Virus record (IMG/VR): IMGVR_UViG_3300047558_000119
Span: 1 to 43,447 of that record
Source: a virus
Length of the DNA: 43,447 nt
Strand: one strand, 5' to 3'
Below, in pieces: positions 1 through 43,447 of this stretch. The notes below the pieces were generated by a model that was given only the letters and a program-made list of their open reading frames with translations, ran no database searches and was not told the origin of the DNA. Position 1 is the first letter of the stretch, and the number at the start of each line of letters is the position of its first letter. The translations under genes were made by a program, and so were the position numbers.

Positions 1-1004
1 GCAGCCGCTGCCTTGATTGCGGCGGTTCTGTCGTTGCCGTGCATGTGGAATGCGTACAGGTCGAAGGCGTCACCGAAGCACGTGCGCCCGTCGTGTGTTT
101 GGCTGCCCACCCCAGCCGACAGGTCCGACTCGCTTAGGCTAATCCAATACTCGCCAGCTGGCTCGTCGAACACCTTGGTGGCGTAGCTGTCCGTGGTTTG
201 ACGTGGTGACTTCCAGCCCCCGCGTGGCCCGCGCTTGTAACCGCAGGCGGCGAGCATGTTCTCCACACCCTGCGACTCGTTGAACTGCTGAATGACTGAC
301 TTGTCGCTGTCGGGTCTGGCACGCATCTGCGCCATCTTGCGCCGCGCTTCGGCTGCGCGCTTCTCTTGTTCCTTGGCCCGCTCTTCCTCTTCGGCCATGA
401 CGGCCAACACCTGGTCCGCGCCAGGTGCATCGCGCCAGTTGAACAGCTCGCCATCGACGAGGTTGTCAGCAATCAGCGGCTCGATGCCGTCGTTGCGTGG
501 CGCTGTGTTGGGCAGGTAGATCGGCTGACCTGCGCGCTCCAGCGCTCGGTCAGGCCGAACACCCAGCTCGTTGGTGAGGTGTGTGTTCAGCGCAGCGGTG
601 ACAGCCAGCCACTCGTCGTAGCGCATGGCGTCCACCGTTGGGATGAGCACGCGCCACTTGCGAGCCTCGGCGGTGGCTGAGCTGGATGAGTAGACGCGCA
701 TGCGCACAGCACCGGTGAAGGATTGCACCGCTGCAACCAGCGCTTTGCCTTGAATGTTGCCGGTGTCCAAGTCCACGGCCAGCATTACAAACCTGCCGCG
801 TTGCTCTTGCGCCTTGTGGCTGCGACCGTCCGGCTCGTTGTATGTAGAGCACAGCACCCAGCGCGCTTGGTCCTTGGCCACCGCGGTGCGCTCAATGGTC
901 ATCAGCTCTTGCACGCTGATTGTTTGGTATTGCTCGTCCGTGCCTTTGTGCGTTTCGTAAGCGCCGACTACCGTGAGCACTCTGTCGTTAAAACTCTCGG
1001 TCAT
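1..1004 (-). CDS. Primase-helicase, N-terminal primase half (runs off the left end)
   Basis: Starts at ATG 1004 and stays open to base 1 (334 codons), so it is partial. Residues 72-80 contain a hydrophobic strand ending in VDLD (D78, D80), and KWRVLIP follows at 116-122 before a segment ending in YLPNTAPRN. This order is typical of phage and plasmid archaeo-eukaryotic-type primases. The start overlaps the stop of the preceding HTH gene by ATGA. The ATPase half of such proteins is found at the other end of the window (42210-43447). Removing one base at the junction makes the two parts a single frame, giving a protein of about 745 residues. The expected role is making primers and unwinding DNA at the phage origin. 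The family call is from motifs only. Confidence 0.8.
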   Translation of the reverse strand, partial: MTESFNDRVLTVVGAYETHKGTDEQYQTISVQELMTIERTAVAKDQARWVLCSTYNEPDGRSHKAQEQRGRFVMLAVDLDTGNIQGKALVAAVQSFTGAVRMRVYSSSSATAEARKWRVLIPTVDAMRYDEWLAVTAALNTHLTNELGVRPDRALERAGQPIYLPNTAPRNDGIEPLIADNLVDGELFNWRDAPGADQVLAVMAEEEERAKEQEKRAAEARRKMAQMRARPDSDKSVIQQFNESQGVENMLAACGYKRGPRGGWKSPRQTTDSYATKVFDEPAGEYWISLSESDLSAGVGSQTHDGRTCFGDAFDLYAFHMHGNDRTAAIKAAA

Positions 1005-1357
1005 TTGGTCGCCTTTGATTCTGGTGCTGTTGGTCTTGTTGCCACTATCTGTTGGAGCATGGAGCGCATGACGCTGGCTTGCTTCTTGCGCCGCTCGCGA
1101 TAGAGCTTTTGCTTCTGCGCGTTGGTGTGTTTGCGTCGTGGCTCGCTCGGCTCGGAGCCAAGCGCCCACACCGGCTCGACAGCTCGGCCCGTGTCGTCGC
1201 GCATCCAGTCGGTGATGCGTGCCACCTTGGACGACTCAAGCGCACGCAGCGCTTTGTAGATAGTTTGTCGCGTCATGCGTGTCTTGGTGACGAGCTGCGC
1301 CACCGTCGCAGTCTTGCCAAGCATTTCCATGAGGGTTGCAATTTGTTTTGTATTCAT
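1001..1357 (-). CDS. Helix-turn-helix DNA-binding protein
   Basis: A 118-residue protein with a winged-helix/HTH-like N-terminus: residues about 2-50 contain the segment TVAQLVTKTRMTRQTIYKAL, a clear HTH pattern. The C-terminal half is strongly basic (RRKHTNAQKQKLYRERRKK). The upstream TTG at 1387 would add ten residues, but ATG 1357 is preferred. The gene ends in a four-base overlap with the primase-helicase start, so the two are probably translated together. It may regulate the operon or act as a replication accessory protein; which one cannot be told from sequence. Confidence 0.7.
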   Translation of the reverse strand: MNTKQIATLMEMLGKTATVAQLVTKTRMTRQTIYKALRALESSKVARITDWMRDDTGRAVEPVWALGSEPSEPRRKHTNAQKQKLYRERRKKQASVMRSMLQQIVATRPTAPESKATK

Positions 1358-1399
1358 GTTGTTCTTGTTGGTCGTCAAATCAGACAAAACGGGCGAGCA

Positions 1400-1582
1400 T
1401 TATGTGCTGCGTGCGCGCACAGACTTCACCTGTTGGAGTTTGGCGCGCCGCTCTTCGCAGTCATGCTCAGGGCGGTGGCCGTTGTATGGAAGGATGATTC
1501 CGCAGTGGATGCAGCGCCAGGCCAAGCCTTGGTTCACACCTCTGGTTGTCCCCGTGAATGTGCGTAGTGGCTTGAGTGTCAT
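1400..1582 (-). CDS. Small zinc-binding protein, function unknown
   Basis: A 60-residue basic protein with a CIHC pair and a later HDC segment, suggesting a small zinc finger (C-x2-C ... H-x-C). The start at 1582 is chosen because ATG overlaps the TGA of a tiny upstream reading frame (ATGA). An in-frame ATG at 1597 would add five residues. It sits in the run of coupled small genes before the primase-helicase. No further function is recognisable. Confidence 0.6.
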   Translation of the reverse strand: MTLKPLRTFTGTTRGVNQGLAWRCIHCGIILPYNGHRPEHDCEERRAKLQQVKSVRARST

Positions 1583-1638
1583 AGGCCGTTGCCCCACACT
1601 TCATCGACCAGGTACATGAATAGGACGAATGACAGCAT
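1579..1638 (-). CDS. Micro-ORF, 19-residue hydrophobic peptide
   Basis: The predicted peptide is MLSFVLFMYLVDEVWGNGL. Its ATG overlaps the stop of the upstream gene (TGATG at 1636-1640), and its own stop overlaps the next start (ATGA at 1579-1582). Overlaps on both sides suggest it is translated by coupling. The first 11 residues are hydrophobic, enough for membrane association. It could also be only a coupling device that carries ribosomes from one gene to the next. Confidence 0.4.
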   Translation of the reverse strand: MLSFVLFMYLVDEVWGNGL

Positions 1639-1847
1639 CACTTCATCCTTTTCATAAACTGCTTTGGCGTGATCGACGTTTCTTTGCTGCTAATGCCGAA
1701 CATAGTCCCGAAGGACGGCTGCGCTTCACGTGCTTGCTCGATGACGCGAGCCATCCAAACAGACTTCTGATAGCCAGGTATCAAAGAGTGCAGGGGATTG
1801 CCGTAGTGCGCACAGTAGGCGCGGTAGTCGAATGGGCTGGGTGTCAT
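1638..1847 (-). CDS. Small phage protein, function unknown
   Basis: A 69-residue protein starting MTPSPFDYRAYCAHYG. The start at 1847 is chosen because its ATG overlaps the upstream stop (ATGA). A longer reading frame to 1919 would overlap the upstream gene heavily. The C-terminus is basic (ITPKQFMKRMK). I do not recognise the family. Confidence 0.65.
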   Translation of the reverse strand: MTPSPFDYRAYCAHYGNPLHSLIPGYQKSVWMARVIEQAREAQPSFGTMFGISSKETSITPKQFMKRMK

Positions 1848-2134
1848 GCCTTCACCTTTCCCAGCTTGCTCATGAACGTGGTGTAGACGCACTCGCCAGC
1901 CTTGCCGTATGGCTTGCATGCTTCTTTGACTAGGCGCTGCACTGCGGTGCGGTCGCGCTCAGCTGCCTCGATCAACTCGATGGCGATGGAGCGCAGCACC
2001 AGACCGTCGTCGTGGCCTTGCTCAAACGTGTCGCGCATGGCCATCATGGTGTCGAGCTTTTTCTCTGCTGGTGTGCGCGTGTCTTTGTGAATCAGCGCTT
2101 GGGTTTCTTCTTCTGTGGTGTATAGGTCATTCAT
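1844..2134 (-). CDS. Conserved-looking small phage protein, unknown
   Basis: A 96-residue, mostly helical and charged protein (TEEETQALIHKDTRTPAEKK near the N-terminus). It is coupled at both ends by ATGA overlaps to a zinc-finger gene upstream and a 69-residue gene downstream. No signal peptide or membrane segment is seen. No family is recognised. Confidence 0.7.
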   Translation of the reverse strand: MNDLYTTEEETQALIHKDTRTPAEKKLDTMMAMRDTFEQGHDDGLVLRSIAIELIEAAERDRTAVQRLVKEACKPYGKAGECVYTTFMSKLGKVKA

Positions 2135-2289
2135 ATATCGTCATCCTTTTCAACAGGCTCAATTCCTGAGCCATGGCACTTGTAGCAAGTCGAGCCGTCG
2201 TACATGCCTTCGCCAGAGCCGCTGCATGCCGAGCAAATCTCGTCTTCGTATTCATCGTCTAAGGGTTGGTCGTCGTCTTCTTCACACAT
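2131..2289 (-). CDS. DnaJ-type zinc-finger small protein
   Basis: A 52-residue acidic protein with two CxxCxGxG motifs (CSACSGSG and CYKCHGSG), the pattern of the DnaJ cysteine-rich zinc module. It has no J domain. The start at 2289 (MCEEDDDQ) is favoured because a longer frame to 2448 would overlap a small membrane protein gene over its whole length. The start lies inside the end of that upstream gene (31-base overlap), and the end overlaps the next start. Such mini-proteins are frequent in phage early regions; their role is unknown. Confidence 0.65.
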   Translation of the reverse strand: MCEEDDDQPLDDEYEDEICSACSGSGEGMYDGSTCYKCHGSGIEPVEKDDDI

Positions 2290-2396
2290 GTGTATTCGCT
2301 TGGTTCTTGATTGATGTAATAGATGCCGACGACACAGGTCATGAAAAACACAACGGCCAATGTCCCAGCAATTGATATGAGTGCGGCCCGAATCAT
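2259..2396 (-). CDS. Small single-pass membrane protein
   Basis: A 45-residue protein, MIRAALISIAGTLAVVFFMT at the N-terminus, then CVVGIYYINQEP and a short polar tail. One membrane segment spans about residues 4-27. Its start overlaps the stop of the upstream membrane protein gene (ATGA at 2393-2396). Read by hand from the complementary strand. Function unknown. Confidence 0.55.
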   Translation of the reverse strand: MIRAALISIAGTLAVVFFMTCVVGIYYINQEPSEYTCVKKTTTNP

Positions 2397-2533
2397 TTGT
2401 CGTCCCTTGCCATAAACCCCAGCCCAACGCCAGCCATGAACGAGCCAAGGGTCGATACCGCTACGCTGTCAAAGCAAATGGCCAAGCCAACGCCAACGCA
2501 AAACAAGATTGCTCCCAGGTCAAGGTCACGCAT
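2393..2533 (-). CDS. Small two-segment membrane protein
   Basis: A 46-residue protein starting MRDLDLGAILFCVGVGLAIC with a second hydrophobic Gly-rich stretch (STLGSFMAGVGLGFMA) and a polar RDDK end. The start overlaps the end of the upstream gene by eight bases, and the stop overlaps the next start by ATGA. It resembles small holin-like or membrane accessory peptides only in general shape; no family is recognised. Confidence 0.55.
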   Translation of the reverse strand: MRDLDLGAILFCVGVGLAICFDSVAVSTLGSFMAGVGLGFMARDDK

Positions 2534-2729
2534 GCTTCACCTCTTGCTCTTTGTAGATGCTCATTGGCTCAATGCGCTGGCCGCCCTGCGTGACGCTCAT
2601 GCCGACATTTACTTGGTCTTGAATCAATGCCTCAGCCTTGCCCAGCTCGTAGCAGTTCATCGCCAAGCGCAGCGTGTTCTCGTTTGCGCCAGCGGCTTTG
2701 AGGTCGGTGATTAGTTCGTCAAGCGTCAT
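2526..2729 (-). CDS. Small soluble phage protein, unknown
   Basis: A 67-residue protein starting MTLDELITDLKAAGANENTL. ATG 2729 overlaps the stop of the upstream DUF7694-like gene (ATGA). Helical, with no membrane segment or known motif. Coupled on both sides in the early operon. Confidence 0.7.
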   Translation of the reverse strand: MTLDELITDLKAAGANENTLRLAMNCYELGKAEALIQDQVNVGMSVTQGGQRIEPMSIYKEQEVKHA

Positions 2730-3082
2730 CGCACCCCCACCATGAATGAAGGTGGTGTCGGCAGGTCTTGCCCTGTCGGACGCCACAAGTGCAGGCAGTT
2801 GGGGTGGTTATTCACGTACTCACTCGCTGGCGGGTGGTACTGAATCACGCAGTCGTCTTTGTCCCAAAACAAATCTTTGACCTGGCACATCTCGTCCCAT
2901 GTCGGGCAGCGGTCAGTGCGAGACACACTCACGTGCTCCCACCCAAGTCCATCACCAGCGATGGCAAAGAGCACCTGGTTGTGCCTGAGCTTCAACTTGA
3001 ATGCGCCGTTGTTGCCATACGTTTCATCGCTGGCCATCCCGCCATCGCGAATGCGGCAGTTGTTTGGTACGTGAAAGGTCAT
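2726..3082 (-). CDS. DUF7694-like phage protein
   Basis: A 118-residue protein starting MTFHVPNNCRIRDGG. Its C-terminal half has RCPTWDEMCQVKDLFWD, then YHPPASEYVNNHPNCLHLWR, a signature I recall from a conserved phage domain of unknown function (DUF7694). The start at 3082 overlaps the stop of the upstream 43-residue gene; a longer frame to 3151 is less likely. The many conserved W, C and H residues suggest a compact fold, but no catalytic role is known. Confidence 0.75.
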   Translation of the reverse strand: MTFHVPNNCRIRDGGMASDETYGNNGAFKLKLRHNQVLFAIAGDGLGWEHVSVSRTDRCPTWDEMCQVKDLFWDKDDCVIQYHPPASEYVNNHPNCLHLWRPTGQDLPTPPSFMVGVR

Positions 3083-3210
3083 TGCATCACCTTCACGACG
3101 ACGCGGCGCGCACCAGGGAATCGGCTCATGGCTGCGATCACAGCGTCGCAACTCGATGGCTGCAAGTCGCGGTACATCACATTGCCGACTTTCACTAAAA
3201 AGAATTTCAT
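3079..3210 (-). CDS. Very small basic protein, unknown
   Basis: A 43-residue protein starting MKFFLVKVGNVMYRDLQPSS and ending in a basic stretch (RFPGARRVVVKVMQ). A good ribosome site (GGAGAT) precedes ATG 3210, inside the end of the upstream membrane protein gene. The stop overlaps the start of the next gene. Function unknown. Confidence 0.6.
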   Translation of the reverse strand: MKFFLVKVGNVMYRDLQPSSCDAVIAAMSRFPGARRVVVKVMQ

Positions 3211-3383
3211 AGCAATCTCCAATAGATGAGGGCGTACAAAGCGATAGCCGAGATGAAAATGAGCCAGCGCTTCCAGTTGCGCGGCTTGCGGTAGTGCTCG
3301 ATGCCGAATAGGCTGTATGGCCGTGGCGTCGTCCGCGGGTATCGGTACGTCAGTTGGTCGTTGGGGTCGTTGTCTGTCGTCAT
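3207..3383 (-). CDS. Small single-pass membrane protein
   Basis: A 58-residue protein with a polar N-terminus (MTTDNDPNDQLTYRYPRT) and one C-terminal membrane segment (LIFISAIALYALIYW) after a basic KPRNWKRW stretch. Basic residues before the segment suggest the N-terminus stays in the cytoplasm. ATG 3383 overlaps the stop of the 157-residue gene upstream, and its own stop overlaps the next start. Confidence 0.6.
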   Translation of the reverse strand: MTTDNDPNDQLTYRYPRTTPRPYSLFGIEHYRKPRNWKRWLIFISAIALYALIYWRLL

Positions 3384-3853
3384 TTCATACTTTCGGGCGT
3401 GATTTCAATGACTTCGGGTGCGCGGCTGCGCTCCCTGTTGATCGCCTGCAACAAGAACTTCTCGTACTCACTGCGTGCAATCGACTGGCGTTGCAGGTCG
3501 TGGTACTCATACAAGTCTTGCCAACACACCAGCGCTGGCCCCGTTGCACCCATCTTGCCAATGCGTTGAAAGCGTTTGGCCGACTCAATCAAGTGGTCTT
3601 GCGCCTGCATGCACACCGACAAAACCTCGACGCCAACGCCTGCGCGTGACATTGACTCAGCCACGTTCAGTAGCGCCTTCAAGTTTTCCCAATCGGTCAG
3701 CGTCGCTTGGCCGGTGCGAAAGTTGTTGAGCGCCTTTTGCTCGCGCTCGCGCAGCTTGTCTAAGTCTTCCTCAGACGAAACGCATGCGCCGTTGATGGCG
3801 TACTCCAGCGTGTTCACAAGCGGATAAACCTTACGCTTCGTCCGTTTGCGCAT
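3380..3853 (-). CDS. Phage protein of unknown function, 157 residues
   Basis: Starts MRKRTKRKVYPLVNTLEYAI at 3853, 23 bases inside the upstream DUF3310 gene. The protein is largely helical and charged; it contains QATLTDWENLKALLNVAESM, a pattern seen in phage early proteins annotated only as hypothetical. No enzymatic motif is visible. Coupled to a membrane protein gene downstream. Confidence 0.75.
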   Translation of the reverse strand: MRKRTKRKVYPLVNTLEYAINGACVSSEEDLDKLREREQKALNNFRTGQATLTDWENLKALLNVAESMSRAGVGVEVLSVCMQAQDHLIESAKRFQRIGKMGATGPALVCWQDLYEYHDLQRQSIARSEYEKFLLQAINRERSRAPEVIEITPESMK

Positions 3854-4067
3854 AGGTAGTCTCCATCTCTATGAGCAAGTCGACCTCATGCTTGATCTTC
3901 TCCAGGTCTTCAAAGCGACGGCTGGCTGGTTTGTTGCGCCAGCGCGTGATGCGCTTGACGATGCAACCCTCTAAGAAGTTGAGGTTGTTTGCGGCGATGT
4001 ACTCAATGGGTTGAATACGCTTGTCTTTGTAGTGGTCGCCAGCCACTTGAATGTCGAGTGCGCTCAT
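3831..4067 (-). CDS. DUF3310 family protein
   Basis: A 78-residue protein. GDHYKDKRIQPIEYIAANNL followed by FLEGCIVKRITRW and a helical DLEKIKHEVDLLIEM tail match the DUF3310 family, small phage proteins found beside nucleotide and replication genes in T7-like and other phages. The start at 4067 is chosen because its ATG overlaps the upstream stop. The biochemical role of the family is not settled. Confidence 0.8.
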   Translation of the reverse strand: MSALDIQVAGDHYKDKRIQPIEYIAANNLNFLEGCIVKRITRWRNKPASRRFEDLEKIKHEVDLLIEMETTYAQTDEA

Positions 4068-4315
4068 GATGCAAGTACCAATTTCTTTTCGTGGATAGTG
4101 ATGCTGCGGCTTGTCAGGCCACCGTCGATGGTGATTTCGGATGTGGGGTCGCCACCGTCCAGCGCTACGAGCGCAGACAGGAACCCGACCAGGTGGCCAC
4201 ACAACATGTTGAGCGCTGCCTGCTGGTCCACCTCGGCCAACGCACGGATGGCCAAGTCGAATGCCTCAATCTTGGAATCCAACTCGCTGTCTGTTGTTTG
4301 TATGACGTCGCTCAT
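4064..4315 (-). CDS. Small phage protein, unknown
   Basis: An 83-residue protein starting MSDVIQTTDSELDSKIEAFD, helical in the first half and strand-rich after a glycine break. ATG 4315 overlaps the upstream stop. Codons 3-6 carry TTGTATGACG on the plus strand (4298-4307), a near copy of the operator-like motif found elsewhere in the genome. That may be chance. Confidence 0.65.
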   Translation of the reverse strand: MSDVIQTTDSELDSKIEAFDLAIRALAEVDQQAALNMLCGHLVGFLSALVALDGGDPTSEITIDGGLTSRSITIHEKKLVLAS

Positions 4316-4572
4316 GCTGCCTCCACTGGTTCGTAGGTCATGGAAAAGATTTCTGGCTTGCATGGATAGAACTCGCCTTTGATGCCTTTGATAATCCAGT
4401 CGCCAATCTGAGCGCGCATCTCGCCTTCAAGAGTTTGAATGTCGATTACTCGCTCATTCGCTGGTAATCGCAGCCCTTTGATTGAGCCACCGCACCAACG
4501 CTCTAGCTCATCCAAGTTAAATACCGTAAGCTGCTGGGCTTCTATCACCACCGGTTTTTTTCTATATCTCAT
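4312..4572 (-). CDS. YRKKP-type phage protein
   Basis: An 86-residue protein starting MRYRKKPVVIEAQQLTVFN and continuing with a GDWIIKGIKGEFYPCKPEIF segment. This arrangement is very common in small phage proteins of unknown function. A strong ribosome site (AAGGAG, 12 bases before ATG 4572) fixes the start; the longer frame from 4641 has no such site. It is the first gene after a regulatory-looking gap and may head a sub-operon running left. Confidence 0.8.
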   Translation of the reverse strand: MRYRKKPVVIEAQQLTVFNLDELERWCGGSIKGLRLPANERVIDIQTLEGEMRAQIGDWIIKGIKGEFYPCKPEIFSMTYEPVEAA

Positions 4573-4675
4573 GCGTCTTCTCCTTGAGGTTTGTATTGTT
4601 GTTGTCGTGTTTGTTACGACAAAATGTAGGATAACCGACAAAATGGTAACAGATTTATCGGTTTAATTGATTTTT
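4573..4675 (-). promoter_or_regulatory. Intergenic control region with a 10-base direct repeat
   Basis: An AT-rich gap in an otherwise tightly packed operon. CGACAAAATG occurs at 4617-4626 and again at 4636-4645, with a 19-base period. A related CCGATAAAT lies next to it. A leftward promoter here could drive the genes from 4572 down. I see only weak -35/-10 candidates (TTGAAA near 4675), so the promoter itself is unproven; the repeat looks like a regulator binding site. Confidence 0.35.
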
Positions 4676-5491
4676 TCAAATTCCATACGAAGGGTCATCG
4701 AATTTATCTATTGCCTTTGGCGCAGTAAATCCAGCCTTAACCACGCGAGCGCCTGGAAACTGAGCCTTGATGATTGACACTTGGCCATCCTCATCCCAGG
4801 CTTGCAGAATCTTGGCCACCTCAGCCAGCGTGTAGGTCGCCACGCCATCCTTTTGCTCAGCGTTGCGCTGGTCAATGTCGTCACGCACGATGGCGTAGAC
4901 CGTACCGTTTGGCGCTTCCACTTCCCAAACGTCTGCCTTCACCCATGGCTGGTGACCAGCCTCCGTGGCCAGCTCATCTAACTTGAGCCACCCACGACGC
5001 ATGATTTCAGCGCGCTCGCGTATGGCATTGAGGTCGCTGGATGCCAGCGCTGTGTCCAGCTTGGTGGCCGCTGAGTGGAACTTGAATGCCCATTCCTCGT
5101 TGACCAGAGTTTGCAGGCGACCCACGCCCCACTTGCGCTCCATGGCGCTGGCCACCGCATCGAGCGGGGCAGTGATGGCGTCAGAGCTGGCTTGCATCTG
5201 CCTGCGCAGCTCTTCGTTGTGGTCTTGTCTTGCTGGCAGCTCAGTGCCTGCTTTCTTGGGGTTGGCCCCCTTCGGTGTCATTGCGCGTCCCATTTGTAAC
5301 TCCATCTGTTGTATTGCTTCCCGCCCTGTTGGCAGGTATTCGCCTGTCGGCTTGCCGCCTTTGCCACGTACCGGTTGGCGGGGCAGCTCTTTCGGCTCGT
5401 CTTCGTATAGCCATGGCGAGTCTTCGCGTTGCACGCGGTCCATCCACTCAAACATTTCAGCCATCGACTGGCTTGTGAACGCTATGGCCAT
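4676..5491 (-). CDS. Phage early protein, 271 residues, unknown
   Basis: Starts MAIAFTSQSMAEMFEWMDRV at 5491. The first 100 residues are polar and probably disordered (KELPRQPVRGKGGKPTGEYL); the middle is helical and the C-terminus mixed. It lies between the SSB-like gene and the small-gene cluster. The start lies only 11 bases past the T-run of a terminator hairpin, with no clear ribosome site, so ATG 5464 is an alternative. No family recognised; a recombination or replication accessory role is possible from context. Confidence 0.7.
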   Translation of the reverse strand: MAIAFTSQSMAEMFEWMDRVQREDSPWLYEDEPKELPRQPVRGKGGKPTGEYLPTGREAIQQMELQMGRAMTPKGANPKKAGTELPARQDHNEELRRQMQASSDAITAPLDAVASAMERKWGVGRLQTLVNEEWAFKFHSAATKLDTALASSDLNAIRERAEIMRRGWLKLDELATEAGHQPWVKADVWEVEAPNGTVYAIVRDDIDQRNAEQKDGVATYTLAEVAKILQAWDEDGQVSIIKAQFPGARVVKAGFTAPKAIDKFDDPSYGI

Positions 5492-5502
5492 GGTGTTGTG
5501 TC

Positions 5503-5536
5503 AAAAAAGGCCGCCACCAGTAAACCGATGGCGGCC
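5503..5536 (-). terminator. Rho-independent terminator after the SSB-like gene
   Basis: On the minus strand GGCCGCCA (5536-5529) and TGGCGGCC (5516-5509) form a perfect eight-base stem with a 12-base loop, followed by six T (5508-5503). It lies between the SSB-like gene and the 271-residue gene, so it probably reduces expression of everything to its left. Confidence 0.8.
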
Positions 5537-5538
5537 AA

Positions 5539-5555
5539 GTCCGGTGATGCCGGAC
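5539..5555 (-). other. Second small hairpin beside the terminator
   Basis: GTCCGG at 5539-5544 pairs with CCGGAC at 5550-5555 around a five-base loop. It sits directly upstream of the main terminator in transcription order and may stabilise the transcript end. No T-run follows it. Confidence 0.45.
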
Positions 5556-5571
5556 GGTCCCTCATGGCGAA

Positions 5572-6156
5572 TCAGAATTCGTCCGCAGCTGCCGCAGCTG
5601 CTGGTGCAGGTGCTGCTTTGGGGGCTGGAGCTGGAGCGGCGGCAGGCTCGTCGCCACCGTCGAACACGCCAGGACGATCAATCCACTTCACGATGGTGAA
5701 CTGAGGCACGCGGGTGTTGCCCTTGCCAACCTTGATGGGCTTGCTGCCAGTGATTTGCACGACGGGCGATTTGCCTTGTGCGAATTCAGGCGCTTGCTCA
5801 GCTGTGTTGTAAAGCTCTTGAATGAACATGGTGCTGCCAGTAGCGTTGCTTGAGTAGCTACGCACAGGCTCGTCACCGAACATGGTCTTTGAGTAAACCT
5901 CAACTTCAAAGCCAGCCTTGTACTCGCCCTGGGGCTTGCCGGTTGGATTGTTGTCAGGCCATGGCTGCCAGTCACGGTTGCCCGTTTCAAGCAAGAGCCA
6001 GCCAAGCTGGACGTTTTGAATGTCGAACACGGCAGGTTGGTTGAACTGGAATTCGACGGGCTTGCCATCGACGCCAGACATTTGCCAGCTGTTCACGGCT
6101 GCGCCGTAACGGATATAGGGTTTGGCGTCGCCGCCACCAGGGATTGCGAGAGGCAT
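5572..6156 (-). CDS. Probable single-stranded DNA-binding-like protein
   Basis: A 194-residue protein: a strand-rich core (residues about 10-155), then a long Ala/Pro linker and a short acidic end, ADEF. A core, flexible linker and acidic aromatic tip is the classic plan of SSB proteins, whose tip contacts replication partners. AAAGGA eight bases before ATG 6156 supports the start. It sits among exonuclease, DUF2303 and resolvase genes. No SSB sequence signature is obvious in the core, so this is inferred from architecture and context; a single-strand annealing protein is an alternative. Confidence 0.55.
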   Translation of the reverse strand: MPLAIPGGGDAKPYIRYGAAVNSWQMSGVDGKPVEFQFNQPAVFDIQNVQLGWLLLETGNRDWQPWPDNNPTGKPQGEYKAGFEVEVYSKTMFGDEPVRSYSSNATGSTMFIQELYNTAEQAPEFAQGKSPVVQITGSKPIKVGKGNTRVPQFTIVKWIDRPGVFDGGDEPAAAPAPAPKAAPAPAAAAAADEF

Positions 6157-6239
6157 TTGAGATTTCCTTTAAGCAGTTTTGAGCCGTGACCGACGGCAGG
6201 CGGTGCAGGTAGGAATGACCTGCGGCATTACATGAAAGG

Positions 6240-6440
6240 TCAGTAGTCCATCGCTTGGCGAATGTCGCGAATGCGCATCTTGAGCAGCGGAGCCAGGTCG
6301 GCCTTCGATTGCTCAAGGCGTGCGATTTCGCCTTGCAGGTAGCTGATCTTGCGGTCGATGTTTTCTTCGACCGTAGGGTTCTCGTCGACGCGTTGTGCGC
6401 CGACCAGAGTGCGTGGGGCCATAGCAACTTGTTCGTGCAT
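6240..6440 (-). CDS. Small coiled-coil protein
   Basis: A 66-residue protein starting MHEQVAMAPRTLVGAQRVDE, then a helical stretch with heptad-like spacing (ENIDRKISYLQGEIARLEQS). AAGGAG before ATG 6440 fixes the start; the longer frame to 6602 overlaps the DUF2303 gene. The 83 bases between it and the SSB-like gene hold no feature I can support. Function unknown. Confidence 0.7.
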   Translation of the reverse strand: MHEQVAMAPRTLVGAQRVDENPTVEENIDRKISYLQGEIARLEQSKADLAPLLKMRIRDIRQAMDY

Positions 6441-6450
6441 GTCGTTCTCC

Positions 6451-7284
6451 TTACTTGGACTCGTAGAAGCCGACGCCCACTGGCACGTCTGTGAGCGCGT
6501 CGCGCACCAGGCCAGCAAACTCTTGCGACATGTCTTCCACGTGCACCTCTTCGTTGACGATGCGCAAACTGATCGAAGGCTTGTCGCCACCGGTTTGAAC
6601 ACCGAAGCGCAGCACGAAGGTGCGCTTGCTCAGCTCATGGAAAGGGATGCAGTTGAAATAGATGTGCGTTGGCAGTGGCTCGATGCTTGTTGCCTGCACA
6701 GACTCGAACGCGCTCTTGCTTGAGCTGAGCGATTGCTCGCTTGACTCCAGCTTGCGGTAGCTGTCGATGCTCAGACGACGCACAGCTGCGACGGCCTTCG
6801 ATACCTGGACCTGCTCGGTGTCTTTGAAACACTGAATGAAGTCGGACCAGTCCTCCAGGAACTCGGCTGCCTTGACCTGGCTGATACAGCCGTTGGTCGT
6901 ATGGTTGCGCAGAGCTGCAAAAGCCGCAGTCATACGCAAAGCGAGCTTGGCGCGGTTGTCCGTATGGCCTGGGTTTGCAGTCGTACCCATGTTGAGGATG
7001 GCCCATGCGCTCATGTCGCTGAGCTGGTCAGCTGACACAAACACGCACGCGCCTTCTTCTTTGTGGGTCTTCACGTAAGTAGCGAAGTCGGCAATCACGC
7101 TGGTCTTGAACAGGCCACGCATGCGACGACGCGTGCCCATGTATTGCTCCAGGTCGTGCTGCTTGAAGTCGCTGGGCAGAGCCACGATGCCATTGTTCGT
7201 CGTCATCGCAACGCCCATGACGTTGCTTGCCTGGTCAATGCCAACGCTGTTTTGCAAGGCTTGAATTGCCAATTGGTCAATCAT
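6451..7284 (-). CDS. DUF2303 (YfdQ-like) protein
   Basis: A 277-residue protein with the family's features: an early VALPSDFKQHDLEQYMGTRR segment, FADFATYVK-like strand (DFATYVKTH), then TAAFAALRNH and a C-terminal FVLRFGVQTGG region. DUF2303 proteins are common in temperate phage early regions next to recombination genes; the E. coli prophage homologue is YfdQ. The function is not established, but the position beside an exonuclease and an SSB-like gene suggests DNA metabolism. Confidence 0.85.
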   Translation of the reverse strand: MIDQLAIQALQNSVGIDQASNVMGVAMTTNNGIVALPSDFKQHDLEQYMGTRRRMRGLFKTSVIADFATYVKTHKEEGACVFVSADQLSDMSAWAILNMGTTANPGHTDNRAKLALRMTAAFAALRNHTTNGCISQVKAAEFLEDWSDFIQCFKDTEQVQVSKAVAAVRRLSIDSYRKLESSEQSLSSSKSAFESVQATSIEPLPTHIYFNCIPFHELSKRTFVLRFGVQTGGDKPSISLRIVNEEVHVEDMSQEFAGLVRDALTDVPVGVGFYESK

Positions 7285-7293
7285 GTCAACCCC

Positions 7294-7653
7294 TTATTCG
7301 TTGGTTGTGACTTGACCTTGGCGGTCCATGAAGGCCAGCTGGTTCTCTGGTGACAGAGACAACTTGCCGAACTTGCCAACGTGCATGGGTGTGGTGCGCT
7401 TCTCTTCTTCGCCAGCCTTGCCGTCCATCGTTGGCTTGCTGTACTTGAGTGAGTGCTCGACGTGAACCTGGCTAGTGCCAGGAATCTTTTTGAACGAGAA
7501 CTTGATTGAGACTTCACCCACCTTGTCGTGGTCAACCGATGCGGCGGCCACTTGTGACAAAGCGATTGAGAGCTTGCGGTCGAACACGCCAGCGTCTAAG
7601 TCGGTGATGAACTCAGACACGTCGGTCGCGGCAGATGTGAACTGTTCTGACAT
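7294..7653 (-). CDS. DUF2303-associated phage protein, unknown
   Basis: A 119-residue acidic, strand-rich protein (EVSIKFSFKKIPGTSQVHVE in the middle). It lies ten bases upstream of the DUF2303 gene and is probably in one transcript with it. A similar small partner is usual next to YfdQ-type genes. No motif gives a function. Confidence 0.75.
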   Translation of the reverse strand: MSEQFTSAATDVSEFITDLDAGVFDRKLSIALSQVAAASVDHDKVGEVSIKFSFKKIPGTSQVHVEHSLKYSKPTMDGKAGEEEKRTTPMHVGKFGKLSLSPENQLAFMDRQGQVTTNE

Positions 7654-7656
7654 GAA

Positions 7657-7869
7657 TTACTCCTGGTTGGTTGTTGTTGCCTTTTCGGCTTTGCTTTGCT
7701 CGACGACTGCGCCCTTGGCCATCAAGTTGGCGACGTCAATGGCGGTGGCCGCCTTCACGTCAAACAAGTTGTTGGCCACGTGGCGAAGTGCCTGTGCTGG
7801 GTTGGATGCCATCACCAGACGTGTGTTGTTGTCGGCGGTGTTGGTCACGGAATAGATGCGTTGCGTCAT
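7657..7869 (-). CDS. Small phage protein, unknown
   Basis: A 70-residue protein starting MTQRIYSVTNTADNNTRLVM, then an Ala-rich helix. A ribosome site (TAGGAG) precedes ATG 7869. The pattern resembles small phage proteins that sit beside YqaJ exonuclease genes. It ends three bases before the next start. Confidence 0.7.
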   Translation of the reverse strand: MTQRIYSVTNTADNNTRLVMASNPAQALRHVANNLFDVKAATAIDVANLMAKGAVVEQSKAEKATTTNQE

Positions 7870-7881
7870 GTGGACTCCTAG

Positions 7882-8571
7882 TTAGTTTTTTGGCGTGGCC
7901 AGCGCCTCGATACGGCCTTCAAGCTGCTTCAAGAACTCACGCAGGTCGCGGTCGTACTCTTCAAGCGGCATGTCCTTGGCTTGCACTTCTTTGACGAAGA
8001 GCTGCAAGTGAGCTGGCAGTCGGTCGTCGAAGCTGCCGAAATAGATGACCTCTGCGCCACTGACGTAGAGGTTGTGGAGCGCTTGCCCCATGTATGTGTC
8101 TGGCACGACGTCGGCTTCGATGTAGCCCAGGTGCGTCGTTGTCTTGGGGCACTTCAACTCCACGACGGCGCGGAAGTCTTCAATGTCGCCATCAAGAGAA
8201 GAGCCAATGCGCAGGTTGTTGTGAGCCAAGAAACCTGTCTCACGCACAGTCACACCCAAGCGACGAGCGATGGCGTTGCGAGCCACCGGCTCCAGCTCGA
8301 CGCCACGCTGCATCTCGCGGGTGACATACACGTCGTCAGCGCTGATACCGGTCAGAGCCTCAGCCAGCAGCTGGTTCTGGTAGCTGGTCCAGCCCGCGGT
8401 ACGCTCACCCTTCTTGGTTTTGTCCCACACGTTGCTGGCCATCGAGCCAGTGACGCGAGACAGGCGCGCCTCAAACCAGGCTTCGCTGCGTTGCTCTGTC
8501 TGCACGATGACAAAGGGTCGGGTGGGGTGCGCGTACATCTGTACGTCGGGATTGAAAGTGTCGGTCGTCAT
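7882..8571 (-). CDS. YqaJ-type viral recombinase (lambda-like exonuclease)
   Basis: A 229-residue protein of the YqaJ / lambda exonuclease nuclease family. QTEQRSEAWFEARLSRVTGS marks the N-terminal helix, LDGD lies near residue 125 and ELK at 138-140 supplies the metal-binding D...ExK triad of PD-(D/E)XK nucleases. The product should resect double-stranded ends for strand annealing during recombination. ATG 8571 is chosen: it lies just inside the resolvase reading frame end, and the longer frame to 8634 overlaps that gene. I see no certain RecT or Beta partner nearby. Confidence 0.9.
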   Translation of the reverse strand: MTTDTFNPDVQMYAHPTRPFVIVQTEQRSEAWFEARLSRVTGSMASNVWDKTKKGERTAGWTSYQNQLLAEALTGISADDVYVTREMQRGVELEPVARNAIARRLGVTVRETGFLAHNNLRIGSSLDGDIEDFRAVVELKCPKTTTHLGYIEADVVPDTYMGQALHNLYVSGAEVIYFGSFDDRLPAHLQLFVKEVQAKDMPLEEYDRDLREFLKQLEGRIEALATPKN

Positions 8572-8572
8572 T

Positions 8573-9052
8573 TCATACATCCTTGGAAAAAGAAACCAGC
8601 CAATGGGCCAGCAAGGCTGCGTCCGCACGGCCATCGTCTTTCACGCGAGAGAACGATGCAGCGTAGGCAGGGAAGAGTTGAGCGGCACGCTGACGGTTTG
8701 CGTCTTTGCCACCGCTGGCTTTCATGTCGGACGTCCACTTGCGCGGGGTGACCAACGTGACGGGGATGCGCAGGCCAGCGAGGACACCACGGATAGCACC
8801 GTAGGTTTGGCCAAAGTTAAACATTGAGGTGACACCCTGACCAGGCATAGCACCTACCTGCTCAAGAGCGCAGTGGTCGATGTTGTGTGGGCGCAGAAGC
8901 TCAGCAAGCATTGGCTCACTGAGTCTGCGCTTTACGGTCTTGCCGGACTTGACCTCCACGGTCGGCATATCAAGTATGGTGAGCATGCCCTTTTCCACGT
9001 CAAAGACGCAGATAGCACCGGACAAACCTGGGTCAATTCCGGCAACTTTCAT
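8573..9052 (-). CDS. RuvC-like Holliday-junction resolvase
   Basis: A 159-residue protein, the size of bacterial RuvC. GIDPGLSGA (D7) at the N-terminus, LEQVG in the middle and KDDGRADAALLA near the C-terminus give the four acidic residues of the RuvC/RNase H-fold active site. It should cut four-way junctions left by recombination or replication, clearing DNA for packaging. ATG 9052 overlaps the stop of the upstream gene (ATGA), which decides the start against a longer frame to 9205. Confidence 0.9.
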   Translation of the reverse strand: MKVAGIDPGLSGAICVFDVEKGMLTILDMPTVEVKSGKTVKRRLSEPMLAELLRPHNIDHCALEQVGAMPGQGVTSMFNFGQTYGAIRGVLAGLRIPVTLVTPRKWTSDMKASGGKDANRQRAAQLFPAYAASFSRVKDDGRADAALLAHWLVSFSKDV

Positions 9053-9243
9053 GCAGCCTCCGCTACACCCTGCACCAACATGACGCTGGCAGCTTGCTTG
9101 ATTTGCTGCGTAGCACCATGCTTGGCAAGTGCCGACAGCATGTTGATAGCCGACGCGGAATTGTCGTGCTCGTCCCCCCTGCCTGACAGCACATCTGTCG
9201 CCCAATGCAGATCATTGAGCTGTTCTTTTACTAAGTTTTTCAT
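9049..9243 (-). CDS. Small early protein, unknown
   Basis: A 64-residue helical protein starting MKNLVKEQLNDLHWATDVLS. Coupled by ATGA overlaps to the Cro-like gene upstream and the RuvC-like gene downstream, making it the second gene of the leftward early operon. No motif recognised. Confidence 0.65.
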   Translation of the reverse strand: MKNLVKEQLNDLHWATDVLSGRGDEHDNSASAINMLSALAKHGATQQIKQAASVMLVQGVAEAA

Positions 9244-9485
9244 TTCTTTCTCCGGCTAACTTTCACAAAGTGGTTGAAGTCAAAAGGTGTGCGCATGGCG
9301 CGAGCCACTTGCACAGCCTCAAGAATGCGACTAGTCGGCACGACACCGCGCATCACCCACTTGTCTTGAGCACCTTTTGTCAGCTCCAGCTTGTGGCGAG
9401 TCCATGTCGCTCGCATAGCTGCTGGGCCACCGAAGAAAGCAATGAATGCCCTCACGTCAATTTTTGTTCTTTTGTCTGTTGTCAT
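9240..9485 (-). CDS. Cro-like HTH regulator, first gene of the early operon
   Basis: An 81-residue basic protein. FIAFFGGPAAMRATWTRH is followed by a WVMRGVVPTSRILEAV recognition-helix segment, similar to small Cro/YdaS-type phage regulators. It is divergent from the repressor gene at 9620, as Cro is from CI in lambdoid phages. ATG 9485 lies only eight bases past a strong -10 element (TACAAT), so the mRNA should start at or within a base or two of the ATG. A longer frame to 9797 crosses the whole switch and overlaps the repressor gene, so it is rejected. Confidence 0.75.
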   Translation of the reverse strand: MTTDKRTKIDVRAFIAFFGGPAAMRATWTRHKLELTKGAQDKWVMRGVVPTSRILEAVQVARAMRTPFDFNHFVKVSRRKK

Positions 9486-9488
9486 GCG

Positions 9489-9528
9489 TACAAATTGTAT
9501 GACGCGCATACAAGTTGTCAATCGACAA
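9489..9528. promoter_or_regulatory. Operator-like dyads on the Cro side of the switch
   Basis: TACAAATTGTA (9489-9499) is a perfect odd dyad. TACAAGTTGTC (9509-9519) is a second copy with one mismatch, 20 bases away, or two helical turns. TTGTC-AATC-GACAA (9515-9528) is another inverted repeat overlapping the second. They cover the -35 and -10 boxes of the leftward promoter and are the expected targets of the repressor or the Cro-like protein. Confidence 0.6.
9494..9521 (-). promoter_or_regulatory. Leftward early promoter (Cro-side)
   Basis: On the minus strand TTGACA (9521-9516), a 16-base spacer and TACAAT (9499-9494): a consensus -35 and a five-of-six -10. It is the best promoter I can see in the window. 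The -10 box is embedded in the operator-like dyad TACAAATTGTA, so a bound repressor would block it. Confidence 0.75.
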
Positions 9529-9553
9529 CACAAAAATAGTTGCGGAAGGGGTC

Positions 9554-9595
9554 TTGAATGGTCTACACTTGCGCCGATATAGCGTACAAGATGTA
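9554..9595 (+). promoter_or_regulatory. Candidate repressor promoter with downstream operator
   Basis: TTGAAT (9554-9559), 18 bases, then TATAGC (9578-9583) is a modest plus-strand promoter aimed at the repressor gene. TACAAGATGTA (9585-9595), a third imperfect copy of the dyad, lies just after it and would allow autoregulation. The AGGAG ribosome site for the repressor is at about 9607-9611. Confidence 0.45.
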
Positions 9596-9619
9596 TGCCA
9601 TTAACAGGAGAGTAACGCG

Positions 9620-10051
9620 ATGCCCAAGTATGCAACCCAGCCGAAACCTGCCCCAAATAAATCGCAGGAACCAGACGCATTGAGCAACAGACACTTGGTG
9701 AAAGCCGAGTTTGCCAAGCGTCTTTACAACAAGATAGCGGAACGTGGATGGACTCAATCTGAGTTTGCTCGCAACTGCGAACTTGCTCGCGACGCAATCA
9801 GCACCTATGTGCGTGGTCGCTCTATACCAAGCCCTCAAGCGTTGGAGAAGATGGCCAGCGTCCTCAATGTCCGGCCAGAGGACTTGCTGCCCAACTACTA
9901 CGAGTCAGCACTCAACAAGCAAGAGCCGACGTTTGAGCTGCGTGATGTGCCCAACGAAGAGGGCTACATGTGGATTCGTTTGAACATGCGCCTGCCAAAG
10001 AAGTTGGCCATGCAAATTTTCATGCTTGCCCAGGAACACGACGGCAAGTAA
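9620..10051 (+). CDS. Phage repressor, HTH-only type
   Basis: A 143-residue protein with an HTH_3-type domain: RGWTQSEFARNCELARDAIS (about residues 42-61) is followed by TYVRGRSIPSPQALEKMASV, typical of Cro/CI-family DNA-binding domains. The first 25 residues are a Lys/Pro-rich extension. The C-terminal 50 residues are not a LexA-like S24 self-cleaving domain, so induction by RecA cleavage is unlikely. A good ribosome site precedes ATG 9620. Divergent from the Cro-like gene and upstream of excisionase and integrase, as expected for the lysogeny regulator. Confidence 0.8.
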   Translation: MPKYATQPKPAPNKSQEPDALSNRHLVKAEFAKRLYNKIAERGWTQSEFARNCELARDAISTYVRGRSIPSPQALEKMASVLNVRPEDLLPNYYESALNKQEPTFELRDVPNEEGYMWIRLNMRLPKKLAMQIFMLAQEHDGK

Positions 10052-10064
10052 ACCCGTGGACTTA

Positions 10065-10367
10065 ATGCTCGAAACCGAGGTGGCAGTCATGCTCCACCGA
10101 AGCAGGGGATTCGTTCGCAAGCTACGCCAGTCTGGTGAGCTGCAATGGATTCCAGGCGCTGGCCGTGCGCCACTTCTGATTTCACGCGAGTCCGTACAGC
10201 AATACATTGAAAGGAATATGAGATGGCACGCAAAGCGCTCCCACCTAGACTTACAGAAAACGGTGGCGTCTGGTACGTCACGTACTCAGATGGAGGTCGC
10301 TCGCAAAGAGCGAGCCTTCGGACAGGAGATTTACAAGTCGCGCAAGAGAGGTTTCAGGGCTGGCTGA
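10065..10367 (+). CDS. Excisionase-like HTH protein overlapping integrase
   Basis: A 100-residue protein from ATG 10065; a TTG-started frame from 10026 is less likely. Residues 1-50 (ETEVAVMLHRSRGFVRKLRQ, then LISRESVQQYIERN) match the small winged-helix fold of excisionases and AlpA-type regulators. The frame then continues for another 48 codons inside the integrase gene in a different frame and ends in a basic tail. The position between repressor and integrase supports an Xis or integrase-control role. Confidence 0.65.
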   Translation: MLETEVAVMLHRSRGFVRKLRQSGELQWIPGAGRAPLLISRESVQQYIERNMRWHAKRSHLDLQKTVASGTSRTQMEVARKERAFGQEIYKSRKRGFRAG

Positions 10368-11275
10368 AAGCACGCACTGAGGACGAGGTATCACGTGACC
10401 CACAAACATTTGCCGCCGCATGCCGCATGTACTTGGAGCAACACGGTCCTACGGTGTCTTCGCCTGACACGCTTGAGCATGTTTTAAAGTGTCTGATTGT
10501 CCGATTTGGCGACCGTACTCTGTCGCAAATCACACGCGCTGACATTGAGCGATTCACCAAGGAGCGCCTGGAGGGTACGTTTGAAGGCCGACGTGCTGTG
10601 TCCAATGGCACGGTGCGCAAAGAGTTGGGCATCATGCGTGCAGTGTTCAACTTCATGGTGAAGAAGGTCGAGCCGAAGGAGCTGCGCGTCACCAGCAAGG
10701 ACTTGTCATACATACCGTTGCCGCCCAAGCCACCGGCACGCAACCGAGTGCTCAGCGCTGCCGAGCTGGACATGATTCGGACAGAAGCCAAGCCGGTGGA
10801 GGGCGAGCGCATGAGCCGACTGAGCCGATACCTTTGGTTGCTCATGGAAACCGGCGCTCGCTCAGAGGCGCTTCGCTCGCTGACCTGGCCGCAGGTCGAC
10901 CTTGATGCTGGCCTGATTCGACTCAACCCATGGGGCCGAAACCAAACGACCAAGCGTAGGCCGACCATCCCAATCAGCGACGACCTGCTGCCCATCCTTA
11001 CGCTGGCCAAGAAAGAGGCGACTAACGAGTGGGTGCTGGACCACCGCGGGCAGATTCGCAAATCCATGGAGCGCTTCTGCGAGCGCAAGAAGTTGAGCGG
11101 CGTCACAGCTCACACATTTCGCCACACGCTGGCCACCAGGATGGCTCAAGCCGGTGTGTCGATGCCTGAGATTGCAGCCATGCTGGGTGACTCAATCGTC
11201 ACGGTGGAGAAGAACTACCTTCACTTGTCGCCACAGTACCTGCGTGGTGCGTTGGCCAAGCTCAAGGCAGCCTAA
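10223..11275 (+). CDS. int: Tyrosine integrase
   Basis: A 350-residue tyrosine recombinase. The N-terminal 55 residues look like an arm-binding domain (WYVTYSDGGRSQRASLRTGD), residues about 60-160 a SAM-like core-binding domain, and the C-terminal catalytic domain carries R213 (TGARSEALRSL), H297-x-x-R300 (HTFRHTLATRM) and the nucleophile Y332 (VEKNYLHL). It should recombine attP with a host attB, and with excisionase reverse this. It overlaps the excisionase-like gene by 145 bases, and its TAA overlaps the stop of the convergent gene. Confidence 0.93.
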   Translation: MARKALPPRLTENGGVWYVTYSDGGRSQRASLRTGDLQVAQERFQGWLKARTEDEVSRDPQTFAAACRMYLEQHGPTVSSPDTLEHVLKCLIVRFGDRTLSQITRADIERFTKERLEGTFEGRRAVSNGTVRKELGIMRAVFNFMVKKVEPKELRVTSKDLSYIPLPPKPPARNRVLSAAELDMIRTEAKPVEGERMSRLSRYLWLLMETGARSEALRSLTWPQVDLDAGLIRLNPWGRNQTTKRRPTIPISDDLLPILTLAKKEATNEWVLDHRGQIRKSMERFCERKKLSGVTAHTFRHTLATRMAQAGVSMPEIAAMLGDSIVTVEKNYLHLSPQYLRGALAKLKAA

Positions 11276-11703
11276 CCCTTCTTGGGTCTAAACGGGGTGG
11301 AGAGTGCGCGCTTCACGCTCCACCCGTTGTTGATTCTGTATTGGATGGACTGATAGCTTGCGCCCAGCTCATCGGCCCACGCCTGCAACGATTGCGTCTT
11401 ACCGTTGTGGGTCAAATTCCTGACCATGCCCCTTGGCTTCGGCTTCTTGGCCACTGCCACCACGGTCAGATGCTTCACCTTCTTTGGCGCGTCCTTGGCT
11501 CTTTCGTTGTTCAGCTGCACCAGGGCGCAGCCGCATGAGGTTGTCCTGCCAGCGCGCAGGTGCTGACCCATCACGATAGTCTCATTGCCACACCGGCATA
11601 AGCATTTCCAGGTAGCGTGCGCCGTCCTGTAACTGCCTTCGCGTGAGACAACCTGGAGTCGGCCAAACCATTGACCAGTCAGATCGAGTGCATGTCTTCC
11701 CAT
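11272..11703 (-). CDS. Zinc-ribbon/HTH DNA-binding phage protein
   Basis: A 143-residue basic protein. The N-terminal part has the WKCLCRCG...SCGC cysteine pattern (about residues 33-60) that in phages often precedes AP2 or HNH modules. The C-terminal part, SLQAWADELGASYQSIQYRI followed by NNGWSVKRALSTP, is an HTH-like repeat found in the same proteins. No HNH catalytic motif is seen, so it is more likely a regulator than an active homing nuclease, though a degenerate one is possible. Convergent with integrase; their stop codons overlap. Confidence 0.7.
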   Translation of the reverse strand: MGRHALDLTGQWFGRLQVVSREGSYRTAHATWKCLCRCGNETIVMGQHLRAGRTTSCGCALVQLNNERAKDAPKKVKHLTVVAVAKKPKPRGMVRNLTHNGKTQSLQAWADELGASYQSIQYRINNGWSVKRALSTPFRPKKG

Positions 11704-11998
11704 GTAAAAGATTCTGCACGATAACTAACAATTGGGGTGAAAAATAACTAACAATTCTGCGCTGTATGTTGCGCTAAATAGAGCGCAATAGCGCTTTATG
11801 TGCTGTATTGCACCAAACAAACACAAGACAAAAGAGGGGCGAACCCTCTAAAGCCTTGTGTATGTTGTATGACGCGCTGTTAGAACCTCGCCTTCACACT
11901 ACTTTCCAGTTTTGTGAGTGAATCTGCCGCAAAGCTAGTGTTCATGCGGGTTTCAAGCGACAGACAAATTGTCCGTTGCGCTGTTAGTTGTGCTGAAT
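11704..11998. other. Repeat-rich non-coding region, candidate attP
   Basis: Nearly 300 bases without a gene between integrase-side genes and the tRNA. ATAACTAACAATT occurs twice as a direct repeat (11721-11733 and 11744-11756), and the core AACTAACA recurs inverted at 11982-11989. GCGCTGTTAG is repeated at 11874-11883 and 11978-11987. A nested dyad (CACAAG, AGAGGG, CCCTCT, CTTGTG) spans 11822-11860. Repeats flanking a central stretch near an integrase gene look like arm-type integrase sites. Confidence 0.4.
11865..11876. promoter_or_regulatory. Operator-like motif copy upstream of the zinc-ribbon gene
   Basis: TTGTATGACGCG here is identical over 12 bases to 9495-9506 in the repressor switch. 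On the minus strand it reads CGCGTCATACAA, with TACAAC in the -10 position for the leftward gene starting at 11703. No good -35 is visible, so it may be a binding site rather than a promoter. Confidence 0.4.
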
Positions 11999-12073
11999 GG
12001 GTCGTTAACTCAGCGGTAGAGTGCCACCTTCACACGGTGGAAGCCAGTGGTTCGATCCCACTACGACCCACCA
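11999..12073 (+). tRNA. tRNA-Val (anticodon CAC)
   Basis: A complete cloverleaf can be folded by eye. Acceptor GGGTCGT (11999-12005) pairs with ACGACCC (12063-12069). D stem is ACTC/GAGT; anticodon stem CCACC/GGTGG has loop TTCACAC and anticodon CAC at 12031-12033; T arm is AGTGG-TTCGATC-CCACT. A discriminator and a genome-encoded CCA end at 12073. It reads GUG codons. It may supplement host tRNA, or it may be carried as part of the attachment site. Confidence 0.92.
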
Positions 12074-12083
12074 TTCACACAAC

Positions 12084-12560
12084 TCACGCGAAGGCTCGCG
12101 TGCCCTGGCTGTCGATGATTAGCTTCGACAGTTTAGGCGCATCATGCTCATAAGTCGGAATAGCCACGTGGGTCCAGCGATCAAACTCACGGATGACTTG
12201 CTGATACGGCAGGCCACTGGCGATGATTGCACGCACAACCTCATCTGGCGTCATGCCTGGCACACGAATGTCAGCGGCACAGCCACGGCGATGGTCGCTG
12301 GTGTCGCTTGAGCCAACTGCATCGTTGACCGACTTGCTACGGAATGCGCTGTTCACAATGATTGGCTTGTTGCCAAGCACCACCTTGACCTGCTCCAAGA
12401 AATTAGCCAGGCGCGGCAGGTTGGCCACCGCATTGATTTCCACATAGGGACCACCTTTGACGAGCTGGCAGCGCTCATGCTCTGTCGGTGTGTTATCCAG
12501 GGTGCGATGGTCGGTGTGGGTCAACTCTTCAAGAGTGAAGTGTGGGGTGAGTTGTGTCAT
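12084..12560 (-). CDS. Endolysin, M15-family peptidase
   Basis: A 158-residue protein. FTLEELTHTDHRTLDNT at the N-terminus, SAFRS, then SDHRRGCAADI (H90, D97) and WTHVAI (H131) give the zinc-binding H...D...H set of M15 D-Ala-D-Ala carboxypeptidase / L,D-endopeptidase-type lysins. It should cut peptidoglycan peptide links at lysis. There is no signal peptide, so export would depend on the holin upstream. Its ATG overlaps the TAA of the holin-like gene by one base. It is the last gene of the late operon. Confidence 0.88.
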   Translation of the reverse strand: MTQLTPHFTLEELTHTDHRTLDNTPTEHERCQLVKGGPYVEINAVANLPRLANFLEQVKVVLGNKPIIVNSAFRSKSVNDAVGSSDTSDHRRGCAADIRVPGMTPDEVVRAIIASGLPYQQVIREFDRWTHVAIPTYEHDAPKLSKLIIDSQGTRAFA

Positions 12561-13060
12561 TACTTGCCTTTCAATTTTTCAAGTTCAGAGTTTTTGTCCT
12601 TGCTGCCTTGCGAAGAACCTCGGTGGAAATTCAGGACCGTGCCGCACATCGTCAGCAAAGAGCCAAGGGCCATGTAGACCAGCTCCTTGTTTTCGGGTGG
12701 CACACCTTTGACGAACGCAAACCACGACAGAAACAAGGTCGCGCACACGATCACGCAGTCGATGACGTAGGCGATGTTCTTTGCGAGCCACGATGCGCTT
12801 GACGAGCTTTGAATCTCGGCATTCATCTTTCGTGCGCTGTCGGTGTTGGCGTTGTGCAGCTCAAACTCTTTGAGGTCGATTTCCTTGAGCTTGAGCGCCA
12901 GCGATGGGTCAGCCTCCAGTGCCTTCGTCACCTCGGACACAGAGGCCGGTACGCCCAGCTGGTCAGCGATGGCCTTGACGGCCATGCCACCCATGGGGCC
13001 AGCCACCGCAGTGGCCAGCGCTGGGGCTGCGCTTTTCAAAATGTTAAGCAGGCTGTCCAT
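12560..13060 (-). CDS. Holin-like membrane protein (three-segment type)
   Basis: A 166-residue protein starting MDSLLNILKSAAPALATAVA. A hydrophobic Gly/Ala N-terminal stretch, a charged helical middle and two clear membrane segments (YVIDCVIVCATLFLSWFAFV and LVYMALGSLLTMCGTVLNF) are followed by a polar HRGSSQGSKDK tail. This plan matches the 3TM holin family seen in phages and gene-transfer agents. It lies directly before the endolysin. A frame to 13087 would extend it into the upstream gene. Confidence 0.75.
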   Translation of the reverse strand: MDSLLNILKSAAPALATAVAGPMGGMAVKAIADQLGVPASVSEVTKALEADPSLALKLKEIDLKEFELHNANTDSARKMNAEIQSSSSASWLAKNIAYVIDCVIVCATLFLSWFAFVKGVPPENKELVYMALGSLLTMCGTVLNFHRGSSQGSKDKNSELEKLKGK

Positions 13061-13352
13061 CGTCTTCCACCTTTGGTTTGCTGCCACTGCCCTTGCGGCC
13101 AGAGATAGCTCCCATTGCGCCGACGCCCATGAAGGCGATGGCTTTCAGGATTTCCAGGAACACGGCGTCGATTGGAGCCAGCACCTCGTCCTGCTTTTCA
13201 AAACCGATCAGCCACAGCACGCCGAACGCGATGACCAGCACCATGACGGTGATGGACTTCACGACGAACGACCATGTGCTTATCTCGATCTGTTCTTCTG
13301 TTGGTTGTGGACGGTTAATCCACGCGATGATGAGTTCTTTGAACCATGTCAT
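13044..13352 (-). CDS. Two-segment holin or antiholin-like protein
   Basis: A 102-residue protein with a membrane segment at about residues 29-51 (VVKSITVMVLVIAFGVLWLI) and a second weaker one at 66-84 (LEILKAIAFMGVGAMGAISG). The C-terminus is charged and polar. Its start overlaps the upstream spanin-like gene stop, and its end overlaps the next gene start. A second holin or an antiholin in the lysis cassette is the likely role. Confidence 0.65.
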   Translation of the reverse strand: MTWFKELIIAWINRPQPTEEQIEISTWSFVVKSITVMVLVIAFGVLWLIGFEKQDEVLAPIDAVFLEILKAIAFMGVGAMGAISGRKGSGSKPKVEDDGQPA

Positions 13353-13573
13353 TCCTTGCCTTTCTCGGTGTTTTCCACCGCTTTCAATAAACGCTCTAAC
13401 TTCTCTCTCTCTTCACGCAACACCAGCGCTGCCTTTGCAGACTCACGCTCCTGTCGCTTGAACTGGCCGTCCTTTATCCACAGCTGCAACACCAACCAGA
13501 AGGTCAACGCGCAGAGGCACATGACTAGGAATCCAAGAAATGCGGCAAGCCACAAACTTTCCCACTTAAACAT
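13349..13573 (-). CDS. Inner-membrane spanin-like protein (Rz type)
   Basis: A 74-residue protein: one N-terminal membrane segment (SLWLAAFLGFLVMCLCALTF) followed by a charged helix (KRQERESAKAALVLREEREK). That is the shape of Rz i-spanins, which span the periplasm during lysis. ATG 13573 is preferred over 13588. I found no embedded Rz1 lipoprotein with a lipobox, so the partner is missing or different. Confidence 0.55.
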   Translation of the reverse strand: MFKWESLWLAAFLGFLVMCLCALTFWLVLQLWIKDGQFKRQERESAKAALVLREEREKLERLLKAVENTEKGKE

Positions 13574-14303
13574 TTGCAACCATCCCAATCAAAAGCCAGA
13601 ACCAGACGATGACTAGGCTTGTAAAAAACGCCATGACGTTGCGGTCAATGCGGTCGCTTCTCACTTGAGCTGCCTTCGCTTCGCGCCACGCCTTCTCACG
13701 CTTTTGCTTGAGCTGGCGAGCTGCCTGTCCGATGGCAACCTTGTCCTGCATTTCCTTGAACTGCGACCAGATGGGGCCGATCTGCCATGGGGCATTCGTC
13801 GTCATCAACGTCATTAGCTTTGGGTAGGCTGCATCCAGCTCCACCTGCAACTGCGTCAGCTCAAGAACCTCCTTCTGGTCAATCACATCCTTGTCAAAGA
13901 CTTCGGCGTATCGCTTTTCAGTGAACTCCTTTAGGTACGCGTACTTGTCAAACCACTCGCCAACATGGCCAATGAATTGCTGGACGATTTCGTCTTGTGT
14001 TGGGATGTGATCGACGTAGCCGTCGTCCTTTTTCTTTGATTTCTTTTTCGCCACAGGCTCTGGCGCGGCGGTGGCGGCGGCTGGCTCGGGCTGAGCGCTT
14101 CGATCAGGTTTAGCAGGCGCACCCAATAAACCCTTGAGCCATCCCCAAATGCCGGTGACTTCTGCGTAGATTTTTTTGGCGTCGGCCACGCCGCCTTCAA
14201 CCGTTTTCTTAACGCGCTGAATCTCGACAGAGCCTTCGCGCAGGCAGTCGCAGCAATACTGGATGCCGCTATACGCAGCGCGCATGGCTTGCAGGGCGAG
14301 CAT
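13566..14303 (-). CDS. Tail-anchored phage protein, unknown
   Basis: A 245-residue protein starting MLALQAMRAAYSGIQYCCDC; a GTG at 14318 would add five residues next to the giant gene's stop. The middle is a Lys-rich disordered patch (AKKKSKKKD) followed by long helices, and the C-terminus is a single membrane segment (NVMAFFTSLVIVWFWLLIGM). It sits between the giant virion protein and the lysis genes. It may be a virion-associated membrane protein or an unrecognised lysis component. Confidence 0.65.
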   Translation of the reverse strand: MLALQAMRAAYSGIQYCCDCLREGSVEIQRVKKTVEGGVADAKKIYAEVTGIWGWLKGLLGAPAKPDRSAQPEPAAATAAPEPVAKKKSKKKDDGYVDHIPTQDEIVQQFIGHVGEWFDKYAYLKEFTEKRYAEVFDKDVIDQKEVLELTQLQVELDAAYPKLMTLMTTNAPWQIGPIWSQFKEMQDKVAIGQAARQLKQKREKAWREAKAAQVRSDRIDRNVMAFFTSLVIVWFWLLIGMVANV

Positions 14304-14319
14304 GATTTCCGGTCCCACA

Positions 14320-17300
14320 TCAGAACGTCCCTTGCTCGCCAGCCTTCTCGCCGGTCTTCTTTTGCTTGCTCTCTTTTTCGCCAGCCAGCCAGTCCTGGAG
14401 CTGGGCCTTGAATGCGGGTGACGACATATACATGTACGACGCACCCAGGCCAGCGCCCACCACTGGACCGCCAGGCAGGTAGCCAGTGGCGTAGGCCAGG
14501 CCAGGCTGAGCAATCAGCTCATAGACGCCACGCACTGCACCGCGCTCAGCTGAGTTGGTCTTCTCGCTGTTGAGCACGAAGAGCTTGGCGATGCGCTCGA
14601 TGGCTTGAAAGATGAATGAGCCAGTCGCACCGGCCAAGATGTTGGACAGGTCGCGCTGGTACTTCACACCCAGGAATGCGTTGTAGAGCGGGTCGGCCAA
14701 ACCAGTGAAGCCAGCGCGGCTGAATGCCAACGACGCCAGCCACTTGATGGGGAAGCCGCCTTCTTTTTTCTCTTCTTCGTCCCACTTCTCAGGGTTGAGC
14801 AAAGCCTCGCGAGCGACCGTCACCAACAGGTGGCCAAGGTACAGGCTGGCCAACGGAGCGATGACTTGTGTGGCGGCCACTTGAGCTGCGTATGCTTTGC
14901 CGCCGCGGTCGTACTCGCGGCCAACCTTTTTGAACGACTTGACTGCGACGTTGCGGAAGAACGCCATTGAGAACGACAGCAAGCCGTACACAAGGCGACC
15001 AACGCTGGTGTTGGATGCGTAGGGTCGGTCAATGGCTGTCGGGCTTTGGATGGCCTGGTTGACCAGGCGACCCACCATGACTGCATAGAGCTTGCCCATT
15101 TCAGTCAGGCTGCCGTCGACGTCGATCACCTCGTCGTGACGTGGCACGCGACCGGTGAACTCACGCGACCAATTCACAAAGTCCTGGAGCTGAGCGCCAC
15201 GCAAGCCAGCGTCGATCAGCTCGTCCTTGGCAAAGCCCTTGTCGCGTGCGCTGGCTGTGTCGTCGTCCAACACTTGAGCCAGCTCCATCACATAGCTGCC
15301 AGCCAGCTGCATGGACGCACGGCGCTGAGCGTTGGTCAAACCAGTCAGGCCGACTCGACGGAAGAAGTTGGCCGACGCACGGGTCATTGAGGATGACTCA
15401 GCGACAGTGCCACCCAAGCGGTTGGCGATCATCTCGTCAGCCAGGTCACCCGACACAATGCCAAGCACACGTGCCATGGCGCGTCGCTCGCGAACGCTGC
15501 CGCTCTTGCCGATTTCTTGGATGGTCAGGGCCAAGCCCTTGAACGCGTCCAGTGGCTTGCCAGTCTGCAAAGCCACTGTCATGGGTTCAGCCAACGACGT
15601 CAGCACCACGCGACCAAGCAAAGCCATTTGGCCAAGCCCGTGCACAAAGCCCAAAGTGCGGTTCAGCTCGTTTGGCAATTGCGAGCGGTCAGTGCCAGTC
15701 ACTTGACCAACGATCTTCTGCACCATCTCGCGGTCGTCCTTGCGCACACCGGCCTTCACCATGGTGTCCAACAAGCGATACAGCTTGGTGTTTGTTTCCT
15801 TGCTGTTGCGAGCGTCTTTGCCGAAGCGAGTGTTGTACTCAGACTTGCGCACCGACATTTGCACGTATGACGTGATGCGCTCGATTGGGTCTTGGATGTA
15901 ATACTTGGACAGAATCTTGTCCGCTTCTGGTGGCAGCGCACGACCCTTGAGGAATGAACCGGCAGGTGAGTGCGAGCTGAAATCAGTGGGCGAGCCGTAG
16001 CTGATTCGCACCTGGTATTCGGCTGCGGCTTTTGCTGACCACTCATCGCGAACCAAGTCGTAGGCCGCCTCAAAGACGTCACCGTTCTCGTCCAAGAACT
16101 CATTGATTGCTGCCTGTGCTTTGTCAGCCTTGTCTGCTGCGTCTTCCTCGGCAGCATTGGCTTGGTCAAGTGCACGCAACAGCTTGGCCAACTCTTTCTT
16201 GGCGGTGCGGTATTCACCCAAGCGTGGGTCGCCAACCATCTCAGCTTCTTTGATGCGCTTGTCCAGTGCGTCTAGTGCGACTGAAATGTCGTCAGCTTCC
16301 ATCGGGCGCTCGGTGTCGCGCTCAAAGACGATCTTGTAAACCTCAGTGGCGTCCTTCACGAACTCAGCGTCGTTGGCTGTCACCAGCGGCTCGTCGATCA
16401 GGCGTGGCAAGTAGCCCTGGTCCTTGACAAAACCAATATCCAGGCCAGCGTTGCGGTTGTAGTAGTAGACGTCGGTCATCAACTCACGCAGCGCTGCGGC
16501 CAGTTTGTTCAAGTCGGAACCAGCGGTGGCCGCCGCCTCGTTGCCGGTAGCTGTCAGCATGTCTGTGAGCTTGGCCAAGTCCTCGTCGCTCAACAGGTCG
16601 GCGTTGTGGTTGCCAGAGATGTTGGATAGGCGTGTCAGCAAGCGACGTGTCTCGCGCTCGACTGCCTCGGCATACGTGCCACCAGTGCCAGTCTCTTTGC
16701 CAGCGCCAGGGTTGGTTGCCAAACGCTCTGTCACTTGACGAATGGCTTTGGCCGCCGCCAGGTTGCCTTGCTTTTGGTAGTACGACTCCATGGACAGCAA
16801 GACGCCACGGTTTGTCTCAATGGCTGCACGCACGTAGTCGCCCATGCGTTTCATCAAAGGGCGGTCATCGTTGGGGCGCAGCGCCAGCTTTTCGTGCTCG
16901 CGCTGGCGGACGACCCATGCGCGCTTCTCAGCATCCCACATGGCACGGATGCCTGTCGACTGAGCGGACCGTTGTTGGTCGGCAAAGTAGACACTTGGGT
17001 CAGAAAGACGCACGTTGGTTGGCAGCGTGGCAGACAACTCGCCGTCGGGGTTGAGCAACGCCTGCTCGCGCATGGCATCAAACAACAAGTCGTAGGCGCG
17101 GAAAATGTTGAACCGGTCAGAGTCCTTGGGGAAAGTCTTGGCCAGGCGAATCTCTGCATCGTTGAGGTATGCAGCGTCACCTTTGCCAATGAACTCGGTT
17201 GAGCCACCGGCTGCTTCCACCTTGTGTGCGACGTAGGCTTCAAACGAGCGGGCCAACATCTCTGTTGGTTTGCGCCAATAGTTGGGGTCGCTGCCAGTCG

Positions 17301-20300
17301 TCTTAGCAAACTCACCGGCATTCTTGTAGAACTGGCTGCGGTCGTTGCGACTCTTTGATGCGCCAGCGATGATGCGCTCCAGGTCGGCTTTGAGCTTGGT
17401 GGTGTCTTGGCCCTTTTGCTCAGCTGCCTCGATCTTTCGCTCCAGGTCCATGATCTTGGCCGACTGCTCAGCCTGGTCAAAGAACATGGTGTTCATCAAC
17501 AGGCGGAATGAGTCACGCACGTTCTCTGGCATCTTGTCGCTGAACGACTCGCCGTCACGAACGTAGCCAGACAGCGTGTCGGTGATACCTTCCAACGACG
17601 TCAGCAAGTGGTAGTCAAGCGCGTGGCCCCATTCATGGGCAAACGAGTTTGAGCGACCAGGCATTGCGATGGTCGGAACTTGTGACTTGATGCCTTCGGT
17701 ATGGCCACCGCCACCAGTGCCCTGTGGAAAGTAAGCGCCCAAGAAGTCGCCCTGGCTGGTCATGGCCAAGCCAAGTGTGCCGCCCAAGCCAATGGCTGAG
17801 GTAGGCAGGTCCAGCACGTGAGTCATCAATTGCAGGCCGCGGTATGCGTCAAGCAACTGGTCGATGGAATCGCGGACGTTGGCCTTTTCGGACTTCTGCA
17901 CGAAGGCCAGGCCGTAAGTGTTTTTCAGGCCGTCGGCAAGAATCTTGAACTGACGGGCCGGTGGCAACAACTCAGCCTCGGCTGGGTCATAGCCTAGCTC
18001 GACGAAGGCGTCACGGTAGATGCTTTGGCGGTCGGTGAACGAGACTTTGCGGAATAAGGAGTCCTGGCCAGTGCCTTTGACGCGTTGGCTTTTTGCGGGG
18101 CCATCGTCTTGGCTGCCGCGCTGACGGCTCGGCGTGCTTGCGCCTTGGTCATTCCCGTCAGGTCCACCGGCTCGCTCATTTACATCACCGGATTCGGTTT
18201 GATCGGAGCTTCCTTGGCCTGCTTCGTTCGACGTGCGTCCCCGATCTGCGGTGTCGAGAAGTGGGCTTGTTGAGCTGCGACCTCCAAGCGTTTGCCCGAC
18301 GCGACGAACGAAGGGAGCGACCGCTGGTGGCCGACTTGCGTGAACGCCTTGCTCAGCGCTGCCATCGCTTGAGGGCTGGCTGGTCGCTTCGGCGTCGAAG
18401 AGGGTTCCATTGTCGGGTTTTCGATTTCGTTCATTGCGTTGCTCCACGGCTGAGCGGGTTAGCTCTTGGGGTGAGGGTGGCGAGCCTCCCAGCAAGTCCT
18501 CGGTGTCTTGGCGCTTGGCGAAGTCAACGTAGGCTTTGAGCACGTCGTTGATCGCGTCACGGCCAACGGCACGGGACAGGTCTTCATTGTAGAAGGCGCG
18601 TACAAATTCATCAACGATTGGGTTGCGCTCGCTCACCATGTCGTTTTGAGCAAGCCATTCCTGCACGCGGGACTTGTTTTGGCGCAGCTGGTCGACGGTG
18701 CGAGCCGCCGTCACCAGCTCTTGTGTCACGTCATAGCCGGATGAGATGACGCCTTCGCGTGCCATACGACGCATTTGCAGCCAGGCTGGGGCGCTGTCAA
18801 ACAAGGCGTTGCCGATTGACTTGATGTTGTCGTCGGTGCTGTCGATGAGCTTGGCCAGCAACTCACGGTCGTCGTATGCGGCGGCCAACAAGGCGCGACG
18901 GATGCGCGTCACGCCATCTGGCGAAACATTGCCGTAGTCGTCCAGCATGCCATTGCGCTGAGCCTGTGGTAGCTGACCAATGAATGCGCGAACGAAATCA
19001 CGGTTGGCTGCCGACGTAATGTCGCCACCGGTCCACACGTCGACCACGCTGTCCTTGAGCGCAGACACGTCGATCTTGGCGCGCTCCACTGGCGTGAGGT
19101 CCATGGTGGCTGACTGATTTGATTCTTGAACGAAAGCCACGCGCTCTTGAGGCGTCATGGGTGTGACGCGCTCACGCACCAACACCGGCTCGTTGATGCC
19201 GGTGGTGTCGTAGCCAAGGCTCTTGAGGTAGTCGCGGTACGCCTGAGCACGCTCAGGGAACATAGCGAAGGCGCGACGGATGGACTGCACGCGGCCATTG
19301 CCAGACTCAACAATCATGTCGGGGCCAATGATCGGAGCGCCACGGTCGGCTTCTGCTGACTGGCCAAGACGTTGTGGGTCGAGCTGGCTGGCGATGTTGT
19401 TGATCTGCTCGTCGCTGGCTGCACGTGAACGGTCACGTGGCTGCAAGTCACCGCTGGCAGGCTTCAACTCGCTGGCGTCAATGATGCGCATGCGGGTTTC
19501 AACCTGGCGACCAGTGACGGTCGACACGCGGTGGGTGTCGCCACCGCTTGGCGCAGGGGCCGCCTGGGGTGCGCTTGGCTCGGTTGAGCTAGAGGCGGGG
19601 GCGGGCTGTTCTTTGGGCTTGAAATTGGAGCGAACCAGCTCGTCGGCTTGCTCGGTGGTCAAAGGCTGAGCGCCAACGCCTTGCGGGTTGAACTGGTTGG
19701 CCAACGCATAGCCCTTCTGATTGAGCTTGCCTTCGCCGTCCAACATGCCGTTGGCAGTCAGCAACTCTTTGACGTCGCCGTCCTTCAAGTTGCCGTTCAT
19801 GGCGTCGGTCATGCCCATGTAGATGGCCACGGACGATGGCAGCTTTGCGCTTTCAGCCACCGGCTCTGGTGGTGGTGTCGATTCAGCTGGCGCTTGAGCG
19901 ACAGGAGGCTCAGGGTTTTGCACGTTCTGAGTCGGCTGAGTCTTGGGAATCAGGTCATCAAACGACACTGGAGCTGCTTGCAGCTGAGCGCGGTCAGGGC
20001 TGAGTGAGTCGACGGCAGCCTTGCGGGTTGCGTCTTGATTGAGCGCAACTTGCTCAATGTCGGCCTGAATTGCACGTGCCAGTGCTGAGCCTGGTGCAAC
20101 GACCGGCTCCACTTTGGACTGGTAGAACTCTTTGGCCAGGTCAATACTCTTTGCGCCACCAGCCATACCGCCTGAAATCAACAGGGTTTGCATGAACTGC
20201 TTGCGGAATGCGTCGGCCACGCTCATCTCTTCATTGCTGAGTCCGGCCTGCATTTCGGCCTTGTTCTGGCCGACAGCTGTGATGGTTTCGGTGGCTTGCT

Positions 20301-21270
20301 CAGAAGCCAGCGAGCCAGCCTTTTGCGTCAGCTCAGTCAGGCGTGCGCCCTTGGCAGCACGTGCTGGGGCTGAGAATGCTTTGAGGAAAAGCGCATTGCT
20401 GACGGCTTCTGGAATTGCCTCCCAAGCGCCGTACTTGACGGCTGCTGAGTCAAAGTCTTTAAGGGCTTTGCTCCACTCTTGTTCGGTCAGCTCGCTGCCG
20501 TAGAGCTTTTTGGCCTGAGTGTTCAGGTTGTCGCGCACGCGGCCAAGAAATTCGTCTTTGCTGGCGCGGTAGCTCACCGTGCCGGATGCGGCCATACCAG
20601 CGCCAACGCCCACAGCTGGGTTGGCTGTCGCGGTTGTTGCCGCCGCCCCAGCGATGGCTGAGGTAACCATGGTGGTAAGGCTGTAACCCAACGACTCACC
20701 GAATCCAGTCAGCCCTTCGTAGTTGGGGTCTACCTTTTTCTTCGGAGCTGACGTCGCCGTGATGGCGCGGTCCAGCATGCCGTCGTCAGTCGCACCCATA
20801 TTGCCGCCACGGATGGCGCGCAAGGCGGTGTTGGCAGCCGCAGCTGGTACGCGTGGCAGGTCGTTGGCCACCACAGCGGCAGCTTCTGGCACGGCCTGAG
20901 TCAGTGGTCGACCTTCGGGGTTGAACATTGGTCGATTGCCGCCAGCGTCGCGATACACCTGGTCAACGGATGAGCCACGCTCGGCAGCGATACGACGTGC
21001 GGCCAGCTCGTTGGCTGAGCGAGCACGGTTGCCACCAAGTCCCAAGAACTCGGCAGCGCGCTCAACGAGCGTAGGCTCGTATGGGCGCATCTCAGGTCCA
21101 TTGAGAACAGTACCAGTAGCCGCCCCGCCAACTGGTCCCGATTCTTCCGCAGCCGCAGGAGTGGCCGACGCGGTGGCCTGGGGCGGAGCTGCTGGAATTA
21201 GGTCGTCAAAACTGACTCCGGCAGGGGCTTGCTTCTGTTTTGGAATCAGGTCGTCAAAATTGACTGTCAT
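14320..21270 (-). CDS. Giant polyvalent virion protein with ParB-like and metallopeptidase domains
   Basis: A 2316-residue protein, the largest in the phage. The N-terminus is Ala/Pro-rich with two FDDLIP motifs (residues 5-10 and 21-26) and a third near 437. Residues about 600-760 contain GAPIIGPDMIVESGNGRVQS, a DdrB/ParB-like nuclease-fold domain. SFAHEWGHALDYH carries HEWGH at 1212-1216, a zincin metallopeptidase motif found in large polyvalent phage proteins. Long helical regions follow, with a C-terminal part resembling LPD-type domains. It is probably packaged with DNA and injected, like T7 gp16 or DarB-type proteins; no lytic transglycosylase motif was found. Confidence 0.85.
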   Translation of the reverse strand: MTVNFDDLIPKQKQAPAGVSFDDLIPAAPPQATASATPAAAEESGPVGGAATGTVLNGPEMRPYEPTLVERAAEFLGLGGNRARSANELAARRIAAERGSSVDQVYRDAGGNRPMFNPEGRPLTQAVPEAAAVVANDLPRVPAAAANTALRAIRGGNMGATDDGMLDRAITATSAPKKKVDPNYEGLTGFGESLGYSLTTMVTSAIAGAAATTATANPAVGVGAGMAASGTVSYRASKDEFLGRVRDNLNTQAKKLYGSELTEQEWSKALKDFDSAAVKYGAWEAIPEAVSNALFLKAFSAPARAAKGARLTELTQKAGSLASEQATETITAVGQNKAEMQAGLSNEEMSVADAFRKQFMQTLLISGGMAGGAKSIDLAKEFYQSKVEPVVAPGSALARAIQADIEQVALNQDATRKAAVDSLSPDRAQLQAAPVSFDDLIPKTQPTQNVQNPEPPVAQAPAESTPPPEPVAESAKLPSSVAIYMGMTDAMNGNLKDGDVKELLTANGMLDGEGKLNQKGYALANQFNPQGVGAQPLTTEQADELVRSNFKPKEQPAPASSSTEPSAPQAAPAPSGGDTHRVSTVTGRQVETRMRIIDASELKPASGDLQPRDRSRAASDEQINNIASQLDPQRLGQSAEADRGAPIIGPDMIVESGNGRVQSIRRAFAMFPERAQAYRDYLKSLGYDTTGINEPVLVRERVTPMTPQERVAFVQESNQSATMDLTPVERAKIDVSALKDSVVDVWTGGDITSAANRDFVRAFIGQLPQAQRNGMLDDYGNVSPDGVTRIRRALLAAAYDDRELLAKLIDSTDDNIKSIGNALFDSAPAWLQMRRMAREGVISSGYDVTQELVTAARTVDQLRQNKSRVQEWLAQNDMVSERNPIVDEFVRAFYNEDLSRAVGRDAINDVLKAYVDFAKRQDTEDLLGGSPPSPQELTRSAVEQRNERNRKPDNGTLFDAEATSQPSSDGSAEQGVHASRPPAVAPFVRRVGQTLGGRSSTSPLLDTADRGRTSNEAGQGSSDQTESGDVNERAGGPDGNDQGASTPSRQRGSQDDGPAKSQRVKGTGQDSLFRKVSFTDRQSIYRDAFVELGYDPAEAELLPPARQFKILADGLKNTYGLAFVQKSEKANVRDSIDQLLDAYRGLQLMTHVLDLPTSAIGLGGTLGLAMTSQGDFLGAYFPQGTGGGGHTEGIKSQVPTIAMPGRSNSFAHEWGHALDYHLLTSLEGITDTLSGYVRDGESFSDKMPENVRDSFRLLMNTMFFDQAEQSAKIMDLERKIEAAEQKGQDTTKLKADLERIIAGASKSRNDRSQFYKNAGEFAKTTGSDPNYWRKPTEMLARSFEAYVAHKVEAAGGSTEFIGKGDAAYLNDAEIRLAKTFPKDSDRFNIFRAYDLLFDAMREQALLNPDGELSATLPTNVRLSDPSVYFADQQRSAQSTGIRAMWDAEKRAWVVRQREHEKLALRPNDDRPLMKRMGDYVRAAIETNRGVLLSMESYYQKQGNLAAAKAIRQVTERLATNPGAGKETGTGGTYAEAVERETRRLLTRLSNISGNHNADLLSDEDLAKLTDMLTATGNEAAATAGSDLNKLAAALRELMTDVYYYNRNAGLDIGFVKDQGYLPRLIDEPLVTANDAEFVKDATEVYKIVFERDTERPMEADDISVALDALDKRIKEAEMVGDPRLGEYRTAKKELAKLLRALDQANAAEEDAADKADKAQAAINEFLDENGDVFEAAYDLVRDEWSAKAAAEYQVRISYGSPTDFSSHSPAGSFLKGRALPPEADKILSKYYIQDPIERITSYVQMSVRKSEYNTRFGKDARNSKETNTKLYRLLDTMVKAGVRKDDREMVQKIVGQVTGTDRSQLPNELNRTLGFVHGLGQMALLGRVVLTSLAEPMTVALQTGKPLDAFKGLALTIQEIGKSGSVRERRAMARVLGIVSGDLADEMIANRLGGTVAESSSMTRASANFFRRVGLTGLTNAQRRASMQLAGSYVMELAQVLDDDTASARDKGFAKDELIDAGLRGAQLQDFVNWSREFTGRVPRHDEVIDVDGSLTEMGKLYAVMVGRLVNQAIQSPTAIDRPYASNTSVGRLVYGLLSFSMAFFRNVAVKSFKKVGREYDRGGKAYAAQVAATQVIAPLASLYLGHLLVTVAREALLNPEKWDEEEKKEGGFPIKWLASLAFSRAGFTGLADPLYNAFLGVKYQRDLSNILAGATGSFIFQAIERIAKLFVLNSEKTNSAERGAVRGVYELIAQPGLAYATGYLPGGPVVGAGLGASYMYMSSPAFKAQLQDWLAGEKESKQKKTGEKAGEQGTF

Positions 21271-21272
21271 GC

Positions 21273-22553
21273 TTAAAGCCCCACTGGTTCGATGCCGTTG
21301 TCTTTGAGTCGTTTGATTACTGCGGCGCGGTTTGCGCCCTTGTTGATCGCGTCACGTGCCTTTGCAATTGCGTCGGCATTTGCGCCACCGCCTGCACCTG
21401 GCTGACGTTGCAGCGTTTTCTTGTCAGAGCGCAGCATGCGTGACTCGGTGTTGATGCTCACGCCGTTGACGGTTTCACCACCGCGCAGGCGTTGAATCAC
21501 ATCGTCAGCAGCTGCCGCTGGGTTTTTGTTTGTCTGCCAAACATTGCCAGCCTCGGCCAACAAGCCAGAAACAGTTTCTGGTGAAACTGTGATGCCTTGT
21601 TCTTTCATCTGAGCTTCGATGATTGACTGCATCTTGTTGCTGGCCGCCACCGGTACAGCTGACGTCTTGTTTACGCCACTGCCTGGTGTCGTCTTCTCAC
21701 GGCCTTCCACGGCATCGCCACCCAGGCTGCCTGGCTTTTGAATCTGGCCAGTGCCAAGGGTTGCGCGACCACGCACGACGTATTGGCCATTTTCATTTGG
21801 CTCAATGCCCATGGCTTTGCCCTGGGTGGGAGTGACGATGGTGTCGGTGTTGTTGCCAGCGGTGATCGGCTTGTTGTCAACGCTGTACTTGTTGCGACGG
21901 TCAGCGCCAGCTTGGCGGACGCCTTCAAGCGACTTGGCTTCACCGCTGTCACGCGACGAAATGGCGTCTTGACGGCCAGTGGTAAGGGCTGTCTGCGTGT
22001 TAGGCGCATGCACGCCGACGAACGGCGCGTAACCCAATGCTGAGTCAGGTTTGTCGCCAGCCATGCGTCGCAGATATTCAGCTTGACCCGCGGCTTTGAG
22101 CACGTCTTCGAGCTTCATGCCGCGAATGTCAGCCTCTTGAATGGCACGCGCCATTTTCTCTTGTGATGTGGCGTATGGCAAAAACATTGGCGCGCTGGAT
22201 GCTGGCTCAATCTTTTGGGTGAGCACGTTGTTCCAGTCAATCGGAGCTGGCTCTTTGTAGTCAGGGTTGCGCTTGAGCTGGTCATCACGCAGAACGCCAC
22301 CGCCAAGAATCAACTCGGCCAGCGTGCTGGGTGCAGTCATCACTGCATCGTTCTTGTCTCGCAAGCCGCGGGTTTCTTCGCGGTACTTGCCAGCATGAGC
22401 GCGAGACATGTCAGCGTTGGCTGCGTAGTTCTCTGCATGCGCCGTGTTCAAGGCGTCTTTTCCACCAGGGAAAAGCGTTGCAGCCAAACCCTCAAAGGCT
22501 TGGCCCATGCCAGGGTTGGCATATTGGTAAAACGGGTTTTGACGGTATGGCAT
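21273..22553 (-). CDS. Internal virion protein, 426 residues
   Basis: Starts MPYRQNPFYQYANPGMGQAF after a good ribosome site (AAGGAGCG). The protein is polar, Ala/Gln/Asn-rich and largely helical, with no membrane segment. Its end, AKARDAINKGANRAAVIKRL, resembles C-terminal helices of large phage internal proteins. It lies in the T7-like position for an internal core protein (gp15-like place), two bases upstream of the giant gene. Assignment rests on position and composition. Confidence 0.65.
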   Translation of the reverse strand: MPYRQNPFYQYANPGMGQAFEGLAATLFPGGKDALNTAHAENYAANADMSRAHAGKYREETRGLRDKNDAVMTAPSTLAELILGGGVLRDDQLKRNPDYKEPAPIDWNNVLTQKIEPASSAPMFLPYATSQEKMARAIQEADIRGMKLEDVLKAAGQAEYLRRMAGDKPDSALGYAPFVGVHAPNTQTALTTGRQDAISSRDSGEAKSLEGVRQAGADRRNKYSVDNKPITAGNNTDTIVTPTQGKAMGIEPNENGQYVVRGRATLGTGQIQKPGSLGGDAVEGREKTTPGSGVNKTSAVPVAASNKMQSIIEAQMKEQGITVSPETVSGLLAEAGNVWQTNKNPAAAADDVIQRLRGGETVNGVSINTESRMLRSDKKTLQRQPGAGGGANADAIAKARDAINKGANRAAVIKRLKDNGIEPVGL

Positions 22554-22564
22554 TGCTGCGCTCC

Positions 22565-23347
22565 TTACTTGATTCCAAGCGAGTTCAATGATGTGCCTGG
22601 CGCACGCAGGCCAATGCCACCACTGCTGCTGACGGTGGGCAATGCGTAGATGCTGTCAGAGCCAGTCGTTGGCTTGTCTTTTGGTTGGTTCATGTATGCC
22701 AAGCCACCCATTGACAGCCCGTAGAACAGGTCGCCCATGGTTGGATTGGCCGGTTTGATTTGCTGTGTCTCAAAGAACTTGCCAGCTGGCGCTTGGATTT
22801 CTTGATTGGCCACATTGGATGAGCCTTGAGCAAAGTTTTGCAGCATGCCAGCGACTTGCTTGTTGCGAATTTGAGCTTGGTTTTTGTCAATGAACACTTG
22901 GCCAAGCGCTTGTGTCTTGGCCAGGTTCTCTGCATTGCGAGTTGCGTCACCGGATGCGGCGGCAGAAGCTGACGCTTCACGGTCCGCCACTGGCCCGACA
23001 GCCTTTGGTACTGCCACGCTGCCAGATTGGTGGGCCAGTGCGCTCTTGAACACGTCAGCGATGGCCGCTGACTTTGCGCCAATGTCCGCCTCGACGTTGC
23101 CGTATTGAGCCTTGGATGCGTTTACCGAATCAGCAACAGCGCGTGCCATCTGCTGCTGACGTGCAATCTCCTGGTCGCGAATGGCGATCTGTTTGGCAAG
23201 CGTCTGCTTTTCAAAAGCGACACGTTGACGAATCTGGTCCGTCTGACGCGCCCACATGTCCATGGATGCGCGGCTCGACTCATAAGCGTTGAGCGCATTG
23301 CCCACCGCCCCAAGTGCATAGAGTTGACCGTTTGTGACGTCTGCCAT
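22565..23347 (-). CDS. Internal virion protein, 260 residues
   Basis: Starts MADVTNGQLYALGAVGNALN after TAAGGAGC. A long Gln/Ala-rich helix (ARQTDQIRQRVAFEKQTLAK onward) is followed by an Ala/Ser-rich middle and a Gly/Ser end. It is the second gene of the internal virion block. No enzymatic motif seen. Confidence 0.6.
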   Translation of the reverse strand: MADVTNGQLYALGAVGNALNAYESSRASMDMWARQTDQIRQRVAFEKQTLAKQIAIRDQEIARQQQMARAVADSVNASKAQYGNVEADIGAKSAAIADVFKSALAHQSGSVAVPKAVGPVADREASASAAASGDATRNAENLAKTQALGQVFIDKNQAQIRNKQVAGMLQNFAQGSSNVANQEIQAPAGKFFETQQIKPANPTMGDLFYGLSMGGLAYMNQPKDKPTTGSDSIYALPTVSSSGGIGLRAPGTSLNSLGIK

Positions 23348-23356
23348 ATCAGCTCC

Positions 23357-24088
23357 TTACGCGACGATCTTGCCCGAGCCAGTCGAGCCTGTGTCATACA
23401 GGTTCACGCCTGAGCCAGATGACGAGCCAGAGTTGACTGCCGCTTTGGGTGTGGTGGATAAGTTGGTGGCCAAGTTGGCGATCAAGTCACCAAGGCTGGC
23501 GTATGTTGGGTTGGTTCCAAGCTGTGTTGCGGCAGCGTTGGCCTTTGCCGTCACCAAGCCTGGGTCAGCCAGTTGAGAGTTGCTTTCAAGCAGAGAAGCG
23601 CGCTGGCCTTCGACCGATGCGCGTGCGTCTTGAATCATCTTGTTGGCTGTGTCAGCGATGCTGACCTTACCGGTGTCGTATTGGCGTTGCAGCTCTGCCA
23701 GCATGTCACCACGCAGCGATGAGTTGAGGTTGCCACTGCGAGCCAAGTTGGCGATCAAGTCACGCTGCTGGTTCTGGTACTGGCGGTCCAACTCTGGCAT
23801 GGCGTAGTTGGTGTAATCCTGGCCACGCTTGTTGTAGAAGTCGTCGTTGAACTTGCTAAAGATGCTGGAAATGCTGCCAGCGCCTTCTGTGATTGCGGTT
23901 TGACGACGAGCCTCAGCTTCGCGTGCTGCTTGAGCTGCCTTTTCAGCCTCCGCGATGCGTGCATTCTCAGCCTCTTGCTGAATGCGAGCTTGCTCTGCTG
24001 CTTGGCTTGCTGCTTGATCGCGAGCCTTTTTTGCTGAGTCGTATTGCGAATACGCTGCGACGGTAATTGCTGCTGCTACTACTGACAT
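23357..24088 (-). CDS. Internal virion protein, coiled-coil, 243 residues
   Basis: Starts MSVVAAAITVAAYSQYDSAK after AGGAGAAATAA. A short hydrophobic N-terminus leads into an Ala/Glu/Gln coiled coil (AEQARIQQEAENARIAEAEK). The middle has PELDRQYQNQQRDLIANLAR, a pattern I recall from podovirus internal proteins. The tail is Ser/Gly-rich. Likely role: ejected core protein or membrane channel component. Confidence 0.6.
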   Translation of the reverse strand: MSVVAAAITVAAYSQYDSAKKARDQAASQAAEQARIQQEAENARIAEAEKAAQAAREAEARRQTAITEGAGSISSIFSKFNDDFYNKRGQDYTNYAMPELDRQYQNQQRDLIANLARSGNLNSSLRGDMLAELQRQYDTGKVSIADTANKMIQDARASVEGQRASLLESNSQLADPGLVTAKANAAATQLGTNPTYASLGDLIANLATNLSTTPKAAVNSGSSSGSGVNLYDTGSTGSGKIVA

Positions 24089-24964
24089 TTATTTCTCCTG
24101 TCCAATTTGCAAAGTTAGTGAAAGCGCTTGGCGGTAGTCGATGGTGATTTCCTCACCGTCATGTCCGCCGCGGCATCCTGTGATGTGTTTTGTTGCGACG
24201 AGATATGCGTCGTCACCAACTCGCACCAGCTTTGCATTGGGTGATGCTGAGTGATTTGTGTATCGTCCTGCTATGGTTTGCTTGCCGTAGATGCGCGCTG
24301 GCGCAATGGCTTCACCTGACTCGATACCAGCCGTGGCAAACAAGCCTTTACCTTCGATGCGTGATGCGGCAACCTTGATCTTGTAGCCACCGCCTGGTAG
24401 TTCTGCCACGTCGTCGCTCACCATGAGCGAGCCGTCAGTGACGCCGACCTCTTGAAGCACCTTGCGGTAGTCCGACTGGTCGACTTCGTTCATGAGCAAA
24501 GCCACTTTCCCGTCCAAGTGCTGGCCAAAGTATTGGCTCTTGGTGATGAACGTGTCCTCTAGCTTTGTGACGTCTTGCTCTGTGGTTGCGTAGACGTTGA
24601 GCCACACCATGTCTTCATGGATGTAACCGATCTTGCGTCCTGGCTTGCCGACAAACAGAGCTGGTGCGACAACTTCGCTTGTACTGCCATCGTCGTTGAG
24701 CATGGTGACGCGGCCCTTGAGCATGATGTTGGTGTGCTCAAAGTTTTGATGGTGGCCAACGGCCAACGTGCCAGCTGGAATCATCAACTCGCGGATATAG
24801 ACGCCAGGTCCATAGCGGTGGATGACAGAGCATTCAACTTGCTGCTCGCTGAGCATGAATTGCTCAATGCGCTCTACGTCGCGACCAAACTCTTGGGCGA
24901 GCTGGAGCAACGACGCTTCGCCGCTGGGCGTAGTGAGTGCGTTGATTGGGGTCAGCTCGGCCAT
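24089..24964 (-). CDS. Cupin-SET fusion, putative protein lysine methyltransferase
   Basis: A 291-residue protein from ATG 24964; a GTG at 25021 would add 19 residues. Residues about 45-130 form a cupin: GHHQNFEH (H71, H72, E76, H77) and KPGRKIGYIHEDMVWLNVY match the two cupin motifs. Residues 196-281 form a SET-type domain: SRIEGKGLFATAGIESGE, then RYTNHSASPNAKL (N237, H238) and DGEEITIDYRQ (Y277), the cofactor-binding and catalytic-tyrosine motifs of SET methyltransferases. It lies between the nozzle and internal virion genes. Substrate unknown; virion or host proteins are possible. A degenerate, structural SET fold cannot be excluded. Confidence 0.8.
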   Translation of the reverse strand: MAELTPINALTTPSGEASLLQLAQEFGRDVERIEQFMLSEQQVECSVIHRYGPGVYIRELMIPAGTLAVGHHQNFEHTNIMLKGRVTMLNDDGSTSEVVAPALFVGKPGRKIGYIHEDMVWLNVYATTEQDVTKLEDTFITKSQYFGQHLDGKVALLMNEVDQSDYRKVLQEVGVTDGSLMVSDDVAELPGGGYKIKVAASRIEGKGLFATAGIESGEAIAPARIYGKQTIAGRYTNHSASPNAKLVRVGDDAYLVATKHITGCRGGHDGEEITIDYRQALSLTLQIGQEK

Positions 24965-25024
24965 GTGTCTTGACGTGTTGAGTCGCGTCCTGGCGAGAGA
25001 CACAGGTATCGCCTGCTGCACTGA

Positions 25025-25053
25025 ATTGTATGAAATTTGTCGGCCTTGGCCAA
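25025..25053 (-). promoter_or_regulatory. Candidate promoter for the cupin-SET gene
   Basis: On the minus strand TTGGCC (25053-25048), 17 bases, then TACAAT (25030-25025). The -10 sits in TCATACAAT, the same nine bases as at 9494 and 38947. It is within the late operon, partly in the 35-base gap and end of the gap before the nozzle gene's stop. The promoter is plausible but the -35 is weak. Confidence 0.35.
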
Positions 25054-25056
25054 CAA

Positions 25057-27138
25057 TTAACCAGCTTCGCCGTCCCGTGGTGGGTCGTAGTGGACCAACA
25101 ACGAGCCAATCTTGGCGTAGCCATCGTTCAAGCTGGTCAGCCGGAATGCGATGTGGGTGCTATACGCCTGGAATGCCACGTTGCCGACGCCAAAGGTGTT
25201 TTCAGCAATCCGCGCAATTTCTTGTCGCAATGACGTGTCCGTGGGGTCGGTGGCAATCTCCACCTTCCACTCGCCCTCGCAAGCCATGTCGATGCCCTGA
25301 AACATTTTCAAGGTGGCTGGCTTGCCAGCGCTGACGTAGGGAATGAATGCCTCGACCTCGGTGTCGTCGTAGGTCCGGCCATTCTCACCGCCAAGCAAAT
25401 ACAGGTTGTTGTCTGCGCCTCGGCAGTACAACTTGCGACCAATGATGGCCCAATCAGTCACGGCAAACCCTGGGTCGTACAAAGACCAGGCCGATACGTG
25501 CGACGCTGGGAAATACGAGAAGACATAGACCTTGCTGCCCATGGCCAACAGGTATCGGCCATCGCGTGGTTCTAGCACAGCACGGCTTTCACGAGCTGTC
25601 AGGCGGTCGGCATTGACGTCGGCCAGGACCATGGGGTCAATTGGGTTGCCAATGTCCGTGGCAAAGGCTGCGTTTGACGCGTCGCGGGCACGGATGGAAC
25701 GAATGCCTGACTCAGACAGGTAGAACACGTCGCTGTCACCAATCTCCTGCACAGAGCGTGGGGCAATCGCACCGGTGTTGTTCAAAACCTGGAGTTGCTG
25801 GTTGCCGGACGCGGTGACGTCCACAAACCAGATTTGCACGGTTCGCTCAGAGAAGAAGGCTAAGTTGCTTTGGTAGTTGGCAATCGACGTCAGGCGCTCA
25901 GAGCCTTCGGCGTTGGTCGACAGGTTGATGAAGCCAGCGCCCTTGACGGACTCATTCGACTCAAGTGGAGCCTCAATGCCAGAGAAGTGCACCAAGCTGC
26001 CGGACGTCGTGTAAACCTTACTCTTTGCAGGCTTGCCGTACTCGCCAGGCAGGTAGGTTTCAGAGCCAGCTGGGCTTGTCGTCAGGTTTGCGCCGTTGGC
26101 CAGGGCCACGGACGCCACGTTGGTTGTGACGTTGCCAGTCTTGGTGATGGTCAGCGTCTTGCCGTTGTTGGCCGTGCCAGCCAATTGAATGATGACGTTG
26201 ACCTTGTTGCCAACAGCCATGGCGCGATAGTCAGGGCTACTTGAGTAATCGTTGATGGCGGCAGCGATGGCCGCCGCTGTGGTGGCGTTGTCGCCCGTAT
26301 GGTCGATTTGAGCGCCAATGATCTTGATGCCATCCACAACCAGGTTGGTGATGGCGTTATCCACACCGCTCGCAAAGTTACTCACAGAGCCGATAGTGAA
26401 GCTGCCGGTCACGTTGGCCACCAGAGCCAGCCCGTTGAACTTTGTGCCAGGCGTGACTGCTGTGATCGTCACGACAGCGCCCACGGCCACCGCGGTGAAG
26501 TCGGGGTTGCCGACAAACGAGTTGATGGCTGCCGCGATGCGAGCTGCCGTTGATGTGTTGCTGCCGTCGTGCTGCACGGCTTGAGTCATGATGGCGTATG
26601 TGCCAGCACGAATGCTGGTCATGCGGTCGCCAGTTGAGTTGATACCGCCAGTCACGGTGAAGCTGGCCGTCGCACTTGTGCCGCCAGCCGTACCGCCTGT
26701 AATCGTAAACGACGCACGCGCGCGCGCCTCAACAAACTCTGTGTGGCGCGTGCCGTTGTAGAAGTGGTAGATCGCGCCGTCGTCGAATTGAGCAATCACG
26801 TATGGCAAACCAGAGAATGCGCTGACGTGAAGAACCTTGGCCAGCGCTGCGCCTGTTGGCGACACCAGCTGCTGGTAAATCAGGTTGGATGGCGCGCCGG
26901 ACGGGATGGTGACTGACGCCACCGAGCCAAAGGTGTAGAGCGTTCCGCCCACCGCAGCCAGGCCAAACGTATTTGCAGGGAATGCAGCCTGGTTGACAAA
27001 GGCCAGTCGCTTCTCGATTTCTCCGCCGCGATTGATGTGGCCATTGACCAGGTTCAAAAGCGAACCAGGGACCGACAACACCGGCATGCGCCGTGTGTCC
27101 ATCCCTGAGCGAAAGTCCTCGATTTGAAAGTACGGCAT
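25057..27138 (-). CDS. Tail nozzle protein (T7 gp12-like tail tubular B)
   Basis: A 693-residue strand-rich protein. The start MPYFQIEDFRSGMDTRRMPV and NLVNGHINRGGEIEKRLAF are typical of gp12-type nozzle proteins. Residues about 140-350 hold two Gly/Thr/Ala-rich inserted repeats (each with a TAARIAAAINS / TTAAAIAAAINDY segment), then a beta-propeller-like C-terminal region (RSVQEIGDSDVFYLSESGIR). It forms the distal tube that closes the tail and opens at ejection. It follows the adaptor gene by three bases. Confidence 0.82.
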   Translation of the reverse strand: MPYFQIEDFRSGMDTRRMPVLSVPGSLLNLVNGHINRGGEIEKRLAFVNQAAFPANTFGLAAVGGTLYTFGSVASVTIPSGAPSNLIYQQLVSPTGAALAKVLHVSAFSGLPYVIAQFDDGAIYHFYNGTRHTEFVEARARASFTITGGTAGGTSATASFTVTGGINSTGDRMTSIRAGTYAIMTQAVQHDGSNTSTAARIAAAINSFVGNPDFTAVAVGAVVTITAVTPGTKFNGLALVANVTGSFTIGSVSNFASGVDNAITNLVVDGIKIIGAQIDHTGDNATTAAAIAAAINDYSSSPDYRAMAVGNKVNVIIQLAGTANNGKTLTITKTGNVTTNVASVALANGANLTTSPAGSETYLPGEYGKPAKSKVYTTSGSLVHFSGIEAPLESNESVKGAGFINLSTNAEGSERLTSIANYQSNLAFFSERTVQIWFVDVTASGNQQLQVLNNTGAIAPRSVQEIGDSDVFYLSESGIRSIRARDASNAAFATDIGNPIDPMVLADVNADRLTARESRAVLEPRDGRYLLAMGSKVYVFSYFPASHVSAWSLYDPGFAVTDWAIIGRKLYCRGADNNLYLLGGENGRTYDDTEVEAFIPYVSAGKPATLKMFQGIDMACEGEWKVEIATDPTDTSLRQEIARIAENTFGVGNVAFQAYSTHIAFRLTSLNDGYAKIGSLLVHYDPPRDGEAG

Positions 27139-27141
27139 GGC

Positions 27142-27852
27142 TTATGGCTGTGGCTGAACTGCAATGATCTTTGGGCCTTGAGGCATGAGTCCTTGAGGCT
27201 CGCCGGAAAGGGTGAACACGTCGTTCTTGGACGTGCGGCCCTTGAGGGTTAGCAGGTGCTTTTCAGCCAGCTTCAACTTGATGCCAGCGTCAGCGCCTTT
27301 CTCACGGGCTAGGATTTCTGCTGCGGTGAACAACACCAGCAAGGTGTCATCCAGGTCAGCGCGGTCGGACTCAGCCACCAGGGGTCGCAACTTGCGAATG
27401 CCCCAAATGCGCAACACGATGTTGGGCGGGCTGGTTGTGCCGTTTGAGCTGGGGATGGGCCACAGCTCGATTTGATCGTTCTCGTACTCTTGCCAGCGCT
27501 GGGTTGGGATGGCGCGAATGTCGCGGTCCGAGTCGTACTGGTCGTACTGAGGTTGGCCAATGCCGTAGTCGACGGGAACCCAACGGTTGCCGTACTTGAA
27601 TTCGATTTTCTCGATGCGCTCCAACGTCAAGTCGTTGGGCAAGTCGTAGTAGCGTTGGCCAGCGTTGAGCACAATGTCGCGGTGCACGCGCAAGAATTTC
27701 CAATCGTGGTCTTCCCACAGTCGGCGCTGCTGGCGCTGCAACGCTTTGACGAGGACGTCGCGCATGGCGACGCCCAAACTGGCCTGCAACGAATGCCCAG
27801 CTTCTGCTCGCACATCGTCGATCAATTCACCCAGGGTTACGTTGCGGGCCAT
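27142..27852 (-). CDS. Head-tail adaptor (T7 gp11-like tail tubular A)
   Basis: A 236-residue protein. MARNVTLGELIDDVRAEAGH at the N-terminus, then LVKALQRQQRRLWEDHDWKF and NAGQRYYDLP, match gp11-type adaptors (tail tubular protein A). DLDDTLLVLFTAAEILARE near the C-terminus is also typical. The product binds the portal and receives the nozzle protein encoded next. A ribosome site (TAGGGAGC) precedes ATG 27852. Confidence 0.82.
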   Translation of the reverse strand: MARNVTLGELIDDVRAEAGHSLQASLGVAMRDVLVKALQRQQRRLWEDHDWKFLRVHRDIVLNAGQRYYDLPNDLTLERIEKIEFKYGNRWVPVDYGIGQPQYDQYDSDRDIRAIPTQRWQEYENDQIELWPIPSSNGTTSPPNIVLRIWGIRKLRPLVAESDRADLDDTLLVLFTAAEILAREKGADAGIKLKLAEKHLLTLKGRTSKNDVFTLSGEPQGLMPQGPKIIAVQPQP

Positions 27853-27863
27853 GTTGCTGCTCC

Positions 27864-28250
27864 CTAGGCGGCTGCGTCAGTGTTTGCGTCGTCTTGAGGA
27901 ACTTTCAATTCCTCAGTAGCGCTGGCCTTCTTGGACTTCTTGGTCTTGGCAACGCTGTTCGACACGATGAATTCGTCGTCGATGCCTGCTTCGTCCAAGG
28001 TCTTGGGCAAATTGCCGTGAGCGCCGAGCACGTCGCGCACGATTGTTTCGGGGTTCTTGTAGACAGCGCCAAGACGGCTGCGCTCTTCGCTGGCGTCAAT
28101 GTCGGCGTCTTCAATGACTTCGATGTTGCGAACTGCGTCTTCGCCGTGAACGGCACGCAAGATCATGATTTCTGGAACGGTCACGCGCTCCTTGTGAACG
28201 GTCATACCAGCTTCGCCGCCGATAGCCACTGTGATGTTGCAAAGTTGCAT
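27864..28250 (-). CDS. Small capsid-module protein, unknown
   Basis: A 128-residue protein starting MQLCNITVAIGGEAGMTVHK after CAGGAGA. The core (VTVPEIMILRAVHGEDAVRN) is followed by a Lys-rich and acidic disordered tail. Position between major capsid protein and adaptor, as in many podoviruses, suggests a head completion or decoration role; this is context only. Confidence 0.65.
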   Translation of the reverse strand: MQLCNITVAIGGEAGMTVHKERVTVPEIMILRAVHGEDAVRNIEVIEDADIDASEERSRLGAVYKNPETIVRDVLGAHGNLPKTLDEAGIDDEFIVSNSVAKTKKSKKASATEELKVPQDDANTDAAA

Positions 28251-28275
28251 GGTTTTCTCCTGGAGTTACGACAAA

Positions 28276-28303
28276 GGGCCGCCACCCTTGCGAGTGGCAG
28301 CCC
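28276..28303 (-). terminator. Hairpin after the capsid gene, possible partial terminator
   Basis: On the minus strand GGGCTGCCAC (28303-28294) and GTGGCGGCCC (28285-28276) form a nearly perfect ten-base stem, one mismatch, with an eight-base loop. The following TTTG is a weak T-run. It could lower transcription beyond the capsid gene so that capsid protein is made in excess. Confidence 0.5.
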
Positions 28304-28318
28304 CATGAATTTCAGCGA

Positions 28319-29386
28319 TTAGCTGAACTGGTACACACCGTGGCAGTTGAGCTGACGGGCAGCCAACACACCAGTGGTGGTGATAGCGCGGTACATCACG
28401 TACTGGTTGTACGGACGTGCAGGGCTGTGACGCTTCATCTTCTCGTTTTCCATGTAGTACAAGTTCAACTTGCTGGAGTCGAGGATGTAGCAACGCTTGG
28501 CGTAGTTGGTCGAGCCGCCGAGGGTCGTGCCAATGTCGTCCATGGTTGGGTCGTAGCGGAATGTCAAACCAGAGTAGGTGATGTCACCAACTTTGATGTC
28601 AGCGCCGCGAGCAAAACCTTGCTGCGTGTAGTAGCCGCGAGCGGTCAACTCTTTGTTCAAACGGTCCATGAAGTCAGAGCCGCACAAAGCAATGTCGGGC
28701 TTGCCGCCAAAGCGTTGCAGTTGACGCATTTCGGTGTTGATGAACATAGTCAACTCATTACCTGTCGCAGTAGTAGCGACAGACAAGTTGACGCGGTTGC
28801 GCCACCAGGCGTTGGCAGTTGCGTTTTGGTCGATGCCACCGCAAGTTTGGCCAACAGCAGCAGGCGTGTCTTTCACGAAAGCACGGATGCCAGCCAAAGC
28901 GTTGGCGTCAGAAGTGCCGTCGCCCCACAAGAAGCCGTTGAGGCCACGTGCGTAGCTTTCAGCCATGTCTTCCAACTTGTCTTCCAAGAGGTTTGCCAAG
29001 GCTTGCTCTTCGCGGCCACGGTTGCTCTTCAAAGAGTCGCTGGTTGCAGAGTCCACAACGCTGATACCGTCACGCTTCAATTCGGTCAGAGTCACGCCGA
29101 TACCGATGTGATGTTCTTTCCAAGTGAAGTTTGCACGCTTGACCTTTGCAGGGTTCACGTAGTTCACGGTGTCGTTGTGGGTGTAGCCACCGAGCGCGGA
29201 GTCGTATTGACCCTTAACGCCCAAAGACACAGCGCCTTTGCCACCAGGGAATGTTTTAGCTTTGCCGTCCAATGCAGCCAACAGGGGCTTGTCTTGGATG
29301 GTGCTAGAGAAAACTTTGCCCTTGTCGATGTAGTAGTCAAGAGCTGCGTTTGCGATGTTGTCGATTTCTGCTTGTGAGAATGCCAT
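28319..29386 (-). CDS. Major capsid protein
   Basis: A 355-residue protein. MAFSQAEIDNIANAALDYYI, KVFSSTIQDKPLLAALDGKA and KGAVSLGVKGQ at the N-terminus, and WKEHHIGIGVTLTELKRDGI later, resemble capsid proteins of HK97-fold podoviruses. The position after portal and scaffold, and length near the usual 330-400, agree. A good ribosome site (CGGAGA) precedes the ATG. It forms the icosahedral shell. Confidence 0.85.
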   Translation of the reverse strand: MAFSQAEIDNIANAALDYYIDKGKVFSSTIQDKPLLAALDGKAKTFPGGKGAVSLGVKGQYDSALGGYTHNDTVNYVNPAKVKRANFTWKEHHIGIGVTLTELKRDGISVVDSATSDSLKSNRGREEQALANLLEDKLEDMAESYARGLNGFLWGDGTSDANALAGIRAFVKDTPAAVGQTCGGIDQNATANAWWRNRVNLSVATTATGNELTMFINTEMRQLQRFGGKPDIALCGSDFMDRLNKELTARGYYTQQGFARGADIKVGDITYSGLTFRYDPTMDDIGTTLGGSTNYAKRCYILDSSKLNLYYMENEKMKRHSPARPYNQYVMYRAITTTGVLAARQLNCHGVYQFS

Positions 29387-29414
29387 TTGAAAATCTCCGA
29401 TTGATTAAATCGGC

Positions 29415-30380
29415 TCAAGCACCCGCAGAGGCTCGACGAATGACGTCGAGTAAGCTCTTTGGTTCGGGTGCGGCAGAGCCATTTGTCTTGCCCCCGACCG
29501 CGGTTCGCATTGGTTGCTTGTCACCACGCACGCGAAGAAGCGCTTGAGTAACTTGGTCATAAGCGTCTTTCGACAGCTTCACCGCATCCTCTTTCGTCTT
29601 CGGCATGCCGTTGGCAGCAATTTGTGCGCGCACACGGTCTTTAACCAAATCAGCCTTCAAGTCATAGTCAGGGTCAGTTGCCTTGGTAGACACTTCCCAT
29701 GCCGACACTGCGTTGGCCATCGCCACAACTTGAGCGTGCGCTTCCTGTTGGGAGCGTTGCTCCAGCTGGCTTTGAGCCGACTGAGCTTGACGTTCAGCAT
29801 TGACACGCGCCTGGTGGAGTTCACTTGCGGTGTCTCGGTCGATATAGCCTTGATCGACTTTCTCTTCCAAGTCCGCAGGTAATTTCTTACCGGCTGCAAT
29901 GGCAATCTCTTCCATGCGACCTTGCAGTAGCTCGTAAGCCTCAGCTGGCGTGCCACTGCGCATCTTTGCCAACATTTGCAACGAATTTGCGACGTCTTCC
30001 GCCGTCAAATTGTGTTGCTGCATGAAGCTCTGAATGTCGCGGTATTGCTTTGCGTCACCCTCGTACTCGGCCATTTGGGCCTTGTACTTGTTCTTCTCTT
30101 GAACAAGCTCGCGAAAACGCGGATGCTTGTTAAAGGGCAGTTTTGAAAAGTCTTCTGGCTGTTCGCCGTCGTTCTTTTCTTCGGTCTGACTGTGCTCTTC
30201 GGTTGGCGAGTCCGTTGTACTGTCATCTGTGCTGTCGTCAGTGGTGTTTTCCACGACGCTCTGCACAACTGACAGTAGGCTGTCTTCTGTTTCGCCTGGT
30301 TTGTTGGATTCGTCGTTCACCTGTTGGGTGTTCGTCGTTTCCAGTTCCGAGGACGAGTCGGTTTGCTCTTCAATTTGCAT
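29415..30380 (-). CDS. Scaffolding protein
   Basis: A 321-residue acidic protein. The first 75 residues are Ser/Thr/Asp/Glu-rich and disordered; then HPRFRELVQEKNKYKAQMAE begins a coiled coil typical of scaffolds. Gln-rich helices (AERQAQSAQSQLEQRSQQE) follow, with a basic C-terminus (PKSLLDVIRRASAGA) that would bind capsid protein. It is between portal and major capsid genes, the normal place for a scaffold. AAAGGTGA precedes ATG 30380. Confidence 0.82.
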   Translation of the reverse strand: MQIEEQTDSSSELETTNTQQVNDESNKPGETEDSLLSVVQSVVENTTDDSTDDSTTDSPTEEHSQTEEKNDGEQPEDFSKLPFNKHPRFRELVQEKNKYKAQMAEYEGDAKQYRDIQSFMQQHNLTAEDVANSLQMLAKMRSGTPAEAYELLQGRMEEIAIAAGKKLPADLEEKVDQGYIDRDTASELHQARVNAERQAQSAQSQLEQRSQQEAHAQVVAMANAVSAWEVSTKATDPDYDLKADLVKDRVRAQIAANGMPKTKEDAVKLSKDAYDQVTQALLRVRGDKQPMRTAVGGKTNGSAAPEPKSLLDVIRRASAGA

Positions 30381-30457
30381 ACGTCACCTTTGCGTCTTTA
30401 TCCTGTATGGATTGTGTCTGATTATGCGCGATTATTCAACAGAATGCCCGCGCAAAA
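30381..30457 (-). promoter_or_regulatory. Gap before the scaffold gene with a weak promoter candidate
   Basis: TTGAAT, 17 bases, then CACAAT on the minus strand is a possible internal promoter for scaffold and capsid genes. The match is modest. The gap also carries the scaffold ribosome site. Nothing else seen. Confidence 0.25.
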
Positions 30458-32536
30458 TCACATTGGGAGTTGTGCAGGTCCGGTTGGGCCTGCGCCTGGT
30501 GCACCCTGCATGGGTGCATTGAGGGAGCCAGCTGCACCCTGGCCTTGGCCAGCTGCGCCGTTGGCGTCCTTCAATCCGTTTTGCGCGACGATGGACTGAG
30601 TGCCCTCCGACAGCGCAGCGTCTAGGTCGAGCTTGTCGTCCATGCGCTTCAATACTTCCTTGGCCAACCACTTGGGGTCGATGCCTGGGATTTGGATGAC
30701 GTAAGGCAGCACGCGCTCCAGGTTGCGCAGCTCCGCGGCCTGGTTTGGCTTGCCGGTCGAGCCAGCCTCAATCTCCAACATCACCTCATCGGCAATCTCT
30801 TGGGCGGTCAGCTCAGGCCACACAGCGCCAGGACCGGCGATCTTCTTGACCTGCTCAGCGCTCATCTGCTGGAACATGATTGCGCCAGCTGCGCGGGCAA
30901 TCTCAGACATAAACGAGTCCAGCTCGTCCACCTGCGCGCCCAGGGCGGACATGCGCGAGCTTTCAGCTACGCTGGTTTCGGTTGCCGTCGCGCCAGCCGT
31001 GCCGCCAAAGTTGGCTTCTTGAGCGCCGACGGCCAGTTGCACGTCGTCAAACACGGTCTTGACTTCGTACAGGTTGGGGTCAATGCCAACGGTTTTGAGC
31101 GGGGTCACCACGTCGTCCGACTTCTGGCCGGACTGCAAGCCCTCGACGGTAATCACCGCGTGGGCAGGGCGGCTGCCCAGCTTGGCTTTCTCTTCATCGT
31201 TGAGCAAACCAGCTGGCGTCAGGTAGCCAGGACGGTTGGCCTTCCGGTGCTCACGCAAACCCTCGCGGGCGCGGTTGTACTCTTCCAGCATCGAGCGCAT
31301 GAGGTGCACGTCGGACGGTGGGTAGATTTCCTTGTCGTGCTCGACCTCGTTGCACACCAGCGAGAAGAATGGCCAAAAGGTTTCCAGCTTCAACTCAGGC
31401 TCGGCTGGGTCAACCAAGAAGTCTTCAAAGCCTTCGGCCACGGTGTAAACCATGCCGCTTGGCTTGTCGTAGATTTCATAGACGCACACCATGCCTTCGG
31501 TGGCTGGCTTCTTTGCGCCGCCGTCAGCTGGCTCAGACTGAGCTTTCCATGAGTCGTGCGAGCGACCCTTGACCTCATAGCCGGTGTAGTTGCTGTCGAC
31601 GCACTTGCCATAAATCTCTTCCACCTCGTCGGGTGTGAAGAACATCTGGTGGGCAACCCAGCGTGCGCCAATGAATCCACGCAGCTGCTTGCAACGTGGG
31701 TCGACGATGATGGCGGTGGCGTCAGGAAAATCAAACATCAAGCCTTCGCGCACGATGACTTGCGGCTGTTCACCCAGCGACTTGAGCGAGAGCGTCAGCT
31801 CTTCAAACTCAGCGTCGTTCTCATTGATTTCACCCTCAGCAACTTCTTCGGCCAAGCGCTTCAAGTGGTCCAGGCGGACCTGAATGTCGTTCATGCGAGC
31901 GCTGATTTCTGGTCGGCGCTGCATCTCACGCTGAAAGCCCAGCTTCACATAGCCAACGCCAGTGGTCAGCATGCGACGCACCAGAGCCTTCATCTGCGAC
32001 TTGAACGTCGGCTGCGACTCCTGCATGAAATAGTGAAACAAGATTTCCAGCGTCTTGCTGATCTTGTCAAGTTTGGCGTTCTCAGCCTGCACGCGGTCGT
32101 ACTCTTCCAACACCATACCAACAGCTTGTGGAATTGGCGTTTGGTTTTGCTCGGCCATCTGGCGTGTGTAGAGCGCGTCGCCCAACATTTGCTGCGAGCC
32201 GTCCCACAAGGTGTACTGCAAGCGCTCACGACGCTTGGCAACGCAGCGTGGATTCTTGGCGTACAAAGCGGCAGTGCGCTGCTGAACGTGACGTTGTGCA
32301 AGGTTCACAGAGTATTTGTCAGCGCTCCAGTTTGTGGGGTCATAGCCGTTGAACACCAACGCCATGTCAGCCTTCATTCGCTTGAATGCTTCCTTGTGCT
32401 CGCCCTTGGCGTTTTGCACGCGAGACAAAAGCTCGGTCACAAGGTTCTTGCGTGCCGCACTGATCTCTTTGTCCTCGTCTGCCTCATCTGTTGCCATGGT
32501 GGCGACGATGATTTCCATTTCGTTTTTCTGTTCCAT
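30458..32536 (-). CDS. Portal protein
   Basis: A 692-residue protein with the P22/podovirus-type portal composition. NPRCVAKRRERLQYTLWDGS and KALVRRMLTTGVGYVKLGFQ lie in the N-terminal half, and a portal-core segment (PFFSLVCNEVEHDKEIYPPS, then LMRSMLEEYNRAREGLREHR) is in the middle. The Gly/Pro/Ala-rich tail is disordered. It forms the dodecameric ring through which DNA enters. Its ATG overlaps the terminase stop (TAATG). Confidence 0.85.
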   Translation of the reverse strand: MEQKNEMEIIVATMATDEADEDKEISAARKNLVTELLSRVQNAKGEHKEAFKRMKADMALVFNGYDPTNWSADKYSVNLAQRHVQQRTAALYAKNPRCVAKRRERLQYTLWDGSQQMLGDALYTRQMAEQNQTPIPQAVGMVLEEYDRVQAENAKLDKISKTLEILFHYFMQESQPTFKSQMKALVRRMLTTGVGYVKLGFQREMQRRPEISARMNDIQVRLDHLKRLAEEVAEGEINENDAEFEELTLSLKSLGEQPQVIVREGLMFDFPDATAIIVDPRCKQLRGFIGARWVAHQMFFTPDEVEEIYGKCVDSNYTGYEVKGRSHDSWKAQSEPADGGAKKPATEGMVCVYEIYDKPSGMVYTVAEGFEDFLVDPAEPELKLETFWPFFSLVCNEVEHDKEIYPPSDVHLMRSMLEEYNRAREGLREHRKANRPGYLTPAGLLNDEEKAKLGSRPAHAVITVEGLQSGQKSDDVVTPLKTVGIDPNLYEVKTVFDDVQLAVGAQEANFGGTAGATATETSVAESSRMSALGAQVDELDSFMSEIARAAGAIMFQQMSAEQVKKIAGPGAVWPELTAQEIADEVMLEIEAGSTGKPNQAAELRNLERVLPYVIQIPGIDPKWLAKEVLKRMDDKLDLDAALSEGTQSIVAQNGLKDANGAAGQGQGAAGSLNAPMQGAPGAGPTGPAQLPM

Positions 32537-34158
32537 TACCAGCCCCTTATTGCAGCTTCAAGTTTCAATTTGTCTTCACGGTATTTGGCGTCAGCCTTGA
32601 GCCAGCCCAACGTGCCGTAGCGTGGCCCGTTGTCTTTTGGTCGGCCTGCCGATGGTGTGGCCATGCGGTCAACGGCACGGCCCAGCCATGCCAGCGCATC
32701 CACAAAGTCGTCGTGGCGAGCGTTGGGAAATTTCAGCAACTCGTCGCGAGCCTCCATCACCCAAGGCGCGTGCTTTGGAAAGCGCACCTTCTTCATGCTC
32801 ATGCGGCCAATGATTGACTGCGCGCGCTGCACCTTGTTGTTGACCGGTGTCACTTCTTCAATCGAAAAGTAGACGCGCTCTTCTTGCATGCGCTTGCGCA
32901 GGAATGGACCAATGGCCTTGCTGATATGGCCTTTCTCGGCGTACCAGAGCAACGGCTTCCACTGCTTGGCCAACCTCAGCATGGCCTCAACCTGCTTGTC
33001 CGAACCGGCCTTTTGCCACCACACATCCAGGATGTAGAGGTCGCCGTATTGGTCGATGCCGCCAACGATCATCACGGTGGCGTCGTTGCGTGTCTTGTCA
33101 GTGCCGATGGCGTGGTCGCTGGCTGCGTATATGCGCAAATCGCTTGGCAGCTGTGACTTCTCGTAGGTGACAAACCAGTCGGCGCGGAACAGGTCGCCGT
33201 CATCTGGTGTCGGGCGCTGCTGATACAGCGCAGAAAAGCCACGGCTGTCGAGCTGCTTGGCTGCGTTCAAGAACTCCAGGTCAAAACGCTCAGGCCACAG
33301 TGCCTCACCAGGCTTGCGGCCCAACGGGTCGTCAGCGCCAGCGATGGCGGGCAGGTTGATGATCTTCCACTTGGCTGCCTCTTCCTCTGAGTAGCAAGGG
33401 TTTGTTGGGTCAGTGATGCGACCAATCAAGTCGTCTTCATGCCAACGTGTGTGCACAACCACAACGCAGGCGAACTTGGTCATCAAACGGGTCATGGCCA
33501 CCTGGGTGAACCAGTCCCACAGCTTGGCGCGCAGCGTTGGCGACTGAGCCTCTTCGCTGTCCTTGATCGGGTCGTCGATGATGAGAATGTCAGCACCACG
33601 ACCAGTGATTGAGCCACCGCGACCGACAAACGCGGCCATGCCACCCTCAGCCGCTTGCAGCTTTTCCTTGCTCAAGCCGCCCATGCGAAAGCGAAACTTG
33701 GGAAACACCTGCTTGAAACCTGGCGACTGCATGATGTTGCGGCAGTCGGAGCCAATGTCCTGGCTGAATGGCTCGTTGTAGGTTGCAAAGATGATGTTGC
33801 GGTATGGACCACGGCCCAAAAGCCATGGAATGAACCGGCGTGAAATCAGCTCGGTCTTGCCATGACGCGGTGGCAGTGTGACGATGAGGCGAGGGATGTG
33901 GCCCTTCTCAACTTTCTCCAGTACCTTGGCCAGCGCTCGATGGTGCTTGGCGTCTTTGAAAATCGACAGGTCGGTGTTGTCGGGGTCTTCAATGTCCGGC
34001 ATGGTCAGCTTGACGAACTTTAGGTAGTCGTCGCGGGCCTCCAGCGCCAGCTTTGCACGTTTGGCAGCGGCAATGCGTTTTTCAAGCGCCGACAGCTGAG
34101 CCGCGCCGTTGTCCTGCTGGTCAACGGCTTGGTCTTGAGTGTCGGCTACCTCGGTCAT
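32536..34158 (-). CDS. terL: Terminase large subunit
   Basis: A 540-residue packaging ATPase-nuclease. Walker A LPPRHGKTE lies near 94-102, Walker B ILIIDDPIKDSEEA near 190, and VVVVHTRWHEDDLIGR is the coupling region. The nuclease domain has ASDHAIGTDKTRNDATV (near 348) and the late acidic pair in HDDFVDALAWLG (near 480). It cuts and translocates DNA into the head. It is separated from the small subunit by about 5 kb of tail-fibre genes. Confidence 0.93.
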   Translation of the reverse strand: MTEVADTQDQAVDQQDNGAAQLSALEKRIAAAKRAKLALEARDDYLKFVKLTMPDIEDPDNTDLSIFKDAKHHRALAKVLEKVEKGHIPRLIVTLPPRHGKTELISRRFIPWLLGRGPYRNIIFATYNEPFSQDIGSDCRNIMQSPGFKQVFPKFRFRMGGLSKEKLQAAEGGMAAFVGRGGSITGRGADILIIDDPIKDSEEAQSPTLRAKLWDWFTQVAMTRLMTKFACVVVVHTRWHEDDLIGRITDPTNPCYSEEEAAKWKIINLPAIAGADDPLGRKPGEALWPERFDLEFLNAAKQLDSRGFSALYQQRPTPDDGDLFRADWFVTYEKSQLPSDLRIYAASDHAIGTDKTRNDATVMIVGGIDQYGDLYILDVWWQKAGSDKQVEAMLRLAKQWKPLLWYAEKGHISKAIGPFLRKRMQEERVYFSIEEVTPVNNKVQRAQSIIGRMSMKKVRFPKHAPWVMEARDELLKFPNARHDDFVDALAWLGRAVDRMATPSAGRPKDNGPRYGTLGWLKADAKYREDKLKLEAAIRGW

Positions 34159-34185
34159 TGTTGGTCTTGAAATCAGACGTTGGGT

Positions 34186-34377
34186 TTATTTTGGGAGCGA
34201 GCCATGGCCGCCCAGCCACATGAACAGGCCAATTACAGCTGCGCCGGTAATCCAGCTCAGCTTCTTGAGGACACTCTTGCCCACCTCGGTGTAAACCTTG
34301 TTGAGCGCAACCTGGGCGGCGCGCTCAGCAATGTGCTCGATTTGTTCATCGGTCAAAGGTAGGTTTTTGTCAGTCAT
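34186..34377 (-). CDS. Small tail-anchored membrane protein
   Basis: A 63-residue protein: a helical soluble part (TDEQIEHIAERAAQVALNKV) and one C-terminal membrane segment (ITGAAVIGLFMWLGGH). It lies between the terminase large subunit and a DUF5856-like gene. Function unknown; holin-like accessory or virion membrane protein are possible. Confidence 0.6.
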   Translation of the reverse strand: MTDKNLPLTDEQIEHIAERAAQVALNKVYTEVGKSVLKKLSWITGAAVIGLFMWLGGHGSLPK

Positions 34378-34387
34378 GTCCGTTCTC

Positions 34388-34756
34388 TTATTTCAGGCTG
34401 AGCATGTAGAGCGCGGACAGGTACTCTCCGCAAATCTCGTCAATGATGTTTTGCAGCGGGGTGTCGGTCTTCTTAACGGCCTCATAGCGATTGGCCTCAA
34501 TCCAGTCGAGTTGCTTGCGCAGCTGCTCAGCAATTTCGCCATCGCCCTTGTTTTCGAGCAACGGGATTTCGCTGATCGGCTTACCTTGGCGACCTTGGTA
34601 GGCTTCTGCCAGGTTGTCGGCCAGCTCGATGATGTTGATGTAGAAGTCGTTGAGCGCCTTGTGGCGTGCAAAGCTGCCTGGCCCTTGAGCTTTTAAGTGC
34701 TCGCGGTGCGCCAGGTCACGCCCAAGAAAAAGCAGGGCGATTAAGTGGCCAATCAT
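34388..34756 (-). CDS. DUF5856-like helical phage protein
   Basis: A 122-residue helical protein. ARHKALNDFYINIIELADNL followed by AEAYQGRQGK resembles a ferritin/Dps-like helical family of phages (DUF5856). Its start overlaps the stop of the fibre-associated gene by ATGA. The family has no confirmed role. Confidence 0.6.
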   Translation of the reverse strand: MIGHLIALLFLGRDLAHREHLKAQGPGSFARHKALNDFYINIIELADNLAEAYQGRQGKPISEIPLLENKGDGEIAEQLRKQLDWIEANRYEAVKKTDTPLQNIIDEICGEYLSALYMLSLK

Positions 34757-35109
34757 GGCTGTACCTCAGCCTCAACCCAAGAGGTTGTTGCCTCATCCCA
34801 CTGATAGCGCTTGCCGTCAGTTGGCATGGCAACCGGCGCATCCCAAAGGCAGGTGTCTTCGTTCAACACCCAGCTTGCAAATGGCTTGGGAGGAATGAAT
34901 GCGTCGCGCTGGCTGTCGTATGTGAAGCCGATGCCAGCGTAGTTCTTGCGCAATGGCGTTCCGCCGGTGGCGTGCACACCGCCGTGCGTGTTGTAGCTGG
35001 TTTGAATCCATTGGCCAGGCGAGCTGTCCACAAACGTGTCAAAGAACTCGGGTTCTGCGACGATGACTTGAGTGACGATGCCGTCGGTTACTTTTGCAAA
35101 ATGTCCCAT
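34753..35109 (-). CDS. Tail-fibre-associated phage protein (HFAK-type)
   Basis: A 118-residue protein. MGHFAKVTDGIVTQVIVAEP, then RKNYAGIGFTYDSQRDAFIP and PKPFASWVLNEDTCLWDAPV, match a very common family of aquatic phage structural proteins annotated as hypothetical. TAAGGAGC precedes ATG 35109. It lies directly after the fibre genes and probably belongs to the fibre or its assembly. Confidence 0.75.
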   Translation of the reverse strand: MGHFAKVTDGIVTQVIVAEPEFFDTFVDSSPGQWIQTSYNTHGGVHATGGTPLRKNYAGIGFTYDSQRDAFIPPKPFASWVLNEDTCLWDAPVAMPTDGKRYQWDEATTSWVEAEVQP

Positions 35110-35121
35110 GTTGATTGCTCC

Positions 35122-36129
35122 TTATGCTGTAAACGTGCCAGACGTTGTGAATGTGTGGACCCAATATGTTGTTGGCCCAGATGTGTAAGAAGTTACAGTG
35201 CCGCCTGAGCCTCTTTGAGTGGCGCTCGCATATCGAACAATTACAACTCCAGAGCCTCCGGAGCCAGCAGTTCCATCTCGACCACAACCTCCGCCACCGC
35301 CGGTGTTGGCTGTTCCATTACCTCCGCCAGCAGAACCACCTCCGCCTGACCCAGCTGTTCCAGCTTGTGAAGGGGATTGTGTTGCTGGTGCTCCGCCACC
35401 GCCGCGAGTAATAGATGTTCCTGTAATTGAAGAACTTACTCCACTACCACCAAACTGCAATGAAGTAGGACTGGTCGCACTACCTCCAGCAGAACCCGCA
35501 CCACCACCACCACCACCAGCGTTATTTCCGGATTGGTCCCAGCCAGCTCCGCCCGCATATCCTTGCCCAGATGTTCCAGCGCCTCCATTTATTGAGACAC
35601 CACCAGTATCTCCATCACCACTGCCGCCACCGCCAGAGCCGCCAGGTTTACCGTCTTTTCCGTCTAGCGCGATAGTCACGCCACCGCGTCCACCGCCAAT
35701 AGAAGTTACTAAAGTTCCGAATGCAGAGTTGTTGCCGTTTCCTGGCGCTGTAACAGTGGATGTTCCTCCCACCCCTCCTGCTCCAACAGTAATTGGGAAT
35801 GAAGTACCAGCAGTAACAAACAATGCAGATTCAGCAGACGAGCCGCCGCCAGATGTTCCAGCTGACGTTCTATATCCACCAGCTCCACCGCCAGAATAAC
35901 GATGACCGCCTCCACCCCCACCAGCAATAACTAGAAAATCTAAAGCATAGGTTTGCTGAAAGTTAGTAGACCAAGCCGCGCCGTTGTAATACTCCATCGC
36001 GTTCAGCGTAGAGTTCCAACGCTGTTCACCAACAGCAGGCGACGCTGGCCGCTCAGCAGTTGTCCCAGCTGGAATGCCAATCACGCTGTCTTTTTTGACC
36101 ATGTTGGCCAGGTTTCTTGCTCTGCTCAT
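35122..36129 (-). CDS. Polyglycine tail fibre or adhesin (short)
   Basis: A 335-residue protein. The first 60 residues are a linker-like head (KKDSVIGIPAGTTAERPASP); then LDFLVIAGGGGGGHRYSGGG starts a glycine-rich domain of about 230 residues ending in SGVVIVRYA and HTFTTSGTFTA. Such domains resemble polyglycine sandwich tips of phage adhesins. It is paralogous to the C-terminal domain of the long fibre upstream. Likely receptor-binding role. Confidence 0.7.
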   Translation of the reverse strand: MSRARNLANMVKKDSVIGIPAGTTAERPASPAVGEQRWNSTLNAMEYYNGAAWSTNFQQTYALDFLVIAGGGGGGHRYSGGGAGGYRTSAGTSGGGSSAESALFVTAGTSFPITVGAGGVGGTSTVTAPGNGNNSAFGTLVTSIGGGRGGVTIALDGKDGKPGGSGGGGSGDGDTGGVSINGGAGTSGQGYAGGAGWDQSGNNAGGGGGGAGSAGGSATSPTSLQFGGSGVSSSITGTSITRGGGGAPATQSPSQAGTAGSGGGGSAGGGNGTANTGGGGGCGRDGTAGSGGSGVVIVRYASATQRGSGGTVTSYTSGPTTYWVHTFTTSGTFTA

Positions 36130-36138
36130 GTCAGTTCC

Positions 36139-38919
36139 TTATGCCGTGAATGTGCCGCTGGATGTGAAGGTGTGGTACGTATAGCCGCCAGAGCTGGTCA
36201 CTGTGCCGCCTGTCCCGCGTTGAACACCTGGGTAGCGAATGATTACGACGCCAGAGCCGCCGTTTGCTCCGTTTGCTGAGCCGCCGGAGCCGCCGCCACC
36301 TCCACCAGTATTGGCTGTGCCTGCTGTGCCTGATGTGTTCAAGCCGCCGTTGCCACCACCACCAGCACCTCCAGTACCTCCTGCTGAACCGCTGGGGTGC
36401 GCTCCACCGCCACCGCCACCAGCGTAGTAGGTTCCAAGTGATTGCCAGTTTGCGCCAATGCCACCATTGCCGCCAGCAAGGCCACCGTTTGAGCCTGCTG
36501 CGCCTGCCCCGCCGCCACCGCCACCTGTATATGATGGAGAGCCGCTGTTGCCAGCGCCGCCGTTATTTCCCTGACCGGAAGTTCCAGAACCACCAGCGGC
36601 TGTGTAGTAGGCGCCTGATCCGCCGCCAGACCCACCGTTGCCGCCAATCACGCCAGATGCTGACGTACCTCGACCGCCATTACCGCCTCCAGTTGCGGTT
36701 GTGGTGTTGAAAACAGAGTTACTGCCAACCCCGCCAGGGGCGCTAGTGGTTGAGCCTGAGCCGCCAGCACCAACGGTGACGGTATAAGCTGAAAGTGGAA
36801 TCATGTTTGCAGATGACGCAATGTAACCACCTGCGCCACCTCCACCAGAGCCTTCTGAGCCTCCACCGTTTGCAGTGCCACCGCCGCCAGCGACAACTAA
36901 AAACTCAACAAGGTAGTTGAGGCTTGAAACTGCCGCCCAAGCGCCACTGTAGTAAACCTCGGTTTGCTGAGTGGTTGTGTTGACTCGAAAGTCGCCGTTT
37001 TGAGGTGATGCTGGACGCTGTGCTGTAGTTCCGACTGGAATTGTCGCAGCACCAGTCGCAGAGTCTTTACGCACATAACGCGCATCAGCGTCAGTCTTGC
37101 TGTAATGATCTGCCAGCACAAACGTGCCAAACGCCACGATGTTCAGCTCGTCACCAGCGGCAGCGGCGGAAGCAAGAACAATCGAAGTGCCGGACGATGC
37201 TGTGAAGTCAGTCGAATCAAGACGCACGCCGTTGAGGTACACATCAACGTAGCCAGCGTCATACGCCAGGGTGAAACCGTTGCTGTCAGCGCCGGTAAAC
37301 GTGGTTTGCGCAGCAGTGGCAATGTAGCGGTAGCGACGCGATGTGCCGTTCACCGAAGAACCAGCAGCGGTCCAACCAGACGAGCCATACACCTGCATGG
37401 CGTTGGTCGTCGTGTTGAAGTACAGAGCGCCAATCAGCAACGCGTTGCCGTCGTTGTCGAGTGTGGGGGCGCTGGCCTTTGGACCCAAGTAGCGATCGTC
37501 AAACGAGTCATACGACGCAGCAGCCGCGGCAGCCGAAGCAGCAGCGCTGGTGGCCGATGTAGACGCGTTTGTCGCTTGTGTCGTGGCCGTAGTGGCCGAA
37601 GTCGACGCAGAAGATGCCGAGCTGGCAGCAGCAGTGGCTGACGTCGCAGCCGAGGTGGCTGAGGACGCAGCATTCGTTGCCGAAGTGTTGGCCGACGTCG
37701 CGGAGGCAGAAGCATTGGATGCTTGCTGCGTTGCAGTTGTGGCAGCGTTCGTCGCTGTCGTGGCCGAGTTGGTGGCCGAAGTGGCCGAAGATGAAGCCGA
37801 TGTGGACGAAGAGCCAGCGCTGGTGGCCGAAGCAGCAGCGTTGTTGGCAGCCGTTGTCGCGTCGCTGGCCTTTTGTGTGGCAGTGGTTGCGGACGTTGCA
37901 GCAGATGTAGCCGAAGTCGCAGCGCTGGTGGCAGAGGTCGCAGCCTCAGATGCCTTTGTCGTTGCTGTCGTTGCTTGCGTAGTAGCAGTCGATGCCGACG
38001 CCGCAGCGTTGGTTGCCGATGTGGCAGCAGCTGTTTGCGATGTGCTGGCAGCGCTGGCGCTTGAAGCAGCAGCAGTGGCAGAACCAGCAGCAGCTGTCTG
38101 TGAAGTCGATGCAGCTGACTGTGATGCGGCAGCAGCAGTGGCACTCGATGCAGCAGCAGTTTGCGAGGCAGCCGCAGCAGTCTGAGATGCAGCCGCAGCG
38201 TTTTTGCTTGTCAGCGCAGCAGCTGCATAGCCTTGAGCGTCAGCAGCGCTGGTCGTTGCCAAGTCAGCAGCCAGCTGAGCCTCAACACCAGTACCACGCA
38301 CCATGATGTTCTTGCGGCCAGCGACAGAAGGCGCGGGTGGGGCAGTCACAAAGGTCAGCGTTGTGCCGACGATGGTGAAGTCCTGCGTTGGAATCTGAGC
38401 AACACCAGCAACAAAAACAGTCGCAGCGTTTGAGCCTGCGTAGTTGTACGACAGGGTGAAAGCAGTTTGCGATGCGTTGCCAGAGAACGTGTCGACAGCT
38501 TGTCCACCACCTTGCAAAGCACCGTTTGCAATTAGCAGCCAGTAGCCAGCAGAGTTGTCGGTAGCAAACGACGCAGTGGACGTATTGGCAACCAGGCACA
38601 AATACGTTGCGTCGTTGTAGTTCACCAGGTCGCCAACAGCGTAGGCCGTCGATGCAGCCCAATTGCCACGCGGGTTGTACTCGCCTTGGGAGATGATGGC
38701 CAGCGTTGCAGCAGACAAAGATTCTGGTGTCACCAGCTGATTGACTAGCTTGCCGTCGTCGCGCTGCAACAGCGCCAGGTTGGTGAGAGTTTCATCAAGC
38801 GTCAGCTCGACAGCGTTCAACTCAGCATCAAGATTGGTAGCAGGCAGCGGCTTTGTAGGGTTCACTGTCTGGTAGTCAGTGAAGTTATACAGCCGCGTGT
38901 ATTGGGTTGGTTGAGACAT
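36139..38919 (-). CDS. Long tail fibre with T7-type head, Ala-rich shaft and polyglycine tip
   Basis: A 926-residue protein. The N-terminus (MSQPTQYTRLYNFTDYQTVN) resembles a fibre base that docks to the tail; a YAVGDLVNYNDATYLC carbohydrate-binding-like module follows at about 120. Residues about 235-470 are an Ala/Ser/Thr repeat shaft. A strand domain (AAQTTFTGADSNGFTLAYDA) and a C-terminal glycine-rich tip (about 673-926) ending in YHTFTSSGTFTA complete it. It should bind the host receptor. Confidence 0.78.
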   Translation of the reverse strand: MSQPTQYTRLYNFTDYQTVNPTKPLPATNLDAELNAVELTLDETLTNLALLQRDDGKLVNQLVTPESLSAATLAIISQGEYNPRGNWAASTAYAVGDLVNYNDATYLCLVANTSTASFATDNSAGYWLLIANGALQGGGQAVDTFSGNASQTAFTLSYNYAGSNAATVFVAGVAQIPTQDFTIVGTTLTFVTAPPAPSVAGRKNIMVRGTGVEAQLAADLATTSAADAQGYAAAALTSKNAAAASQTAAAASQTAAASSATAAAASQSAASTSQTAAAGSATAAASSASAASTSQTAAATSATNAAASASTATTQATTATTKASEAATSATSAATSATSAATSATTATQKASDATTAANNAAASATSAGSSSTSASSSATSATNSATTATNAATTATQQASNASASATSANTSATNAASSATSAATSATAAASSASSASTSATTATTQATNASTSATSAAASAAAAAASYDSFDDRYLGPKASAPTLDNDGNALLIGALYFNTTTNAMQVYGSSGWTAAGSSVNGTSRRYRYIATAAQTTFTGADSNGFTLAYDAGYVDVYLNGVRLDSTDFTASSGTSIVLASAAAAGDELNIVAFGTFVLADHYSKTDADARYVRKDSATGAATIPVGTTAQRPASPQNGDFRVNTTTQQTEVYYSGAWAAVSSLNYLVEFLVVAGGGGTANGGGSEGSGGGGAGGYIASSANMIPLSAYTVTVGAGGSGSTTSAPGGVGSNSVFNTTTATGGGNGGRGTSASGVIGGNGGSGGGSGAYYTAAGGSGTSGQGNNGGAGNSGSPSYTGGGGGGAGAAGSNGGLAGGNGGIGANWQSLGTYYAGGGGGGAHPSGSAGGTGGAGGGGNGGLNTSGTAGTANTGGGGGGSGGSANGANGGSGVVIIRYPGVQRGTGGTVTSSGGYTYHTFTSSGTFTA
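37520..38220 (-). repeat. Ala/Ser/Thr-rich shaft repeats within the tail fibre gene
   Basis: Dense degenerate repeats built from units such as AATSATSAA and ASQTAAAASQ, encoded by GCN/ACN/TCN triplets. Both strands stay open through this stretch, which creates long false reading frames on the plus strand. The repeats fit a trimeric coiled-coil shaft and could change length by recombination. Confidence 0.7.
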
Positions 38920-39221
38920 GTCAGCGCCCTTGTGAATTCTTGCGACATTGTATGACGCATGTCTGACGCTTGTCTGCTAAAAAGTGGCCGCGAAGATGGG
39001 CAAATGCAAAAAATTTCTGTTGGCGGGGGTAACCAGAAACTCGCGGCGCGGCGGGGCAGCCCGAGGGGGTGACGCGGGTCTGGCGCATTGCCGCCACCGC
39101 AGCACGTCGCCAGCCAGCCAAGCCACCGCCATGGGGCTGATACATGATGCCGAGGGAGGAATTAGGCGGGGCGCTGCCCTAAGTAGGCAGTGGTCAACAC
39201 CCCCACCATGCGGGTTTGGCG
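38920..39221. other. Non-coding gap between terminase small subunit and the long fibre
   Basis: About 300 bases with no credible gene; the open frames here do not begin with ribosome sites and have biased composition. The left part carries the promoter described at 38947-38976 and the fibre ribosome site. The rest is G+C-rich and contains many CAGCC/GGCGGG runs; a packaging (pac or cos) recognition site next to the small terminase gene is possible but not shown. Confidence 0.35.
38947..38976 (-). promoter_or_regulatory. Candidate leftward promoter for tail-fibre genes
   Basis: On the minus strand CAGACA (38976-38971), 18 bases, then TACAAT (38952-38947). The -10 lies within GCGTCATACAAT, the same context as the Cro-side promoter. 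TTGTATGACGC at 38948-38958 matches 9495-9505 exactly. A transcript would start about 20 bases before the fibre ATG at 38919. Confidence 0.5.
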
Positions 39222-39746
39222 TTACACCTGCGCCATTCGCTGCGCTGAATCGACCACAACGACGTCCGCGGGGTCGATTGGCGTCGCCATTGCAGCCTTT
39301 TCGGCTGTCCACTTGTCGATCAGGCCCGCCAGCTCTTCGGCTGACATTTCGCTGAGCGGGCGCTCGTCTTCTGCTGAGCGCTTGGTGCGCCCAACCTCGC
39401 CCGACATTTCCAACACAGTGCGCGCAGCCTGCACGCGGGCCGCTGCTGGGGCTGCCTTGTCGACCAGTATGGCGTGCAGCGTGCCGGTGGCGACGTTGGC
39501 CAGCTCGCCGGAGATATAGCGCTCGCGTTCTAGGCGGATTGCGGCGGCTATATGGGGCAAACGCATTAGGTCGTAGGCCGAGGCTCCAGCGTCGCTATAT
39601 CCGGCTTCTCTCGCTGCATTTGTGGGGTTTGTGCCAGTTCTGACTATCGCCATGACAAACAACCGTTGTTTGGGCGTCAATTCGATGCCTGGCGCGTACT
39701 GAGTGCGGGCCAAGATTTGGCGGGGTTTTTGCGCTGTCTTATCCAT
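39222..39746 (-). CDS. terS: Terminase small subunit
   Basis: A 174-residue protein. LTPKQRLFVMAIVRTGTNPT, then NAAREAGYSDAGASAYDLMR and LPHIAAAIRLER, match the DNA-binding N-terminal region of Terminase_2-type small subunits. The C-terminal half is helical for oligomerisation (SEMSAEELAGLIDKWTAEKA). ATG 39746 is chosen over an upstream TTG at 39788. It recognises phage DNA for packaging and is first in the leftward late operon. Confidence 0.85.
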   Translation of the reverse strand: MDKTAQKPRQILARTQYAPGIELTPKQRLFVMAIVRTGTNPTNAAREAGYSDAGASAYDLMRLPHIAAAIRLERERYISGELANVATGTLHAILVDKAAPAAARVQAARTVLEMSGEVGRTKRSAEDERPLSEMSAEELAGLIDKWTAEKAAMATPIDPADVVVVDSAQRMAQV

Positions 39747-39808
39747 GCGAGGAATTGTCGCACTATCGACCAGACAAACGCCATACAAAAAAACAATTGG
39801 CTTTTGTC

Positions 39809-39837
39809 TTGTTTTTGTATGCCGTCCGACATATTAT
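39809..39837 (+). promoter_or_regulatory. Rightward promoter for the plus-strand small-gene block
   Basis: TTGTTT (39809-39814), 17 bases, then TATTAT (39832-39837), a five-of-six -10. The spacer contains TTGTATGCC, related to the switch operators, and an inverted copy (GCCATACAAAAA) lies at 39780-39791. The divergent terminase gene begins 60 bases to the left, so this is a two-way control region. Confidence 0.5.
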
Positions 39838-39881
39838 CGCGTTACTGGATTATCTCATCCATTTAACAGAAGGGTAACACC

Positions 39882-39959
39882 ATGCGCAGCCAACTACAAA
39901 CCACCGTCCTCAACTGGCTTTATCTCTTAGCCGTCGTCGTCGTGTGGCTCACCGCCTAA
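39882..39959 (+). CDS. 25-residue membrane peptide
   Basis: MRSQLQTTVLNWLYLLAVVV is followed by VWLTA and a stop. AGAAGGGT before the ATG is a fair ribosome site. One hydrophobic segment covers residues 9-24. It is the first reading frame after the rightward promoter. Too short for homology; supported by ribosome site, position and composition. Confidence 0.5.
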   Translation: MRSQLQTTVLNWLYLLAVVVVWLTA

Positions 39960-39972
39960 CAGGAGAAACACC

Positions 39973-40077
39973 ATGCACCCCCAAGTAATCCCCGCCGCTC
40001 TCATCCTCGTTGCATTCATTGGCTTGTGCCTTTTGTGCCTGCTGCGCTGGATGGACCACGAAATGAACCGCAAGTAA
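39973..40077 (+). CDS. 34-residue membrane peptide
   Basis: Starts MHPQVIPAALILVAFIGLCL, then LCLLRWMDHEMNRK. AGGAGAAA eight bases before the ATG is strong. One membrane segment (residues 5-24) and a basic tail. It is in the same block as another membrane peptide just upstream. Function unknown. Confidence 0.55.
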   Translation: MHPQVIPAALILVAFIGLCLLCLLRWMDHEMNRK

Positions 40078-40102
40078 ATCACCACCTCAAGGAGAAACGA
40101 CC

Positions 40103-40663
40103 ATGACAGAAACCTTATTGACCCCAAGCCAAGCCGAAGCGCTGGACAACCACGCAGAGCAGCAAGCCCAAGCGCAATATATGAGCATTTGCAACATGCT
40201 GGACGCTGTGAATCTTGATTGGGACCGCCTGCAAGAGTTGCGCGACGAGTTCGACGAGCTGAACGATGCGATCAAAGACGCAGAGACTGACGAAGAGCGC
40301 TCACAAGCCCAACGCGCAAAAGAAGAGTGGGCAAACGAGAACGGCGAAGAGTTTGCAGAGCTGCGCGACGATGCAGGCGACTGCGAAGACGAGGACGACG
40401 CCCGCCAGCGCATCAGTGAAGACCCCCTAAGCGTCGAAGTCCGCAGCGGCTGGGTTTCAATGGGTGAAGAGATGGAAGCCGAAGATTTCCAAATCCTGCT
40501 TTGCACTGGTGGCCCAGCCGTGCGAATCATGGGCGAGCTGGACCATCACGGCACGCCATGCCGTGCATGGATGGAATACCAAGACTGGGGCACGCCATGG
40601 ACGCAGTATTTCGGCGCTGAATCAAAGCGCCTGATTGAGTACGCCAGCTATTTTTTTGGCTGA
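40103..40663 (+). CDS. Acidic phage protein of unknown function, 186 residues
   Basis: AAGGAGAAACGACC precedes ATG 40103. The N-terminal 110 residues are highly acidic and helical (LRDDAGDCEDEDDARQRISE). The C-terminal part, FQILLCTGGPAVRIMGELD then RAWMEYQDWGTPWTQYF, is a pattern I have seen in phage and plasmid proteins of unknown function. The strong negative charge could suit a DNA mimic or antirestriction role, which is speculation. Confidence 0.75.
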   Translation: MTETLLTPSQAEALDNHAEQQAQAQYMSICNMLDAVNLDWDRLQELRDEFDELNDAIKDAETDEERSQAQRAKEEWANENGEEFAELRDDAGDCEDEDDARQRISEDPLSVEVRSGWVSMGEEMEAEDFQILLCTGGPAVRIMGELDHHGTPCRAWMEYQDWGTPWTQYFGAESKRLIEYASYFFG

Positions 40664-40698
40664 TCTGTCTGAATTGACGACCAACAAGGACCAACACT

Positions 40699-41178
40699 AT
40701 GCAAACCGTAACCCTCAACCTCTACACCATCACCGAGCTGGACGACAAAGCCAAGGAGCGCGCCCGCGATTGGTGGCGCAGCACTGGCGAATTGTTTTGG
40801 TGCGATGAAGCACGCGAAAGCATCGAGGCATTTTGCGAGCACTTCGGCGCAAAGCTGACCGAATGGAGCGTGTCACCTTATGCGCCTTACCACTTTGCAA
40901 CCAACGCAGAGCAACGACATTTTCGCGGGGTCAAGCTGTCGGACTTCAAGCGCGACCACATGCCAACGGGCTATTGCGTCGACTGCGCACTGTGGCAAAC
41001 CTTTTATGACGTGTTCAAGCGCACGGGCGACGCCAAAGCGGCATTTGTGGAAGCCCTGCACGAAGGTTTCAAGGACTGGCGCAACGACATGGAGGGCCAG
41101 CTTGAAGACGACTACATCGACGAGCACCTGAGCGCCAACGATTACCAATTCACAGCGGACGGGCGTTTTTACCGATGA
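40699..41178 (+). CDS. Conserved phage protein, 159 residues, unknown
   Basis: Starts MQTVTLNLYTITELDDKAKE, followed by RARDWWRS, a signature seen in many small phage and prophage proteins without assigned function. Rich in aromatic residues with several Cys (GYCVDCALW). The stop overlaps the next ATG. A possible role in host takeover is only inferred from its block. Confidence 0.75.
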   Translation: MQTVTLNLYTITELDDKAKERARDWWRSTGELFWCDEARESIEAFCEHFGAKLTEWSVSPYAPYHFATNAEQRHFRGVKLSDFKRDHMPTGYCVDCALWQTFYDVFKRTGDAKAAFVEALHEGFKDWRNDMEGQLEDDYIDEHLSANDYQFTADGRFYR

Positions 41179-41267
41179 ACAAACGCCGACGCACCGAAGC
41201 CGCCTTTGTGGTGGCTTTGCTTTTGATTCCCCTCTGTCTTTACATCATCAAGGAGCTAACCAAATGA
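41175..41267 (+). CDS. 30-residue membrane peptide
   Basis: Reads MNKRRRTEAAFVVALLLIPL, then CLYIIKELTK. A basic N-terminus precedes one membrane segment (about residues 10-24). Its ATG overlaps the previous stop, and its own stop overlaps the next ATG, so it is coupled on both sides. Confidence 0.55.
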   Translation: MNKRRRTEAAFVVALLLIPLCLYIIKELTK

Positions 41268-41434
41268 AAACCTACCGCATCAAAGCCAGCTATATGACTT
41301 ACCTCACCGCAGAGATTCAAGCCGAGAGCCAAGAAGAAGCCGAGCGCATCGCTCACGACATGGACGGTGGCGAATTTACCGACGACGGGTCGATGGACTG
41401 GAATATCGACAGTGTGGACGAGGTGAAGCCATGA
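41264..41434 (+). CDS. 56-residue acidic protein, unknown
   Basis: Starts MKTYRIKASYMTYLTAEIQA, then ESQEEAERIAHDMDGGEF and an acidic end. The fold resembles small phage proteins with a beta strand followed by a helix rich in AEA/EEA. AAGGAG lies 12-15 bases before the ATG inside the preceding gene. Coupled to the next gene by ATGA. Confidence 0.6.
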   Translation: MKTYRIKASYMTYLTAEIQAESQEEAERIAHDMDGGEFTDDGSMDWNIDSVDEVKP

Positions 41435-41703
41435 GCGCCCGCACTTGGACCCTAAACCCAGCCCGCAGCACCCGTGTGGACCTGATCGACGACCAGAACG
41501 GGCACGCCGTCGGAGAAATCGTTTGGGTCGACGTGCGCAACCCAGCCGACGCCCGCCTCATCGTTGCAGCGCCTGAGCTGCTGGACGCCTTGCTCAAGGC
41601 GTTGCCGTTTGTGGAAGACCACGAAGGGAGCGACGTTTACAAAGCTGGAGCCGTCGCCAGTGCGTTGCAGCAAATCCGTGCAGCAATCAACAAAGCAACC
41701 TAA
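41431..41703 (+). CDS. Phage protein with ARLIVAAPELL motif
   Basis: A 90-residue protein. DARLIVAAPELLDALLKALP is a motif I have seen repeatedly in phage and prophage hypothetical proteins of this size. The N-terminal part is strand-like (LNPARSTRVDLIDDQNG). Its ATG overlaps the previous stop. Function unknown. Confidence 0.75.
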   Translation: MSARTWTLNPARSTRVDLIDDQNGHAVGEIVWVDVRNPADARLIVAAPELLDALLKALPFVEDHEGSDVYKAGAVASALQQIRAAINKAT

Positions 41704-41720
41704 CCCGCAGGAGTTTTGCC

Positions 41721-41912
41721 ATGCTAGTAATGACCCCCCAACAAGCAGCCGCCACCGCTCAAGCAATCCGCGAGGCCCGCACCCTTGCCGGTTACGTCAG
41801 ACTGTTGGCACGTTCAAGCCGCACAAAATTGCCGCCTGCCATGGCAGCCCAAGCCGCTCGGCTTTCCGCTGCGCTTCACGCCATGGACAGCACCAAGCAA
41901 TCGACCGCCTAG
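41721..41912 (+). CDS. Small Ala-rich protein, unknown
   Basis: A 63-residue helical protein starting MLVMTPQQAAATAQAIREAR. CAGGAG precedes the ATG. Basic middle (RLLARSSRTKLPP). It is the last gene before the terminator of the plus-strand block. No family recognised. Confidence 0.65.
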   Translation: MLVMTPQQAAATAQAIREARTLAGYVRLLARSSRTKLPPAMAAQAARLSAALHAMDSTKQSTA

Positions 41913-41937
41913 CCTTTCGCTGTGCTTCACACCTTCG

Positions 41938-41961
41938 ACCCAGCCGCGCGCTGGGTTTTTT
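41938..41961 (+). terminator. Rho-independent terminator of the plus-strand block
   Basis: ACCCAGC (41938-41944) pairs with GCTGGGT (41950-41956) around a five-base loop, followed by T6 (41956-41961). It ends the block starting at 39882 and protects the iteron region and the convergent operon from transcription. Confidence 0.85.
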
Positions 41962-42050
41962 CTTGCCCGCTTTTTGCCCGTCGAGCTGCAACCAATCAAC
42001 CCTCACCCAGCAGCGCATTCACGTGCTCACCCGCAGGCTCAAAAGCGGGA

Positions 42051-42204
42051 GGTATCAAGGTATCACCCTTATAGGGGGGTGATACCACTGATACCAAATA
42101 CCTGCGTCGCTGATACCGCCCTGATACCAACTGATACCAAATAGCCGAACCCCGCATAAACACTAGGGTTTCGAGGTATCAACCCCACTGATACCAGCTG
42201 ATAC
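42051..42204. repeat. GATACC iteron array, candidate replication origin
   Basis: Nine perfect copies of TGATACC or its complement GGTATCA plus one partial copy occur in about 150 bases. TGATACC is at 42080, 42089, 42111, 42122, 42132 and 42189 (partial at 42199); GGTATCA is at 42051, 42059 and 42175. Many are spaced 8-11 bases, about one helical turn. GGTATCACCC (42059-42068) and GGGTGATACC (42077-42086) form a ten-base inverted repeat. Next to a helicase gene and between convergent operons, this fits an iteron-type origin or a replication-protein binding site. Confidence 0.65.
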
Positions 42205-42209
42205 AAAGG

Positions 42210-43447
42210 CTAAAACTCGCTGTGCCGGTTCTCATAGTGCGTTTTCCCATCACCGAGCCTATATTGACCCGATTGTTGGTAGATGAGGCCCGCTTTTCTG
42301 AGCGACCCGATGTAGCGCTTAATCGTTGGCTTGGATGCCGACTCGGCTTTGTCGAGTATTTCTTGGTAGCGCATGCCGCCGCTGACTGAATCACGGATGA
42401 GGTCGATGATTTCCAGCTCGCCGTCCTTGAGCTTGGACATTGGGTCGGCTTTGGCTGGCGTCGCTTCTTCGACGTAGCACGTGGTCAGCAGCTGCCCGAA
42501 GTTGCTCAGGCCGAGGTTGACTTTGGTCAGGTTGAACCCGTAGACGTCGCCTTTGCCGTCGAGGTCGCGCTGTTTGGTGACCTTGAACTCCTTTGGGCCA
42601 CCGTTCTGTGGGTCGCTTACCTCAATCTCTGTGTCGGTGGCTGCTCGCAGTGCTGAGCTTCCGCGTGCACCGCGGCTCTGGTCCTTGCCGGTGTGGTGGA
42701 TGAACATGATGTGGGCGCTGGTGCGGTCCTTAATCATGTCGCTGTGCTGAACCAAGACGCCCATGTCTTTGGTGGCGTTCTCGTCGCCGCCGCCCATCGC
42801 ACGGGCCAGCGTGTCCACCACGATGAGCGCAATAGTCACCCCGAAGCTGCGCTCGATGGCCGTCGTCGTGTCCACGATGGCTTTGGTGTCGCCGTTCTCG
42901 TCGAATATGTCGATGGGGCAGTCCGTGATGAACAGATGCTCCAGCTTGGTGTTGAGCTTTTCAGCCAGCGCTCGGCTGCGGTTTTGGATTGACTTGGGGC
43001 TTTCGGCTGCGAGGTACAGGACCGCGCCGCGCTTTACCTGCCTGCCAAACCACGGCATGCCAATGCTGATATGCGCCGCCATGTCCAGCACAAGAAATGA
43101 TTTACCGGTGTTGCTGTCGCCGTAGACCACGGACATGGTGCGCTCGATGAGCATGCCTTCGACCAACTCAGCCGGCGGCTCCCAATCCGGCAGGTTGCTG
43201 GCCTGCACGAAGTTGAGCAGCTGCATCTCCACGCCGTCAGCTGCCGAGGATTGCTCGGTAGCTGGGGCTTGATACCCTTCGTCGAACTCAGTCAAGGCTG
43301 GGGCAGGCGTCGTGCCGTCGTCGGGGAATTCCACGTCGTCGCCATCGTCCACGGCTACCGGCTGCGGCTTGGCCAGCGGGCCGCCCGACAGGACTTGCAG
43401 CGCTTTGGCTGTGTTCAGGCGGCGGCCCATGTCGGCCATCATGTCTG
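42210..43447 (-). CDS. Primase-helicase, C-terminal RepA-like helicase half (runs off the right end)
   Basis: The frame is open from the right edge; the first ATG is at 43442. Walker A GDSNTGKSF (about residues 109-117 from that ATG), Walker B IALIVVDTL, then IMFIHHTGKDQSRGARGSSA form a RecA-fold ATPase of the RepA/hexameric helicase group (AAA_25). The C-terminal 80 residues look like winged-helix DNA-binding (YQEILDKAESASKPTIKRYI). The gene ends six bases from the iteron array. It continues the primase half at 1-1004 if the junction has one duplicated base. No clear ribosome site precedes ATG 43442 within the available bases. Confidence 0.85.
   Translation of the reverse strand, partial: DMMADMGRRLNTAKALQVLSGGPLAKPQPVAVDDGDDVEFPDDGTTPAPALTEFDEGYQAPATEQSSAADGVEMQLLNFVQASNLPDWEPPAELVEGMLIERTMSVVYGDSNTGKSFLVLDMAAHISIGMPWFGRQVKRGAVLYLAAESPKSIQNRSRALAEKLNTKLEHLFITDCPIDIFDENGDTKAIVDTTTAIERSFGVTIALIVVDTLARAMGGGDENATKDMGVLVQHSDMIKDRTSAHIMFIHHTGKDQSRGARGSSALRAATDTEIEVSDPQNGGPKEFKVTKQRDLDGKGDVYGFNLTKVNLGLSNFGQLLTTCYVEEATPAKADPMSKLKDGELEIIDLIRDSVSGGMRYQEILDKAESASKPTIKRYIGSLRKAGLIYQQSGQYRLGDGKTHYENRHSEF

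Follow-up and report, generated by a model that had tools for sequence, protein, structure and literature searches.

The window analysed here is the whole 43,447-nucleotide stretch of the IMG/VR virus record IMGVR_UViG_3300047558_000119. On its minus strand, downstream of the nozzle gene and ahead of the ejection genes, lies an open-reading frame that is uninterrupted over 291 codons, opposite a plus strand rich in stops, and which we refer to as cupin-SET. The gene, its domains and its neighbours are located as follows, from upstream to downstream:

27142..27852 (-), adaptor protein (SU10_adaptor; Pfam E 2.4e-13)
25057..27138 (-), nozzle or packaged-DNA-stabilisation protein (P22 gp10-type), 693 aa, the upstream neighbour, assigned by tblastn and position
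24089..24964 (-), cupin-SET gene, 291 aa plus stop, with homologues found
24530..24877 (-), cupin (RmlC-like) domain, residues about 30-145, assigned by AF2 and Foldseek, PHROG 12032/24280 and alignments
24113..24403 (-), minimal SET domain, residues about 188-284, assigned by Pfam SET and PDB profile matches
24344..24352 (-), SAM-binding G-x-G (G205-K206-G207); G205 in 114 and G207 in 115 of 115 rows
24251..24256 (-), N237-H238 of the RY-T-NHS motif; N in 114 and H in 113 of 115 rows
24155..24178 (-), lineage-specific insertion G-C-x-G-G-x-x-G, residues 263-270, directly N-terminal of GEExxxDY
24134..24136 (-), catalytic-position tyrosine Y277, in 114 of 115 rows; the exception stops at a contig end
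23357..24088 (-), probable first ejection (internal virion) protein, 243 aa, the downstream neighbour, assigned by position

A preliminary description of this DNA had placed a cupin and a SET domain in one 291-residue protein, near nozzle and internal virion genes. Both statements are borne out, as the reading frame is intact, Pfam recognises SET as the sole family in the protein, the AlphaFold2 model (54-row alignment, pLDDT 88.6, pTM 0.85) has two confident domains, Foldseek recovers both folds, and the gene has the nozzle gene on one side and the ejection genes on the other. PHROG 34170 (unknown function) spans residues 27-284 with an E-value of 3.3e-78, and a search of NCBIfam with the protein gave no match. 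In tblastn the nozzle matched Rhizobium phage RHph_N65 and, in Microcystis phage Mae-Yong1326-1, the protein named “packaged DNA stabilization protein”. The 243-aa protein matches the profile of the phrog_598 “DNA ejection” family weakly, which does no more than suggest homology, and it is retained downstream of the same interval in same-backbone relatives. The TAA stop of cupin-SET abuts the ATG of this ejection-protein gene and an AGGAG lies inside cupin-SET just 5' of that ATG, so the two genes are probably co-translated. A promoter belonging to cupin-SET itself, raised as a possibility at the outset, was rejected, the one weak site in two registers (2 found, 1.2 +/- 1.3 expected) being at chance level.

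The window protein matches Pfam SET (PF00856) at 26.0 bits, above the cut-off of 22.4 (E 1.3e-5), SET is matched in 16 of 16 scanned relatives (best E 3.3e-8), and GKGLFAT (residues 205-211), N237-H238 and Y277 in GEEITIDY lie exactly where they had first been read. We aligned 115 SET rows, made up of a main set of 77 proteins (the window protein and 76 non-identical relatives) and a more distant clade. The key sites of the signature (GxG, R-x-x-N-H-S and GEExxxDY) are kept in 113-115 of these rows, with N237, H238 and Y277 retained in 114, 113 and 114, and G205, G207, N237, H238 and E272 are invariant across the 77. Two outcomes named beforehand as fatal to the reading, a profile search without SET and homologues devoid of N237, H238 and Y277, thus did not occur. 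Foldseek against the PDB returned the SET domains of MLL1 and SET8 for the C-terminal domain (about 1e-4), whilst a profile built from six phage SET domains matched MLL/KMT2 SET at about 1e-6 and PBCV-1 vSET (1n3j) at 1.1e-4. The MLL-type profile alignment pairs the NHS and GEExxxDY blocks and skips about 35 MLL1 residues, which argues that the SET-I insert is missing; this insert, common in the SET family without defining it, has no counterpart in cupin-SET, and in other SET enzymes it contributes to the substrate groove. The G-C-x-G-G-x-x-G insertion is present in 76 of the 77 proteins of the main, freshwater-type clade and missing from the PH1-like clade, in which the spacing of the SET motifs is conventional. 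Judged from sequence, the SET domain looks complete, with its catalytic signature intact, and methyltransferase activity is predicted.

The N-terminal domain belongs to the cupin superfamily because of its fold and not its metal site. Its top Foldseek matches in the PDB are cupins (TM1459, RPA4178 and others, probability 1.00, E about 1e-5), the double-stranded beta-helix of the superfamily is present, and PHROG 12032/24280 (“short tail fiber”/“tail fiber adhesin”) match the N-terminal half of the protein. Pfam Cupin_2 matches just 6 of 16 scanned relatives, with a best E-value of 0.084. Both cupin motifs had been described as readable; the cupin fold stood, but the motifs are degenerate and the canonical ligands (three His and one Glu in motifs 1 and 2) are not conserved in the alignments, the corresponding positions being H71/Q73/H77 in the window clade (manual alignment against TM1459) and R/H/H or Q/Y/H in other clades, with a variable motif-2 His. 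With so clear a fold and such variable ligand positions, the cupin probably serves in binding or docking, not as a standard metallo-cupin. A JmjC-type Fe(II)/2OG demethylase cupin, which would form a writer/eraser pair with the SET domain, was considered and rejected, there being no HxD/E...H triad (H71-x-Q73, second His unconserved). Median dN/dS was 0.10 for the cupin and 0.11 for the SET domain across 259 non-independent pairs, values that indicate purifying selection on both and argue that the SET part is not decaying.

Annotated relatives run from the adaptor to gp10/nozzle (stabilisation protein), then to cupin(-SET), in some cases with a small gene in between, and on to the DNA-ejection protein. 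Cupin-SET was compared at 94 loci of other phages, where it is mostly 46-60% identical and better conserved than its neighbours; essentially none of the neighbour genes of the window is detectable at these loci, so the cupin-SET gene itself is the thing kept or exchanged. Most of the 94 carry a P26218-type gp10 and ejection protein, and the window carries an SU10-type capsid and adaptor. On the other backbones cupin-SET again follows gp10/nozzle and precedes the ejection gene in most loci, and this constant place on different backbones argues that the gene moves between virion backbones and keeps its position.

The remainder of the window holds several further genes. A phage integrase is encoded at 10223-11275 (+), and the phage is probably temperate. 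A 143-aa open-reading frame at 11272-11703 (-) has separate halves that match two different HNH endonuclease PHROGs. Two fibre-like proteins (35122-36129 and 36139-38919, both on the minus strand) each carry a Gly_rich_2 domain, the 926-aa one with an additional chitin/cellulose-type CBM_5_12 module. A 2316-aa polyvalent protein with ddrB-like ParB and LPD1 domains (14320-21270, minus strand) lies a few genes downstream of cupin-SET; giant polyvalent phage proteins are a class proposed to enter the cell with the injected DNA.

Across 50,697 phage records the cupin was found in 55 and the SET part in 8, namely zth2-2, Rhodoferax P26218 (two accessions), Pseudoalteromonas PH1 (two accessions) and three from Manatee Spring. 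The family is common in IMG/VR, which yielded at least 582 stretches when searched with the whole protein and at least 487 when searched with its SET part, counts that are not dereplicated. The initial view that such domains are rare in phages is accordingly right for sequenced isolates but not for environmental phages. Bacterial genome assemblies yielded six cupin-SET loci, all in MAGs (labelled Methylophaga, Paraburkholderia, Lentisphaera, Methylococcaceae, Burkholderiales and Anaerolineae), and the relatives on plasmids are all cupin-only and carried by phage-like plasmids. No stand-alone SET gene of this family was found, the few SET-only reading frames being contig ends or the split frame of one locus (L116:247-1158), where the cupin-SET gene lies in pieces in different frames, through sequencing error or real decay. 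Outside the slot, a lone reading frame of ~100 aa, gp27 of Pelagibacter phage Kolga (L193:3959-4267), has weak SET similarity (E 0.1) and is a possible independent phage SET gene.

SET-bearing proteins form two separate groups in the cupin tree, one large and mainly environmental, the other PH1-like and branching from within the cupin-only proteins of Vibrio and Shewanella phages. A single origin of the fusion was tried and set aside, as the tree, which is unrooted, calls for three changes (the L116 split among them) and fits two gains or one gain plus losses. In the PH1-like group the SET domain is placed between the post-cupin helices and a C-terminal tail, GDLCQE, that also ends the cupin-only X14 protein, which argues that an existing tail protein either gained SET by insertion or lost it precisely. 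We found no study of the cupin-SET fusion in the literature on SET and phages; a crAss “SET domain” paper concerns a C2-set immunoglobulin fold and a phiSH19 match is an I-set domain.

The slot between the nozzle and the first ejection gene is exchangeable in same-backbone relatives, an observation which is new here. Thirty-five contigs had a window-type nozzle and capsid and a readable interval from nozzle to first ejection gene, and this interval held cupin-SET in 2, a cupin only in 7, a gp13-like protein in 16 and neither in 10 (a longer ejection protein without a separate gene in 5, empty in 4 and unassigned in 1). The gp13-like slot proteins are 157-178 aa long and match PHROG 308 “internal virion protein” at 1.4e-33 and 6.8e-37 in the closest backbone, more weakly in others, and match Pfam Phage_T7_Gp13 weakly (E 0.0074 and 0.042). 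The model of one of them (pLDDT 81.9) had GNAT acetyltransferases as all of its top 50 PDB matches, and depositors labelled the equivalent gene “N-acetyltransferase” in Mae-Yong1326-1, beside a nozzle related to that of the window, and “acetyltransferase” in epsilon15. The gp13-like alignment contains no obvious copy of the acetyl-CoA motif R/Q-x-x-G-x-G/A, and with a motif that looks degenerate, acetyltransferase activity of these proteins is unsure. The gp13 and cupin profiles never match the same locus (21 vs 228 in a non-random sample of 249 loci), and the gp13 profile search of the 43 kb window gave no match, the cupin being the only one of the two present.

Two other arrangements were seen. 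Rhizobium phage RHph_N65 (L288:5004-5919) carries a gp13-like gene and, in tandem with it in the slot, another GNAT N-acyltransferase of more canonical type. Four same-backbone contigs (L221:7202-8401, L222, L225 and L284) have no slot gene and an ejection protein with an in-frame extra N-terminus of about 160-200 aa, as if the slot function had moved into the ejection protein.

T7 gene order places gene 13 in the interval from the nozzle (T7 gp12 / P22 gp10 type) to the first ejection gene, and in the T7-like phage SnaP-R1 a cupin lies immediately after tail tubular protein B; together with the slot occupants, this argues that the slot is the T7 gene 13 position. What is found here is known domains in a new combination and an exchangeable slot. 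The comparison favours a role for cupin-SET in virion assembly or the ejection module, and suggests that podoviruses exchange one protein-modifying fold for another within the machinery that builds the virion.

Known systems resemble cupin-SET in part. MLL/KMT2 SET domains are its best profile and structural SET matches in the PDB, with the GxG, N-H and E-x-x-x-D-Y blocks aligned, but cupin-SET lacks about 35 SET-I residues and pre/post-SET and stands in a phage context. The podophage cupin “short tail fiber” proteins of VvAW1, BA3, X14 and SnaP-R1 (phrog_12032/24280) have a homologous cupin in the same slot, yet stop after the cupin and a helical tail, without SET. T7 gp13/phrog_308 (GNAT fold) is found in this slot in phages whose capsid, adaptor and nozzle are those of the window, and also has the fold of a group-transfer enzyme, but the fold and sequence are unrelated, acetyltransferase-like and with a catalytic motif that looks degenerate. 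Three phage proteins already bear a SET name: A0A6J5PTS6 (263 aa) of an uncultured Caudovirales and ct1fd225, which match cupin-SET by fold or sequence, and ORF62 of Stenotrophomonas phage Ps15, likened to it by label alone. For these three we found labels only, and no account of a cupin fusion, a slot or a mechanism.

We tentatively propose, at somewhat short of an even chance, that cupin-SET is a SAM-dependent protein-lysine methyltransferase, docked through its cupin to the assembling tail or ejection module, which modifies a phage virion protein. The minimal SET domain, linked to the barrel of the cupin, would be a SAM-dependent protein methyltransferase, most likely of lysine; the cupin would most likely attach it to the tail/ejection module, its presumed role also in the many podophages where SET is missing; and the SET domain would methylate a virion protein of the same operon, whether an ejection protein or the nozzle, while the virion assembles, after which cupin-SET may stay in the virion. 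Cupin-SET would, on this scheme, be the enzyme version of the function of the slot. The conserved SET signature, low dN/dS and confirmed fold are consistent with this, as are the fixed position, the stop codon abutting the start of the ejection gene and the slot exchange with gp13-like proteins. Methyl-lysine on phage proteins was first reported in 2026, from infected cells and free virions of Cellulophaga phages, and the lysine-methylated phage proteins in free virions were mostly structural (PMC13288928). Those phages have no known methyltransferases, however, so host enzymes can also methylate phage proteins (PMC13288928). Further points weigh against our proposal: the gp13-like occupants are maybe non-catalytic, in which case the common job of the slot could be structural, cupin-only versions function without SET, which makes methylation dispensable to the basic role of the slot, and the groove-building SET-I (about 35 residues) is missing.

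The main rival, which we consider unlikely, is that cupin-SET travels in the virion alongside the ejection proteins, is delivered into the cell and there methylates a host protein at an early stage of infection, in the manner of vSET (A612L; PDB 1n3j), a virus-packaged SET enzyme used by chlorovirus PBCV-1 on host histone (PMC7019647). This precedent keeps the rival alive, and vSET is likewise a small viral SET, matched over the NHS-to-GEE block, but it is a stand-alone, algal-virus-encoded enzyme with histone H3 as substrate, whereas cupin-SET is fused to a cupin, lies in the tail operon of a bacterial podophage, has the GCxGG insertion and meets a host without histone. An injected effector would suit a gene of the ejection-protein operon whose slot is elsewhere filled by proteins annotated “internal virion protein”, with a giant polyvalent protein of the proposed injected class a few genes downstream, and host protein methylation does increase early in phage infection (PMC13288928). 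Yet the literature yielded no virion proteomics for any cupin-SET phage, Pfam names T7 gp13 a “probable scaffold protein” and not an effector, and the phages and prophage-bearing assemblies that have the fusion are assigned to very different bacteria, so that a widely shared host target would be needed.

It is quite improbable, in our assessment, that the protein is structural or faces the receptor, as a short tail fibre, adhesin or tail plug in which the cupin does the work and SET is a non-catalytic, beta-rich module. The PHROG names on the cupin part and the many phages with a cupin alone at this position would fit such a role, but SAM-binding and catalytic residues are strictly kept across two deeply separate clades, which is unexpected for a dead module, and a receptor tip should vary fast, whilst cupin-SET has a dN/dS of about 0.1 and is better conserved than its neighbours. 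No experimental support was found for the fibre labels, as is stated for Ralstonia phage phiAP1 (PMC8703784).

Least probable, and very unlikely, is a metabolic or counter-defence enzyme riding in the virion operon and acting on a non-lysine substrate or on a small-molecule ligand of the cupin itself: cupins are often small-molecule enzymes and the slot tolerates unrelated folds or none, but the cupin metal ligands are unconserved, the position ahead of the ejection gene is kept in most loci across backbones, and to our knowledge known SET enzymes act on protein lysines.

There is a wider conjecture, which we rate as rather doubtful: the podophage slot may be dedicated to virion modification and filled alternatively by cupin-SET or a GNAT-fold gp13, each acting on virion proteins of one shared class to allow their packaging or ejection, and cupin-SET would be the first enzyme of virion-protein methylation found to be encoded by a phage. 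A widespread phage-encoded SET domain in a tail/ejection operon is a direct candidate for the writer of virion methyl marks, and one that is open to a knock-out. Databases describe the T7 gp13 family solely as “internal virion protein” or “probable scaffold protein”, and the occupants of the slot give a clue to its role: if a methyltransferase and a protein of acetyltransferase-like fold stand in for one another at this position, the job of the slot may be to modify virion proteins chemically.
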